57,176 nt of DNA from Promethearchaeota archaeon (lineage in GTDB: Archaea > Asgardarchaeota > Lokiarchaeia > Sigyniarchaeales > SOKP01), in contig JAEOTP010000049.1 of assembly GCA_016839765.1 (NCBI GenBank), positions 1 through 57,176 on the forward strand, read 5' to 3'. Numbering within the stretch: position 1 is the first letter of the stretch; every line of letters starts with the position of its first letter. Positions 1 to 57,176 of this stretch are shown here, one piece after another. Both the position numbers and the translations under genes were made by a program. The notes under the pieces are model-generated. The model ran no database searches. It was not told the DNA's origin and was given only the letters and a program-made list of their open reading frames with translations.

Positions 1-570
1 GGATTCTATCTGTCAGGTATGTTGGATGACTGAGGGTAAGGGAAAATCAGTACGAGAGGAACATTTTGCCGGCGCCTCTGGTGTACCGGTTGTCTGACAA
101 GGCATTGCCGGGCAGCTACGCGCTAACGGATAAGTGCTGAAAGCATCTAAGCACGAAGCCGGTCCTGAAAATAGTCATCCAATCTTATCTCACACCGTAA
201 CGAAGCATTTTCATGGATTTCAGCTGATAAAGGTTGAAAGGTCTGCCTGTGAAAACCATAGTAAACCGTAAATGCACACATAGTGCAGAAGTGTCATAGT
301 TGGAATGTATGGAGTGTGGAGTGACAAGAGTGGGGCGCGGTGACGCGAACCATGGGGATGAGACGAGCGCACCCGTAAAAGACGGGGTTAGTGAGGTGGG
401 GGTGTACGTAGGGAGCTTTCGGGTGACCTATTCAGCCCGCCACTCTCAACCGCGCGAGTGTGTGGCATTCGAAAGAGGATTTAAGGATTCAGGCTTAGAG
501 CATTCAAGGCTTGTGTAAAGAAGATGGTAAATGAGATGATGGTTAGTAAAAGAAGGAGTGTGTTCCTGTA
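1..570 (+). rRNA. 23S ribosomal RNA, 3' portion (5' truncated by window)
   Basis: This is the 3' end of a large-subunit rRNA. The universally conserved sarcin-ricin loop (AGTACGAGAGGAAC) is at about 49-62, followed by the H96/H97 region, with GCTGAAAGCATCTAAGCACG at about 137-156. In a bacterial 23S only about 120 nt remain after that point, but here recognisable 3'-terminal helix sequence (GTGTAAAG followed by GAGATGATGGTTAGTAAAAG) appears only near 512-556. The exact 3' end cannot be fixed by eye and is placed at about 570. No 5S gene follows immediately; a small protein gene starts at 639. Confidence 0.93.
165..505 (+). other. enlarged LSU rRNA expansion (ES39 position)
   Basis: About 340 nt are inserted between the H97 core sequence and the terminal helices, at the place of expansion segment 39 (helix 98). 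Short stable hairpins are visible: CGCG-GTGA-CGCG at 336-347 with a GNRA loop, and CCCGT-AAAAG-ACGGG at 372-386. The segment is markedly more GC-rich than the protein-coding DNA around it, as expected for structured rRNA. Very large ES9 and ES39 segments are known from Asgard LSU rRNA, so this supports the lineage call. A 72-codon open frame within it (300-518) is taken to be fortuitous. Borders are approximate. Confidence 0.75.
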
Positions 571-638
571 AGTAATTATTTTTAAAATTTTTATTAAAAA
601 TAGAAAAATTTTTCATTAATCCTAAACCTGTAATATTT

Positions 639-779
639 ATGAAGGATAGCTATTTATCAGGGCCTAAATATTGCCCAGAATGCGGGAAAGAATTAGAATC
701 TTACGCTAATAGATGTAAATATTGTGATATAGAATTTGGTAATAGAAACCAAAGAAAAAGATCACAGAAAAATAAATAA
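639..779 (+). CDS. 46-aa zinc-ribbon protein
   Basis: A short ATG-started frame encodes a 46-residue protein with the pattern CPECG at residues 12-16 and CKYC at 27-30, that is two CxxC knuckles about 12 residues apart, typical of a minimal zinc ribbon. The C-terminus is strongly basic (RNQRKRSQKNK), suggesting nucleic-acid contact. It sits directly behind the 23S gene and ends one base before the convergent gene at 781-1068. The cysteine spacing makes a real gene likely despite the size. Function unknown. Confidence 0.6.
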   Translation: MKDSYLSGPKYCPECGKELESYANRCKYCDIEFGNRNQRKRSQKNK

Positions 780-780
780 A

Positions 781-1068
781 TTACAAATAGAATGTAGGTT
801 TAGTACTCTTTTTGAACATTTTACTTTTAAATAAGATGTCTTTTTCTGCTATTAACCAGCAAAGAACATCATAAGGAGGTTTAGAAAAAAATATTCTTGC
901 AGCTCTTTTTCTTATTTTTTCTGTTTGAGGTCTTATAAAGTTGAATTGAATAAATAATTCCCTTTCAGCGAGCATCCAACACAAAGTATCATAAGGATGA
1001 CTTTTTTGGGAAAGAAAATAGGCAGCAGTGTTAATTTGGTTTTTTAAATTATTGGGTATTTCACTCAT
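781..1068 (-). CDS. tandem DUF2934-like small protein
   Basis: A 95-residue protein built of two copies of one motif. Copy one (about residues 12-38) carries AAYFLSQ followed by YDTLCWMLAEREL; copy two (about 53-79) carries RAARIFFSK then YDVLCWLIAEKDI. The layout of an Ala-containing helix, a short turn with Pro-Tyr-Asp and then a Trp-x3-Glu helix resembles the small DUF2934 helical motif known mainly from bacterial proteins. No catalytic residues are apparent. It converges on the zinc-ribbon gene at 639-779 and has an AT-rich upstream region. Function unknown; the family link is by eye. Confidence 0.6.
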   Translation of the reverse strand: MSEIPNNLKNQINTAAYFLSQKSHPYDTLCWMLAERELFIQFNFIRPQTEKIRKRAARIFFSKPPYDVLCWLIAEKDILFKSKMFKKSTKPTFYL

Positions 1069-1216
1069 TTTTTCAATAAGAAATATGGTAATGCGATTTA
1101 AAAAATTTATTTATCATAAATAAAATTATTAAAGAAAAAAAGTAGTACAATATCAAATATTAAAAAATAGAAAAACCACTCTAAACTTAAATTAGTTATC
1201 ATCAATTAATAATGGA

Positions 1217-1435
1217 ATGAAGCATAAAAGTTTAAATCTCCTGAATTTATCTTCAGAAAAGCATATTAGAGAAAGAAATTGTTTTAGGTGTGGAAAGGAG
1301 TTAACATTTGAAGACTTTTTGAAGAATAAAGGAGTAAGTGATAAAGAGGAATTTATTAAAATATGGAATTGCAAATACATTGAGTTGTTTTGTTGTCGCT
1401 GTTATAATCTAAAAATGAAATATAATTCATTTTAA
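1217..1435 (+). CDS. small cysteine-pair protein, hypothetical
   Basis: A 72-residue protein with NCFRCGKEL near residue 21 and CCRCYNL near 59, giving two CxxC pairs about 35 residues apart, the arrangement of a treble-clef or zinc-ribbon fold. It begins with ATG about 20 nt after an AT-rich stretch with no strong ribosome binding site. The opposite-strand frame over the same DNA lacks such a pattern and is treated as a shadow. The function is unknown; nucleic-acid binding is only a guess. Confidence 0.5.
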   Translation: MKHKSLNLLNLSSEKHIRERNCFRCGKELTFEDFLKNKGVSDKEEFIKIWNCKYIELFCCRCYNLKMKYNSF

Positions 1436-1551
1436 GGGAATATTAATGGTTACGGCTTTTTCTTTCTCAATCGTTTAAAATAGAAAAGTAAACATTTAAT
1501 AACACTTGAATATAAATTATTGATAAATTCTTATTAAATGTGTGGGAAATA

Positions 1552-1986
1552 ATGCCAAAGTTAGAAATGAAAATCGAATTAAAGGCGCCTGTTGAAAAAG
1601 TTTATGGAATCTTAAATGATTATATGGGTTTGCCAATATGGAATATAGTAGTAAAAGAAATAGAACAACTTGAGCCAAAGAAGTATTTCATTAAATCAAA
1701 CGTAGGAGATATAATGAATATAGAAATAGAAAACATTCCAAATAAGAGAATGACATCTATCCAAGAAGGAAGTCCTATGGAAAAAATTGGATATATCTTT
1801 AAACCGCTAGGTGATAAAACAGAGGTTACAATATGGACTGAATTTGAATTAGAAAATCAAAGAAGCGTTCTTGGAATCGCTACTGACTTATTCTTGAAAA
1901 GCTTAAAGGTGTATGTCGACTATATCATGGCAGGCGGAAAACCTGAAGAATATAAAAAGTCTTTTGAAGAAATTAAGAATGCATAA
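1552..1986 (+). CDS. SRPBCC/START-like ligand-binding protein
   Basis: A protein of 144 residues (148 from an upstream GTG at 1540) with the outline of the polyketide cyclase/START-like fold: an opening strand MKIELKAPVEKVYGIL, helix with DYMGLPIWN, a run of beta strands, TEVTIWTEFEL, and a long C-terminal helix ending KSFEEIKNA. That order is typical of SRPBCC proteins that enclose a hydrophobic ligand. I prefer the ATG at 1552 because the opening strand directly follows it. No membrane segment is present, so it is probably cytoplasmic. The ligand is unknown. It stands alone with its own AT-rich upstream region containing TATAAATTA near 1511. Confidence 0.7.
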   Translation: MPKLEMKIELKAPVEKVYGILNDYMGLPIWNIVVKEIEQLEPKKYFIKSNVGDIMNIEIENIPNKRMTSIQEGSPMEKIGYIFKPLGDKTEVTIWTEFELENQRSVLGIATDLFLKSLKVYVDYIMAGGKPEEYKKSFEEIKNA

Positions 1987-2074
1987 AACAAATTCTTCAT
2001 AATAAGTTATACTTTCTTAATATTTTTTTTAAAAATTCTTCACTATTCAATATTGGTCCCTATAACTCTAAAAT

Positions 2075-2299
2075 ATGATTAATTTATTTTTTATTTTAAG
2101 AATAAATTTTAATGATTTAATTGGAATTGAAATAAAGAGCAATACTGCAATAAAAAGGGAAGATTGGGAAAATTTAAGAGAATTTAGAAAAGCACCATTT
2201 AAAAAAAGGTATTTAGAAATAATAGAGACGGATAAAATGCTTGAAAATGAACTAAAAACAGAAATTCTAAAATTAAATTCTCAAAATAAAAATTGTTAA
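2075..2299 (+). CDS. short hypothetical ORF
   Basis: A 74-codon ATG frame that ends in a charged, helical segment (REDWENLREFRKAPFKKRYL, then LENELKTEILKL). The hydrophobic first dozen residues could be a strand or weak membrane segment. I recognise no family and see no convincing ribosome binding site. It may be a small real gene or chance; nothing in the opposite strand competes. Confidence 0.3.
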   Translation: MINLFFILRINFNDLIGIEIKSNTAIKREDWENLREFRKAPFKKRYLEIIETDKMLENELKTEILKLNSQNKNC

Positions 2300-2437
2300 G
2301 ATATATCTTTTTATAAAATTCTAATATCTAAAAATTTAAAAATTTAAAATTTACTATAAAAGCAGTAAAGAATTTTGATAGAGTAATTTTTTTATTCAAG
2401 ACAGTAATATCCATTCAAGATATTACGGGGTTGAGCG

Positions 2438-3817
2438 ATGCCGTATTTTCACATTAATGGTATAGGATTTAATTGTGGTTATAATAAATTAAACTGTCCT
2501 AAAATTCTTAATTCATGTTATGAATGTATTGAAAAGCGACTATCAACTATGGGATTTGAAATTAATCAAGAATTCAGAATCTTTGAAATTGAATCTGATG
2601 AAAAGCGCTTAAAAATAGAAAGAGAACAAATATGGCAGAAATTCTTAGATGTTTTAAATATTAAACATATTATTATTATGGATAAAGAATCGGGCTTACC
2701 TATTTTAAATTATGCGGTTTCAGGAGTAGAAATAGATCCTGGATTATTAAGTGGATTCATTCAAGCAAATATAACTTTTTCTGAATCAGAACAGGTATCT
2801 CCTAATAGAACAAGCTCGGTTGTAGAACAGCTTTTTTATGAATTTCAATATAAAAGTTTTAATATTTTATTAAGAAATGGAGAATATATTAGGCTCTGTT
2901 TAATACTTGACCATAAAGCCAGTGATAGTATGAGATATCAAATGCTTCAATTCTTAGGTGAATTTGAAGATACTTTTAAAGAAGATTTATTGAAATTTCA
3001 AGATACAGGGGCTATCGATTTTGATGAGATGATAGAGTATATAGTTAAATCATTCAATGTAAATTTAGTCTTTCCAATGACTCTAGCTCATTCAATTCCG
3101 CCCCATGAAATTAAAAAGATTACTAAAATTTCAATTCAAAAAGCAATTTATAATTTAGCAAAAGAACTTCTGATTTCAAAACCATTCTTCTTTATAAATA
3201 GATTGCTAAATCAAGTAAAAAATATTGTAAATATTGATGCAGACATAGTTCTCTTTGAAATAAATAAACTCCTAGAGCGAAAAATAATTGTCCCTACTAA
3301 GCTTGAAGCTGTAATAAATAAAATTGAAACAACACAAGAAGCTAATCATAAAAAAATTAACTCAATTAAACCTATTTCTTCAATTATCATCACAGATAGC
3401 GATCTTGAGCAATTAAAAGCAAACATAGAATCTATAGATGAATTTACTGCAAAAAAGTTAATAAAGGAGTTTATGAAAAAAGGTAAAACTGCTGAAAAGG
3501 ATCGAGCCTACCAAGTTGCTAATAAAGAGTATAATAAAGCGCTTTTTATTGCTAAAGAACTCAAATTGAAGGATCAAATCTATAAAATTTCAAACACCAT
3601 TTTCGAACTTGATAATACAAGTAAAAAAGTCGAATTAGATTTTGCTTTAGAAAAAGCAGAGAATTACGAAAAAAATAAAGACTATATCAATAGCATTCAT
3701 TTTTATCAAAAAGCAGTAAAATTACTTGAAAAATTTCTAATTTATAATTTAGCAGATGCAGATTCTCAGCTCAAGAAATTAAAAAAGAAAATTATTAAAT
3801 TAAGAGAAGAAATTTAA
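2438..3817 (+). CDS. longin-like domain protein with N-terminal Cys motif and C-terminal TPR-like helices
   Basis: A 459-residue, soluble, three-part protein. Residues 13-30 hold C13, C20, C27 and C30, a likely zinc site. Residues about 70-210 (IKHIIIMDKESGLPILNY, later GLLSGFI, FNILLRNGEYIRLCLILD and FEDTFKEDL) match in order and spacing the proteins at 6165-6602 and 50989-51756; the strand-turn-strand, helix, strands, helix order is that of a longin/roadblock-type alpha-beta domain used elsewhere to regulate GTPases. A helical linker follows. Residues about 340-450 contain two TPR-like helix pairs (YQVANKEYNKALFIAKEL; YINSIHFYQKAVKLLEKF). Such proteins are characteristic of Asgard archaea. 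The partner is unknown. Confidence 0.6.
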   Translation: MPYFHINGIGFNCGYNKLNCPKILNSCYECIEKRLSTMGFEINQEFRIFEIESDEKRLKIEREQIWQKFLDVLNIKHIIIMDKESGLPILNYAVSGVEIDPGLLSGFIQANITFSESEQVSPNRTSSVVEQLFYEFQYKSFNILLRNGEYIRLCLILDHKASDSMRYQMLQFLGEFEDTFKEDLLKFQDTGAIDFDEMIEYIVKSFNVNLVFPMTLAHSIPPHEIKKITKISIQKAIYNLAKELLISKPFFFINRLLNQVKNIVNIDADIVLFEINKLLERKIIVPTKLEAVINKIETTQEANHKKINSIKPISSIIITDSDLEQLKANIESIDEFTAKKLIKEFMKKGKTAEKDRAYQVANKEYNKALFIAKELKLKDQIYKISNTIFELDNTSKKVELDFALEKAENYEKNKDYINSIHFYQKAVKLLEKFLIYNLADADSQLKKLKKKIIKLREEI

Positions 3818-3820
3818 ATA

Positions 3821-3880
3821 TCGCTTAACTAGAACTAGAAAACCTTCGCTGAACTAGAAAACGCTGAACTAGAAAACCTA
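3821..3880. repeat. short imperfect tandem repeat (CGCTGAACTAGAAAAC)
   Basis: Three imperfect copies of a roughly 16-20 nt unit, CGCT(T/G)AACTAGAA..AAC, lie between the stop codon of the gene ending at 3817 and that of the convergent gene at 3892. The last two copies are almost identical. The unit has no dyad symmetry, so it does not look like a terminator; slippage is the simplest explanation. Confidence 0.6.
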
Positions 3881-3891
3881 TTTGAATGACT

Positions 3892-4677
3892 TTATAATCT
3901 ATAATAATCGATTCTTCTATCATTAAATAAATCATTATAGTCATTTAACTTTTTATTTCTTGCATTAATAACTTTAATATCTCTGAAATCTAAAAATAAT
4001 TCATCACTTGGTGCTCGGGAAAGCACTTCGCCATTATACGAGGTAATCTGGCTTGCTCCAGTGAATAGAAAGTTGTCAGACCCTCGCTTTTCTTCACCAA
4101 TCCTGTTGGATGTAACTGCATAGACTCTATTCTCTAAACAACGGATGACCATAGCTTTCTGGCAATATGGAAGCACTAAATTTGCAGGATGAGCTATTAT
4201 ATCCGCTCCAAGAAGAGAGAGAGATCGCATCGTTTCTGGGAAAAACCAATCAAAGCAAATCATCATGCCAATTTTAAATCCTTTAATTTCAAAAACATTT
4301 AAAGCCAAATTTCCTTGTTTAAACCATAATTTCTCTTTATAATAAAGATGTAATTTCCGATAAATTCCAATTATATTTTTATTTAATATCATCAATGCAG
4401 AATTATAAATATCATCTCCAACTTTTTCTATAAAACCACCAACAATTATAGCACCGGTTTTTTTCGAGATATCTTTTAGAAAGTTGGCAGTTTCCCCGTT
4501 TTTACCTTCTGCTAGATTATCAACTTCTTTTCTAGAGATAAATGTATAACCCGTGGCAAAAAGTTCAGGTAAAACAATCAAATCTGCCTTCTTCTTAGTT
4601 ATTAATTCCTCTATTTGTTCAAAATTTTTCCTTTTGTTTCCAAATATTGGAGAACTTTGAACATAACCAATTTTCAT
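3892..4677 (-). CDS. carbon-nitrogen hydrolase (nitrilase superfamily)
   Basis: A 261-residue cytoplasmic amidohydrolase of the CN-hydrolase family. The Glu-Lys-Cys triad is visible: E38 in LPELFATGY, K108 in YRKLHLY and C141 in MMICFDWFFPE. Length and motif spacing fit the omega-amidase/N-carbamoyl-amine hydrolase branch rather than true nitrilases. The last 20 residues (NDYNDLFNDRRIDYYRL) match the usual end of this family. It is divergent from the AN1 gene at 5034 and convergent with the longin-TPR gene. Substrate specificity cannot be told from sequence; nothing nearby shows a pathway. Confidence 0.88.
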   Translation of the reverse strand: MKIGYVQSSPIFGNKRKNFEQIEELITKKKADLIVLPELFATGYTFISRKEVDNLAEGKNGETANFLKDISKKTGAIIVGGFIEKVGDDIYNSALMILNKNIIGIYRKLHLYYKEKLWFKQGNLALNVFEIKGFKIGMMICFDWFFPETMRSLSLLGADIIAHPANLVLPYCQKAMVIRCLENRVYAVTSNRIGEEKRGSDNFLFTGASQITSYNGEVLSRAPSDELFLDFRDIKVINARNKKLNDYNDLFNDRRIDYYRL

Positions 4678-4771
4678 AAGTTTACTTTATTCATCTTTAA
4701 AAATTAATATTGTTATTAATATGAGCAATTTCATAAATTGTTGTTATATTTGTTATATTAAAAGGGAGACC

Positions 4772-4872
4772 CCTGCCAAAAGACCAAATAATTGGTCATA
4801 ATCATATAAAAATAAGAATTGTAGTGAATTTTTATTCACCATCAAAAGACAAAAATCCAGGGTATTGGCAGG
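4772..4872. ncRNA. candidate structured element: three-stem inverted-repeat unit
   Basis: Within the 356-nt gap between divergent genes, an 8-bp outer stem CCTGCCAA (4772-4779) / TTGGCAGG (4865-4872) encloses two perfect 6-bp hairpins: GACCAA-ATAA-TTGGTC (4782-4797) and GTGAAT-TTTT-ATTCAC (4824-4839). Together they fold as a three-way junction of 101 nt. CAAAAGA appears near 4777 and again near 4842. It could be a small RNA, a leader of the AN1 gene 160 nt downstream, or a miniature inverted-repeat element; no target-site duplication is seen. The remainder of the gap is featureless AT-rich DNA. Confidence 0.45.
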
Positions 4873-5033
4873 AGCCATTTATGTATTTTTTTATGAATAT
4901 ATTTAATTTAAAGGATATTAACTCATCGTTTTATTTAAATAAGAATTTAACGTTATGATCTTATATTTTTAAAAATCTTAACTCTTTTTCGGAGTATTAA
5001 GAAAAAAAAATCTAAAATAAAATAAGGTATATT

Positions 5034-5525
5034 GTGTTGACAAAGTGTTTTCTTTGTAAATCCATTATTAATGGAATCCCTTATAGATGTAAATATTGTG
5101 GTCTAACATTTTGTAGCGAACACAGAATTCCAGAAAATCATTCATGTTCTTATGACTTAAGAATAGAATTGAATGAAGTTATATATGAGGATGCGTTAGA
5201 ATTTATGGACCAAAAATTAACAGTGGCTAAAATCTATGAGTATGTAACAAAAAAAGAGTTGAATAAAGCAGAAGCCATCAAATTACTAAATTATTTTATA
5301 GAAAAAAGCGAAAAGGTCGATGACAGAATAAATAGTTTAAGAGCTTTTGAACTACTTAATCTTAATAATAAGGAAGCGTATGGAATTCTCGAAAATAGTT
5401 TACTCTCAGATGAAAATCCTGAAGTTAGGAAAACAGCAGTAAAAGTTTTAATTAAAATTTTTCCAACAAAGAGTAAAACATTATTGAAATGGGCAATTAA
5501 TCATGATAACCAATTAAATTTATGA
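5034..5525 (+). CDS. AN1-type zinc finger protein with HEAT-like helices
   Basis: The protein has 163 residues and starts with GTG. Residues 5-38 form a canonical AN1 finger: C5, C8, C19, C22, C27, H30, H36, C38, with the diagnostic YCGLTFCSEHR. The rest is helical, and residues about 115-160 (LLSDENPEVRKTAVKVLIKI) look like a HEAT repeat. AN1 fingers in eukaryotes occur in ubiquitin- and stress-linked proteins and are recurrent in Asgard and some other archaea. The structured element at 4772-4872 lies upstream. Partner and role are not inferable. Confidence 0.8.
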   Translation: MLTKCFLCKSIINGIPYRCKYCGLTFCSEHRIPENHSCSYDLRIELNEVIYEDALEFMDQKLTVAKIYEYVTKKELNKAEAIKLLNYFIEKSEKVDDRINSLRAFELLNLNNKEAYGILENSLLSDENPEVRKTAVKVLIKIFPTKSKTLLKWAINHDNQLNL

Positions 5526-5560
5526 AAAAATAAATACATTTCAATTTTTAATAACTTTAA

Positions 5561-5989
5561 TTATCCTAGATCTCTTGATAACTCCATCGCTAGACTAAGA
5601 AACTCTCCATAAGTAATTGCATCTTGAAGATTTCCCTCTATACTAAGATCCCCTGCCATATAAGCACTAGTAGAATTAATTTCACCCTGCATCATTCCTC
5701 CCATGATCTCTTGCCTACAAGATAGGGTGTATGAGGGATCATCAACTTCCCCTTCCCCATAATCGAATTTCCCACCCCCTAATTTAATCCAGCATTTAAA
5801 ATCTGGGTCGCTAATTACAATTTGGGCAGAAAATTCATTAATGTCTTCTAATTCTTCTTTTAATTCTTCATTTTCCACAGATAATTGTTTGATGAATTCA
5901 TAAATTTTAAGTATATTCTCAGGTTTTTCGACGACTTTTTTATTATCATACAAATCTTTTATTTCAAGTGCTAATTTTACATCAACCAT
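5561..5989 (-). CDS. SCP2 sterol-transfer-like protein
   Basis: A 142-residue protein that fits the SCP2 fold: an N-terminal helix region (to about residue 50), strands with FSAQIVISDPDFKCWIKL, DPSYTLSCRQEIMGGMM, and the family-typical AYMAGDLSIEGNLQDAI segment near residues 108-124. SCP2 domains hold hydrophobic ligands such as lipids or acyl-CoA in a tunnel. No signal peptide is present. It converges on the AN1 gene with 35 nt between stops. The ligand in an archaeon is unknown. Confidence 0.8.
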   Translation of the reverse strand: MVDVKLALEIKDLYDNKKVVEKPENILKIYEFIKQLSVENEELKEELEDINEFSAQIVISDPDFKCWIKLGGGKFDYGEGEVDDPSYTLSCRQEIMGGMMQGEINSTSAYMAGDLSIEGNLQDAITYGEFLSLAMELSRDLG

Positions 5990-6164
5990 ATACTATCTCA
6001 TCTTTTTTATCATTTTTTTAAGTTTAAATCTCAATCTTAAAGAAATTAATTAATACTCTTTGAAGTATTTTTTCACTTCCTCTAAAAATCACAAATATTG
6101 AACTCCCTTATTTTTATTATTTTATTAAATTATATAGGATATAAAATTCACAGGTTACAAAAAA

Positions 6165-6602
6165 TTGACTATTGAAATTTTAAAGTCGGTATATAAAAGA
6201 AGGGAAAATAGATTTTTTGAGAATTTGTGGATAATTGAGAGAAAATCTGGTATTTGTATTTTTAATAAAGTTTTCAAAAGCATTAAAAAGAAACACCTCT
6301 CTATTGATTTAATATGTGGATTCCTTTCAGCAATCTCTATGCTTGCTTCAGAGGCTTTTGCGGAAGATATTAAGTATATTAAGCTCTCAAATAGCAAATT
6401 ATACTTTAAGTATACTACAAATTTCTTGTTTGTATTATCCATCCAAAATGAAAATCCATTTAACTCTCATAAAATTAAAACTCTAATTGATGATATTTCA
6501 GATTTGTTCATCTTTTATTATGATAAAGATTTCGAAAGTTGGGATAGGGATATTCGTCAATTTAAAGCTTTCTCTAAATACTTAGCAAATATAGTTTATT
6601 AA
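6165..6602 (+). CDS. small longin-like domain protein upstream of a GTPase
   Basis: A 145-residue protein starting with TTG (TTG ACT ATT GAA). The order is strand LWIIERKSGICIFNKVF, helix LICGFLSAISMLASEAF, strands with IKYIKL and FLFVLSIQ, then a C-terminal helix and DIRQFKAFSKYL. This matches the longin-like cores at 2438-3817 and 50989-51756. It stops 201 nt before the small GTPase at 6804 on the same strand. Eukaryotic longin and roadblock proteins act as GTPase regulators or platforms, so a functional pairing with that GTPase is inferred but not shown. The gap has its own TATA-like sequence, so co-transcription is uncertain. Confidence 0.6.
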   Translation: MTIEILKSVYKRRENRFFENLWIIERKSGICIFNKVFKSIKKKHLSIDLICGFLSAISMLASEAFAEDIKYIKLSNSKLYFKYTTNFLFVLSIQNENPFNSHKIKTLIDDISDLFIFYYDKDFESWDRDIRQFKAFSKYLANIVY

Positions 6603-6803
6603 AAGTATATTCTAAATTTTATACATTTAAAAGTTGATCTTTTTGTCAAAATGTAATAACTAATAAAATTTTATTTTGTTCTGATATTACAAAAACTATA
6701 CTTTAATCGAACTTTTTATATCTAAAATTACATAGATAACATTATTGAGGAATTTAGTGATTATTTAACATTACATTAGTTACATAGTAGTTGTGTTGAA
6801 ATT

Positions 6804-7322
6804 ATGCCCAAACCAAAAGTTTGTAAAACAATAATCGCGGGAGATGGAGGAGTTGGAAAGACCTCATTTTTGAATCGATTAGTCTATGATTATTTTAGTG
6901 ATGGTAATGAATTAACGAGAGGTGTTGATTTTTATTCAAAAATAACACAAGTTAATGGTACAGAATTTAATTTCATTATGTGGGATTTTGCTGGTCAACA
7001 TCAATTCAAAAAAATACTGGACGATTTCGTTGATGGTTCGATAGCAGCGTTTATTTTATTTGATCTTACTCGAATTAACACTCTTGAAAGCGTTTATGAA
7101 TGGATAAATAAATTAAAAGCATTTGGAAGAATTCCAATTATTATATTAGGAACAAAGTATGATCTAATAGATTCTGATACATGTAATTCATTGGATGATT
7201 ATATTTCAGATATTATTGTTTGTTACGAAAATGTAATTGAATATTTGAAAATTTCATCTAAGACAGGGCTTAATGTAAATCAAGCATATGATTTATTGAT
7301 TAAGAATTTAAATAATTTTTAA
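6804..7322 (+). CDS. Ras-superfamily small GTPase
   Basis: A 172-residue GTPase with all nucleotide-binding motifs: G1 GDGGVGKT (13-20), switch I threonine in ELTRGVDF (about 38), G3 WDFAGQ (60-65), G4 TKYD (117-120) and G5 ISSKTG (150-155). The residue after the G3 Gln is His (AGQH), not the Glu of Rab/Ras proteins, and G4 has Thr instead of Asn. There is no C-terminal prenylation cysteine, so membrane anchoring by lipid is not indicated. The longin-like gene lies upstream and a 62-codon basic ORF starts 16 nt downstream. Typical of the expanded GTPase set of Asgard archaea. Confidence 0.93.
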   Translation: MPKPKVCKTIIAGDGGVGKTSFLNRLVYDYFSDGNELTRGVDFYSKITQVNGTEFNFIMWDFAGQHQFKKILDDFVDGSIAAFILFDLTRINTLESVYEWINKLKAFGRIPIIILGTKYDLIDSDTCNSLDDYISDIIVCYENVIEYLKISSKTGLNVNQAYDLLIKNLNNF

Positions 7323-7337
7323 AAAATAAGAATATGT

Positions 7338-7526
7338 TTGAATTATTTCTTTCTCTATCAAAGCGGGTTTACATCAAAGCAAATTGTGAGAAAGATTTTT
7401 GGGAAAGAAAGTATATTTAAAATTATGACCGGTGGAGATATATCAAGAGAAAATTTGATTAGGTCTTTATTAAGATTACCCCCTCTTGACAAAAGGAAAT
7501 CTCGAAAAACAAAAGCAAAAAAATAA
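7338..7526 (+). CDS. small basic protein downstream of GTPase, hypothetical
   Basis: A 62-codon frame starting at TTG, 16 nt after the GTPase stop, so probably in the same transcript. The C-terminus is very basic (DKRKSRKTKAKK) and there is a helical IVRKIFGKESIFKI segment followed by SRENLIRSLLRLPP. No family recognised. An out-of-frame ATG at 7334 leads to a shorter 28-codon peptide. The start is uncertain. Confidence 0.4.
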   Translation: MNYFFLYQSGFTSKQIVRKIFGKESIFKIMTGGDISRENLIRSLLRLPPLDKRKSRKTKAKK

Positions 7527-7555
7527 ATTAGAGTTAGAAACTATTTATGTATAAA

Positions 7556-8590
7556 TTAAACTCTAACCATCCATTTAAAAGTATCTTCGATATCCAATCT
7601 CTGAATTCCAGTTAATAACTCATAAAGCTTTCTTGTTAACTCGCCTGGTTTTCCCTCGCTAAAAATTCTTTTTTTATCTTCAATTACAACAGACTTAATT
7701 GGGGTGATAACAGCGGCAGTACCTGCGCAAAATGATTCTGAACAAGTATCTTCAAACAATTCTTTATATGAAATATCTCTTTCTTCGATTCTCATTCCCA
7801 ATTTATTTGTAGCGAGTTCTAAAATTGATTTGCGTGTAATACCTGGCAATATTGTACCACTTAATTCAGGCGTAACTAATGTTCCATTGATAACAGCAAA
7901 AAAATTTGCTGTACCAACTTCATCAATATATTCCATATGAACGGCATCAAGAAATATTACTTGTGCATACCCTCTCTCCTTAGTTTCTTTTACTGGAAGC
8001 ATAGATCCTGCATAATTACAACAAGTTTTAGCAGCACCAGTTCCTCCAGGAGCCGATCGAGTATATTTTTTAGTGATTTCCAGATCTATCCCCTGAAATC
8101 CTTCGGGGAAATAAGGCCCAACAGGAGTTACAAACATTATAACTTTATACTCCATTGCTGGTTTTACTCCTACTATCGGCCCATTACCAATCATTATTGG
8201 ACGGATATATAATGCTCCACCGCTATCATACGGAGGTATATATTCTTCATTAGCTTTTACAACTTGCTTGATTGCATCAATAAATTTATCTGGGTTATAA
8301 TTTGGCATTAACATTCTATCTGCACTATCATTAAATCTTTGTGCATTTAATTCTGGTCTAAATAAAGTAATTTCTCCGTTCTTAGTTCTTAAAGCTTTCA
8401 TCCCTTCAAAAATTCCTTGACCATAATTTAATATACACGCGGCTGGTGAGATTTCAAAATTACCGAAAGGAATCAGTTTTCCCTCATCCCATTTGCCATC
8501 TTTATAATTAGAGACAAACATAATCTTAGTTTCGATAAAATTAAAACCTAATGAATAAAAATCAATATCTTTAGGCTCCATAATCATCAC
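7556..8590 (-). CDS. ilvE: branched-chain amino acid aminotransferase
   Basis: A 344-residue fold-type IV PLP aminotransferase. The PLP-binding lysine is K188 in GGTGAAKTCCNYAGS. Other class marks are NYGQGIFEGMKA, the arginine in LYIRPIMIGNG, and the cofactor-phosphate loop GTILPGITRKSIL. The longer N-terminus and the motif wording fit the type II (eukaryote-like) BCAT group. It reversibly converts Val, Leu and Ile to 2-oxo acids. It is divergent from tRNA-Cys and panB, whose enzyme consumes 2-oxoisovalerate, the keto acid of valine. Three Met codons occur within the first four residues; any could start. Confidence 0.92.
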   Translation of the reverse strand: MMIMEPKDIDFYSLGFNFIETKIMFVSNYKDGKWDEGKLIPFGNFEISPAACILNYGQGIFEGMKALRTKNGEITLFRPELNAQRFNDSADRMLMPNYNPDKFIDAIKQVVKANEEYIPPYDSGGALYIRPIMIGNGPIVGVKPAMEYKVIMFVTPVGPYFPEGFQGIDLEITKKYTRSAPGGTGAAKTCCNYAGSMLPVKETKERGYAQVIFLDAVHMEYIDEVGTANFFAVINGTLVTPELSGTILPGITRKSILELATNKLGMRIEERDISYKELFEDTCSESFCAGTAAVITPIKSVVIEDKKRIFSEGKPGELTRKLYELLTGIQRLDIEDTFKWMVRV

Positions 8591-8769
8591 TTTCCTTTAT
8601 TTTATATCAGAGTTATTTAATGAACAGTTTATTAAAAAATGTTATTGATATTAAATGAATTTGATAAAACTTTCAGATAATCTTATTGCTGGTGATTTAA
8701 AACAAAAATTAAAATTTTTAATCTTCTTTATATTAATAAAGTGAAAGACTTGGAAATTCGATTGCATTT

Positions 8770-8842
8770 GCCAGAGTCGCTTAGTCTGGTCGAGCGATAG
8801 CCTGCAGAGTTGTTAACGGGAGTTCAAATCTCCCCTCTGGCT
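8770..8842 (+). tRNA. tRNA-Cys (GCA)
   Basis: Full cloverleaf: acceptor GCCAGAG/CTCTGGC, D stem GCT/AGC, anticodon stem ATAGC/GTTGT (two G-T pairs) with loop CTGCAGA, anticodon GCA at 8804-8806, four-nt variable loop TAAC, T arm GGGAG-TTCAAAT-CTCCC. The discriminator is U73, the identity base of tRNA-Cys. CCA is not encoded and there is no intron. A TATA-like TTTATATTAA lies at 8728-8737. Confidence 0.95.
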
Positions 8843-8932
8843 CTTTATTCTACTATTTAAAAATCTAAGGATATGATTTAATAGCATAATTTTTTCAAAA
8901 GATTTATCAAAACTTCATAGTTATTTGAATAT

Positions 8933-9829
8933 ATGTCATTACAGAAAGTAACTGCAAAAAAGTTAATTGAGAAAAAGAATAAACGAGAAAAAATTATAAC
9001 TATAACATCATATGATTATTCCTTTGCTAAGATAGCGGATGAATCTGGTATGGATTTAATATTAGTTGGAGATTCACTAGCAATGGTGGTTTTGGGCTAT
9101 AAAAATACACTTTTAGTAACTATGGATGAGATGATTCATCATACAAAAGCAGTTAGTAAAGCAGTTACAAACGCTTTAGTTGTTGGAGATATGCCTTTTC
9201 TTTCTTACAAAGTGAATAAAACTGAAGCTGTAAAAAATGCGGGTAGGTTTATCCAAGAGGGAGGGGCAGAAGCTGTTAAAGTGGAAGGAGGTACAGAAAT
9301 ATGTCCAATAATAAGGTCAATGTTAGAAGCAGATATTCAAGTAATGGGACACATTGGTCTTACACCTCAATCAATATATCAGTTTGGGGGGTTTTTGGTT
9401 CAAGGGAAAACCTTTGATGCTGCAAAAAAATTGATTTTGGATGCCAGAAATCTAGAAAAAACAGGAGTGTTTTCTATTGTACTAGAAAGCATACCATGGC
9501 AATTAGCAAAACTAATAACAAGCGTAGTAAAAGTTCCTACAATTGGTATTGGCGCTGGCCCTTATTGTGATGGTCAAATATTAGTAATTCACGACATGCT
9601 AGGTATATTTACTGAAATTAAACCAAAATTTGTTAAATATTTTGGAAATATTGGAAAATCAATTAGAAAAGCATTAGAAACCTATAAAAGTGAAGTAAAC
9701 CAAAATATCTATCCTGATCAAGAACATTCTTATGAATTTCCTCAGGATGCTCTTAATGATATTAATAAGTGGTTTAATAGTGTAGATATAGATGAAGAAT
9801 CACAGAAATTAAAGAAGCACTTGTTTTAA
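8933..9829 (+). CDS. panB: 3-methyl-2-oxobutanoate hydroxymethyltransferase
   Basis: A 298-residue ketopantoate hydroxymethyltransferase, transferring a one-carbon unit onto 2-oxoisovalerate on the way to pantoate and coenzyme A. Family hallmarks in order: TITSYDYSFAKIADESG, LVGDSLAMVVLGY, GDMPFLSY, GGAEAVKVEGG, MGHIGLTPQS and the catalytic-site stretch PTIGIGAGPYCDGQILV. The metal-binding Asp residues are present. It is about 30 residues longer at the C-terminus than compact homologues. BCAT lies upstream on the other strand and MfnA 3.5 kb downstream. panC-equivalent genes are not in the window. Confidence 0.95.
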   Translation: MSLQKVTAKKLIEKKNKREKIITITSYDYSFAKIADESGMDLILVGDSLAMVVLGYKNTLLVTMDEMIHHTKAVSKAVTNALVVGDMPFLSYKVNKTEAVKNAGRFIQEGGAEAVKVEGGTEICPIIRSMLEADIQVMGHIGLTPQSIYQFGGFLVQGKTFDAAKKLILDARNLEKTGVFSIVLESIPWQLAKLITSVVKVPTIGIGAGPYCDGQILVIHDMLGIFTEIKPKFVKYFGNIGKSIRKALETYKSEVNQNIYPDQEHSYEFPQDALNDINKWFNSVDIDEESQKLKKHLF

Positions 9830-9993
9830 ATTTTAAATTTCGAATTTTAAACTATATATTCTGCCTTAGACAAATAGCTCATCTTAAAAATTCTTATTAA
9901 CCAAAGATATAATTAAGAAAATTTATATTAATAATTATAATAGTAAGGATTTTCTTAAAAACTTATCTTAACAAAATTGATGGTAGAGCTGAA

Positions 9994-11766
9994 ATGGCTG
10001 AAGAATATGATTATCTTTTTAAATCAATTGTCGTAGGAGACGGAGGAGTTGGTAAGACAGCATTAACACTCCGATTTTCTAAAGGGTTCTTTACTGAGGA
10101 TTACAAAATGACAATAGGTGTTGATTTCCATGTTAAAACAATTGCTATAGATACTTTAGAAGAAACAATTAAATGTAAATTACAACTCTGGGATACTGGC
10201 GGACAAGAAAGGTTTAGTTCAATCAGGCCTATGTATTATAGAGGCTCTTTAGGAGCTGTTTTGGTATTTGATCTTACAAATTATGCCAGTTTTGAGCATC
10301 TTCCTCAATGGATTGAAGAGGTTCGTGCTAATATAAAATCCGAGATTCCCCTATTACTTGTAGGTAATAAAAGTGATTTAATCGATCAAAGAGCTGTTTT
10401 TATTGAGGAAATCAATAATTTTACAAGAGATTTCAATCTCTATTATATGGAAACCTCAGCAAAGACAGGTGATGGAGTAGGGGATTGTTTTTATATATTG
10501 GCTTGCCTCATGATTGGATCTGGAGTACCTGAACAGTTAATCAAAAATCAAACAGTCTTTAGTCCTGGACGAATTACTTTAGAGGTAAGTTCAGTATTAT
10601 TAAAAGATGTATCCCCTCCAGAGCCTGAAATTGACTATGCTGCACCACCTGTTCCAGAGCCTCACTCTATAAAATCACCTGAACCCTTAGCTACATTTGA
10701 ATCAGAACCAGAAATTGACTATGCTGCGCCACCTGTTCCAGAACCCCCTTCTATAAAACCACTTGAACCCTCAGCTACATTTGAATCAGAACCAGAAATT
10801 GACTATGCTGCGCCACCTGTTCCAGAACTACCTTCTGGAAAATCATTTGAACCCGCACCTAAGTATGAGTTAGAATCTGAGATAAAAACACCAGAGCTAA
10901 GTGAAATTGAATTTAAAACTCCCGAAGAAATCTTAGCGGAGAAATCTGATGGAATTCAACAAGTTTCGGCTTTTGATAAAATTCTTGAAACAACAGAACC
11001 GGATTCATACAAACCAAAAGTCGTCCCTTTTTCCGATGCTACCCCTACACCTGCTCCTCGACCAGAAGGATTTCCTTCTATTGAAGGATCAACAGCTCAA
11101 AAAAAGGAAACACATGCTATACCACCTTTTCGAGTTACTAAACAAGAAGAACCCCCAAAACCTAAACCAGCTTCGATGACTTTTGAACAAGCCCCTGAAA
11201 AAATTCCAATCACCTCAAAAGAAAGTCCCATTTTTCCATCATCATTACAACCATCCCAAAAATCGAGTAGTCAATATCTCGGCGATTATATGCCACAAAC
11301 TTTTTTATCAAAGAAAGAAAAGAAAGAAAAGAAAAAACTAAAGAAAGAACAGAAGAAAAAAGAAAAAGAGAAAAAACTACAAATTGAACGTGAGAAGCAA
11401 GAAAAATTAATAGTTGATATGAAAAAAAAGAAGAAAGAGAAGGAAGAAAAACCTCCAGAAATATCAGAAACCCCTTCATTATTTCAAACATTAACACAAA
11501 GGACTGAAGAAATTACTGAAGAAGCAAGTACCACTGTTCTTCCTTTTGTTGCAACAAAAAAAATTGAACCAGAGGAACGAACAAAATTAAGAATTATTCC
11601 AAATGTTGAGGATATTGAAGCTGAACCAAGTGGTTTTATGCAAATTACTCCACCTTCAAGTAAACAACAAAAAGAAACTTCGCAAGAATTATTAGTATGT
11701 AAGCAATGTGGCGCTACATTGTCAGGTGATTATGCTTATTGTAATAAATGTGGTGCTAAACTCTAA
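9994..11766 (+). CDS. Rab-like GTPase fused to long low-complexity tail and C-terminal zinc ribbon
   Basis: A 590-residue protein. Residues 8-175 are a Rab/Ras-type GTPase: G1 GDGGVGKT (15-22), switch I MTIGVDFH (39-46), G3 WDTGGQERF (66-74), G4 NKSD (125-128), G5 TSAK (154-157). The second Gly in DTGGQE is the Arf-type residue in an otherwise Rab-like motif. Residues about 205-300 contain three 28-residue repeats rich in Pro, Glu and Ala. Residues about 430-490 are a Lys/Glu-rich, probably helical stretch. The protein ends in a zinc ribbon with C569, C572, C583 and C586 (CKQCGATL, CNKCGAKL). No lipidation cysteine or membrane segment is seen, so the tail probably provides targeting. The neighbouring convergent gene also has terminal zinc ribbons. 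Confidence 0.9.
   Translation: MAEEYDYLFKSIVVGDGGVGKTALTLRFSKGFFTEDYKMTIGVDFHVKTIAIDTLEETIKCKLQLWDTGGQERFSSIRPMYYRGSLGAVLVFDLTNYASFEHLPQWIEEVRANIKSEIPLLLVGNKSDLIDQRAVFIEEINNFTRDFNLYYMETSAKTGDGVGDCFYILACLMIGSGVPEQLIKNQTVFSPGRITLEVSSVLLKDVSPPEPEIDYAAPPVPEPHSIKSPEPLATFESEPEIDYAAPPVPEPPSIKPLEPSATFESEPEIDYAAPPVPELPSGKSFEPAPKYELESEIKTPELSEIEFKTPEEILAEKSDGIQQVSAFDKILETTEPDSYKPKVVPFSDATPTPAPRPEGFPSIEGSTAQKKETHAIPPFRVTKQEEPPKPKPASMTFEQAPEKIPITSKESPIFPSSLQPSQKSSSQYLGDYMPQTFLSKKEKKEKKKLKKEQKKKEKEKKLQIEREKQEKLIVDMKKKKKEKEEKPPEISETPSLFQTLTQRTEEITEEASTTVLPFVATKKIEPEERTKLRIIPNVEDIEAEPSGFMQITPPSSKQQKETSQELLVCKQCGATLSGDYAYCNKCGAKL
10619..10858 (+). repeat. three 84-bp in-frame repeats inside the GTPase tail
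   Basis: The sequence GAAATTGACTATGCTGC recurs at 10627, 10711 and 10795, an exact 84-bp period (28 codons). The first two units are nearly identical and the third drifts after its first half. The unit encodes EPEIDYAAPPVPEP plus a short Ser/Lys/Pro stretch. High DNA identity suggests recent in-frame duplication. Confidence 0.9.
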
Positions 11767-11780
11767 TTTAGTTAATTTTA

Positions 11781-12617
11781 CTAAATTGGTTTTCCACAAA
11801 TCGGACAAGTACTCCACATTTTTTTAATTTTAGAGTTACAATAGGGACATATTTTTAATTCAGGGTCAATTTGAGTTTGCGGTTTTCCAAATATAGTAGT
11901 ACTATTCTCAATCTTATATTCGATTGGCTTTTTAGGAGGTTTAACCATTGAAATTTTACTATCTTTATCTGAAGTTTTTATAGGTTGATCCTTGATTTGA
12001 TGAGATTTTTGAGGAATCATTGTACTCTTTTCAAACATTTGTTTCGTTAATTTTCCAGTAGAATCAACTTTCTTTTCTGTAGTTAATTTATATTCTTGAT
12101 CTTTTTGCATAGCTTGGCGAATATGGGCTTTTTTCATCTTAATTTCTTCTTTAATTGGCTTCTTCTCAGTTTGTTCCAATGGGATGCCCACCTTATAGAC
12201 ATAATATTTCCCATCATTATTTTCAATTACGATTTCACCATTTATTAGTATAACTTCAATATAATAAATAATTAAAGAACCAATAGGTACCTCAACTATC
12301 TCAGCAATAAAATAATCAATTTGAATATCCATTTTCATTTGGTACCATGTTTTCCCATGATCAGCACTAAATATAAGTTTTACAGCATCTAATTTATTAT
12401 CAAAATCCTCTTCAGTGATTTTTACGACAATCTTTATTGTTTTCTTTTTTAGTTCTCCGGATTCTTCAAATTCTTCAATTTCTGCCTCATCCCATGCTAC
12501 ACCACATTTTGGACAGTTAGTAAACCAATTTGGATATTCAAAGTTACATTTACTACAAGTTTTCGTAAAATAACGAGATGTTTTTATTCCAATCTTTTTC
12601 TTTTTATCCTTCGCCAT
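11781..12617 (-). CDS. double zinc-ribbon protein with central beta-sandwich-like domain
   Basis: The protein has 278 residues and zinc ribbons at both ends: CSKC..CPKC at about residues 21-38 and CPYC..CPIC at about 258-275. Residues about 58-150 are predicted beta-rich (KTIKIVVKITEEDF, AVKLIFSADHGKTWYQM, SLIIYYIEVILING), resembling an Ig-like or carbohydrate-binding sandwich. A charged, probably disordered linker joins it to the C-terminal ribbon. It is convergent with the GTPase-zinc-ribbon gene, 14 nt apart. No signal peptide. The similarity in design of the two neighbours suggests a common partner, but that is inference. Confidence 0.65.
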   Translation of the reverse strand: MAKDKKKKIGIKTSRYFTKTCSKCNFEYPNWFTNCPKCGVAWDEAEIEEFEESGELKKKTIKIVVKITEEDFDNKLDAVKLIFSADHGKTWYQMKMDIQIDYFIAEIVEVPIGSLIIYYIEVILINGEIVIENNDGKYYVYKVGIPLEQTEKKPIKEEIKMKKAHIRQAMQKDQEYKLTTEKKVDSTGKLTKQMFEKSTMIPQKSHQIKDQPIKTSDKDSKISMVKPPKKPIEYKIENSTTIFGKPQTQIDPELKICPYCNSKIKKMWSTCPICGKPI

Positions 12618-12760
12618 TCTCTATTTCATTTTTAATGAGAAATTTAACCCTAATAAATAATTTAATTACTTTTTAGTTTATAAATATATTTCTGTACCAT
12701 ACTATTAAAATTCTTATTATATATTTGTTATTATAATTATTATTAAAATAGAAAAAATTA

Positions 12761-13375
12761 GTGAAACTAAAAATAAATTCTGAAGAAGTAAAAGCACTTT
12801 TAGCTGCACTTAATGATTTAATTGAAATTAAAGTTTTAATTCGCAAAGTTGCTCCAAATTATAATTTAGATGCTAATCTTAATAATGAATTAATACAATT
12901 ATTAGAAGCACTTCGATTAAAACTTCAGCCAATTTTTTCTAAATATTTAAATAGTAGATATTTTAAAAAAAATAGTATAAATCAAAAAGAAATTGAGCAA
13001 TATTTAATCGAATTAATTAAAAAGAAAAAATACATTATCGTTTCAGCAAGTAATTCAAAAAAAAAATTAAAAAATTTTGGAATAGATCCCCGAAGTATAG
13101 TTGCAACTGGTGGGCCTTTATTCGTTGAAAATTATAAGAAAGTAAATCTTAATTTAACTGATAATGCATTATTAGGTATAAAAAAAAAAAGTGAATACCT
13201 AATCAATCAGATTAAAAAGTTAGCAAAGAGTGAAAAAGAATTAATTTTTTTATATGAGAAAGATAATTTAACCGATCAAATAATATTGGAAGAGTTAGAC
13301 TTCTTGGAAAACACAAATGATATAAAAATAAAAAATTATAATATAAAATCTTGGAAAATTTTCGAAATTCAATGA
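12761..13375 (+). CDS. archaeal conserved protein, DUF2100-like
   Basis: A 204-residue protein starting with GTG. The N-terminal half is helical (ALLAALNDLIEIKVLIRKVA). The centre has a strand YIIVSASNSKKKLKNFGID followed by SIVATGGPLFVENYKKVN, a GG-P loop that I associate with the uncharacterised archaeal DUF2100 family; that assignment is from memory. The C-terminus alternates helices and strands (ELIFLYEKDNLTDQIILEEL). No membrane segments. It ends 5 nt before the stop of the convergent mfnA gene. Function unknown. Confidence 0.6.
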   Translation: MKLKINSEEVKALLAALNDLIEIKVLIRKVAPNYNLDANLNNELIQLLEALRLKLQPIFSKYLNSRYFKKNSINQKEIEQYLIELIKKKKYIIVSASNSKKKLKNFGIDPRSIVATGGPLFVENYKKVNLNLTDNALLGIKKKSEYLINQIKKLAKSEKELIFLYEKDNLTDQIILEELDFLENTNDIKIKNYNIKSWKIFEIQ

Positions 13376-13380
13376 AAACC

Positions 13381-14559
13381 TTAACTTATTCTCAATTTTT
13401 TCAAGATTAATTCCAAGTCATTTAAAAAATGAGATAAATGCTCTTTCTCTACATGAGGCATAATGACTACTCTAATAAGATTAAAATCTTCGAATTTTCC
13501 TAGCATCCAATTTTTATTACGTAATTCTTCATCTATTTTACAAATACTCTCTCCATTTTCAGTTGTAATTCCTACTATGTTCATAACTGGTATTGTTGCT
13601 AACTTGACTCCACTAATCTCAGAAATTCTTTTAACTAAATATCCTGTGTTATCCATACATTTTTTTATAATTTTTATAAAACCTTTTATTCCCAATGACT
13701 TAATTATAGCCCAAAAAGCAATTATTGTACCCCCTGGCCTAGTACCTACAATATGGAAATGTTTGAAATTTCCTCCCGCCAAATAAGGAATTTGAAAACC
13801 TATTTTTGTTAATATTGAAGCATCTCTTACCAAATAACCTCCAGAAGGAATTAAACCTAAACCCATTTTATGGGGATCTGCTGTAATAGAATCAACGGAT
13901 TCAACTGAAAAATCCCAAGAGGGAATGTTATAATTTAATCTCTTTAGAAATGGAAGTATGAAACCTCCAAAAGCAGCATCAACATGGAAAAAAATATCTT
14001 TATTTTTAGTAAATTCTCCGATGGCTTCAATAGGATCAATCAAACCTAATGAAGTTGTACCTGCAACTCCAACTACGCCACATGTATTATTATTAATTAA
14101 GGACTCATAATGGTCTAAATCTAGTGAGAAATCAGGCTTCAATCTTGCTTTTCGAACCTTAATATCTAGTAAATCAGCAGCTTTATCAAAAGAAATATGA
14201 GCTGAAATTGGAAGTACTACTTCAGGATTTTTAATATCTGGTCTTAGTTTTTTAGCAATTCTCATAGCAATTAGATTTGCCTCAGATCCTCCTGTAGTGA
14301 AAGTTCCAATAATATCTTTACACCCAAATAATTCACCAATTTCTTTTACCAATTCCTCTTCTAATTTTGCGGTCCCTAAAAATAACCCCGGATCTCCTAA
14401 ATTCTTAGATACAAATTTATTATATATTTCTTTACCAAAATCAAGAGGTTCTGTACACATCGAACCTAGAATGGATCCTGATTCATAAGTATAATCATTT
14501 TGCAATTTTTTTTCCAGTAATTTAAGTATTTCTTGCTTCCTAAGTCCTTCTTCTTGCAT
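13381..14559 (-). CDS. mfnA: L-tyrosine/L-aspartate decarboxylase MfnA
   Basis: A 392-residue group II PLP decarboxylase. The cofactor lysine is K231 in SITADPHKMGLG; the PLP-stacking region TGGSEANLIAM (89-99) and the Asp of FHVDAAFGG (about 194) are present. Length and motifs match archaeal MfnA, which decarboxylates Tyr (methanofuran) or Asp (beta-alanine). No methanogenesis gene is in the window, while panB is 3.5 kb away, so beta-alanine supply for coenzyme A is the likelier role here; this is inference from context. It is monocistronic with short AT-rich flanks. Confidence 0.9.
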   Translation of the reverse strand: MQEEGLRKQEILKLLEKKLQNDYTYESGSILGSMCTEPLDFGKEIYNKFVSKNLGDPGLFLGTAKLEEELVKEIGELFGCKDIIGTFTTGGSEANLIAMRIAKKLRPDIKNPEVVLPISAHISFDKAADLLDIKVRKARLKPDFSLDLDHYESLINNNTCGVVGVAGTTSLGLIDPIEAIGEFTKNKDIFFHVDAAFGGFILPFLKRLNYNIPSWDFSVESVDSITADPHKMGLGLIPSGGYLVRDASILTKIGFQIPYLAGGNFKHFHIVGTRPGGTIIAFWAIIKSLGIKGFIKIIKKCMDNTGYLVKRISEISGVKLATIPVMNIVGITTENGESICKIDEELRNKNWMLGKFEDFNLIRVVIMPHVEKEHLSHFLNDLELILKKLRIS

Positions 14560-14691
14560 TTTTTTCTTTGTTACTTATTTTTATGATTGTATCGTAAATA
14601 CCTATCATAGAGAAATATTTAATCAATTAAAATTTTATAAAAAATGCATTAATTTGTTATATAATTCCTCATAATTCATAATTATTTTTAA

Positions 14692-15015
14692 TTACAGAAA
14701 TCGTGTTGAATCCCTTTCTAAATATTTTATTAATACTTTATCGAATTCTCTATTTAAATCGATATTATAATAGTTTGCGATACAAATTAGAGAAAAAAGT
14801 AGATCAGCAAGTTCTTCTCCTAATTTCAATTGCCGCTCGTTTTGCTTTTTTGGTTTAAATCCTTCATAATAATTAATTTCTCTAGCTACTTCTCCTAATT
14901 CCTCCAAAGCTGCGCTTAACATAGCTAAAGGAGCCCAATATCCACCATGTTTAATAATCCACTCATCAACTTTTTGCTGAAGATCCTTTAGAGAATTAAT
15001 AACTGGCATATGCAT
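14692..15015 (-). CDS. MazG-like nucleotide pyrophosphohydrolase
   Basis: A 107-residue, all-helical protein with the metal-binding signature of the MazG/dUTPase superfamily: EELGE at residues 38-42 and GEELADLLF at 66-74 (E67/E68 and D71). It probably hydrolyses an NTP or dNTP to the monophosphate and pyrophosphate for pool cleansing. The single-domain size matches archaeal short MazG proteins. Substrate unknown. The neighbour at 15108 is an unrelated membrane protein. Confidence 0.85.
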   Translation of the reverse strand: MHMPVINSLKDLQQKVDEWIIKHGGYWAPLAMLSAALEELGEVAREINYYEGFKPKKQNERQLKLGEELADLLFSLICIANYYNIDLNREFDKVLIKYLERDSTRFL

Positions 15016-15107
15016 ATAATATCCTATTGATATTTAAAAATAGAAGAAATCACAGAAATTATAATTAAAGTCTAAGATGAATTGGATACAAATTAAAATT
15101 AAAAGAA

Positions 15108-15563
15108 CTATTTTCTATTTGAATATCTTTCATAATCCTCTCTCGTAGCCTTTCTGATACGACTTTTTGCTCCACATTGTTCACAGATATCACTAAAAAT
15201 ATCAACTAAGTTCTGACAATTATCGCAAAAGTATGGAAATGTTCTTGAAAGTATTTTTTTTCTATCTTTAACGCTATTTTTTCTTTTTTCAATATTAGAG
15301 ATTCCACGACAAACGAGAGGTAATCCAAAAATGAATCCCGCTGGCACACACATCCAAGTCATTTCATTAAGGCCATACATTATGCCTTGGAATATTTTTA
15401 TTAATGGTGCGAGGAAACCAAGCAGTATTATTATAACTCCTAGTATAATATATGCTTTGTTTTTCATATTTTTTTTAAGACTTAGTATGCTTGTATATAT
15501 TTCTATTAAATAAGGTGACTTTTTAACTTTTTTGTCAATTAATGTAAAGATAAATTTTTTCAT
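15108..15563 (-). CDS. membrane protein with C-terminal zinc ribbon
   Basis: 151 residues. Two hydrophobic helices are visible at about residues 36-58 (AYIILGVIIILLGFLAPLI) and 70-88 (WMCVPAGFIFGLPLVC), followed by a cytoplasmic-type basic linker and a zinc ribbon (YFCDNCQ..CEQCGAK, about residues 112-133). An internal Met at residue 32 just before the first helix is a plausible alternative start. The role is unknown; short membrane proteins carrying zinc ribbons are common in Asgard genomes. The 230 nt upstream to nrdD hold no recognisable gene. Confidence 0.6.
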   Translation of the reverse strand: MKKFIFTLIDKKVKKSPYLIEIYTSILSLKKNMKNKAYIILGVIIILLGFLAPLIKIFQGIMYGLNEMTWMCVPAGFIFGLPLVCRGISNIEKRKNSVKDRKKILSRTFPYFCDNCQNLVDIFSDICEQCGAKSRIRKATREDYERYSNRK

Positions 15564-15793
15564 AAATCTTTAGAGAGAACACCTTTACCCGTGTTAAAGA
15601 GATTAAACCCATAATTGAAGGAGAAAATATTTATAATTTAGAAAGCTCAAAAAATGAGAGTTGCATTGTAGGTACTGGGCAAACATATATTAAAAATAAT
15701 TAAGTAAAAGAATAGGATTAATTTACTGGGTTTTTAATTCCAATAAATAATGTAGATCATCTTTACCTTTCTCTATTTAAATTTTATAAAAAG

Positions 15794-17929
15794 TTAATTA
15801 ACTAAGTTATATCTTTTTCGTGCTTCCCATTCTGCTCTCTTTCCAAGGTTATACCTGTTAACAGCACTATAATAACCCGTAATTCTTGAATAAACTTTCA
15901 CGTCAGGAGAATTACAACGAGGGCAAGTAAACTTTCCGCCACGAAACATCTTTTTACAGTGAGGACAAAATGTAAAATCTATAGTATATGAAAAATAAGC
16001 AGTATTAGTGTTCAGGCAAATATTTTTTGTTAGCTCCCATAAGCCTTGAATATCAGGTTTTTGCTCTCCAAGCCAAATATGTGTTATCACTCCACCATTC
16101 ACAATTGGATGATAATCACCTTGTAGTTTAATCCGTTTAGATAATGGAATGTCAGCATCATATCGAATATGACTTGAATTGGTATAATAAGCGGAACTAC
16201 CAGAAGATTGAACTATAGCCTTTTTTGGAAAGTGTTTTAGATCTAAAATTGCTAAACGCCCAGCAGCCTGCTCACTAGGTTGCTCCCATAATGAATAAGA
16301 ATATCCATCTCTTTCTGTCATTGCATTACATTTTGCAACCATATAGCTTAAAATACTTTTTCCTAACGTATAAGCACTCTCACTTTCATGTAATTCTTCA
16401 TTAGTTAAACTCTTAATCGCTTCATTTAATCCAGTAAATCCAATAGAAACATTCTGGTCCTTTAATTTAAAAATTGATCTCTCATTAATTTTTCCACTAC
16501 AAAGTGGTAGATGCCCTGATTTTAATCTTCTTTCCATTAAATGCCATTTCTTTATTAAGATTCTGGAACATAATTCCATCTTTTCATCCAGTATCTTAAA
16601 ATAGTCATCCTCATCATTTGATAAATACGCATACCTAGGTAAATTAAGACTTACGCTCTGAAGTGAACCAATAGTTACATAATTTTCCCAGACATTAGAA
16701 TTTTTTCTTTCTTCTGGATCCAAAATGCATTTACTTATTATTTCATTACCACTTAGAAATTTTCTGCAACATTGGCTATGTATTTCATCGGGCATCCAAT
16801 CTGGACACATATTTAGGAAATACGGAGTTCCCATTTTTGCAGTTTCTTCCATAATTTTTAGATATGAAGGTTCAAACTCATTTATCCATTCCTTTTTAAT
16901 TTTTACTTCATGTTTTGGAAATGCAAACAACTTACCATTATGATCTCCTTGAATATATACATCTGTGAGGGTATCAAATAATTTTAAACACTCCTCTTTA
17001 TAATCTCCATATTTTCCAGCAGTTCTACCTTGAGGTCCTACAGCGGGTATACTCAATAATCCCTCTGGAATAGTTGGAGTGCAAGAGATTGAGGTAAATG
17101 GAACTTGGCCCCCCCTTGCTGCAAAAATTTGATTTGTTTCAAAAATTAGACACTGCATAGATTGTTCAATTTCCCTATTAGAAAGCCCTCTAGCATAAGG
17201 AGCTAAAAATGTAGTTATATAATCATAACCTTGCCCACCACTAAATTCACCTTGAATGATCCCTAACCATTTAGCTAGATGAGTTACTGCCACTCTTAGA
17301 CTTCCGGCAGGTCCTGATCTGCTACAATGTACCCAACTATCAACGGGGGGTAAGCCATGTTCAAGAATCATCCGAGGATCCCATTCCTGACAAAATGGCC
17401 TTAAATCAAAATATCTAAGCATGTGAACATGAATATCACCATATAAATGAGCATGAGCTTCTTCTGAATCTAAAATTCTTAATAAAGCATACTCATCAGA
17501 AATTCTATTTGCTGCCCAGTGATGAATGCTCTCTGGATTCATATCTTGATTAGCATTTTCATTAATACCTTTTTCTAAAATAGCTTCATAATCCATTAAT
17601 GGCATACCAATTCTGGTATATAGTTTGCGTTCTTCTTCAAAATGCTGTTCTGATAAAATAGAACATACTATTTCTCTAATATGTGGCCCTGAAAGAAATT
17701 TAATCCCTGAAGATATGATCCTCCGAACTACTAATTCTGTTATTTTATCAGCAAATTTCTTATCTATTCCTGTCTCTCTTATTAAGCTCTGTTCAATTTT
17801 AACAGGATTAAAGGATACAACATCGCCTTCAGTCCTAAAAACTCTAGGTAACAAGTTTTTTAAAATTCCACTAGATAATTTTTGAGCACTTTTTTCTTTA
17901 ATAGTTTGAGAATCTGGCACTAAAACCAT
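15794..17929 (-). CDS. nrdD: anaerobic ribonucleoside-triphosphate reductase
   Basis: 711 residues, glycyl-radical class III ribonucleotide reductase, giving dNTPs under anoxia. An ATP-cone allosteric domain is at about residues 30-125 (VFRTEGDVVSFNPVKIEQSL). The catalytic barrel follows. The C-terminus has the four-cysteine zinc site (CPHC, CPRC) and the radical motif RITGYYSA, with G685 as the radical glycine. The activase gene nrdG is not adjacent on either side and must lie elsewhere. It is the only dNTP-synthesis gene in the window and supports an anaerobic life style. A 14-bp palindrome lies upstream at 18052-18065. Confidence 0.95.
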   Translation of the reverse strand: MVLVPDSQTIKEKSAQKLSSGILKNLLPRVFRTEGDVVSFNPVKIEQSLIRETGIDKKFADKITELVVRRIISSGIKFLSGPHIREIVCSILSEQHFEEERKLYTRIGMPLMDYEAILEKGINENANQDMNPESIHHWAANRISDEYALLRILDSEEAHAHLYGDIHVHMLRYFDLRPFCQEWDPRMILEHGLPPVDSWVHCSRSGPAGSLRVAVTHLAKWLGIIQGEFSGGQGYDYITTFLAPYARGLSNREIEQSMQCLIFETNQIFAARGGQVPFTSISCTPTIPEGLLSIPAVGPQGRTAGKYGDYKEECLKLFDTLTDVYIQGDHNGKLFAFPKHEVKIKKEWINEFEPSYLKIMEETAKMGTPYFLNMCPDWMPDEIHSQCCRKFLSGNEIISKCILDPEERKNSNVWENYVTIGSLQSVSLNLPRYAYLSNDEDDYFKILDEKMELCSRILIKKWHLMERRLKSGHLPLCSGKINERSIFKLKDQNVSIGFTGLNEAIKSLTNEELHESESAYTLGKSILSYMVAKCNAMTERDGYSYSLWEQPSEQAAGRLAILDLKHFPKKAIVQSSGSSAYYTNSSHIRYDADIPLSKRIKLQGDYHPIVNGGVITHIWLGEQKPDIQGLWELTKNICLNTNTAYFSYTIDFTFCPHCKKMFRGGKFTCPRCNSPDVKVYSRITGYYSAVNRYNLGKRAEWEARKRYNLVN

Positions 17930-18051
17930 AACAATCTATCACATTTTTCAAATTTTAATACTCTTATAGCCAAAAAAAGGCATAATATATGATTAATAAT
18001 CAAATAATTTTGTCGGCATCAATACTTGAGACAAAAGATTTATTAATTAAT

Positions 18052-18065
18052 TATTAACGTTAATA
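18052..18065. promoter_or_regulatory. perfect 14-bp palindrome upstream of nrdD
   Basis: TATTAACGTTAATA is a perfect dyad 123 nt upstream of the nrdD start and 281 nt upstream of the cupin start. It could be an operator, but AT-rich DNA gives such palindromes by chance. Apart from this and the ORF relic at 18126-18290, the 416-nt gap shows nothing recognisable. Confidence 0.25.
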
Positions 18066-18125
18066 TTTTACCTCTTCTGATATAAAAATTTATTTATCTT
18101 TCCAATTTAAACTTAATTTATTAAT

Positions 18126-18290
18126 CTAATATTTCAAATTTTCAATAGAGTCCTTTACAATTACGAAAAATCTCAATCCTTTTCTAACTAAATCGGGGAT
18201 AATATCTACTCTTTCAATAATAGCATCGAAAATAAAAAAATGTCGTCCTTGACGATTTTTTAATTTTTTATGAAATTTAAAAAGCAGTAA
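18126..18290 (-). pseudogene. start-less ORF fragment
   Basis: Minus-strand frame open for 54 codons between a TAA at 18291-18293 and a TAG at 18126-18128. It contains protein-like wording (GRHFFIFDAIIERV, DLVRKGLRFFVIVKDS) but no ATG, GTG or TTG in frame. It may be the remnant of a gene or chance. No homologous family is recognised. Confidence 0.3.
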
Positions 18291-18345
18291 TTATGAATAT
18301 ATTTAAATAAAAAAATATTCAAGTTTCTCAAAAAGAGGATTTTAA

Positions 18346-18675
18346 ATGAAAAATAAATTAGTTAGTAAGGATAATATTGAAGCTGTTAAAGCTTTAGATG
18401 GCGTCTACAGGAGAACTCTTAGTTATAGCGGTGATCTTATGTTATGTCATTTTTTTCTTCAGAAGGGTTCAGAGGTACCAATCCATTCTCATAAAGAACA
18501 TCAAATTGGATATATTATAAGAGGAAAATTAAAATTTTTTACAGAAAATAATAAGTTCATTGTGAAAGAAGGAGATAGTTATTTATTTGACTCTAATGAA
18601 AAGCATGGAGCTATTATCTTAGAAGATTCAGAGGTCATTGACGTTTTTAATCCGTCAAGAGATGATTATAAATGA
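18346..18675 (+). CDS. cupin-domain protein
   Basis: A 109-residue single-domain cupin. Motif 1 is IHSHKEHQIGYIIRGKLKF (H57, H59, E61 and H62 region; E/H metal ligands) and motif 2 is FDSNEKHGAIILED with the closing His. It starts with ATG 6 nt after AGAGGAT, a plausible ribosome binding site. Such small cupins bind a metal and may be enzymes or sensors; the ligand cannot be inferred. It is transcribed away from nrdD. Confidence 0.85.
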   Translation: MKNKLVSKDNIEAVKALDGVYRRTLSYSGDLMLCHFFLQKGSEVPIHSHKEHQIGYIIRGKLKFFTENNKFIVKEGDSYLFDSNEKHGAIILEDSEVIDVFNPSRDDYK

Positions 18676-18719
18676 ATTTATTCAAAAAACCTAAATAATA
18701 ATAACAGAAAAAGTTTAAT

Positions 18720-19073
18720 TTACCATTGGTATATCGCTACAGCAAAAATAGCAAAGATACTAAATAAGAGTTCTGCGATTACCCAGTCAAGGTATAACTT
18801 CTTTTTCTGATCTCTATTTTCTTTAATTTTTGAAGCTAATCCAAAACTAAAGGCTGAGTTAATACCGGTAAAAATTGTAATAGTGATGGTTGGAGCGTTA
18901 TATTCTAATTCAATTAAATCTAATATAGAATCCAATAAAAACCATCCTCCTAAAAATATGATTAAAGCAAACAAAAATATCCAACCTGAAAATTGAATGA
19001 TCTTTTCGAATATTATATCTTCCTTTATTGAACTATCTATAGGTTTTTTTGCTTTTTTCTCAACTTTTGACAT
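18720..19073 (-). CDS. small multi-pass membrane protein, hypothetical
   Basis: The protein has 117 residues and a charged N-terminal tail (about 25 residues). It has three hydrophobic helices at about residues 29-52 (WIFLFALIIFLGGWFLL), 62-82 (TITITIFTGINSAFSFGL) and 96-116 (WVIAELLFSIFAIFAVAIY). It is downstream of the NAC gene on the same strand, with 74 nt between them. No family is recognised. Confidence 0.55.
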   Translation of the reverse strand: MSKVEKKAKKPIDSSIKEDIIFEKIIQFSGWIFLFALIIFLGGWFLLDSILDLIELEYNAPTITITIFTGINSAFSFGLASKIKENRDQKKKLYLDWVIAELLFSIFAIFAVAIYQW

Positions 19074-19147
19074 CCTTTCTTACCTATTTCAATATAATTG
19101 ACTTTAATAATGGATGCTTCTTAATTTTTATTTTTTTCAATTAATAA

Positions 19148-19639
19148 TTATAATGGTCTATTTTTAAGGTGTAAAATTGCCTTTGCAATATCTCCTTCAC
19201 ATTCAATCAAGACAGCTTTAGCTTCTTCTTTATCTACATTTGCTTGCGCAGCAACAAGCATAATATCATTTTCCGTTATGGTTGGTTTAGCTTCAATTTC
19301 TTTTGAGGATTCAAGCAGTTCTGTTTCTTCTTTTTCTTCAACCAATAGTTCATCTGGAAAATATTCTCTTGCTTCTCCTAATACTTGGTAAATTTGTTGG
19401 CCCATTTGTTTCATAAGAATTACTTCCGGTTGATCTATTACGAGAGTTTTTTCAGTACCTTCAATAATTACTCTAGTAGCTTCAATCTGATCCATATCAA
19501 TACCCTGTTGCTGCATTCGACGGCGCATTTGTCGTGAACCTAATTGACTCCCTTCTCTTTTTTTAACTGCTTGTGGTCTTTTTGGTTTACTATTTTCTTT
19601 TTTTTGCATTTCTTTAGGTAATTTTACCATTTTAAACAC
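19148..19639 (-). CDS. nac: nascent polypeptide-associated complex protein (archaeal NAC)
   Basis: 163 residues, probably starting at the Met at residue 4 (MVKLPKEMQ, 19630). A basic ribosome-binding region (RRRMQQQGIDMDQIEA) leads into the NAC beta-barrel domain (ATRVIIEGTEKTLVIDQPEVILM and QIYQVLGEA, about residues 53-93). A variable acidic linker and a C-terminal UBA domain (ENDIMLVAAQANVDKEEAKA, about 123-160) follow. It forms the homodimeric chaperone that meets nascent chains at the ribosome exit. It lies behind the PUA gene and pan on the same strand. Confidence 0.92.
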   Translation of the reverse strand: MFKMVKLPKEMQKKENSKPKRPQAVKKREGSQLGSRQMRRRMQQQGIDMDQIEATRVIIEGTEKTLVIDQPEVILMKQMGQQIYQVLGEAREYFPDELLVEEKEETELLESSKEIEAKPTITENDIMLVAAQANVDKEEAKAVLIECEGDIAKAILHLKNRPL

Positions 19640-19680
19640 AGATTTTACCTTTTATTTAATAATATATAATTAAAAGAACT

Positions 19681-20169
19681 TTAAATTTTTGATTTATCAA
19701 TTCCTCTTCTAACATTTACAGCAATTCCTCTCTTAAAACTTCTTAAATAGGGAACAGGAAACATTAATTTGCCTATTGCTAATAACTCATCCTTTTGATT
19801 CACAACAATAACTTCATCTAAGGCTCTTAAATTATCATCAATATCTATAATGTGCTTACAAAACACATTTCTACCCTTCTTAATAAATTCTGATATTTCA
19901 TTTTGAACAATAACACGTAATATTGGTTTAGGGACACTTCTGATAATTTTTTTAGCGGAAAATAAGCTTAAGGTAAAAAAACCATTAGTAGGTCTAAAAT
20001 TCAATAACAAATTCTCTTGATAATAAATATGTCTCATACGTCCAGTATTTTTGGAAAATTCAATATGTATATTATTATTATCAAATAAAACATCAGTTAT
20101 TAGAGGACCGAATTGGTAATCACAAATCGCTTTTACTTTTCTTAATGTTATTAGCAAATCTTGTTCCAT
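19681..20169 (-). CDS. stand-alone PUA-domain RNA-binding protein (archaeosine-transglycosylase C-terminal type)
   Basis: 162 residues. It matches the C-terminal half of archaeal tRNA-guanine transglycosylase without the catalytic domain: a pre-PUA segment (DYQFGPLITDVLF, then KNTGRMRHIYY and LNFRPTNGFFTLSLFSA) and a PUA domain (RVIVQNEISEFIKKGRNVF, DEVIVVNQKDELLAIGKLM, KRGIAVNVRRGID). It is the usual partner of NAC in archaeal gene neighbourhoods and is placed between pan and nac. It likely binds tRNA or rRNA; a modification activity on its own is unlikely. Confidence 0.85.
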   Translation of the reverse strand: MEQDLLITLRKVKAICDYQFGPLITDVLFDNNNIHIEFSKNTGRMRHIYYQENLLLNFRPTNGFFTLSLFSAKKIIRSVPKPILRVIVQNEISEFIKKGRNVFCKHIIDIDDNLRALDEVIVVNQKDELLAIGKLMFPVPYLRSFKRGIAVNVRRGIDKSKI

Positions 20170-20257
20170 GATAATCTAAAAGAAATCTTCGATTTAAAAA
20201 TAAGTTGATAAATTATTTATTAAGTCCTATAAGTTTGCATAGAATAAGATATTTGCT

Positions 20258-21466
20258 TTAGGAATAAAGTCTAGATTCAATTGCTTTTTCTTTAACTTTA
20301 TGCATTACCTTTTCAATTGCTTTAAAAAAATCATCCTGAATTATAATCTCTGCGTCTTTTCTGATTGCGAACATTCCTGCTTCAGTACAAATAGCTTTTA
20401 TATCTGCTCCAGTAGTACCCTCTGTTAATTCTACTAATTTTCTTATATTAATCTTTTCTTCAGCGTTTAAGGTTCTCTTATGGATTTGGAATATTGATTT
20501 CCTTGCTACCTCATCAGGTATAGGAAATTCAATCATTCGGTCAAATCTACCTGGTCTTAATAGAGCAGGATCCAAAATGTCAATTCTATTCGTTGCTCCG
20601 ATTATTTTAACATCTCCCCTTTGCTCAAAGCCATCCAACTCACTCAATAATTGCATTAAGGTTCTTTGAACCTCTCTATCACCTGATGTTGCTATTTTAA
20701 GTCTTTGAGATCCTATAGCATCCAGTTCATCAATGAACAATATTGTCGGGGATTTATTCTTTGCTAAATTGAATATTTCTCTTACTAGTCTAGCTCCTTC
20801 ACCAATAAATTTTTGAACCAATTCAGATCCAATAATTCTAATAAAAGTTGCTTCCGTTTCATGAGCAACTGCTTTTGCAACTAATGTTTTGCCGGTACCA
20901 GGAGGACCATATAATAATACACCTTTAGGAGGCTCTATTCCAACTTTCTTAAATAGATCAGGTTTAAGGAGTGGTAATTCCACAGTTTCTCTTACTTCTT
21001 GTAATTGTTGATCCAAACCGCCTACATCTTGATAAGAAATATCAGGAATAGAATCAACAACTTCCATACCTTTAACAAACGGATCTAATTTTGTAGGTAA
21101 CACTTCCATAATTGCGAAAGTCCTTTGATTTAAAGCTACTCTCATTCCTGGAGATAGTTTTTCATTTTTTACTTTTCTACTCATATTAACTACAAAACTA
21201 GGTCCTGTTGAACTCTTTACTATTGCTCTTCCTTTCTCATCTAATAAATCTATAATAGTAGCGGATACTAGAGGTGGTTCTCTTAAGCGATCAATTTCAT
21301 TTCTTAAACTATGTAATTCTTGTTCTAATCGTATCCTTTCAGCATCTAATAATTGCTTTTCAGTCTCTAAATTACGAAGTCTTTTTTCTAAATGCCTAGT
21401 ATAAGTTATTAAATATTCTCCATCTTTTGTTTCTTCTATTTTTCCTTTTTCCTTAATTTTGGTCAA
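20258..21466 (-). CDS. pan: proteasome-activating nucleotidase
   Basis: 402-residue AAA+ ATPase that unfolds substrates for the 20S proteasome, orthologous to eukaryotic Rpt subunits. N-terminal coiled coil (about 20-62), OB domain (about 65-130), Walker A GPPGTGKT (about 187), Walker [12 protein letters not shown], and arginine finger region LLRPGRFDR. The last three residues LYS fit the HbYX motif that docks into the 20S ring. Proteasome core genes are not in the window. It is divergent from mbf1. Confidence 0.96.
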
Positions 21467-21702
21467 AAAGCAAAATACCCCTTTATTAGTGTTTTAATTT
21501 TATAGATTATTGCTTAATTTTATAATAACTATTTTTTCATTTAAATTTAAGGTAATACATCATAAAAATGTCGATTTCTAAAAAATTTATAGGTTATATT
21601 TTATAATAAATTACACTTTAAAACCAAAAATTATAAGAGTTCTGAAACCAATTTTATTCATATAAAAATCTCCTCAATTAAATAAACAGCTAAATTGATA
21701 AT

Positions 21703-22230
21703 ATGGCAAAAAAAGGATTTAACAATCTCGATAAAGAATGCCCTATTTGTGGAAGTATAATATGGGGGAAGGGAGTGAGAGTTTTAATAGAAGAAGCTAA
21801 AATTACTGTGTGCCAAGCGTGTGCAAAACATGGAAAAAAAATTTATATCCCTCAAATAAGTAAACCTAAACAAACAAAATCTTTACAAAGAAAAAGTACT
21901 TTTAAAAAGTTAGAGCTTGACGATGGTTTAGAAATCGTAAGTGATTACCACCATAAAATAAGGAAAGTAAGGCAATCTTTAAGCTTGAATCAAGATCAAT
22001 TTGCACAAAAACTTAATGAAAAACCTTCTTTAATAAGGAGAATTGAAGCTGGTAAAGTTGAACCCACTATTAAATTAGCAAAGAAAATTGAAAGGGTATA
22101 TCATATTAAACTATTAAAAAAAAGAGATGAATCAGAAGCAAGTGTGTCTACTGATAAATTTTTAAAAAGATCAACAGGCAGATCCTTGGGTGATATAGCT
22201 TTTATTAAGAAAAAAGATAAAAAATCATAA
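21703..22230 (+). CDS. mbf1: multiprotein bridging factor 1 homologue
   Basis: 175 residues: an N-terminal zinc ribbon (CPICGS, CQACAKHG, about residues 14-45), a basic linker, and a Cro/C1-type helix-turn-helix (KVRQSLSLNQDQFAQKLNEK then SLIRRIEAGKVEPTIKLAKK, about 88-140). This is the archaeal MBF1 architecture. In archaea MBF1 associates with the ribosome; in eukaryotes it bridges TBP and activators. The gene has its own promoter region shared divergently with pan (236 nt). Confidence 0.92.
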   Translation: MAKKGFNNLDKECPICGSIIWGKGVRVLIEEAKITVCQACAKHGKKIYIPQISKPKQTKSLQRKSTFKKLELDDGLEIVSDYHHKIRKVRQSLSLNQDQFAQKLNEKPSLIRRIEAGKVEPTIKLAKKIERVYHIKLLKKRDESEASVSTDKFLKRSTGRSLGDIAFIKKKDKKS

Positions 22231-22253
22231 TTTTTTCTGTTTAATTCTTTAAC

Positions 22254-24296
22254 TTATACCTTTTTCGATATTATAATCTTTGCAGAATTATATGCTCCCG
22301 AAAATCCCAATTCTTCTGGTCTATTAGGAGTAAAGATATTAACATTTGCATTTTTTTTCAAACCTAATGGTGAACCAGAATATATTAAGGCTACACCTGA
22401 ATTTAAAGCATTATTTTCTTCTAAAAAGTAAGTAGCAGATCCAAGATCATTAGAGACTAAAACTTTTTCACCTATTTTAAATCCTAGTTTTTCTATATCC
22501 AAAGAGCATAAAAATATTTTTTGAAAAACTTCCAAGTATTCTGAATGTAGTTGACCAAATTGAGAATGGATATAGTATTTATGAGATGGTGTTATTAGTA
22601 AAAACTCATTTTTTTTACATTTTAAACGATCTTCTAATTGCTCTTTGCCAAAATCAAACTTGATATTATGGATTTGTATTCGCCCATTAGGAGTAGGAAA
22701 ATGGAGTGTCTTAAAAGGAACAGAATTTTTATCGAATAGTAAATAATAACCTTTATCCTCAACACTTTTTTGTATTTCGAGAGGTAATAATGTTAAACAT
22801 TTTTTATAGATAGAAATTTCATCCTCATTAAAAATCGAGTCATTTTCAAATCCAACTTTAAATGCAAGGCGCCGGAAAAACTCATAATTAGAGACACAAT
22901 CCTGATAGGGACACGGGCCTCCCTGATTAATGGATATTCCAGGAATATAATAAGGAGTAATTAAATCATCTGTCTCGAGATCGAGTTTTGAAGGAATAAC
23001 TATATTAGCGTATTTTGTAGTCTCATTTAAGAAACATTCTAGTACAACAACGAATAGATCCTTTCTCATTAATGCATCTATAATCTGTTTTTGATGAGGA
23101 AGTGAGCTTGCGGGATTAAAATTGTATATGAAAACCATTTTATATCTATCAGAAGATAAAGTCGTACCTAATTTAATCAAATCAGTTTCAACCATATTTG
23201 AATCTGGAGTGTTTTGTGTAATATAATCCAATAGAGGAACTGTCAATTGATTATTGAAATCGCTTTGTGAGTAAATCAAACCCGTGCCAGGAGTCCCAAA
23301 ATTTCCAAGAATAATTTGAATTAAAGCTATTGACTGGACTATTCTACCACCATAAAAATCTTTTTGAACTCCATAACCTACATTAAAAATAGTTTGATGC
23401 TTAAACTCTATTAATAAATTTATAATCCTTTCAAAGCTCTCATGCTTTATTTCTAATAATTCTCTAATTTTTTTTTCATTTAATTTTAAAGCTTGCGTTA
23501 AAATTTGTTCATATCCATCAACGTGATTTGATAAAAACATCTTATCTATACCATTTGCTTGTATTAAACTCTTAACAATTAGATTAGCCAACATATAATC
23601 TGTACCAGGTCTGGTATAAATAAAATGATCAGCTCTCTGTCCAATCTCAGTTTTACGAGAATCAACTACAATTAACTTTACTCCTCTTTTTTGAGCTTGT
23701 TTTATTAAATGATATGCATGAACATTTCTATTGGAAAGGTCACTTCCCCATACAAGAATTAATTTTGTAGCCGAATTATTTAATTGAAAAGGATTAGTCG
23801 TAGAATAGGTGCCAAAAAGGTGAGTAAGTCCTACGCATCCCCCTTCATTACAAATACCACCAGTGGTGACTGAACTTCCTAATTTCCCAGAAAATCTTAA
23901 TGGCGAAAATCTAGAAACCAAACCAAAATTCCCAGAATTAAAAGCTAAAAGAATAGATTTTGGTCCAAATCTGTGTTTAATATGCAATACCTTTTCTGCG
24001 ATAATCTCTAGTGCGTTCTCGAGATTGATGATTTTGAATCGATTATTACCTTTACTACTATCACGAAGTAACGGTTTTTTGATTCTCTGAGGATGATAAA
24101 TCATCCTTTCTCTTTGATTATATTTAGTACAGAAAAAACCTTTTGTAAATGGATGCTGTTTTAAAGCTTTCGCAGATTTAAATTTAAATTCCGAAGCGTT
24201 ATCATCCCATTGCCCTAAAAACACACACGAGCCATAACAGTCTTTTGAACATGTGCCAAATCTTACTTTTTTCGATCTTTCTCCGTTTAATATCAT
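22254..24296 (-). CDS. molybdopterin-dependent oxidoreductase (DMSO reductase family)
   Basis: 680 residues. The N-terminal 4Fe-4S motif is C16, C20, C24 and C56 (GTCSKDCYGSC...FFCTKY). A bis-MGD binding core follows (KLILVWGSDLSNRN, RADHFIYTRPGTDYMLA, YGVQKDFYGGRIVQSI), and the C-terminal MopB-binding domain starts near SHKYYIHSQFG. Cysteines C149 and C154 in GGICNEGGC are candidate metal ligands. There is no twin-arginine signal, so it is cytoplasmic. No partner subunits or cofactor genes are adjacent. Substrate (formate, sulfur compound or other) cannot be told. Confidence 0.88.
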   Translation of the reverse strand: MILNGERSKKVRFGTCSKDCYGSCVFLGQWDDNASEFKFKSAKALKQHPFTKGFFCTKYNQRERMIYHPQRIKKPLLRDSSKGNNRFKIINLENALEIIAEKVLHIKHRFGPKSILLAFNSGNFGLVSRFSPLRFSGKLGSSVTTGGICNEGGCVGLTHLFGTYSTTNPFQLNNSATKLILVWGSDLSNRNVHAYHLIKQAQKRGVKLIVVDSRKTEIGQRADHFIYTRPGTDYMLANLIVKSLIQANGIDKMFLSNHVDGYEQILTQALKLNEKKIRELLEIKHESFERIINLLIEFKHQTIFNVGYGVQKDFYGGRIVQSIALIQIILGNFGTPGTGLIYSQSDFNNQLTVPLLDYITQNTPDSNMVETDLIKLGTTLSSDRYKMVFIYNFNPASSLPHQKQIIDALMRKDLFVVVLECFLNETTKYANIVIPSKLDLETDDLITPYYIPGISINQGGPCPYQDCVSNYEFFRRLAFKVGFENDSIFNEDEISIYKKCLTLLPLEIQKSVEDKGYYLLFDKNSVPFKTLHFPTPNGRIQIHNIKFDFGKEQLEDRLKCKKNEFLLITPSHKYYIHSQFGQLHSEYLEVFQKIFLCSLDIEKLGFKIGEKVLVSNDLGSATYFLEENNALNSGVALIYSGSPLGLKKNANVNIFTPNRPEELGFSGAYNSAKIIISKKV

Positions 24297-24376
24297 AAGA
24301 ACATCCGAATTAATTTAAGTTTCAATTTGTATGGGATATTTTTAAAAAAATAAATATAAAGCTACGAATTATTACT

Positions 24377-25009
24377 CTAATCCTTTTTTTCAGTAATTTT
24401 AAAATGACCTTTTTCAATACGAACGATTTTTTCTCTCAAAAATTGAATTAATGTTTCATTTTCTTGAGCTTCTAAAGGTTCACCGCAATCTGGACAACGA
24501 AAATTAAGCTCAAAAGCGTCCTCAAAATTAAATTTTGTACGAGGCACTTCACAATTCTTACAAATAAAAAAGTAATTATTTTCTTCAAACTGCAATCTAT
24601 CTCTTAACTTTATCTCCAACAACTTCTTTTTTTCCATTAAAATTTCATCAAGCAAGTCAAATTCGTGCCACCAATAATAGATAAACCAACCAGTTGATTT
24701 ATCCCTAATTCTTCTGAATTGCGCTAATTTTTCACTGTATAATTTATAGAGAGTTTTCCGTACAGTATTTAACTTTAAAATTTCAGTATCATCTGGTTCA
24801 AAATCTACGCCTTTCCCCTCTTTTTCAATCCTTTCTTTGATATTTTCTGTAATATCTTCATCTGTAATATCTTGATTTTCTGAATTTAATAATTCAATTC
24901 CGACTTCAATTGCTATATCGCCCCCGATGATATATAAAAAGGATCTTAATAGTAAATTTAGTTCTTTCAAAGCCTTTCCTTCTAATAGATTTTTCTTTTT
25001 TTGATACAA
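24377..25009 (-). CDS. tfe: transcription initiation factor TFE alpha
   Basis: 210 residues starting with TTG. An N-terminal winged-helix domain with an acidic insertion spans about residues 12-110 (ALKELNLLLRSFLYIIGG, LNTVRKTLYKLYSEKLAQF, RDKSTGWFIYYWWHEF is the family signature). A zinc ribbon follows (CKNCEVPRTKF...CPDCGEPL, about 148-180). TFE helps RNA polymerase open promoters and corresponds to TFIIE-alpha. It lies 56 nt downstream of a hypothetical gene on the same strand. Confidence 0.93.
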   Translation of the reverse strand: MYQKKKNLLEGKALKELNLLLRSFLYIIGGDIAIEVGIELLNSENQDITDEDITENIKERIEKEGKGVDFEPDDTEILKLNTVRKTLYKLYSEKLAQFRRIRDKSTGWFIYYWWHEFDLLDEILMEKKKLLEIKLRDRLQFEENNYFFICKNCEVPRTKFNFEDAFELNFRCPDCGEPLEAQENETLIQFLREKIVRIEKGHFKITEKKD

Positions 25010-25064
25010 ATAAATCTAATATAAAAATTAAATTTTTTTAAAATAATATTGAATAAAATCAATC

Positions 25065-25853
25065 TTAAACAACAATATCATACTGCTTTTCAATTATTTC
25101 ACCGTCTATATCCACAGAACGTAAAAGTTTTCCACTTCTTATAGCCATAATCCTTATTAATCTCGAATCTTTTATATCTTTTGGAAGTTCTATGTCTTTA
25201 ATTTTGTAGTTGTTTGAAATTATAATTGCCTTCCATTTTTCAGGAAGCTCAGACTTAAAGTCTGGGAGAGTTTGTTCTATAACCGTATTTAAATTTTGAT
25301 TGGTATTATTTATATAACCTGTACTAAATTGAATTCTTTTATTAACATCATCCTCTCCTACTTTTTTCTTTGAGGGTTGGGGAATGTTTTTTTTGGTTGT
25401 AACTTTACAATTAGGATTTATATTAAACGATATTAAAAAATAACTATTCTTTCTAAGAGCTTCAATGGTTTCTAATAAAGATTCTTGTTTGATTTTATCA
25501 TTAACCTCAGTTGTATAATTTTTTGTTTGCCCAGTCGACCTCTTTAAATCCCAATTTAATCCCAAATTAGATAATAATTCACTAATATCGTTTGCTGTAA
25601 CTAGTTTACCTTTTATTTCAATGTCTTGATTTAACTTAGATATTGATCTAGTAACCAGTTCTAAAATCAAATCCTCATATTCATGAGATCCTTTTAGTGT
25701 AATTTTTGCGCTAGTTTTTGAAATCTTTAATGCTGGACCTATAAAGAAACCTCTCGAATACCTATAAAAATGACGGTGGACGTTCATGTAATTCTTGGCA
25801 GGTTCGGATAAAATAGGTGATTCAATTAATTGTTTTATAAAATGCATTTTCAA
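25065..25853 (-). CDS. conserved hypothetical protein upstream of tfe
   Basis: 262 residues, no membrane segment or signal peptide. The N-terminal 130 residues look like an alpha-beta domain (FFIGPALKISKTSAKITLKG, EYEDLILELVTRSISKL, ISELLSNLGLNWDLKRST). After a low-complexity middle (about 170-200) a second beta-rich part follows (KWKAIIISNNYKIKDIELP, SRLIRIMAIRSGKLLRSVDI). I recognise no family. It is upstream of tfe on the same strand, 56 nt apart, and may be co-transcribed. Confidence 0.55.
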   Translation of the reverse strand: MKMHFIKQLIESPILSEPAKNYMNVHRHFYRYSRGFFIGPALKISKTSAKITLKGSHEYEDLILELVTRSISKLNQDIEIKGKLVTANDISELLSNLGLNWDLKRSTGQTKNYTTEVNDKIKQESLLETIEALRKNSYFLISFNINPNCKVTTKKNIPQPSKKKVGEDDVNKRIQFSTGYINNTNQNLNTVIEQTLPDFKSELPEKWKAIIISNNYKIKDIELPKDIKDSRLIRIMAIRSGKLLRSVDIDGEIIEKQYDIVV

Positions 25854-26008
25854 ATCTTGTTATGGTATTGATTATCTAATATTAATCTTATATTAAATTT
25901 TAAGGTTAATATTCAAAATCTTATTTAATTAGAGAACATTAAATCGAAATCTTGAAAAAATTAAAAAAAAAAGAAAAATTTGATATAGTAAATTTATAAA
26001 TATTTTTA

Positions 26009-26245
26009 ATGATACTAATGCTTTATACATTTTTTATACTCAATCAGTTTGAAGTGCTTTCATTACCATTATGGATTTTAGCATGGACTTTTCTTATAAT
26101 TGGATTAATTGCTTTAACAATCTTAATAGTATATACGAAATATGGCAGGGAAATATCAATTAAGCTTTCAATAATCGCAGTTATTATCGCAGCTGCATTT
26201 TTAGGTTTTGCTACTCATTTCTTTCTCCTCAATTTTGGAATTTAA
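26009..26245 (+). CDS. small two-helix membrane protein, hypothetical
   Basis: 78 residues dominated by two hydrophobic stretches (LPLWILAWTFLIIGLIALTI and SIIAVIIAAAFLGFATHFFL) joined by a short polar loop TKYGREIS. Not recognised as a family. It is followed on the same strand by another membrane protein at 26410. Confidence 0.5.
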   Translation: MILMLYTFFILNQFEVLSLPLWILAWTFLIIGLIALTILIVYTKYGREISIKLSIIAVIIAAAFLGFATHFFLLNFGI

Positions 26246-26409
26246 ATATCAGTAAATAGTATCTTTCCTTATTTTTTTGAAAAATTCGCTAATCTATCGA
26301 AAAATTATTTTTAAAAAAATCTCTAAAATATTTTGTTAATATTTAAAAAAGAAGAAAGCTATTCTTCTCTTAATCTAAATATAACTTAAATCAATTGTGA
26401 GCAAATAAA

Positions 26410-26847
26410 ATGTTATTTCAAGAATTTGATACATTAATTTTTATAGTAGGGTTGATTTTAGCAACAATAGTCGTCGCTTTGATAATGTATATCGCAGTAC
26501 TTGTCGTTGTTTCTAAAACTAAAGCCTCTGATAAGAAATTTTTGATTCTGCTTTTAGCTTTTATAGGTGTTTTAGTTATACCGATAATAGTCAATGCAAT
26601 AATGTATGTTTTAAATATTATTGGAGATGGCATTGCAGCAATTAGAAATGCAATTGATGGTGGAGGTCGAAACTTTCTAGTAAATTTCGGTCCAATTATT
26701 TTCTTTTTGCTACTTTTAGTTTTAACAAAATTTTTACTTGATGTAACTTGGGACCATGCATTATGGATTTCATTGTTAACACTATTTATCCTGTATATTA
26801 TATACTCTATAGTGCCAGAATTATACGAACTTGTTCCATTCGGGTAA
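26410..26847 (+). CDS. four-helix membrane protein, hypothetical
   Basis: 145 residues with four hydrophobic segments at about 7-33, 44-66, 92-110 and 117-138, and a polar loop with GDGIAAIRNAIDGGGRN between the second and third. No motif or family recognised. It converges on rpoB, whose stop is 100 nt away, in the place where rpoA genes would usually be found. Confidence 0.55.
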   Translation: MLFQEFDTLIFIVGLILATIVVALIMYIAVLVVVSKTKASDKKFLILLLAFIGVLVIPIIVNAIMYVLNIIGDGIAAIRNAIDGGGRNFLVNFGPIIFFLLLLVLTKFLLDVTWDHALWISLLTLFILYIIYSIVPELYELVPFG

Positions 26848-26947
26848 ATAGCTTTTTGAATAAAAAAGATAAGCCATTAAAAAATTAATAATAATTTTTT
26901 TTAATTTTGAAAAAATAATAATCTAAGATTAATAAAATAAAAAGAAA

Positions 26948-29900
26948 TTAGATCTTTTCCTTTAATTTAAGTCTGGGAGCTAAGCCTAAACTCATCATTT
27001 CTTGGAGAAGTAATTTAAAAGCATATGAGCAAACAACTTTTGAAATAATAGTGCCTTCACCACATACTGGACAATAACGCTTATCCCTATTTCTATCATA
27101 AACTGCTAATAAGCCACACTTTTCACAGACTAAAATAACTGTTTTATCAGATTCATCTAACAATCTTTCTTTCAATAATAAGGCTGATCCATGACCGACT
27201 AAACAATCACGTTCCATTTCTCCAAAACGAAGTCCTCCCTCACGTGCACGTCCTTCTGTTGGTTGTCTTGTCAGAATCTGTACTGGACCTCTTGCTCTCG
27301 CATGTAATTTATCTGCAACTAGATGATATAATTTTTGGTAATATATAGGGGCACAATAAATACCTGCCTCATACTTTTCACCTGTGATTCCGTTATACAT
27401 AACTTCTCTTCCGTTGAATTCAAATCCTGCTTCTACTAACTGTTCTTGGAGCTTGGTGATTTCTTTCCATTCAAAAGCGGTTGCATCGCCGAGTTTACCA
27501 GTAGTACAAGCTATTTTTCCACTAATTCCCTCAAATAATTGTCCTAAAGTCATTCTGGATGGCATAGCATGAGGATTTACAATTATATCCGGTATTACCC
27601 CCGATGAGGTAAATGGCATATCCTCTTGAGGCTGAACTAATCCCAGAACTCCTTTTTGACCATGACGAGAAGAGAATTTATCTCCTAACTCTGGAATTCG
27701 TAAATCTCTTACTTTTATCTTAACCAATTTATTACCATCTACAGTTTCTGAAATTATGACAGTATCTACAATACCTTTTTCATTGTGTCTCATATTTTTG
27801 GATGTTTCTCGTCTATTAGGTTGCATTAATTCAAATTCTTCATATGACTTTATAAATCTTGGCGGAGATGTCCTCCCGATTAAAACATCTCCTCCATTAA
27901 CGGCAGTTTCAGGTTCTATAATACCATCATCTTCAGATAACAATCTATAAGACTCAGCAGATTTAAATCCTCTTACTCCTCTTTCTGGGATTTCAAATTT
28001 ATCAATCTCTCCTCCAGGATATTTTCTTTCTTCTGCATCATAAGTTCTAAAAAAGTGACTTCTGGCAAGACCACGATTTATTGAAGCTTTATTAATAATT
28101 ATTGCATCCTCAATATTGAAACCTTCATAACTCATCATTGCAATAATGAAATTTTGTCCCGCTGGTCGTTTGTTGATTCCAATAATTTCCATTGGACTTG
28201 TTTTTACTAGAGGTTGTTGTGGATAATGTAGAGTATGACCTCTCGTATCAAGTCTTAAATGCATATTTGCTGCAAACAACCCTAATGCTTGTTTTACCAT
28301 TCCAGCCTCATAAGTGTTTCTAGGAGATTGATTGTGTTCAGGAAATGGAATTATTGAAGCACAAATTCCTAAAATAGCTGCTGGCGAAATCTCCATATGA
28401 GTATGTTCAGCATTTAAATCATTTTCAAACATTGCTATATAAGCATTTTCCTCTTCTTCAGCATCTAAATATTCTATTACTCCTTTCTGGATTAAATCTG
28501 ACCATGAATATTTATTTTGCTTTAATTTCTCAATATCTTCTTTTAAAATAAGCAATTGTTTATTTTTAATTACAAATAATGGTCTAGTTGCTCTTCCAGC
28601 ATCACAGTTTATTTGTATTTCTCTTGAATCATGATAATATCCAATATTTACATGTTGACCTATTTCTCCCTTTCTCCTTTTTTCTCTAAGCTGATGGATG
28701 AAAGGATTATGTTTTTGGTGAATGCCAACCAATTTTCCATTCAGAAAAACTTTCGTCTTCACACCCTTAACATTTTTAACTTCATTTATAGGAATTACTC
28801 CCAAATCAATTAGAATATTTTCAATTATTCGTTCATCAGCTCCAACTGAAATAATTGATGCTAATCCAAGATTTTTTACCAAACCACAGTTTGGTCCCTC
28901 TGGAGTTTCTGCAGGACAAATTTTCCCCCATTGCGTAGGATGTAAATCTCTGGCTTCAAAATGAGGTTGACTTCTACTTAATGGAGATATTACCCTTCTT
29001 AAATGACTTAATGTACCAACATGATTTGTTCTATTTAATAATTGACTAACTCCTGCCTTACCACCAACCCAATTCCCTGTTGCTAAAGCATGTCTTATTC
29101 TTTCTGTGATAACATCAGCTCTTACAGCTGTTTTTATATTGGGTGCCCTTCCTCTAACGGCAGTTCTTTCTAATTGATATTTAATGTCTTTTACTAGATT
29201 TAAAAATGCAACTCTAAATAAGGAAGTAAATAACTCTCCAGCCAATTTTAATCTTTTGTTAGCATAATGATCCTTATCATCTGGTTCTCTCAATCCTAAA
29301 GCAAGCTCCATAACCTTTTGTGCCATTTGCCCCAAATAATAAGCTTTCTTTATCCTATCCTCTTCTGAATTACCAATATGAGGTAAAAGATATCTGTCTA
29401 ATACTTGAAGTGCTCGACGAATACGATAATCTTTTGTTTGACCTATTGCAACTCTTTTTCCAATATAATCAAGAGCATTTTGTTGTGATTTTTCGGCATC
29501 CTTTAGTACTTGTATTTCAGAGGCTACATCTATAACAGGGATTAATTCTTTTTGAATCTCTTCATTTTCAGAAATAGCTTCAAATATTTCTCTATCTGAA
29601 TGCAATCCTAATGAACGCATGAGAATTGCTAAAGGAATTTTACCTGGAACAGAAGGAAATGACACTCTTAAATTACCGTCTTTTTTCCTTTCAATTGTTA
29701 CTGGAGCTCGGAAGCCACTTCTAGTTGAAAATACCTTTGCTTGATGAGTTGCACTTGAACTCCTACTGGCTTCCTCTGCAAGGATTCTGTTTGGAGCTAG
29801 GTCTTCCTGTGTAACGAGAACTCGCTCAGTTCCATTTATTATGAAGTAGCCTCCTGGATCTAAAGGATCCTCACCCCGATTTATTAATTCTTGCTCGGAT

Positions 29901-30325
29901 AAATTTTCTAAAGGGCATCGACTGCTTTTTAACATAATAGGGATTTTTCCTATATAAATTTCTAACGTTTCTTCAGCCTCTTCCCTTTGAGTACGCTCAT
30001 CAATAGTTATTGGTGTCATTTCTAAAGTAATGTCGGCAGCATAACTCAATTCCCTAATTCTAGCTTCGATTGGAGTTATTTCCATTGTTGCTCCATCAGC
30101 TTCTCTTACTTTTGGGACCCCTACTTTAATTTTACCAAACTTTATCTTAAATCCTGGGATATCAGGTATTACTTCTCCTGATTCATCAACGATTTCTTGC
30201 ATTTCAAGTTCAATAAAGTTATTATATGAGTCTAAATGTTGACGAACCAAACCCTTTTCGTCAAATAAGCTTTTTAAAACAACCCATTTATCGCTATTAG
30301 ATAAATTATCAGAACTCAATTTCAT
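26948..30325 (-). CDS. rpoB: DNA-directed RNA polymerase subunit B (Rpo2, unsplit)
   Basis: 1125 residues, the complete second-largest subunit in one chain (not the B'/B'' split seen in many methanogens). Landmarks: TERVLVTQEDLAPNR near residue 165, HPTQWGKICPAETPEGPNCG near 465, the catalytic-region GDKFSSRHGQKG near 915, and the C-terminal zinc finger CEKCGLL...CPVCG near 1080. It follows rpoH directly (34 nt), the normal archaeal order, but no rpoA1/rpoA2 follows; instead small membrane protein genes run in the opposite direction. Confidence 0.97.
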   Translation of the reverse strand: MKLSSDNLSNSDKWVVLKSLFDEKGLVRQHLDSYNNFIELEMQEIVDESGEVIPDIPGFKIKFGKIKVGVPKVREADGATMEITPIEARIRELSYAADITLEMTPITIDERTQREEAEETLEIYIGKIPIMLKSSRCPLENLSEQELINRGEDPLDPGGYFIINGTERVLVTQEDLAPNRILAEEASRSSSATHQAKVFSTRSGFRAPVTIERKKDGNLRVSFPSVPGKIPLAILMRSLGLHSDREIFEAISENEEIQKELIPVIDVASEIQVLKDAEKSQQNALDYIGKRVAIGQTKDYRIRRALQVLDRYLLPHIGNSEEDRIKKAYYLGQMAQKVMELALGLREPDDKDHYANKRLKLAGELFTSLFRVAFLNLVKDIKYQLERTAVRGRAPNIKTAVRADVITERIRHALATGNWVGGKAGVSQLLNRTNHVGTLSHLRRVISPLSRSQPHFEARDLHPTQWGKICPAETPEGPNCGLVKNLGLASIISVGADERIIENILIDLGVIPINEVKNVKGVKTKVFLNGKLVGIHQKHNPFIHQLREKRRKGEIGQHVNIGYYHDSREIQINCDAGRATRPLFVIKNKQLLILKEDIEKLKQNKYSWSDLIQKGVIEYLDAEEEENAYIAMFENDLNAEHTHMEISPAAILGICASIIPFPEHNQSPRNTYEAGMVKQALGLFAANMHLRLDTRGHTLHYPQQPLVKTSPMEIIGINKRPAGQNFIIAMMSYEGFNIEDAIIINKASINRGLARSHFFRTYDAEERKYPGGEIDKFEIPERGVRGFKSAESYRLLSEDDGIIEPETAVNGGDVLIGRTSPPRFIKSYEEFELMQPNRRETSKNMRHNEKGIVDTVIISETVDGNKLVKIKVRDLRIPELGDKFSSRHGQKGVLGLVQPQEDMPFTSSGVIPDIIVNPHAMPSRMTLGQLFEGISGKIACTTGKLGDATAFEWKEITKLQEQLVEAGFEFNGREVMYNGITGEKYEAGIYCAPIYYQKLYHLVADKLHARARGPVQILTRQPTEGRAREGGLRFGEMERDCLVGHGSALLLKERLLDESDKTVILVCEKCGLLAVYDRNRDKRYCPVCGEGTIISKVVCSYAFKLLLQEMMSLGLAPRLKLKEKI

Positions 30326-30359
30326 ATAAACCTATAAATTATTTTTATTAAAATGGTAA

Positions 30360-30617
30360 TTAGACTTTTTCTTTTGTAATATATCTGTAATAATTTACGA
30401 ACTTTACAGTTGTATGAGAATCTCTTATAATTTTAACTATATCTCCTTCTTTTGCTCCAACAGCAATGGCGACTGGATCCTTTTCAGACATTTGAGGTAA
30501 ATCAATTACGCTGATCTTAAATTTTTCTAGTAGTTTTTGTGATTCCTCTTTAGTTAAAAGGTGGTGCTTAGGTACCAACTCATGAAGTAAGACATCTATT
30601 TTACGTTTTTTTGTCAA
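30360..30617 (-). CDS. rpoH: DNA-directed RNA polymerase subunit H (Rpo5)
   Basis: 85 residues. Matches the archaeal Rpo5/eukaryotic RPB5 C-terminal assembly domain: HELVPKHHLLTKEESQKLLE, LPQMSEKDPVAIAVGAKEGD and VKFVNYYRYI. Located 34 nt upstream of rpoB, the conserved position. Confidence 0.95.
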   Translation of the reverse strand: MTKKRKIDVLLHELVPKHHLLTKEESQKLLEKFKISVIDLPQMSEKDPVAIAVGAKEGDIVKIIRDSHTTVKFVNYYRYITKEKV

Positions 30618-30705
30618 GAAAAAATCCTCTTATCTAATAAATTATTATTAATAAAGTGTAAGATTTCTAAAAAATTTTACTATTTACATCTGTATCATTT
30701 TAAGA

Positions 30706-31350
30706 TTAATTTTTTTGGGTTATTTTTTGTTTATAAGTGAAAATCCAATATCCGCTTTTTTTGCATATAATTTCGATATTTTCCTCTGAGAATTTATTTT
30801 TTAAATAGTTAGAAATAAATTCTGCTCCCATTTTTCTTTTAATTACAAATTGAAATAGTCCATTTGGCTTTAAATATAAAGGAATCTCATCAAAAAGATC
30901 TAAAAATTCTTTTCTTCCTTTTCTTAACGGGGGATTCATATAAATTCCATCAAAAATTATGTTTTTATTTTTTATTGGTTCAAAATAATTTCCACTCAAA
31001 GCAAAAACGCGACTTTTACTTTCTGGTAAATTTATCTTAATATTTTCTTTTGCACACCAAATTGCTCTTTTATTTATATCAATTAAATAGACAGTACTCT
31101 TAGGAGATTCATAGGCTAACACTATTCCAATAACTCCATACCCACAACCCAGATCTATAATAGTCCTTGATTTTGGAGGTATTAACATATTTTCTACTAG
31201 TATTTTTGTACCTAAATCCAATTTTTTATAAGCAAATACTCCTGTAATTGTTTTAAAAATAAATAAATGGCGCCTTAAACTTACTGAGAGAGATTGAAAT
31301 TTAACTCTGGCATCGGGGAATGGGCTATAATAATGCTTATTATTATACAT
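30706..31350 (-). CDS. class I SAM-dependent methyltransferase (RsmC/MTS type)
   Basis: 214 residues. SAM-binding motif I is IIDLGCGYGVIGIVLA (about 64-79), an acidic residue ends the second strand (VYLIDINKRAIWCA), and the catalytic loop is MNPPLRKG (about 138). The NPPL motif with this spacing marks base N-methyltransferases of the RsmC/small MTS family acting on rRNA or tRNA guanine. It has no N-terminal accessory domain. It is downstream of cbf5 on the same strand, only 17 nt apart, so an RNA-modification operon is likely. Confidence 0.82.
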   Translation of the reverse strand: MYNNKHYYSPFPDARVKFQSLSVSLRRHLFIFKTITGVFAYKKLDLGTKILVENMLIPPKSRTIIDLGCGYGVIGIVLAYESPKSTVYLIDINKRAIWCAKENIKINLPESKSRVFALSGNYFEPIKNKNIIFDGIYMNPPLRKGRKEFLDLFDEIPLYLKPNGLFQFVIKRKMGAEFISNYLKNKFSEENIEIICKKSGYWIFTYKQKITQKN

Positions 31351-31367
31351 AATACTTTAATGAAATC

Positions 31368-32381
31368 TTATTTTCTAGTTTTAGATTCACTCCAGTGAGG
31401 ATAAATACCACGTTCCATAAACACTTTATTAATTTTTACCATTATTCCTGATTTTGATTTGTAAATCTTCATTGCATTCATTTTAGCAATACCAAAACCA
31501 ATTAATTCCTTCTTCAGCGTCATTAAAGCTATTAGAGCGCCTAAATTTATTTTAGCATCGATGTAACATGCTCCTGCGGCAGCAAGATCTGCACCATGAC
31601 ATATTGCATCGACAGCTGTGTCTCTAACATATATCTTAGGAAGGTGAGATACCATTTTTTCCATAGGAGAAATAACACCTCTTAAATAATACTCATCGCC
31701 CTCTTTTTTATATAAAGTAAAAGCATCCTTTATATTTTGTAAGGTAACAAAACTATTATCCTCCTCAAAATTACCTACTCTTGTTCTTCTTAATTCAAGC
31801 ATATGAGCCCCTGAACATAAGGCTTCACCTACATCAAAACATAATTTACGTATATAAGTACCTGCCTCACAGCCAACTCTAAATAGAACATGATTTTTAT
31901 CAACTTCAAGAACTTTATTGTAATATATCTCTCTTATTCTTAATTTTCTTATAACTGAAGATTTTAAAGGAGGGGTTTGATAAATCTTTCCTGTAAAAAT
32001 TTTAAATATTTTTTCAATTTTTTTCTTTGGTTCTGGATTATGCAAATACATGACTCCTATGTATTCTTTACCTGCATCAAGCAATGCTGATAAAACCCGC
32101 GTTGCTTTTCCAAGAGCACAAGGTAATACTCCTGTAACTTTAGGATCTAAAGTTCCACCATGTCCAGCGTTAGATACGTCCAATATTTTACGTACCCAAG
32201 AAACTATCTCATGACTTGTTGGGCCTTTAGGTTTATCTAAATTAATTACCCCATACTGAAGTAAATCTTCAATTTTCCGTTTTTCTGGGTCACAGCCATA
32301 ATTATAATTAGTAGTATCTTGAGATTTTATTAATAACTGCTCAGGTTCATCAGATGGTAACTTTAATTCAGAATATTTCAT
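31368..32381 (-). CDS. cbf5: tRNA/rRNA pseudouridine synthase Cbf5 (dyskerin homologue)
   Basis: 337 residues. Starts with the dyskerin N-terminal extension, then NLDKPKGPTSHEIVSWVRK and the catalytic loop HGGTLDPKVTG with D79. RVGCEAGTYIRKLCFDVG and ELRRTRVGNF are also family-typical. A C-terminal PUA domain is at about 245-325 (LPKIYVRDTAVDAICHGADL). Cbf5 works with Nop10, Gar1 and L7Ae on H/ACA guides and alone on tRNA U55. None of those partners is in the window. Confidence 0.96.
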   Translation of the reverse strand: MKYSELKLPSDEPEQLLIKSQDTTNYNYGCDPEKRKIEDLLQYGVINLDKPKGPTSHEIVSWVRKILDVSNAGHGGTLDPKVTGVLPCALGKATRVLSALLDAGKEYIGVMYLHNPEPKKKIEKIFKIFTGKIYQTPPLKSSVIRKLRIREIYYNKVLEVDKNHVLFRVGCEAGTYIRKLCFDVGEALCSGAHMLELRRTRVGNFEEDNSFVTLQNIKDAFTLYKKEGDEYYLRGVISPMEKMVSHLPKIYVRDTAVDAICHGADLAAAGACYIDAKINLGALIALMTLKKELIGFGIAKMNAMKIYKSKSGIMVKINKVFMERGIYPHWSESKTRK

Positions 32382-32532
32382 CTTAAAATTATTGAAGAGA
32401 ATTTTTTATAAGTAAATTAGGGTATATTTAAATTTTATTTTTATTAATTTAATTTCTCTTGGAAATAACAAAATGTAAAAAGAGGTTCTCTAAACCTTAT
32501 AAATTTGTGATAAGAAAAAACATTAGATAGAA

Positions 32533-32606
32533 CGGGCTATGGGGGATTCGAACCCCCGACCTTCAGGTTAAAAGCCTGCTGCGCTACCTGTCTGCGCTAA
32601 TAGCCC
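32533..32606 (-). tRNA. tRNA-Lys (TTT)
   Basis: On the minus strand: acceptor GGGCTAT/ATAGCCC, D stem GCGC/GCGC, anticodon stem GCAGG/CCTGA (one G-A mismatch at 27-43), loop CTTTTAA with anticodon TTT at 32570-32572, five-nt variable loop AGGTC, T arm GGGGG-TTCGAAT-CCCCC, discriminator G73. No intron and no encoded CCA. Confidence 0.95.
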
Positions 32607-32737
32607 TAACATTAATTATACTAAAGATTAATTATTAAATTTGAAGTGAAATTACAATATAACAAATCTATAATAATATAAAATTTTTTCTGTATTTTTT
32701 TGGATATAATCAAGAATTATTTATAATTAAATTTAAT

Positions 32738-33754
32738 CTACTTAAAATGCTCAAATCCTTGACTTTTTATTTCCAATTTGGTGTCATTCTTTTTAAAATA
32801 TATTTTTTCTTCTGAAATTACTTTTCCTATTTTAAACAACTTTCCCCCTCCTTCATTAGCCTTTTTTTGAGCGGTTTCAATGTTATTAGAGCCAATTGTA
32901 AATATTTGGATAAATTCTTCCCCTCCCTCAAATATCAGTTTTTCTAAAGGAAAATTATACTCTTGTGAGTATAAGAGAGCCTCCTTATGGATTAAATTAT
33001 CATTAAAGTCAATTTCAAAGCCAATATGAGGATTGACTAACATTAAATCTCTTAAGGATTTTGCTAAACCATCTGATGAGTCGATACTTGAAGTCGCTAA
33101 ACTATTATTAGCTAAAATATAGGCTTCCTCACCAGGATCTATTGGTTCCAATACACTAAGTATTGATCTTTTATATTTTGGATATTTTTTTAGATTACCT
33201 TTTTTCCTTACGAGAATATCAAAACCCACACCAGTCAAACCAAATTTACTATTTACAACCAAAATATCCCCTGTGTGTATTCCACTTCTAAATATTATCA
33301 TTGAAGGATCTTTAAAACCAAATACAGTAGGGTTGATAATTAATTCTTTGGTTTTATTAAGATCACCTCCTATATAATCAAGATTCCACTTTTTACAATA
33401 ATCGATTATACCATTCATCAACTCATCAAAAAAATTCATACTCAAAGTGTTTGGTATGCCTAATGAAATAATGATTCCCTTTGGCCTTACACCTTTAACC
33501 ATTAAATCACTAATATTCATAAGAACAGATTTTCGCCCAATCTGACGAAAATTCATTTGTTTTGGAGCATCGGTTGTGGATACAAACATATCTGAATTAA
33601 GAATTAAATTATTTTGAAAATCCAGCTTCTTAAGCGAAAAAAAGAAACTATCATCTTGAATTAATTCTTTACCAGTTTTCTCAAAGATTAAATTATCAAT
33701 AATTTTGATAATTTTTAGTTCTCCAAGATCTCTTATATATTTTTTTTGACTCAT
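32738..33754 (-). CDS. thiL: thiamine-monophosphate kinase-like protein
   Basis: 338 residues of the PurM/ThiL fold. ThiL marks include GELKIIKIIDNL at the N-terminus, an ATP/Mg segment QDDSFFFS, LNSDMFVSTTDAP, IGRKSVLMNISDLMVKGVRP, IGGDLNK and the signature SSIDSSDGLAKSLRD. It phosphorylates thiamine monophosphate to the diphosphate cofactor. No other thiamine genes are nearby, so salvage or dispersed biosynthesis is possible. It lies between two tRNA genes. Confidence 0.88.
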   Translation of the reverse strand: MSQKKYIRDLGELKIIKIIDNLIFEKTGKELIQDDSFFFSLKKLDFQNNLILNSDMFVSTTDAPKQMNFRQIGRKSVLMNISDLMVKGVRPKGIIISLGIPNTLSMNFFDELMNGIIDYCKKWNLDYIGGDLNKTKELIINPTVFGFKDPSMIIFRSGIHTGDILVVNSKFGLTGVGFDILVRKKGNLKKYPKYKRSILSVLEPIDPGEEAYILANNSLATSSIDSSDGLAKSLRDLMLVNPHIGFEIDFNDNLIHKEALLYSQEYNFPLEKLIFEGGEEFIQIFTIGSNNIETAQKKANEGGGKLFKIGKVISEEKIYFKKNDTKLEIKSQGFEHFK

Positions 33755-33805
33755 TAGAAAAATTTTATAATTTTTAAAATTTATATTTAATTAGTTTAAT
33801 ATCTT

Positions 33806-33936
33806 GCCTCTGTGGCTTAGCAGTATAGCGATTATCTTATTATTTCTGATAAGATTGCTAAAGATTCGTAATCTGTAGGTCGGGGGTTCAAATGCAGAGA
33901 AAATCCTTCTCTAAAGAATAATTCCCCCCAGAGGCT
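33806..33936 (+). tRNA. probable tRNA-Thr (CGT) with two inserts (introns)
   Basis: Acceptor GCCTCTG (33806-33812) pairs with CAGAGGC (33929-33935), discriminator T. The gene is 131 nt. T stem GGGGG (33882-33886) and CCCCC (33924-33928) are separated by TTCAAAT plus about 30 nt that contain the hairpin AGAGAA/TTCTCT. A second insert of about 29 nt (33830-33858) holds the hairpin ATCTTAT/ATAAGAT. Removing both leaves a 72-nt cloverleaf: D stem GCT/AGC, anticodon stem AAAGA/TCTGT (one A-G mismatch), loop TTCGTAA, variable AGGTC. Inserts then fall near positions 25/26 and 60/61. The D loop lacks the usual GG. If instead one insert is at 37/38, the anticodon would read TAT but the variable loop would be abnormal. 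Overlaps the stop of the convergent GTPase gene. Confidence 0.62.
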
Positions 33937-34954
33937 ATATCTCTATATCCTCAGCGGTTAAGTATTTCTTTATGATTTGTAATGCTAGCATTTTAAAGGC
34001 ATCATCTATATTTTCTCCTGTTTTTGCTGATGTCTCAACATATGATAATTTAAGTTTTTGGGAAAGTGTTTCACCTTCTTTAGTTGAAACTACTCTATCA
34101 TCTTTTAAATCAATTTTGTTTCCAACTAATATCAGTGAGATTCTTGGTGAAGCTTTATTTATTTCATTAAACCAATTTTCAATATTTACGAAAGAAGTTT
34201 TATTAGTTACATCAAAAACAAGAATTCCCGCTTCTGCGTTGGCCAAGTAAGATTGTCTAACCCGCTTAAATTGTGCCTGGCCCGCTAGATCCCAAATTAC
34301 AAAACGTACAGCGCTCTGTAAACCCTCAAATTTGCATTCTTTTTTCATGATTGAAGTTCCAATTGTTGATTTGTAATCTGTAGCAAATGTATTTTCTACG
34401 AACCTGTGTACCATACTGGTTTTACCCACATTACCATCCCCTCCTAATATTAATTTAAATGCATACTCTCCAGATTTTATTCTAACTTTTTGGAGTTTAT
34501 CTACTTTTCTTTGAATATTCTTAGTATCTTTTTTAGCTATTAATTTTGGGATAACTGGACTTACCGATCTTCCGTCAAAAATTCTAGCAATTTTTTCAGC
34601 GGCTAAATATGCATAAGGAAATATCGGATCAACTCCAGCAATCGCATCTAAAATAGTTACAAATACTGCTTCTGGTCCAGCTTCACAAAAAATTAATCTA
34701 TATTCTTCAGTATCGAAAGTACCTGTTCCAAAAGAACCAGAACTAAACTCTTCAGTAATTCTTGTTAATACAGGTTCTACTAACGCACTAACGCCCCCCA
34801 CAATTTCCTCATCTAAAGTATTCTTTGATGATTTAGCTAAAGCATCAATCACTAACCCTTCTCTATTTACAACAAGTACAGCGACTAAATAATCTCCAAC
34901 ATTTTGCGAATACCATTCTAGTAATGCCTTCAATTTTTTTGTATCAATTGACAA
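33935..34954 (-). CDS. roadblock/LC7 domain fused to Rab-like GTPase
   Basis: 339 residues. Residues 1-130 are a roadblock/MglB-type domain (YLVAVLVVNREGLVIDALAK, IVGGVSALVEPVLTRITEEF, AVFVTILDAIAGVDPIFPYA). After a basic linker (140-165), residues 166-330 form a complete GTPase: G1 GDGNVGKT (172-179), switch I STIGTSIM, G3 WDLAGQAQF (221-229), G4 NKID (279-282), G5 TSAK (308-311). The residue after the catalytic Gln is Ala, not Glu. In bacteria MglB is a separate protein that activates MglA; here regulator-type and GTPase domains are in one chain. The C-terminus is acidic and lacks a lipidation site. Confidence 0.92.
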   Translation of the reverse strand: MSIDTKKLKALLEWYSQNVGDYLVAVLVVNREGLVIDALAKSSKNTLDEEIVGGVSALVEPVLTRITEEFSSGSFGTGTFDTEEYRLIFCEAGPEAVFVTILDAIAGVDPIFPYAYLAAEKIARIFDGRSVSPVIPKLIAKKDTKNIQRKVDKLQKVRIKSGEYAFKLILGGDGNVGKTSMVHRFVENTFATDYKSTIGTSIMKKECKFEGLQSAVRFVIWDLAGQAQFKRVRQSYLANAEAGILVFDVTNKTSFVNIENWFNEINKASPRISLILVGNKIDLKDDRVVSTKEGETLSQKLKLSYVETSAKTGENIDDAFKMLALQIIKKYLTAEDIEI

Positions 34955-35165
34955 AATCTACAACTCTTTGTGCAATTAGAGAATGTTGAAATAAGAACCC
35001 TATAAATTATATAACTAGTTAAATATATTCTAATAAAAATTTTTTTAAAAGAAAGGGAGAAAGATAAAATAAATTTTTTAAAATTTATAGTATTTAATTT
35101 CATTAACTTTTAATGGTAAATAATCTTAATTCATCGTATTCGCTTGAGTTTTAAATTTAATCCCA

Positions 35166-35250
35166 GCAGGAGTAGCCAAGCCTGGTCAACGGTGCTAGAC
35201 CGAGGCTCTAGTCTCATAGGAGTTCGAGGGTTCAAATCCCTCCTCCTGCA
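35166..35250 (+). tRNA. tRNA-Leu (GAG)
   Basis: Class II tRNA with acceptor GCAGGAG/CTCCTGC, D arm starting GCCAAGCCTGG, anticodon stem CTAGA/TCTAG (35195-35211), anticodon GAG at 35202-35204, a long variable arm (TCTC-ATAG-GAG, about 14 nt), T arm GAGGG-TTCAAAT-CCCTC and A73. The anticodon loop reads CCGAGGC, so position 33 is C where U is nearly universal. No intron, no CCA. Confidence 0.92.
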
Positions 35251-35309
35251 TTTTGATATTAGATCGTGGTTTATAAATTTGTTATGGTTATAATTGAGAT
35301 ATAGAATAA

Positions 35310-38300
35310 TTAGAAGAAATCAGATAACTTCTGTTGCTTTATTCTGGGATTATTCGTTAGACTCTCTACATATTCCTCAGTCAATTCCATCCGTTGAATA
35401 GTATACTCATCTAATTCAAATTCTTTACATATTTTAATAGCACGAGGAATATATTTTTCTATTCCTCCTCTATTAACTGTTAAAATAACTCTATTTCCAC
35501 ATTTAGGGCAATTTCCTGAATTAGAAAGAGGTGGTCTTCTGAATTTTTCATTACATTTTACACACCTGAATTCTTGTAAAGAAAACTTCCTTAAATTACC
35601 TAAAATATCCGGATTGAAGTGGGTAGTTAATATTTTTTCTGCTACTTTTTTAGCATTTACAGATTTAATGATTTCAGCTAGATGTAATTGAGCATCTATT
35701 TTATTATCCATAGATTCGTATGTTTTATACGCCGTAACTGTTGGTCCTTCATTAATATTTTTAGTAGGTATGTTGAATCCAATGTTTTCATATTGTTCAG
35801 GAGTACCTAATCGGCTTTCTACAAGCATCATCAATGTTTCAATTTTTGATGGAGAGACAAATTTCTCGCTTGCCTCATAAAACTCTAAGGGATATTTATA
35901 AAGTGTATCTACATTATGTGCCTCAACATCTATTTCATTTGGATCTAAGAATGTACCAATAACCAATGTAGCATCCATTCTTCCACCAATTTTACTTGGT
36001 AAATAATGCCTAGAAAAATTCAAAAGAGGATCTAAAAGTAACATTATCCCATCTTCATCTCCATCACAATTTCTTCTTTTTGCCGCATGCCAATAAGGAT
36101 GTGCATAAATTGATCTAGCGGGAGTGAATCCAATGATACGACCAATAATTCCTGCACTTGTATGAGGAGCTAATCCCACCAATAAATGTCCAACCAAATC
36201 GGGTTTTTCAGAAATATTATAAAATCTATCCACTTCATAAAAATACTCTAACTCATCATCTAAAAACCGAGAAACTTTAATTAAATAATCAGCACAATCA
36301 TTTGAAATGATAACATCTTGTACCTTCAATTCAATAATTTGTTTTTTGTCATTTAATGGGTCACCCTTAAAATCATGTGTATATCCCAAATCTCTTAGCC
36401 CTTCAATAGAGACTCCAATTTCTTCTGCTTTAAAATGGGTTAAAGGTATATCGGTAGCATCGTACCTTATTTCAGCAGTTTTATATACTAAGACCTCATT
36501 TTTTGCCCGTAAAATGCCTTTTTCTATAGGTTCTGGTACCTTGAATGTATTTGTTAAACCAAAAATACCTTTTAATTTTTTTGGAAAAGGCAATTGAAGA
36601 GAATTTAAAACTGAATCTATATGAGATTTAATATTGAATATAGCCTCACTTGAAGATTTTAGTGTTTCCCCGCATTTAGGGCATTTATCGTTTTCATTAG
36701 GATCTGATGCGGGAAATAAATTTTTACATTTTATACAGATTGATTTTAACTCAGTATGAGCTTTACATTTAGGACATAAATTAAATATACTTACATTACC
36801 ACATTTAGAGCACATTCTCCTGCATACATCTATTTGTACTTTTTGCAATTCTCTTGCTTTTTCTACTGATCTAGAATTACCAACTTTATCACTTAGAGGA
36901 AATAGTGTATGAACTCCCTTCATACTTTTTCTTTCGGATTTCTCAGGACGTCCCATCCGCGTACCCATAAAATAAGGTGCTTTATTCTTCACTCTAATCG
37001 AAGATACCTTAAAAAAATAACTGAACACATCATCTTCCTTACTATATTTAATTGATTTTTTATCTTTTAGATTAAATAACGCCTTATAGACAGTATTCAT
37101 AGCTTTTTTAAAAAAAATTTTATTATCCTTAACTTTATGTAATACAAATGCTTTTTCTAGAATCTCTTTAATTTCCTTGGTATTTTCTAAGATTATTTTC
37201 TCATTTTGTTCTGAAAAATTAGAAATAAATGCCTTTCTTAAAAGATCTAATTCTTCTACTGAGACATTACCCCAAAAATCAATATAAGAGGGATGTAGAG
37301 GTATATTGTAATTTAATGATATTTCTATTGCTTCATCAGCTGTAGGTTTACATTCAAAGGGGTTAGTTATATAATCACGGATTTTTTGATCAATCTTTTG
37401 TAGATTCTCAACGGCTTTTTCTAATTCTAAAGCCCACCATTCTTCTACATAACCAGAAGGTACTAATATATGATTATTTTCTGCGAATTCTCCAAAGCCA
37501 AAAAGAATATCTCCTAGAAATAATATTTGTTCTATTTTAGGAAAATAATGGTTTGCCATTTTATAATTATTTACTTTAATCACATTCCCATTTTTCAATT
37601 TAACAATAGGAGGTTCAATGGAATTAACAGGACAAATACTGGTACTTTTTCCAGGCCTTTCAATTCTTAATTGTGTACCTATTGAGATAAAATCATCCAA
37701 AATCCCCATAGTTGCGGGGTTAATTCCCGCTGCAGCTAAACCAGTATTCCTAGACCTTCCATACCTTATCCTATGACCGCCTATTTCAGATGGATGACTA
37801 AAAACAGGTCTTCCTGCTATAATATCAGCAACAAACTTTGAATTTGGGAGAATTTTTATCTTTTCTTCTTTATTTCCGTTTTTTACTCCTGTTTTATGTA
37901 CAATTGAGTTTTTATCTTCTCCTTTATTAGCAACTTTTTTTAAATCGGCTAACCAATTCCAACTTTCTAAATTCATAGATTTTGCGATTTTTAAAAGTTT
38001 TGGCGCCTTTAGAAGAATTCCATCATTTAATACTAAGCAAGCGCCTCCACGGATTTTATTTGTTTCAATTCTTGGTAAATTTCGAAACGCTGAGACCTCT
38101 TCATCTTCTGTTGAGTCCCCATTTATTTCTACAGGTAAGTGTTTTACAGCGAATCTTATCTCATCATTGGAAGAAGGATACTGTAAATGAACTCTTCTGT
38201 CATATAATTTCACTTCTTCGACATATCTTCCAATTTCAGCTTCTGTGGCTTCATATTTAGGTATTTTTGTTTTTTCTCTTACATAATCAGCTATTAAAAC

Positions 38301-38774
38301 ACATAGTGCTTGTGTTGTTCCTCCCGCGGCTCTTATTGGTCCTGCAAAATATAAGGATAAATATTTATTTCCTTGCTTGTCACTTCTGATGAGAATCTTT
38401 GAAATTCCTTCTAGGGGAGCACTGACAACACCCATAGTTTTTATTGCTAAACCTACTCTAATAGATCTTTCCACTCTTTCTTCTAATGATTGAATATTTC
38501 CAATTTTTTGATCCAAAATATCTGAAACTACTTGAAATACTATTTCATCATCACTTTTCCCCTTAATTTTAAGTTCTCTTATGGTTTCAGCGACTCCTTC
38601 TGGTCCAACAAGCTTTTCTACTCTTCCAGCTAAATCTCTTGCTTGTGGAGACTCTACATATAGTTCTGGGTCTAAACCTTTTTTGCGGGCTCTTTCTGCG
38701 AGATCATAACATTTATCAACTTGTTTTTGAATCACTAAAAAGTAACCTTCCATTTCTTTGCTCATTTCGACCAT
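35310..38774 (-). CDS. polC: DNA polymerase D large subunit DP2
   Basis: 1154 residues, the catalytic subunit of the archaeal replicative polymerase PolD. Family marks: FAGPIRAAGGTTQALCVLIA near residue 140, zinc clusters around residues 650-710 (CRRMCSKCG, CPKC, CIKC, CPKCG), and the catalytic double-psi barrel motif NCDGDEDGIMLLLD near 905. A C-terminal zinc finger (CVKCNEKF..CPKCG) is followed by the PCNA-binding PIP box QKLSDFF at the very end. No intein is present, although PolD large subunits often carry one. It is divergent from the DP1 gene. Confidence 0.97.
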   Translation of the reverse strand: MVEMSKEMEGYFLVIQKQVDKCYDLAERARKKGLDPELYVESPQARDLAGRVEKLVGPEGVAETIRELKIKGKSDDEIVFQVVSDILDQKIGNIQSLEERVERSIRVGLAIKTMGVVSAPLEGISKILIRSDKQGNKYLSLYFAGPIRAAGGTTQALCVLIADYVREKTKIPKYEATEAEIGRYVEEVKLYDRRVHLQYPSSNDEIRFAVKHLPVEINGDSTEDEEVSAFRNLPRIETNKIRGGACLVLNDGILLKAPKLLKIAKSMNLESWNWLADLKKVANKGEDKNSIVHKTGVKNGNKEEKIKILPNSKFVADIIAGRPVFSHPSEIGGHRIRYGRSRNTGLAAAGINPATMGILDDFISIGTQLRIERPGKSTSICPVNSIEPPIVKLKNGNVIKVNNYKMANHYFPKIEQILFLGDILFGFGEFAENNHILVPSGYVEEWWALELEKAVENLQKIDQKIRDYITNPFECKPTADEAIEISLNYNIPLHPSYIDFWGNVSVEELDLLRKAFISNFSEQNEKIILENTKEIKEILEKAFVLHKVKDNKIFFKKAMNTVYKALFNLKDKKSIKYSKEDDVFSYFFKVSSIRVKNKAPYFMGTRMGRPEKSERKSMKGVHTLFPLSDKVGNSRSVEKARELQKVQIDVCRRMCSKCGNVSIFNLCPKCKAHTELKSICIKCKNLFPASDPNENDKCPKCGETLKSSSEAIFNIKSHIDSVLNSLQLPFPKKLKGIFGLTNTFKVPEPIEKGILRAKNEVLVYKTAEIRYDATDIPLTHFKAEEIGVSIEGLRDLGYTHDFKGDPLNDKKQIIELKVQDVIISNDCADYLIKVSRFLDDELEYFYEVDRFYNISEKPDLVGHLLVGLAPHTSAGIIGRIIGFTPARSIYAHPYWHAAKRRNCDGDEDGIMLLLDPLLNFSRHYLPSKIGGRMDATLVIGTFLDPNEIDVEAHNVDTLYKYPLEFYEASEKFVSPSKIETLMMLVESRLGTPEQYENIGFNIPTKNINEGPTVTAYKTYESMDNKIDAQLHLAEIIKSVNAKKVAEKILTTHFNPDILGNLRKFSLQEFRCVKCNEKFRRPPLSNSGNCPKCGNRVILTVNRGGIEKYIPRAIKICKEFELDEYTIQRMELTEEYVESLTNNPRIKQQKLSDFF

Positions 38775-39045
38775 TGATAACCAACTTAAAAATGTGTAAT
38801 GTTAGGTTTTCTAAGAGAGTTAATCTTCTTAACAATCCTAAACCAATAAATTGATTTATTAATAGGCTAATTGAAACCTTATTTTTTAATAAATAGAGAT
38901 AGAGGATTTTTAATTAATTCAATAATATTGATATTTTAAACACTCCCTATTTATAAAAAGTACAAATTTGTTTTTTGTTTAATAATAAACCATTAAATTT
39001 TGTCTCCACATTAATACAATAATTAATATTCTGGTAGAGAAAAAA

Positions 39046-40803
39046 TTGGAAAAGGATTTGACAGAGCAAAAGCGAATAATAATTAATGCACTCGTTAATT
39101 CTGGCATAAATATTACACCTCAAAGTTTGAAATCAATATTAGATCTAAAAAATCCCCAAAAAGATTTGAGTAATCTAATAAAAGAATTAAGCTTTATTCC
39201 AAATTTTAATAGTCATTTAACAGAAAGTATTTTAAAAAAAATATCAAATGAAGAATTGCAAAAAGCACTAAAAAGGACAATTGAAAAATCAAGGGATTTA
39301 CAAATTGAAAAGAAATCTACTGTAGATGATATAAAATTGAAAAAACCTAGAAGTTCTAACCTTGAGATAAAAACCCAAGAATCAAAAGTTCAAATGGAAA
39401 TATCCACCGAATTCCCTACTAAATTGGAAGATATAAAAGTTAATTCTACTGAAAGCTTTATTACAAAAGAAAAATTAAAGATTCAACAGTTTGGATCAAC
39501 TAAATCCAATATAAAAGTCAGTCCTATTGCTAAAGACTATGAATTTGACTATGCAATCTTAAAAGATCCAACAGGAAAATTATATACAAATGGGGAGTAT
39601 TCTGATTTTTATCAGTTAACGCTAGATAAGTTCAAAAAATTACACACATTAATGAGAAAAAGACCCGAGGTACAATCTGCCGTCTCCATAAAGAACATTC
39701 TTAGATTGTCAAGGGATGTGGAAATTTCCACTATAGGATTAGTCAAAAATATTCGTCAAACCAAAAATGGTAACTATTTCTTAGAATTGGAAGATTTAAC
39801 AGGTTGGATTAATGTACTTGTTAGAAAAGATTCTGAAGATCAAGAATCTATAAATACCGTCAAAAAGATTGTTTTTGATCAAATGCTCTATGTGAAAGGA
39901 ATGTATAACTCAGGTGAAAAGTTTAAAAATGGAATAATTTTTGCTGATTACATCTCAAGAATAGATATACCCACAGATTATCAGCCAAATAAATCTACTT
40001 TTCCAATTTCTCTTGCATTAATTTCAGATACGCATATTGGCAGCAAAGAATTTGAAGAACCCTTGTTTAAAAGATTTTTAAATTTTTTAAATGGTAAAGT
40101 CGGTAATAAGAAATTAAGAGAAATTGCTGGAAGAATAAAATATATAATAATAAATGGTGATCTAGTTGATGGGATTGGAGTCTATCCGAATCAACAAAAT
40201 GATTTAATAATTTCTGATATTTATAAGCAATTTAAAAAAGCTTCAGAGTTACTAGCTGAAATTCCAGATTACATTAAAATTTTTTATATATCCGGTAATC
40301 ATGAACCAGTTAGGAATGCACTACCTAGACCCGCAGTTCCAAAAAAATATTGCGGAGCTTTAATTGATCTAAATGTTACATGTTTAGGAAATCCTTCTTT
40401 ACTCAAAACTCATAATGTAAACACACTTATTTATCATGGAGAAAGTATTCATGATATGAATTTGTTAATTCATGATTTAGATATAAATAAACCTATTGAT
40501 GCTATGAAAGAATTTCTCATTTGTAGACATTTAGCACCAATTTTTGGTGAAAAAACACAAATTGCACCGGCAGAAAAAGATTTCCTTGTAATAGATAAAA
40601 TTCCTGATATTTTTCATACAGGTCATATTCACATAAATGGGAGCGGGAAATACAATAATGTAACCTTGATTAATTCTGGATGCTTTCAAGCCCAAACAGA
40701 TTTTATGAAAAGTTTTGGAATAGATCCAACTCCTGGAATTGTTCCGATTATTGAATTAGATACGCTAAAGGCATTTGAATTAGATTTAAAAAGTAATAAT
40801 TAA
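39046..40803 (+). CDS. polB: DNA polymerase D small subunit DP1
   Basis: The protein has 585 residues and starts with TTG. A helical N-terminal region and poorly conserved linker (to about 190) lead to an OB domain (about 215-315) and a calcineurin-like phosphoesterase domain. The latter has metal motifs ISDTHIGS, INGDLVDG, SGNHEP, YHGES and HTGHIH, consistent with active Mre11-like 3'-5' proofreading. It is the partner of DP2, whose gene is transcribed divergently from a 271-nt intergenic region. Confidence 0.96.
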   Translation: MEKDLTEQKRIIINALVNSGINITPQSLKSILDLKNPQKDLSNLIKELSFIPNFNSHLTESILKKISNEELQKALKRTIEKSRDLQIEKKSTVDDIKLKKPRSSNLEIKTQESKVQMEISTEFPTKLEDIKVNSTESFITKEKLKIQQFGSTKSNIKVSPIAKDYEFDYAILKDPTGKLYTNGEYSDFYQLTLDKFKKLHTLMRKRPEVQSAVSIKNILRLSRDVEISTIGLVKNIRQTKNGNYFLELEDLTGWINVLVRKDSEDQESINTVKKIVFDQMLYVKGMYNSGEKFKNGIIFADYISRIDIPTDYQPNKSTFPISLALISDTHIGSKEFEEPLFKRFLNFLNGKVGNKKLREIAGRIKYIIINGDLVDGIGVYPNQQNDLIISDIYKQFKKASELLAEIPDYIKIFYISGNHEPVRNALPRPAVPKKYCGALIDLNVTCLGNPSLLKTHNVNTLIYHGESIHDMNLLIHDLDINKPIDAMKEFLICRHLAPIFGEKTQIAPAEKDFLVIDKIPDIFHTGHIHINGSGKYNNVTLINSGCFQAQTDFMKSFGIDPTPGIVPIIELDTLKAFELDLKSNN

Positions 40804-40836
40804 TAAATTTAAATAAACACAACAAAACAATTCTTT

Positions 40837-41520
40837 ATGTCTTTTTCAATTCCTCGTCAAAAGATATCAGAAATGGTATTATATATATGGAAAATCATAA
40901 ACTTTCCAGAGATTCCATATGAAAATCTATTATTTAAAATTACTTTTGAATTATTTCTTTATTCCCCCGATGAAGCAAAATTTTTCATTGAAAATGCTAT
41001 TAAAAATAAACTTCTTATTCAGGATGATCATAAAAATCTTAAATTATCCGAGAATTTAAATTCCAAATTTCAAGCTTGGCAAAAAAATCGTAAGAATGAA
41101 ATTTTACGAAAAATGGCTTCTTATCATAAGCAAAGTGAACTTAAGAATACGCTCGAACAAAATGATAAGGATGAATTTAACATTCTTTTAAAGAGATTCA
41201 CAGACAAACCAACTCTTAATCGAGCAGTAGGAGTTTCAGAATCTGCGTTTAGTTTAAAAAAAGTTGATTTAAATGAAGGATTAATACTTGGCAACGTTGT
41301 AGGATCGAAAGAAGAACCTTATGTATTTAAAATAGATATAAATGAAAAAGAGTTAAAACACAACTGCCATGATTTTCAAACAAGAAGAGCCAAAGAAAAA
41401 AAATTCTGCAAACATTTAATTAGATTATTCTTGTTATTAAAAGAAAAAGATCAAAAAGTAGCAGTTTCTTTTCTTAAGAAAATTAGTGATAATATTGAAA
41501 AATGGGAATTTTCAGACTAA
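40837..41520 (+). CDS. SWIM-like zinc finger protein next to DP1
   Basis: The protein has 227 residues and a helical N-terminal half that may be a winged helix (about 10-75). Near residues 172-195 the pattern HNCHDFQTRRAKEKKFCKHL has the C-x-H / C-x-H type spacing of SWIM zinc fingers, which bind DNA or proteins and occur in recombination mediators. It starts 33 nt behind DP1 on the same strand, and its stop overlaps that of the convergent cdc6 by 4 nt. A role in replication or repair is suggested only by position. Confidence 0.6.
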   Translation: MSFSIPRQKISEMVLYIWKIINFPEIPYENLLFKITFELFLYSPDEAKFFIENAIKNKLLIQDDHKNLKLSENLNSKFQAWQKNRKNEILRKMASYHKQSELKNTLEQNDKDEFNILLKRFTDKPTLNRAVGVSESAFSLKKVDLNEGLILGNVVGSKEEPYVFKIDINEKELKHNCHDFQTRRAKEKKFCKHLIRLFLLLKEKDQKVAVSFLKKISDNIEKWEFSD

Positions 41521-42839
41521 ATTAGCTTTCTAAAAACACTATTCTTTATTTTAACCTTATCGGTCAATAAAACTATTGGCTTATGGTTTAAAATACCACT
41601 GATTCGTATTTTTTCTATTTGAGATAAAGCACGCTCAACTAAATCTTTTTCAATATCAAAATTAACCAACTTTGTCCTTCCGTAGTGTCCCATGGACTTA
41701 GTACTTGCGGTTATTATTCCTGCTAGAGATAGTTCATTTATATAATCACTTATCCTTCTTTGGGTTAATCTTTTTATACCTGGTACTTTCTCAGCTAATT
41801 CTGAATGTGTTTCATATATATCTCCAGAGGTGATGATATGACCTTTTCCATACTTCATTAGAAGATGAATTGCCGTTAATGTCAATTGTGCTTGAAGTGG
41901 CATCGATAACATATATTCTACTATATGATCTTTTTCGAGATCTTTTTGAGCCTTAGTTATATCTGATTCTGAAATCATTTTGTGTTGTTTTCTCTCAGCA
42001 AGCTCTCCTGCTTTTCTTAATAATTGAAGTGCTTTTCTAGCATCTCCGTGTTCTTTTGCAGCTAAACCAGCACAAAGCTTTATAATACCTTGATCTAAAA
42101 CATTTTCATTAAAAGCAATTCTTGAGCGTTGGATTAATATATCAGCTAATTCATTAGCGTTATAAGGATGAAATACTATTGGTTCTTGCCCTGATAATCC
42201 AGATGTAACTCTTGAATCCAAATATTCCATGAACCTTAATTTATTTGATATGCCAATTATACATGCTCTGCACGAATCTAAGTTCTCATTCAACCTTGTT
42301 AAATCATATAAAATTTCATTTCCTTCTCTTTTTTTAATAAGAATATCAATCTCATCTAAAACAAGAAAACAAACAGTATTTTTGATGCGTATGTCTAATA
42401 ACCCTAATAACTTTTTAAAAATTATGTCTTTTGGCAATCCAGTTGGTGGTATTTTTTCTTTTCCTTCTATCGTATTATAAATATGAGCTAGAATACGATA
42501 AGGAGTAGAAACGATGTTGCAATTTATATAAATCCACCATGGAGGATTTTTTTCACAATGTTGAGCTATTTTTTGGCTGACATACCTAATCGTAGCAGTC
42601 TTACCTGTACCTGTCATTCCATAACATAGGAAGCTAGGAGGTACATCTCCTTCTAACGCACATGCTGTTATCCCTGCAATTTTCTTTATTTCGTTATCTC
42701 GATGTGGTAATTCTTCAGGAATATATGAAGGTTCTAAAGCTTCACGCATTTTAAATATTTTTGGTCCTTTCAAATATTTCTTATAAAATCTGTCAATATT
42801 AAAAGAGTGATTATCATTATTCTTTGGATTAGTCAACAA
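41517..42839 (-). CDS. cdc6: Orc1/Cdc6 replication initiator
   Basis: 440-residue AAA+ initiator. Walker A is YGMTGTGKTATIRYV (about 73-87), Walker B is FLVLDEIDILI (about 157-167), and sensor 1 is IIGISNKL. The IRSRV-type element appears as RSRIAFNE. The C-terminal winged helix (about 330-420) includes TQRRISDYINELSLAGII. It binds origins and recruits MCM. Archaeal cdc6 genes often adjoin an origin; the upstream gap (42840-43102) is AT-rich, but no GTTCCAG-type origin box is seen. Confidence 0.95.
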   Translation of the reverse strand: MLTNPKNNDNHSFNIDRFYKKYLKGPKIFKMREALEPSYIPEELPHRDNEIKKIAGITACALEGDVPPSFLCYGMTGTGKTATIRYVSQKIAQHCEKNPPWWIYINCNIVSTPYRILAHIYNTIEGKEKIPPTGLPKDIIFKKLLGLLDIRIKNTVCFLVLDEIDILIKKREGNEILYDLTRLNENLDSCRACIIGISNKLRFMEYLDSRVTSGLSGQEPIVFHPYNANELADILIQRSRIAFNENVLDQGIIKLCAGLAAKEHGDARKALQLLRKAGELAERKQHKMISESDITKAQKDLEKDHIVEYMLSMPLQAQLTLTAIHLLMKYGKGHIITSGDIYETHSELAEKVPGIKRLTQRRISDYINELSLAGIITASTKSMGHYGRTKLVNFDIEKDLVERALSQIEKIRISGILNHKPIVLLTDKVKIKNSVFRKLI

Positions 42840-43102
42840 ACAATTACACCTACTTTATAATTATTGATAATAAACATATAAAAATATCATGTTAACCGAC
42901 AAATTAATTGAGAGCAATCAAGCCCTTAATATATATTGATTTGCCTTATCCGTAATTTTTAATATTACAGTCTCACTTTTAAAAGATAGTTATTTATCGA
43001 ATAATATTATTAATGATTTATTATTTAGCTTTAAATTTAACAATATTTAATTTAAATAAATTATTATTTTATGTAATTTCTCTTACAGCTCACTTAATAA
43101 AT

Positions 43103-43876
43103 ATGTCAAAAACGGACAATGATGAGATTCTCATAAAGAGAAATACAAAAATAGCAAAAATTTTAGCGCTTAGTTTTGCCTGTTTGTTTATTATGAATTT
43201 TATCGTGATCTCTCTCATATTTACATGGGCAGATTGGATAGCCCTCCTAATTTTCAGTTTGTTGTTTATAACACCAGGTTATATATCAAATGCGGGAATG
43301 GTAATAGTTGGTAGAGGTAAACCGATAGATGGAGGCAAATTTTGTAAAGATGGGAGAAGAATACTAGGAGATCATAAAACATGGAGGGGATTAATTTTTG
43401 GGCCACTCTATATAGGTATACCGATCTCTTTTGGAATTTATCTATTATTCCTCGCATTATGGCCCGCAATTGAGGTAATCCCTGTTTCTGGAGCAGCAGA
43501 AGGAATTTATAAACTCTATTCCGATATATTCTACTATAAATACTATTTTATTGGAGGAGAATTCCCAATTGGATTATTAATGATATTAATTAGAATAATT
43601 CTTTGTTCTTACGGAGCGGCTATTGGAGATTTAATTGGGTCTTTTTTTAAAAGAAGGTTAAATATTCAAAGTGGAGCACCGTTTTGGATAATTGATCAAC
43701 TTGATTTTGTATCAATAGCAATTCTTTTTGCATCTATACCAGCGTTAATTTTCCCAGGAACTTATTTAGCACCCGATATTTTCATTATAATATTTTTATT
43801 GATTTTAACCCCTTCAGTGAGTATTATTGCGAATACTGTAGCCTACATTGTAGGTTTAAAGAATGTTCCTTGGTAA
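43103..43876 (+). CDS. carS: CDP-archaeol synthase
   Basis: 257 residues from the ATG at 43103 (an upstream in-frame ATG at 43013 would add 30 hydrophobic residues with no family support). About seven hydrophobic helices. Signature segments are GRGKPIDGGKF, DGRRILGDHKTWRGLI and GDLIGSFFKRRLNI followed by PFWIIDQLDF, the polar motifs of CarS. The enzyme activates unsaturated archaeol phosphate with CTP in the membrane, proving ether-lipid, archaeal-type membrane synthesis. It has no lipid genes as neighbours. Confidence 0.93.
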   Translation: MSKTDNDEILIKRNTKIAKILALSFACLFIMNFIVISLIFTWADWIALLIFSLLFITPGYISNAGMVIVGRGKPIDGGKFCKDGRRILGDHKTWRGLIFGPLYIGIPISFGIYLLFLALWPAIEVIPVSGAAEGIYKLYSDIFYYKYYFIGGEFPIGLLMILIRIILCSYGAAIGDLIGSFFKRRLNIQSGAPFWIIDQLDFVSIAILFASIPALIFPGTYLAPDIFIIIFLLILTPSVSIIANTVAYIVGLKNVPW

Positions 43877-43877
43877 T

Positions 43878-44429
43878 TTAGTGTTTTAGTTTCATTACTT
43901 TACACGAAATCTTTATCGGAACCCCTCTATTTTGGAATATGATATATTTCTCAAGTAATTTATTGACGGCTTTTATATAATTTCCATTTCTTCCTATAGC
44001 TATTCCTCTATCTTCAAAAGTAAGAAAATTTACTGATATTTCCCGTTTGCCAGAATAAATGTTGAATTCAACTTTGATATCATGAATATAAATATCTGGA
44101 AAAAAACTATGTACTAAATTAATAAGAGTATTCTCCGAACGGATTAACGCTACTTTTCTACAGAATTTAAACCTAATGGAATTCAAATGTGTTTTTGCTT
44201 CAAAATAATACTCATTATCCACAAAATAAAAGACAAATTGATTAATTACTATAATATTTTTAGGATAAATTTTAGTCTTATTGTAGAAATAATCATATAA
44301 TTTTAGTTCAAAATTAGTGTATTTTCTGATAAAAGTCAAAGTTTGATAAAAAATTAAATCATCTAAAATTGTGTAAAGCATACAAAAGAATTTTATCATG
44401 AAGAGATTTAAAGTCCTAAGAAAATTCAA
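43878..44429 (-). CDS. nusA: NusA-like KH-domain protein
   Basis: 183 residues. Two KH-like units are discernible: a degenerate first one (IYPKNIIVINQFVFYFVDNE, without GxxG) and a second ending with FEDRGIAIGRNGNYIKAVNK, which has the IGxxGxxI loop. The order and the connecting segment (KVALIRSENTLINLVHSFFP) resemble the short archaeal NusA, which lacks the bacterial N-terminal domain. An extra N-terminal hydrophobic stretch of about 35 residues suggests a start further inside, perhaps the Met at residue 18. Binding RNA in transcription elongation is the family role. Confidence 0.6.
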   Translation of the reverse strand: MNFLRTLNLFMIKFFCMLYTILDDLIFYQTLTFIRKYTNFELKLYDYFYNKTKIYPKNIIVINQFVFYFVDNEYYFEAKTHLNSIRFKFCRKVALIRSENTLINLVHSFFPDIYIHDIKVEFNIYSGKREISVNFLTFEDRGIAIGRNGNYIKAVNKLLEKYIIFQNRGVPIKISCKVMKLKH

Positions 44430-44500
44430 TATATAGACAAAAAGTTTAATAAAGTAAGATAATCTTTTTGAATTAATTGTATCTTAACGGTTATCAGATA

Positions 44501-44938
44501 ATGAAAGAGGCTGGATTTGAATTTAAAGACCATACAGCAGATGTACAAGTTAGAAGTTGGGGTAAAACATTAGAAGAAGCTTTCTCGCAAACAGCCTTAA
44601 GTTTAATGGCTACAATTACACCTAATTTAAAAAAAATTTCCCCTCTCATCATAAGAAGTATTGAAGTATATTCTGAAGATATTTATGCTTTATGTTTTGA
44701 TTTCCTTTCTGAATTTCTCTATATATTTGATGTAGACGAATTAATATTTAGTGAAATTACTGTGGAATTGATAAAAAAACTCAATAATAGATATAAACTA
44801 AAAGCAACTGCAAAAGGAGAGAAGTTTGATCGAAATAAGCATGAAATGGGAACAGAAGTTAAAGCAATAACCTATTCATTCATGAATATAGAAGAAAAAA
44901 AAAATAAAGTTGAAATTGATATCACTTTCGATATATAA
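44501..44938 (+). CDS. archease
   Basis: 145 residues from the ATG at 44501 (an upstream TTG at 44477 adds 8). Contains the archease signature FKDHTADVQVRSWGKTLEEA with the metal-binding Asp, FDFLSEFLYIFDVDEL, and the KHEMGTEVKAITYSF segment with metal-binding His and Asp at the C-terminus. Archease activates the RtcB ligase, promoting its guanylation. The rtcB gene is immediately next to it, convergent, with 12 nt between stops. Confidence 0.93.
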   Translation: MKEAGFEFKDHTADVQVRSWGKTLEEAFSQTALSLMATITPNLKKISPLIIRSIEVYSEDIYALCFDFLSEFLYIFDVDELIFSEITVELIKKLNNRYKLKATAKGEKFDRNKHEMGTEVKAITYSFMNIEEKKNKVEIDITFDI

Positions 44939-44950
44939 ATCCACTATCTT

Positions 44951-46423
44951 TTAACCTTTCACAACACCAACAGGGACTAATCTAACTACTTTTTCTACAA
45001 TGCCTAAGTCATGGCTTACCTGAACAACTTGATCAATGTCTTTATAGGCTCCAGGTGCTTCTTCTGCTATTATTTTCATCGAAGCCGCTTTTACTAAAAT
45101 TCCTCTATTACTTAAATCATCCTTTACTCTGGCACCCCAATATTTCTTCGTGGCTTTAGATCTAGACATTAATCTACCAGATCCATGGGCTGTAGATCCA
45201 AAAGAAAGTTCCATTGCTTTAGGTTTTCCCACACATAAATATGAAGCACTTCCCATTGTACCAGGAATTAATGCTGGTTGTCCGATTTCTTTATATTCTT
45301 GAGGAAGTACTGGATGTCCAGGTGGAAATGCTCGAGTAGCACCTTTACGATGCACATTTAATTTCATTTTTTTACCATCTACTTCATGCTCCTCGATTTT
45401 TAAAATATTATGACAAACTCCATAAATTAAATGTAAACCCAACTCATCAAAATTCTTATTAAAATGATGTTGGAAGGACTCTCTTATCCAATGAGTTATC
45501 AATTGACGATTTGTAAACCCAAAATTAGCTGCGCAAGCCATTTGACTAAGATAATTTTGTGCTTCTGGAGTATCTGCTGGAACACAAGCTAATTCCCTAT
45601 CTGGTACTCTAATATTATATTTATTCATTGCACGTTCTATGTTACGTAGTGAATCTGTGCAAACTTGATGACCAACTGCTCTTGAACCAGTATGAATCAT
45701 AACCGTGATTTGATTCTTTTCATTTATTCCTAATTTTTTCGCAATGGATTCATTGTATATCTCATCAACTTTCTGAATTTCCAGAAAATGATTACCACTT
45801 CCTAATGATCCAAGCTGTTTAATTCCTCTTTCTTTGGCTTTTTGAGAAATTAGACTTGCATTAGCATCTTTTAAACATCCCTTTTCCTCACAATATTGAA
45901 GATCCTCTTCAATCGCATAGTCATTATCTAAAGCCCAATTCATTCCTGTATTCAAAACCTTGTCTAGATCTGAATAACTAATGTTAAGTTTACCCTTTGA
46001 ACCCAAACCTGAAGGTATATTTTTAAAAATTGTATTTATTAGGCTTGGAATGCTGGTTTTTATATCTTTAAACATTAAATTCGTTCTCAATAACCTAACT
46101 CCACAATTAATATCATACCCTACACCCCCTGGTGATATCATTCCCGTATCTGCATCTGTACCAGCAACTCCACCAATACAAAAACCATATCCTTGATGAG
46201 CATCCGAAAGTGCGATTACATGTTTTTCAACTCCTTGTAAACAAGCCACATTTGCTATTTGATCAAGAGTTCTGTCTCCCTTGATTTTTTCCAAGATATA
46301 TTCATTAGCATAAATATGTACCGGTACCTTCATCTGAAATTTCTCTATTCTCCCCCCTACTCGCGCCATCAACGTCTTAGGTGGTATCTCGTATACATTG
46401 TCAGCAACTTTATTCACATTCAT
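44951..46423 (-). CDS. rtcB: tRNA-splicing RNA ligase RtcB
   Basis: 490 residues, complete, no intein. Metal-binding and active-site segments are ALSDAHQGYGFCIGGVAG, GGVGYDINCGVRLLR, LGSGNHFLEIQ and MIHTGSRAVGHQVC. The guanylate-accepting histidine region is TAHGSGRLMSR. RtcB joins 2',3'-cyclic phosphate and 5'-OH ends after tRNA intron excision. With archease alongside and an intron-bearing tRNA at 33806, the splicing pathway is represented, except for the endonuclease, which is not in this window. Confidence 0.97.
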   Translation of the reverse strand: MNVNKVADNVYEIPPKTLMARVGGRIEKFQMKVPVHIYANEYILEKIKGDRTLDQIANVACLQGVEKHVIALSDAHQGYGFCIGGVAGTDADTGMISPGGVGYDINCGVRLLRTNLMFKDIKTSIPSLINTIFKNIPSGLGSKGKLNISYSDLDKVLNTGMNWALDNDYAIEEDLQYCEEKGCLKDANASLISQKAKERGIKQLGSLGSGNHFLEIQKVDEIYNESIAKKLGINEKNQITVMIHTGSRAVGHQVCTDSLRNIERAMNKYNIRVPDRELACVPADTPEAQNYLSQMACAANFGFTNRQLITHWIRESFQHHFNKNFDELGLHLIYGVCHNILKIEEHEVDGKKMKLNVHRKGATRAFPPGHPVLPQEYKEIGQPALIPGTMGSASYLCVGKPKAMELSFGSTAHGSGRLMSRSKATKKYWGARVKDDLSNRGILVKAASMKIIAEEAPGAYKDIDQVVQVSHDLGIVEKVVRLVPVGVVKG

Positions 46424-46572
46424 AATACAATAATTAATAAATGAATTATCATAAATTTTTTCCTTTAATTTAAAAATAATATTTCTTTAAACCCCTTTTG
46501 ATCATTTATTTAACAAGTTGCTAACAAACAGTAACCATTAAAAAAGAGTTCTTAGATGAGATAGAAGATAAT

Positions 46573-47646
46573 CTATTTAATAAAATATTGGTCCTCTATT
46601 TTGGAAATTTTTACATAATCTGAAAGATTTTTAATCAAGAATTCTCTCTCAAGCTGAAATTTTTTATCATCTAATCTAATTCGAAAAGCAAGGTTCTTTT
46701 TATCGATTATTTCAATCCAATGAAGTTTCTCAAATAATTTTAACATCTTTAACACAAAATATTCTTTTTCACCATACTTTTTTATATCTTCTACTATAGA
46801 ATCCAACTTTTTTCTAAAAACATTCTCATTGTTAAAGTTAATAAGAAACTCTTTTTCCTTAGCCAAATTCATCCATAAATAATAATCATCATCATCCAAA
46901 ATCCTACTGTAATTTGTAAAATATCTTAAATTTTCATTCATTAACTCTATTCTTTTATTTTTTATTATCTTCTCCTCAAAATACAAATCTGTTGGTCTTA
47001 AATCCATTCTGCAATAATTGTCATGCTCCGAGTAAATAGCATTAACTAGTTTGATTCCAATAAAACCAAGCGTTCCCGCGAAGAATTTATAACTTTCATA
47101 ACTTATGTTCCTGTAAATACCAACAATCTCCCAAATTAACGTTGGATATTTGCTCCCCTTCTCTGTAATGACCTCAAATCGATAATTTTTCGCAGTTTTA
47201 TTCGCTAAAGCATAATTTTTAAACCGTTCAAGAAGATTCTTGATGGTCGAAAAATCTCGCATATCAATGTTTTTTATAAGATACTTCCTGAAGGCAAATA
47301 GATAACTAGTTATCTTTCCAAATGATAAACCACTATATCTATTTTTCTCCAATGATGGTTCATGTTGGGGTATTGTCGCTCTAAAAGAAAAACTCTCATA
47401 AAAACTACTCATTCCAATATCAACGAATCTCTCAAAATCATCTAACCCTTTTCCCTTTTGGAATATATCCATAACCTTTTCCATCACATAATTATAAAAG
47501 GCAGATACACTTCTAACTCTATCATCCTCGGGATTCTTTTGCCGATTCACACTTACATATCTCTCAATCCAATCCTTAAGTGCTGGTGATATCGAAATTG
47601 ACTGGTGAGTCGTTCTCTTTTCAGATAAAAATCTTTTTGATGTCAT
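46573..47646 (-). CDS. hypothetical protein with ribbon-helix-helix-like N-terminus
   Basis: 357 residues, soluble. Residues about 14-60 (SISISPALKDWIERYVSVNR, then RSVSAFYNYVMEKVMDIF) have the strand-helix-helix outline of a ribbon-helix-helix DNA-binding domain. The remaining 290 residues are mostly helical and unrecognised; the last 90 look like a winged helix (YFVLKMLKLFEKLHWIEIID). It marks the beginning of the accessory region and lacks neighbours on its strand for 3.3 kb. It could be a regulator, but there is no direct support. Confidence 0.5.
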   Translation of the reverse strand: MTSKRFLSEKRTTHQSISISPALKDWIERYVSVNRQKNPEDDRVRSVSAFYNYVMEKVMDIFQKGKGLDDFERFVDIGMSSFYESFSFRATIPQHEPSLEKNRYSGLSFGKITSYLFAFRKYLIKNIDMRDFSTIKNLLERFKNYALANKTAKNYRFEVITEKGSKYPTLIWEIVGIYRNISYESYKFFAGTLGFIGIKLVNAIYSEHDNYCRMDLRPTDLYFEEKIIKNKRIELMNENLRYFTNYSRILDDDDYYLWMNLAKEKEFLINFNNENVFRKKLDSIVEDIKKYGEKEYFVLKMLKLFEKLHWIEIIDKKNLAFRIRLDDKKFQLEREFLIKNLSDYVKISKIEDQYFIK

Positions 47647-47870
47647 TTTTTTTGAATATTTTGTCTATTAGTCTAAGTTTCTAGTACTCATGATTCTATA
47701 AAAACATGCTGGATTTTTTTGAAGTGTTAAATAACTTCATGCTTTCTAATAATAGAAGATTCAATTCAATTGAAATAGACAAAGAATTCAATAATTAGAT
47801 TATAAAGCAACCCTAAATTAAAACGTAGTTATTTTCAGATTTATAATCCATTATAGTTTTAGTTAAAACT

Positions 47871-47909
47871 AGGTAAATAGTCAGAAAATGGGAGAATGAG
47901 AATTATTTC
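47871..47909 (+). repeat. 39-bp direct repeat, left copy
   Basis: TAGGTAAATAGTCAGAAAAT and the following 19 bases recur at 50938-50976 in the same orientation with one mismatch (G versus A at repeat position 22). The two copies bracket the zinc-ribbon membrane gene and the beta-helix surface gene. The rest of the 584-nt gap 47647-48230 holds only a truncated signal-peptide ORF and AT-rich DNA. Confidence 0.9.
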
Positions 47910-48026
47910 TCAATATCTTTATTATTAAAATAAATTATTCAAGTTCCCACTTGAGAAATTAAACCCTCTGGAATTTCCATCTCTCTCTCAAATAGAAAAA
48001 TGTCTAACCAAAATGGTAATTGATTT

Positions 48027-48185
48027 GTGCCCTAATCTATTGAAATGTATATAAAGGAAAGTAACCTAAGTATTAATTACTTACAAATTATGTTTTACAA
48101 TTTTGGCGAAACTAATATGAAATCATATTTAAAAATTAAAATAATAATTTTACTCACGTTAGGAGTAAAAAAAAAAATCCTCTAA
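48027..48185 (+). pseudogene. truncated duplicate of the surface-protein promoter and signal peptide
   Basis: 48027-48161 repeats 48558-48692 almost base for base: the TATA box TATATAAA (48048-48055), leader and first 15 codons. The open frame starts at ATG 48117 (MKSYLKIKIIILLTL), then diverges and stops at 48185 after 22 residues. The intact gene at 48648 begins MKSKLKSKLIILLTL. This is therefore the stump of a second beta-helix surface-protein gene. Confidence 0.8.
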
Positions 48186-48230
48186 AAAGACCTAGTTATT
48201 ACAATTCTATAAAAAATTTGGCTTTTTATT

Positions 48231-48566
48231 ATGAAAATAAAAGATAAGAGTACCGGTATTACATATGAAAGACTTAAATGCCCACATTGCGGCACAAAAA
48301 ATTTTGTTTCCCCTGAAAAACAAGTGTCGTGTTCCTCATGTGGCTCAGAACTTAACTATGACACTCTACTGAAAAATTCAGCAAAATCTAGAAAAAAAAA
48401 ACTAACACTGATACTTGTAATTATCGTGGTAATTGTAATTATCCTTTTTCCCATTTTATATCCCTACATAGAACGTATCTTACTAATCATTATATACGTT
48501 ATTATCGTTATAACGATTCTCACTACCCTTATCATTATTTCTCAATGGATAAGACCAGTGCCCTAA
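48231..48566 (+). CDS. zinc-ribbon membrane protein
   Basis: 111 residues. An N-terminal zinc ribbon (CPHCGTKN, CSSCGSE, about residues 18-38) is followed by a basic stretch and two close membrane helices (LTLILVIIVVIVIILFPILY and LLIIIYVIIVITILTTLIII). It lies between the decayed and the intact copy of the surface-protein promoter, and a fragment of its 3' end recurs at 50757-50806. It may belong to the same duplicated module as the surface protein. Function unknown. Confidence 0.65.
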   Translation: MKIKDKSTGITYERLKCPHCGTKNFVSPEKQVSCSSCGSELNYDTLLKNSAKSRKKKLTLILVIIVVIVIILFPILYPYIERILLIIIYVIIVITILTTLIIISQWIRPVP

Positions 48567-48578
48567 TCGATTGAAATG

Positions 48579-48586
48579 TATATAAA
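48579..48586 (+). promoter_or_regulatory. TATA box of beta-helix surface protein gene
   Basis: TATATAAA lies 62 nt before the ATG at 48648. The same element and leader occur in the truncated copy (48048-48055). The conservation of the leader in both copies suggests transcription starts near 48605-48610 and that the in-frame ATG at 48576, which overlaps the TATA box, is not the start. Confidence 0.6.
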
Positions 48587-48647
48587 GGAAAGTAACCTAA
48601 TTAGTAATTATTTACAAATTATGTTTTACAATTTTGGCGAAACTAAT

Positions 48648-50690
48648 ATGAAATCAAAGCTAAAATCAAAATTAATAATATTACTCACGTTATTTATCTT
48701 TTTTGCTTTTATACCAATAATTACCACTACTCCTAGTTTTATTACAGACAATAGCAGCAGAAGTTCGGAATATAGCGACGATAAAAATCTTAAAATCTCA
48801 GCTGTATCGGGACCAATTCATATCATCAATAATTCAGGGTGGGTAGATTTTAGAAATGATGGAAATTGCACGGGTTCAGGCACGTATTCCGATCCTTATG
48901 TCATTGAAGATTTGGTAATAGATGGTGGAGGTTCAACTTGCATTTGGATTGAAAATTCCGATGTGTACTTTAAAATTGAAAATTGTACGCTTTATAATTC
49001 GGGAGGATACCCTAATGCGGGAATCAGATTAGAATATGTTAACAATTCCCAATTAGTTGATAATGATTGTTCATCGAACATTTTCGGGATGCGCTTATAT
49101 CATAGTAATAATAATTCTATTTCGGAAAATAACCTAAACAACAACGAATATACTGGAATAGGTTTATGGTATAGTGATAATAACACCATTTCGGGAAACA
49201 CCGCAAACAACAATAGGGATTACGGAATATATTTAGTAGGTAGTCATAACAACACCATTTCGGGGAACACCGCAAATAATGACACTGTTGGGATAAAATT
49301 AGGAGGTAGTGTTAATAATACCATCTCGGGAAACACCGCAAATAATAATAATTGGGGGATAAACTTAGATTCTAGTCATAATAACACTCTTTCGGGAAAC
49401 ACCGCAAATAACAACACTGATGGGATACTTTTATCTATGAGCGATTATAACACCATTTCGGGAAACATCGCTAATTACAACACTCGTGGGATAACTTTAG
49501 GGAATAGTAATAATAACACGGTTTCGGGAAACACCGCAAACAACAATAGTAATTACGGGATATATTTATATGATAGTAATTATAACACAGTTTCGGGAAA
49601 CGCCGCAAATAACAACACTGATGGGATATATTTATATAATAGTAATTATAACATAGTTTCGGGAAACACCGCAAACAATCGTATTGATGGGATAAGATTA
49701 CTCGTGAGTCATAACAACACCATTTCGGGGAACGTCGCAAATAAAAACACTATTGGGATATGTTTAGAAGGTAGTGTAAGTTATAGTGTTAATAACACCA
49801 TTTCGGGAAATATAATGAATGAATGTGGATTACTAATATCCACCAATATCCGCTCTTTGGAAGAATTAAGTTCCCATGACATAGATACTACAAACCTAGT
49901 GAATGGAAAACCGTTATATTATTATACCAATGAAGTTAATTTACGACCAACCAATTTTACAAATGCTGGGCAAGTCATATTGGTCAATTGTAGTGATTCA
50001 ATTATATCAAACTTAAACATTTCTTATTGTTCTATAGGAATTTCATTAGATTATTGTAATAATAACGACATTTACGGAAGCACCGCAAATTACAACATTA
50101 TTGGGGTAGTTTTAAGAAATAGTAATAATAACTCTATGTCGGGAAACACCGTAAATGACAACAATTTACCATTTACAAGGGGGGGGATATATTTATCTTA
50201 TAGTGATTATAACAATATCTCGGGAAACATCGCAAATAACAACGATAATGGGATATATTTATCTGATAGTGATTATAACACCATTTCGGAAAACATCGCA
50301 AATGACAACACTGTTGGGGTGGGTTTGTATCAAAGCGATAATAACGACATTACGGGAAACACCGCAAATTACAACACTTATGATGGGATACATTTATCTT
50401 ATAGTAGAGATAATACGATTTCGGGAAACACTGCTAATCACAACGACGAAAATGGGATTCATTTGGCTTATAGTGATTATAATACGATTTCGGGAAACAT
50501 ATTATTAGGAAACGATGAATGCATCGTAGAGGAGAACTGTGAAGGGAATATGTTCGAAAATAACGATTGTGGTGAAGGCGATGGAATTTCTTTAGAATTG
50601 ATTATTATAATCTCGAGTATCAGCGGAGGGGCAGTGATAGGGGTAGCAGCCCTCCTGTTAATTAGACGCAAAAGGAAAAGAATACAATAA
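48648..50690 (+). CDS. parallel beta-helix (NosD-type) cell-surface protein
   Basis: 680 residues from the ATG at 48648. It has a signal peptide (LIILLTLFIFFAFIPIITTT), a GSGTYSDPYVIEDLVIDGGG entry motif, and then about twenty right-handed beta-helix rungs of about 23 residues with the core NNTISGNTANNN..GI.L. A C-terminal membrane helix (IIIISSISGGAVIGVAALLL) is followed by RRKRKR, which would be the cytoplasmic anchor. Many N-x-S/T sites suggest N-glycosylation. One stretch around residues 395-450 interrupts the regular rungs. It is probably displayed on the cell surface and may bind or cut carbohydrate; catalytic residues were not identified. The entry motif is shared with the protein at 53459-56959. 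Confidence 0.85.
   Translation: MKSKLKSKLIILLTLFIFFAFIPIITTTPSFITDNSSRSSEYSDDKNLKISAVSGPIHIINNSGWVDFRNDGNCTGSGTYSDPYVIEDLVIDGGGSTCIWIENSDVYFKIENCTLYNSGGYPNAGIRLEYVNNSQLVDNDCSSNIFGMRLYHSNNNSISENNLNNNEYTGIGLWYSDNNTISGNTANNNRDYGIYLVGSHNNTISGNTANNDTVGIKLGGSVNNTISGNTANNNNWGINLDSSHNNTLSGNTANNNTDGILLSMSDYNTISGNIANYNTRGITLGNSNNNTVSGNTANNNSNYGIYLYDSNYNTVSGNAANNNTDGIYLYNSNYNIVSGNTANNRIDGIRLLVSHNNTISGNVANKNTIGICLEGSVSYSVNNTISGNIMNECGLLISTNIRSLEELSSHDIDTTNLVNGKPLYYYTNEVNLRPTNFTNAGQVILVNCSDSIISNLNISYCSIGISLDYCNNNDIYGSTANYNIIGVVLRNSNNNSMSGNTVNDNNLPFTRGGIYLSYSDYNNISGNIANNNDNGIYLSDSDYNTISENIANDNTVGVGLYQSDNNDITGNTANYNTYDGIHLSYSRDNTISGNTANHNDENGIHLAYSDYNTISGNILLGNDECIVEENCEGNMFENNDCGEGDGISLELIIIISSISGGAVIGVAALLLIRRKRKRIQ
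49100..50510 (+). repeat. about 69-bp tandem repeats encoding beta-helix rungs
   Basis: A unit of about 66-72 bp containing ATTTCGGGAAACACCGCAAA and then an AAC-rich stretch recurs roughly twenty times. DNA identity between units is high, so copy number is likely to vary by slippage or recombination. A decayed unit also lies outside the gene at 50818-50885. Confidence 0.9.
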
Positions 50691-50756
50691 TTAAATTTTT
50701 TTTTTTTAAAACATTATTTAGGCACATCTTAAATCCTAATCGCACTAGCTAAACCA

Positions 50757-50885
50757 TGATAACGACTATCACTACCCTCCTCATTATTTTTCAATGGATG
50801 GGACAAGGTTAACTCTAAATAATCATAATCATAATAACATTTCGGGAAACAGCGCAAATAACAACACTGTTGGGATATATTTAAG
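50757..50885 (+). pseudogene. remnants of a duplicated membrane-protein/beta-helix module
   Basis: 50757-50806 resembles the 3' end of the zinc-ribbon membrane gene (CACTACCC, then CTCATTATTTTTCAATGGAT), and 50818-50885 resembles one beta-helix repeat (CATTTCGGGAAACAGCGCAA then ACTGTTGGGATATA). The two fragments are in the same order and orientation as the intact genes. With the 39-bp repeat at 50938 they fill the 298-nt gap after the surface-protein gene. Confidence 0.7.
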
Positions 50886-50937
50886 GGAAAACTATTATAC
50901 CCCTTCTCATTATTCACGATTTAAGTTATTGACGATT

Positions 50938-50976
50938 TAGGTAAATAGTCAGAAAATGAGAGAATGAGAATTATTT
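50938..50976 (+). repeat. 39-bp direct repeat, right copy
   Basis: Second copy of the repeat at 47871-47909, 3067 bp away (start to start), same orientation, one mismatch. It ends 12 nt before the stop codon of the minus-strand longin gene. Confidence 0.9.
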
Positions 50977-50988
50977 AAACAAAAAACC

Positions 50989-51756
50989 TTACCGTATTTC
51001 GATAAACTTCAAAAGACCAAGATCATCCAAATCATCCATCATCACCTGTATCTCCGCCACTGGTTTGCCACTCTGCTCTGCTATTTCTTCTATTGTATGA
51101 AATCCATCCGCTATATGCGCAATTTTATACATCTCCTTATCTAAAAAACCCTGCGTGATTACTTGCTTCGGCAACCGCTTTGATGTCCACCCTGGCTTCT
51201 GGTCCCTTGACTGACGTAAATCTTCCTCTGTAAGAACTAACCCCCTCTTCGCGATTTGCTTCCGAGACTTTAAAAAATCCTTCTCAAAAATCTTTAAAAT
51301 CGGAATCTTTAACTCAACCTCCGCAACCCTTCCATTCTGCAACATTTCATCAATTGTCGACTCAAAGCCCCTAAAAAGACGGACATCACCGCCCCAATTT
51401 TTGATTGTCTCCCCATATCCAGTAATGAACTTATCAATAATATCACTTAACGCCTTATGCGTTATCTTGGCATCATCATTCTTATCAGCCGCCGCCGTAC
51501 ATAATACACCCTCCTTAAAGACTAACAGAAGATAAAAAATTCGCATATCGATTACTTTTAACTCGCCCGAGCCTTTTGAGAATTCTACAGAAAAATCTTT
51601 TAAAGCCGTTAAAAATCCGGAAACTAAGTCTTGATTAAATTCTATGCTCCCATACTTACGATGGATTAGGCAAATCCCCGTAAACTGGTCTATAATATAT
51701 ACATTGTGAAGAATATCTTCCCACCTTAATTTTCCATTCTGGATAGATACGTAATG
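50989..51756 (-). CDS. longin-like plus winged-helix protein lacking a recognisable start codon
   Basis: The frame is open from 51756 to the stop at 50989. The first in-frame ATG (51546) is inside the domain, and no ATG, GTG or TTG exists upstream of it before the TAA at 51757-51759. The upstream 70 codons are clearly coding: NVYIIDQFTGICLIHRKYGS, DLVSGFLTALKDFSVEF, ELKVIDMRIFYLLLVFKEG match the longin-like domain at 6165-6602. The C-terminal 60 residues (HIADGFHTIEEIAEQSGK, VMMDDLDDLGLLKFIEI) form a winged helix. Either the 5' end is frameshifted or lost, or a non-standard start is used. Base composition is visibly more GC-rich than its neighbours, suggesting transfer. Confidence 0.6.
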   Translation of the reverse strand, partial: HYVSIQNGKLRWEDILHNVYIIDQFTGICLIHRKYGSIEFNQDLVSGFLTALKDFSVEFSKGSGELKVIDMRIFYLLLVFKEGVLCTAAADKNDDAKITHKALSDIIDKFITGYGETIKNWGGDVRLFRGFESTIDEMLQNGRVAEVELKIPILKIFEKDFLKSRKQIAKRGLVLTEEDLRQSRDQKPGWTSKRLPKQVITQGFLDKEMYKIAHIADGFHTIEEIAEQSGKPVAEIQVMMDDLDDLGLLKFIEIR

Positions 51757-51882
51757 TTAATTTTAAATAAGGAATTTAATAGGTTAATAATTTTAGTTTT
51801 AAAATTCCTATTTTTATTTATAATAAAATTAATATTATTTATAATTTCTGATAAAAAAAAATGATTTACTTACCAAATTTCT

Positions 51883-52617
51883 TTAAGAATTTTCATTAAA
51901 CTCTTCAAATTCAGAGCTTGAGTAATTAAAATCTCTTTTAATGGATTCAACACTTTCAAGACATTTTTCAATTAATCTCTCTTCTGAATCTCTTATATAA
52001 GAAGCTGTTCTTGCTAAGTGAACATTCTCCATAAACTCATGATATATATCACCTTTATAACCCATAAATTGTGCAAATTTTTTTGGATTTAAAATATGGA
52101 CATTCATACTATAAGGAATATCTTCGCTAATAAGTTGCGGGTTTTTAGCATGAATAGGAACAAGAATTAGAGCTTTATCTTTATCTTGATATCCTCGTAA
52201 ACTATGATCAATAGCTGCTCGTTTAGAAGCCCCAATATAATAGTCAACATTTATAATTTCAATTTTAGGATGCTCTTGAGTAAACTTTTCCGCTAGGGGA
52301 GATAATTGTTTAAAATTTTCATTAACAATAATAGAATTATCTCCATTGCCACTTACTTCATAAAACGAATGGCAGTTTTTTCTTCTTGTATGTTTTAAAA
52401 ATGTATCTTCAACAGTCCAATGAAGATTTTTACCAATATTTGAATAAACATTTGATAGATTAGGAGTATATCCTGCTTCAATAACAAGTTCATTATAGAT
52501 TATATCCCTTCTATGGATTGCTTTGAAGAAATCATAATGATTATTTTCTAATAAAGTGTTAGTACCAGGGGTTTGACCCTCAGAAATAACTTGTTTTTTA
52601 ATTCGTACATTATAGAG
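51883..52617 (-). CDS. 3' part of a two-frame gene (-1 frame), unknown function
   Basis: Open for 244 codons in the -1 frame relative to the gene ending at 52548; only the last 74 codons follow an in-frame ATG (52107). The upstream part is coding in character: YNELVIEAGYTPNLSNVYSN, HWTVEDTFLKHTRRKNCHSF, IEIINVDYYIGASKRAAID, KALILVPIHAKNPQLI. If joined at the heptamer 52593-52599, the product is 364 residues (128 + 236). No family recognised; an alpha-beta enzyme domain seems likely from the strand wording. Confidence 0.6.
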   Translation of the reverse strand, partial: LYNVRIKKQVISEGQTPGTNTLLENNHYDFFKAIHRRDIIYNELVIEAGYTPNLSNVYSNIGKNLHWTVEDTFLKHTRRKNCHSFYEVSGNGDNSIIVNENFKQLSPLAEKFTQEHPKIEIINVDYYIGASKRAAIDHSLRGYQDKDKALILVPIHAKNPQLISEDIPYSMNVHILNPKKFAQFMGYKGDIYHEFMENVHLARTASYIRDSEERLIEKCLESVESIKRDFNYSSSEFEEFNENS

Positions 52618-52976
52618 TTATGCTCTAACATGAATGAGTAAATTGCTATGACATCTACCTTTCCAGATAACCCTGGAAATGTTTTTTTTAGGAAATTAAG
52701 TAGAGCATGTCCTTTTATTAAGCCATCTTTTGGATTTAATGCTTTAAGAAAGAACTCCCATACAATCTGGTTTCCAATGGAAGTAAGTTCTAGTCCATAG
52801 ACAGTATCATCTTGGAAATAGTTTCGGAGCCATGTTTTTTCGATTTTATATTCTTTTTCCTTGCGAAAATCAAAGAAAATTTCCTTTTCTTGTTTAGCAG
52901 GTCCTTGAGTAATTCTAACTTTTGCTTGCCAAAATTCTGGATTCAATTCATTCACCAAACAAGCAAAACTTAACAA
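52548..52976 (-). CDS. 5' part of a two-frame gene (0 frame), unknown function
   Basis: 142 codons starting at TTG (52974-52976), whose start overlaps the stop of the upstream gene (TTGTTAA), which suggests translational coupling. The protein (FWQAKVRITQGPAKQEKEI, NQIVWEFFLKALNPKDG, VDVIAIYSFMLEHNS) ends with 14 residues of low similarity to anything after the heptamer at codons 126-128 (TTA AAA AAC), so the natural continuation is probably the -1 frame. Function unknown. Confidence 0.6.
   Translation of the reverse strand: MLSFACLVNELNPEFWQAKVRITQGPAKQEKEIFFDFRKEKEYKIEKTWLRNYFQDDTVYGLELTSIGNQIVWEFFLKALNPKDGLIKGHALLNFLKKTFPGLSGKVDVIAIYSFMLEHNSIMYELKNKLFLRVKPLVLTLY
52593..52599 (-). promoter_or_regulatory. 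candidate -1 ribosomal frameshift site A_AAA_AAC
   Basis: On the minus strand the zero frame reads TTA AAA AAC, an exact X_XXY_YYZ heptamer. Twelve nt downstream a small hairpin AGGG-TCAAAC-CCCT (52580-52567) could form. Slippage by -1 opens 236 further codons. A homopolymer indel in A6 would look the same. Confidence 0.45.
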
Positions 52977-53389
52977 TATAGATTATAGAATATTTTATCT
53001 GATTTGTTTTTTGGGGCATGTTCCTTCCTTTCAGTTTTAGGAGCCCATTCTGGTCCTTGTTTTAAATTAAATTTTATCCACATTATTTCTAGTTCTTCTT
53101 GACCATATGGTTCTACAAACACATATAGTTCTGAAGCGTCTATCCTAAAAAAAAGCTGTCTAATTTTATAATATGTTTTGTGTTGGTTATCATATAAGAC
53201 AATTCCTTTCCGAATGCAAGATGCTTCAGCACCTGTATAATAGTCAAACCATCGTTTCTCATTCAGTTCGTCAATAAAGCATGCTACAACTCTTTTTCCA
53301 TCAAGCCATTCATCATGATACCGAGCTCTTCTCTCTTCGCTAGTCTTACTTCCATATTTTCCTTTATTGATTTTGTCAGTTTTACTCAT
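52970..53389 (-). CDS. hypothetical protein, first gene of the two-frame operon
   Basis: 139 residues, no signal peptide. N-terminus basic (KGKYGSKTSEERRARYHDEW), then a beta-rich part (KRVVACFIDELNEKRWFDYY, ASCIRKGIVLY, TYYKIRQLFFRIDASELYVF) and a charged C-terminal tail. Its stop overlaps the TTG start of the next gene by 3 nt, so the two are translated from one message. No homologous family recognised. Confidence 0.55.
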   Translation of the reverse strand: MSKTDKINKGKYGSKTSEERRARYHDEWLDGKRVVACFIDELNEKRWFDYYTGAEASCIRKGIVLYDNQHKTYYKIRQLFFRIDASELYVFVEPYGQEELEIMWIKFNLKQGPEWAPKTERKEHAPKNKSDKIFYNLYC

Positions 53390-53458
53390 AATTATGGTTT
53401 AAAATTAAAGCATTTAAAGAAAAAAAAAAAAATAAATTTAAAAAAAAAATAAATTTAA

Positions 53459-56400
53459 TTATATTTTAAAATGAATGACTTGTTTTTTTCTATAAATAAG
53501 TCCTACCAAGCCCATCAGAATGGAAATGAAATATATAATATATCTTGAGTCGTTTAGATTTAGTGAATTTAAATTAAGTGATACAGGTAAATCCAACATG
53601 GAAGTACCATAAAATAATACTCCATCACCGAGTGCGAATGCTTTTAATAAGTCTTTCCCTCTGTGAATTATGATATAGATCTTTCCTTGGGATCCACTAC
53701 CACGATAATATTCAATATTTCTCCATACGTAATGCGTTGTAATTTCCCATGAAGCTGACTGATCACCTATTTCTATCTTAATTAAATCATCTGAAATAAA
53801 CAATTTAGACTCACTTCTATACCATTTCCCTTCAATACGCAGCGCCCCATAACCTTCGAATATATACTTAAATTCTTCCATCACGACAAATATGGAAAGC
53901 CTAGTAAATTCTCCATAGATTATATTATTTACAGTATCAATTCCCGTTGTAACATCAGTCCATCCCGTTGATGGATCCCAATGGAATAACCTCAAATTTT
54001 CTTCGTTTCCTTGTACTTTGGTCTCATTATAGGGGATAGCTAAAGAAATAAATCCCGAGTAGGAGGCATCGGTTGTAATGGCATAATAATCTCCTGCTAC
54101 TTCAAAACCACTGGGGGGATCAGGTTCTTCTTCGCTTTTTTCTATAGTAGTCATTCCACCACTGGTAACTTCACTAAATGTTATATTTACCCCAGTAATT
54201 TCATCTATAACTTCCACATCGGAGCCTGGGGGTGTATTTCCTTTTTCCAAGACTTCTGGATCTACACCAATATATGTTTCAAAATACTTATCTTCATATC
54301 CAGCAGCAGAAATTACCATTATTAATAGGATAGGATCTTCTCCTGGTGCTATTGTTATTGGTTCCAAAGAAACAAAATACAATCCATTTCCCAGATTCTG
54401 AACATCCGTAGAAACATCATTCCCATTCCACCACATCTGGGTTGTCGCTGAATCAATCCCTTGACCAATCTCATCAAATACAAAGAAGGTTAAATTAAAG
54501 TGTTCGAGTGAGTAAAAATTATCAGTTATCTCTACTTGTATAAATTTAACAATTACGGGTACATTTTTAATAATATTTACTTCTTCGCTCCATTCATTAT
54601 CAAATATATCTTTTACGTAAAAAGTTATGGTCACTAGTCCATTTGGAATACTATCCCAAATATCTTGATCTATGTATCCGAATAATCCTGTGAAATTGGT
54701 AGTAGTAACACCATTATCAAGAGTATACCAAGTAGAAATTAAATAGGTTTCATCAACAAATATATGAAATGCAGGTGCGAGTTCTCGAAATTCTTGATTT
54801 TCAAATGGTAAATTAATTATTATATAGGGTGCAAAAAAGCCAAGGGGAAAATAGTCTTTGCTTCCTGAAGTTCCAGAAACATTATAAGGAGTATCTCCAA
54901 TACCATCATAATCTTCATCAAAATTTCCATAATCATCCCAATAATTTCCAATTAATCCATTGTCCCATCTGTTGTTGGTACCATTATCCACAGCACTTAA
55001 TCCATTTCCAAGGAATTTATTGTTGTAGATGAGGTTCCAATCTGAAGAATCATCAATTGCTATACCACTCATTTCGTTATTTATTATATCATTTGCTTGA
55101 ATAGTATTATTATCACTTTCGATCAAAATTACTCCGTTTTCTGAGCTGTTATTAATCAAATTCTCGTAAAAATCATTATTTTCCGAATATTCAAGCCATA
55201 TTCCGTTTTTACTAGTAATTATATCATTATTAGAAATAATATTATAATCCCCAACTTGAAGGCATATTCCATTCCCATCATAATTCAAAATTGTATTATT
55301 TGAAATCGTATTTCCTTCGAATCTAATTAATATTCCTCCTGTATAATATGATCCTGACCCACAATCACTTATGTTATTGAGAATGACTTTATTATAGCTC
55401 CCCTCTATAAATATCCCGTAACCCCTATTATTTGTTAAAATGTTTTCCAAAATGATATTATTATCGCCATCAACTCTAATACCACTGCCGGTATCATTCA
55501 CATTATTCCTCAATATAAGATTGTTATAACTACTTAATAATTGTATTCCATCGTAGTAATCATTAGTACATATTATATTTTCTGAAATTGTATTATTATG
55601 AGATTGCGATAAACGTATACAACTAGAATATATTTCGAATAATTGGTTGTAAGTTATATTATTATAATGAGATTTATCTAAAAGAATACCTCTTCCTGCA
55701 CCATTGATTATATTCTTAATTATTGTTATATTATTACAATGTTCTAAACCTATCCCTCTATAACCATTGAAATTCGCAGTATTTTTTGAAATAATTGTAT
55801 CATTACTTTCTAATAAAAGTATTCCAGAATTTTGATTATTTGCAATATTCTCATATACCATATTATCAGCGCTTTTATTCAGAAGAATTCCGGCATACCC
55901 GCCCCCGCCCGAACATGTATTATTTAAAAGTTTACCTTTATGAACATTTACTAGTTTAATAGCTGCATGTCCTACATTAGATATAAAGCAATTTTTTATT
56001 ATAAAATGATTGTAAGAATTTTTGATGAGTATACCGGAACCAGTACCTTCAGCGTCTATGATAAAATTTTCAATAATGTATGGATTACTCCACGTTCCAG
56101 AGCCATAACACCAACCTTCGTTAAAAGCATGAGCCCAATTATTATCTGGATCTGAATCATCTATAAATATATGAGTGTATTTTGTAAAATAAAAAGCAAT
56201 GTCATCAATGCGTATACGCCCACCTTCAATAGGCATACTTCCTGTAGCAAACGAAGACCAAGTTACATCTGAAACATTTGATGTAATAGGATTGTCATAT
56301 TCTAATGTATATCCAGCTCCATATCGAATGCCATTGAGATCAAACATCCATCCACTGAACCTTAGGTTAAAATAAATGACCACATCTAACCATTGATTAT

Positions 56401-56959
56401 AAGGATAATTGGTGATATTTTCAACAAAATCCCTGTTCCATATTATTCCTGTATTGGCATTTCCCGCCCAGACCATGTAGATTGCACGCTCTCTGTTTGA
56501 TGTTACGATAGCTATTTCCAAACCTGCAATATCATGTTTATATATACGAAAATGAATTTCTCCAGCTTGGAAAGTGTCCCCGTAATAGGAAACATTGTCT
56601 CTAATCCACAATCTACGAGCGTCTATTCCGTAGCTAGTTTTATGAATTAGTACATGATTTTGCTGGTCATCCCCGCGATTAGCAACTTCAACGGAACCAT
56701 CTGCTGGATCTTCTTTGACACTCAAGGTTGTTCCGAATGGATCTTCACCTATAATATTATCTTCAAAATCGTAAAAATGTAGTAGGTTATCTTCATCCTG
56801 CAGTTTAGGTAAATACTGTTCTTGAGTGGTCGATGTAATCGTGTTATTATCTTTAAGTAAAAAAAGTGGCATAATAGTTGAGCTACATAAGAAAATCAAG
56901 AATATGCCTACTAAAACTATTTTAATCTGTTTATCTCTTATTTTTTTTCCTTTTTTCAT
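53459..56959 (-). CDS. large beta-helix surface protein with LamG-like and Ig-like domains
   Basis: 1166 residues. It has a signal peptide (IVLVGIFLIFLCSSTIMPLF, about 15-34) and a jelly-roll/LamG-like domain at about 60-262 (LLHFYDFEDNIIGEDPFGTT, RIRIDDIAFYF). The GSGTWSNPYIIENFIIDAEG motif opens a parallel beta-helix (about 280-680) with NNTI-type rungs, then Ig-like strands (about 715-810) and a mainly beta region. A C-terminal membrane helix (YIIYFISILMGLVGLIY) ends in KK. Rungs are less repetitive than in the protein at 48648, so it is older. Extracellular adhesin or carbohydrate-active role is plausible; no catalytic residues identified. Confidence 0.85.
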   Translation of the reverse strand: MKKGKKIRDKQIKIVLVGIFLIFLCSSTIMPLFLLKDNNTITSTTQEQYLPKLQDEDNLLHFYDFEDNIIGEDPFGTTLSVKEDPADGSVEVANRGDDQQNHVLIHKTSYGIDARRLWIRDNVSYYGDTFQAGEIHFRIYKHDIAGLEIAIVTSNRERAIYMVWAGNANTGIIWNRDFVENITNYPYNQWLDVVIYFNLRFSGWMFDLNGIRYGAGYTLEYDNPITSNVSDVTWSSFATGSMPIEGGRIRIDDIAFYFTKYTHIFIDDSDPDNNWAHAFNEGWCYGSGTWSNPYIIENFIIDAEGTGSGILIKNSYNHFIIKNCFISNVGHAAIKLVNVHKGKLLNNTCSGGGGYAGILLNKSADNMVYENIANNQNSGILLLESNDTIISKNTANFNGYRGIGLEHCNNITIIKNIINGAGRGILLDKSHYNNITYNQLFEIYSSCIRLSQSHNNTISENIICTNDYYDGIQLLSSYNNLILRNNVNDTGSGIRVDGDNNIILENILTNNRGYGIFIEGSYNKVILNNISDCGSGSYYTGGILIRFEGNTISNNTILNYDGNGICLQVGDYNIISNNDIITSKNGIWLEYSENNDFYENLINNSSENGVILIESDNNTIQANDIINNEMSGIAIDDSSDWNLIYNNKFLGNGLSAVDNGTNNRWDNGLIGNYWDDYGNFDEDYDGIGDTPYNVSGTSGSKDYFPLGFFAPYIIINLPFENQEFRELAPAFHIFVDETYLISTWYTLDNGVTTTNFTGLFGYIDQDIWDSIPNGLVTITFYVKDIFDNEWSEEVNIIKNVPVIVKFIQVEITDNFYSLEHFNLTFFVFDEIGQGIDSATTQMWWNGNDVSTDVQNLGNGLYFVSLEPITIAPGEDPILLIMVISAAGYEDKYFETYIGVDPEVLEKGNTPPGSDVEVIDEITGVNITFSEVTSGGMTTIEKSEEEPDPPSGFEVAGDYYAITTDASYSGFISLAIPYNETKVQGNEENLRLFHWDPSTGWTDVTTGIDTVNNIIYGEFTRLSIFVVMEEFKYIFEGYGALRIEGKWYRSESKLFISDDLIKIEIGDQSASWEITTHYVWRNIEYYRGSGSQGKIYIIIHRGKDLLKAFALGDGVLFYGTSMLDLPVSLNLNSLNLNDSRYIIYFISILMGLVGLIYRKKQVIHFKI

Positions 56960-57057
56960 TAGATTTCACCTTTAAAAGGTTTTATCATATTATTGGATTA
57001 TAATTGTATTTAACATTTTTGTAAGCAATCCTAAAATATCATTTCATAAAATTTTTC

Positions 57058-57066
57058 TTTATATAG
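57058..57066 (+). promoter_or_regulatory. TATA box for the gene starting at 57134
   Basis: TTTATATAG lies 68 nt before the ATG at 57134, in the divergent region shared with the large surface protein. A GAGG ribosome-binding motif sits at 57121-57124, ten nt before the start. Confidence 0.5.
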
Positions 57067-57133
57067 ATCTGCCGTAAGAGAAGAATAACATAATTCTAAC
57101 TATAAGGAGTAGAAGAATTAGAGGAATAAAATC

Positions 57134-57176
57134 ATGAAAAGAAAATATCATATTAGAAAAAATTCTATTCAAAACA
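57134..57176 (+). CDS. start of a gene truncated by the window end
   Basis: ATG at 57134 preceded by GAGGAATAAAATC, with a TATA box 68 nt upstream. Only 14 codons are present (MKRKYHIRKNSIQN), basic and compatible with the n-region of a signal peptide or a small basic protein. The product cannot be identified. Confidence 0.5.
   Translation, partial: MKRKYHIRKNSIQN

Follow-up and report, generated by a model that had tools for sequence, protein, structure and literature searches.

The gene for tRNA-Thr(CGT) of an uncultured Lokiarchaeia archaeon was found at positions 33806-33936 (+) of the window, i.e. of the whole stretch of 57,176 nucleotides that was analysed. The gene comprises 131 nt and includes two introns. 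The acceptor stem (GCCTCTG/CAGAGGC) and the T stem (GGGGG/CCCCC) are both perfect. A previous inspection, the sequence-only reading, had described a 131-nt locus with these two stems, about 30 extra nucleotides in the T loop with an AGAGAA/TTCTCT hairpin, and a second insert of 29 nt with an ATCTTAT/ATAAGAT hairpin. All of these elements were verified, the T-loop insert being exactly 30 nt long (33892-33921) and the other insert lying at 33833-33861. The latter had been placed near position 25/26 of the tRNA; the best splicing puts it at 28/29. The features are as follows:

33806-33936, + strand: tRNA-Thr(CGT) gene with two introns, discriminator base T33936 included (from the best splicing and the orthologues)
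33806-33832, + strand: exon 1, acceptor 5′ strand and D arm, mature positions 1-28 (from the best splicing)
33827-33830, + strand: BHB 1 central helix, 5′ strand AGCG (D-stem 3′ strand and position 26), pairs with TGCT 33856-33859
33831-33833 and 33860-33862, + strand: BHB 1 bulges ATT and AAA
33833-33861, + strand: intron 1, 29 nt, mature position 28/29, relaxed HBh′ motif (from the best splicing and shuffles; missing in intronless orthologues)
33834-33855, + strand: intron 1 hairpin, ATCTTAT 33834-33840 with ATAAGAT 33849-33855 (from covariation)
33856-33859, + strand: BHB 1 central helix, 3′ strand TGCT, invariant in six aligned orthologous introns
33862-33891, + strand: exon 2, anticodon arm (anticodon CGT), variable loop, T stem 5′ strand and T-loop TTCAA
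33882-33885 with 33923-33926, + strand: BHB 2 outer helix, the T stem slipped by one
33886-33889, + strand: BHB 2 central helix, 5′ strand GTTC (positions 53-56), pairs with GAAT 33916-33919
33890-33892 and 33920-33922, + strand: BHB 2 bulges AAA and AAT
33892-33921, + strand: intron 2, 30 nt, T loop, mature position 58/59, strict hBHBh′ motif
33896-33912, + strand: intron 2 hairpin, AGAGAA 33896-33901 with TTCTCT 33907-33912 (from covariation in the class)
33916-33919, + strand: BHB 2 central helix, 3′ strand GAAT
33922-33936, + strand: exon 3, T-loop TT, T stem 3′ strand, acceptor 3′ strand and discriminator
44954-46261, - strand: RtcB RNA ligase domain (PF01139, 568 bits), presumed exon-joining enzyme

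The neighboring gene (33935-34954, - strand) encodes a GTPase and is convergent with the tRNA gene; the TAG stop codon of the GTPase gene shares the final two bases of the tRNA gene, and the same overlap is present in the closest relative (G023).

Predicted splicing of the gene and its orthologues

All splicings of the region that are consistent with bulge-helix-bulge (BHB) motifs were enumerated exhaustively, and the resulting cloverleaves were scored. A single clear best splicing was obtained, with two introns, a mature length of 72 nt including the discriminator and the anticodon CGT, while the runner-up scored 11 points lower. Removal of both introns, which had led the sequence-only reading to the same 72-nt product, yields a canonical tRNA-Thr(CGT) that matches the intronless orthologues, and G18A is its sole departure at a nearly invariant site. 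No better cloverleaf was found in the locus by the exhaustive search, and no second tRNA-Thr(CGT) gene was found in the 96%-complete assembly; both had been named in advance as possible objections. As had been suggested for verification, a bulge-helix-bulge is present at each junction, a strict hBHBh′ motif at intron 2 and a relaxed HBh′ motif without outer helix at intron 1. When the introns were shuffled with fixed boundaries, the observed BHB score was reached in 0 of 200,000 cases for intron 1 and in 46 of 200,000 cases for intron 2, and the fold of the whole 131-mer had a z of -3.87. The gene was absent from the list of ARAGORN (bacterial mode), and the Rfam tRNA model gave only 15.4 bits compared to a cut-off of 29 bits. 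No match to an Rfam family, be it a group I intron or another catalogued structured RNA, reached the gathering score at 33806-33936. Standard tRNA tools overlook genes of this type or score them wrongly, and gaps in the codon decoding of Asgard genomes may therefore be artefacts.

The adjoining GTPase shares 98% identity with its counterpart in Candidatus Lokiarchaeota isolate Yap2000.bin6.138. In the relatives the tRNA gene is convergent with the same GTPase gene. At this orthologous site both introns are present in G023, G012, G001 and G005, while G010 and G022 have only intron 1 and an uninterrupted T loop (TTCAATT). SZ_4_bin8.338 has no intron, and the sequence of G007 is continuous through both intron sites. 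Four other orthologues have a canonical 37/38 intron of 19-27 nt, and further ones have insertions elsewhere. Across the orthologues the mature tRNA is nearly constant, while the introns are completely different. The occurrence of orthologues with both introns, with intron 1 only, with none or with a 37/38 intron confirmed the intron boundaries. Both introns belong to a pool that is rapidly gained and lost, and a single orthologous site with zero, one or two introns, together with the T-loop class of fixed length that is found in dozens of genomes (see below), offers a direct route to the study of intron gain, loss and movement.

Exon 1 differs from the genus consensus by three transitions, 33822 G18A, 33830 A26G and 33832 C28T, the first at the nearly invariant G18. 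Compared to G023, four transitions are concentrated in the 18 nt of 33822-33839 (three in exon 1 and one in the intron), while there are no changes in 51 nt of upstream intergenic DNA and in exons 2 and 3. A donor for gene conversion of the changed exon 1 stretch was not found, as the genome has no other exact match. Local recombination or an assembly error could account for the cluster, as could a weakened function of the gene. Such an accumulation in an exon of 27 nt, next to introns and flanks that are nearly identical to those of G023, would be in line with a decaying gene copy that has ordinary BHB introns and is losing its function, and ACG codons would then be read by tRNA-Thr(TGT), a gene for which is present in the genome. 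This explanation is improbable, because pairing is retained in the acceptor, D, anticodon and T stems, both BHB motifs form (A26G retains a G-U pair), the remaining exon sequence is identical to that of G023, and the genome did not yield another tRNA-Thr(CGT).

Intron 1 was also supported by covariation. Its hairpin of at least 7 bp differs in sequence between six orthologues, and nevertheless 97% of the cells are paired, compared to 33-50% with the partner strand slid; double changes, on both sides, were found in 5 of the 7 hairpin pairs. The boundary 28/29 is preferred over 25/26, because it is the sole one that combines a central helix of 4 bp, two bulges of 3 nt and a paired anticodon stem of 5 bp; a candidate intron at 25/26 had a lower score and broke the anticodon stem. 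Other boundaries of intron 1 with a 4-bp helix do exist, albeit with lower scores, and the same two introns could in principle be excised with intron 1 cut elsewhere, e.g., at 25/26. That is very improbable, since splicing at 28/29 also reproduces the sequence of the intronless orthologues and the TGCT-AA end of the intron is unchanged in the six orthologous introns. Both inserts fold as stable hairpins in the unspliced RNA, but it is hardly credible that they are retained in an unusual tRNA-like molecule with extended arms, because their presence differs between close relatives at one site with constant exons, because without splicing the T-loop TTC and A58 would be separated from T59-T60 and the contact between the D loop and the T loop would be impossible, and because the same class of insert is found in many different tRNAs.

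T-loop introns in Lokiarchaeia

T-loop introns are present in at least six tRNAs of the genome, i.e. Thr(CGT), Thr(TGT), Lys(CTT), Trp(CCA), Val(CAC) and Ile(TAT), at position 58/59 or 59/60. The underlying list of the tRNAs of the genome was drawn from searches, contains clear parses only and may be incomplete; some low-scoring or partial loci were misparsed and left out (e.g., L014, L015, L020, L021, L024 and L067). The genes for tRNA-Glu(TTC) (L022, G000:C56:7591-7731) and tRNA-Met(CAT) (L016, G000:C15:16834-16969) of the same genome parse with two introns each, indicating that multi-intron tRNA genes are common in it. In three other genomes (G002, G008, G014) tRNA-Thr(TGT) genes (L045, L046 and L049) were noticed that have an intron of 28 nt in the D arm as well as one in the T loop. 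Two further tRNA genes of the genome were recorded. One is a second tRNA-Cys(GCA) gene (L008, G000:C46:825-897) with the T loop TGCAATT and a D loop devoid of GG, so that the 18-55 contact is altered on both sides. The other is an intronless tRNA-Sec-like gene of 88 nt with the anticodon TCA (L026, G000:C34:4362-4449), which suggests the use of selenocysteine.

A covariance model of the 58/59 type had matches in 90 of 228 Asgard genomes, including 64 of the 65 genomes of the same family. The model and the underlying BLAST search are biased to similar introns, and therefore a pattern was run that is blind to the intron sequence. Nothing is specified in it apart from the tRNA half-site and the GAAY end, which are separated by 10-40 free bases, and introns of 16-46 nt are allowed. 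In the 65 family genomes it had 136 matches, compared to 2 with the reversed pattern. Among the 126 distinct sequences in these matches, the implied intron length was exactly 30 nt in 92 and 29-32 nt in 117. In the 30-nt set the hairpin pairing was 86%, compared to 40% in shuffles. Covariation was also observed for the T-loop class, with 93% paired cells versus 42-61% after sliding and with 90 double-change cells. A tandem-gene pattern that was run as a further control returned nothing and was uninformative. An apical motif GAAAWNUCUUC had been considered as a feature common to all T-loop introns; it was found in the BLAST and covariance-model sets, but the blind pattern revealed other loops, e.g., cUUCGg, and the motif is therefore not claimed.

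In another Asgard family (47 genomes) the blind pattern had 21 matches versus 4 in the control and the lengths were scattered, indicating that the expansion is mainly one of this lineage. Single cases of T-loop introns from other Asgard families parse well. The similarity of pairs of T-loop introns was also compared across all tRNAs. The introns of Thr(CGT) and Ile(TAT) are identical at 19 of 24 positions outside of the constrained 3′ end, a value that was reached in 6 of 200,000 cases under a structured null. Such likeness would be expected if introns move between tRNA genes, and going by the shared intron sequence, the T-loop introns have most likely spread among tRNA genes by transposition or gene conversion. 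The retention of the 30-nt length among unrelated sequences suggests that a constraint is acting, and not descent alone. It is conceivable, with slightly less than even chances, that the T-loop introns of Lokiarchaeia are a distinct spreading class. A member would be an element of about 30 nt ending in GAAY, which could land at 58/59 in any tRNA, because the T stem and the GTTC half-site are ready-made. If this is the case, the constant length among members with unrelated sequences would point to a measuring constraint, exerted by the endonuclease or by the geometry of the T arm, and the expansion in the family would have gone in step with an endonuclease with a broad-specificity loop.

Splicing endonuclease and proposed processing

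The sequence-only reading had argued that a splicing endonuclease of broad specificity would be needed, and the genome encodes an enzyme that is predicted to be of this kind. It has two genes for PF01974 proteins, an alpha subunit of 201 aa (L031) and a beta subunit of 205 aa (L032), each with PF01974 and PF02778. The best match of the alpha subunit is the alpha chain of Aeropyrum pernix (3p1z_B, E = 3e-37), and its lysine K59, in the motif GINKPR, is aligned to K44 of the "Crenarchaea-specific loop" of A. pernix. According to the alignment the catalytic Tyr and His are kept in alpha (GADFVVY, EHSP), while beta lacks the catalytic His (EKNAAK) and the loop. It is this loop, with its lysine, that gives the A. 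pernix enzyme a broad specificity extending to relaxed motifs (reviewed in PMC6379350). Two endonuclease subunit genes were also found in 16 of 18 further Asgard genomes. The loop lysine is present in all 15 alignable Asgard alpha subunits, from 14 families, and absent in M. jannaschii. The name "Crenarchaea-specific" is thus too narrow, as the loop is conserved in every Asgard alpha subunit examined. The RtcB gene is located about 11 kb from the intron-bearing tRNA gene.

Taken together, the locus is very probably a functional single-copy tRNA-Thr(CGT) gene, the transcript of which contains two BHB introns from the rapidly gained and lost pool and is processed to the 72-nt tRNA. This explanation is based on the anatomy of the locus, the junction structures, the comparative boundaries, covariation and the gene content, from which we infer transcription, cleavage and ligation, the order of events and the mode of spread. 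The heterotetrameric (alpha-beta)2 endonuclease would cleave within the bulges on either side of each intron, and the exons would be joined by RtcB. Intron 1 would borrow the D-stem 3′ strand and position 26 as central helix, so that BHB 1 would compete with the D stem. As it lacks an outer helix, its excision should need the relaxed-motif activity provided by the extra loop of alpha, judging from the Aeropyrum enzyme. Intron 2 would use the tRNA's own T arm, with an outer helix formed by the T stem in a register shifted by one and with G53-T54-T55-C56 paired to GAAT near the 3′ end of the intron. BHB 2 would tie up these four nucleotides, and thus the elbow contacts and the modifications of the T loop would presumably be possible only after splicing. 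In energy models the BHB forms lie above the minimum; the penalty relative to the free fold is about 1.2 kcal/mol when BHB 1 is imposed and about 5 kcal/mol for BHB 2. With these differences of 1-5 kcal/mol, the enzyme probably selects or stabilizes the BHB forms.

Comparison with known systems

The endonuclease resembles the (alpha-beta)2 enzyme of A. pernix (PDB 3p1z, 3ajv; PMC6379350) in having two paralogous subunits and a catalytic alpha subunit with the loop and a lysine equivalent to K44. It differs in that it is from an Asgard archaeon, that its activity is predicted, and that the loop is shared across the Asgard families. The coevolution of tRNA introns and broad-specificity endonucleases becomes testable with these data outside of the Thermoproteota, in the archaea that are closest to the eukaryotes.

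In the Thermoproteales, tRNAs with multiple introns and intron transposition have been described (Sugahara 2008 and Fujishima 2010, as cited in PMC4033280 and PMC4090602). According to these descriptions their introns are likewise short BHB introns at canonical and non-canonical sites, with up to three per gene, and similar introns occur in different tRNAs. Such similarity between different tRNA genes, beyond the shared structural constraint, was also found here (Thr(CGT) and Ile(TAT)). The Thermoproteales are, in contrast, hyperthermophilic Thermoproteota, and the comparison was made at the level of the published descriptions. The sequence-only reading had regarded multiple non-canonical introns as known chiefly from the Thermoproteales. 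This has been overtaken by a 2024 report on the Asgard lineages Atabeyarchaeia and Freyarchaeia (PMC11291895), according to which 92-95% of the tRNA genes have introns, which are often non-canonical, and over half carry several. That Asgard tRNA genes can have multiple non-canonical introns was thus already known, and the present locus adds another case. Both lineages differ from the Lokiarchaeia, and the main text of that report does not treat a fixed-length T-loop class, the relatedness of introns or the endonuclease loop. No paper on such a class or on an Asgard-wide endonuclease loop was found in the literature searched, which lacked most subscription journals and preprints; judging from it, neither the T-loop family of locked length nor the presence of the loop throughout the Asgard archaea seems to have been described.

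Introns in the T arm are mentioned in general terms for archaea (PMC12397907). In Cyanidioschyzon merolae, a eukaryote with another endonuclease composition, a T-arm intron of tRNA-Ile(UAU) blocks the formation of Psi55 by Pus4 (PMC9602550), and this block of a modification by an intron is the same effect as is predicted here for the T loop.
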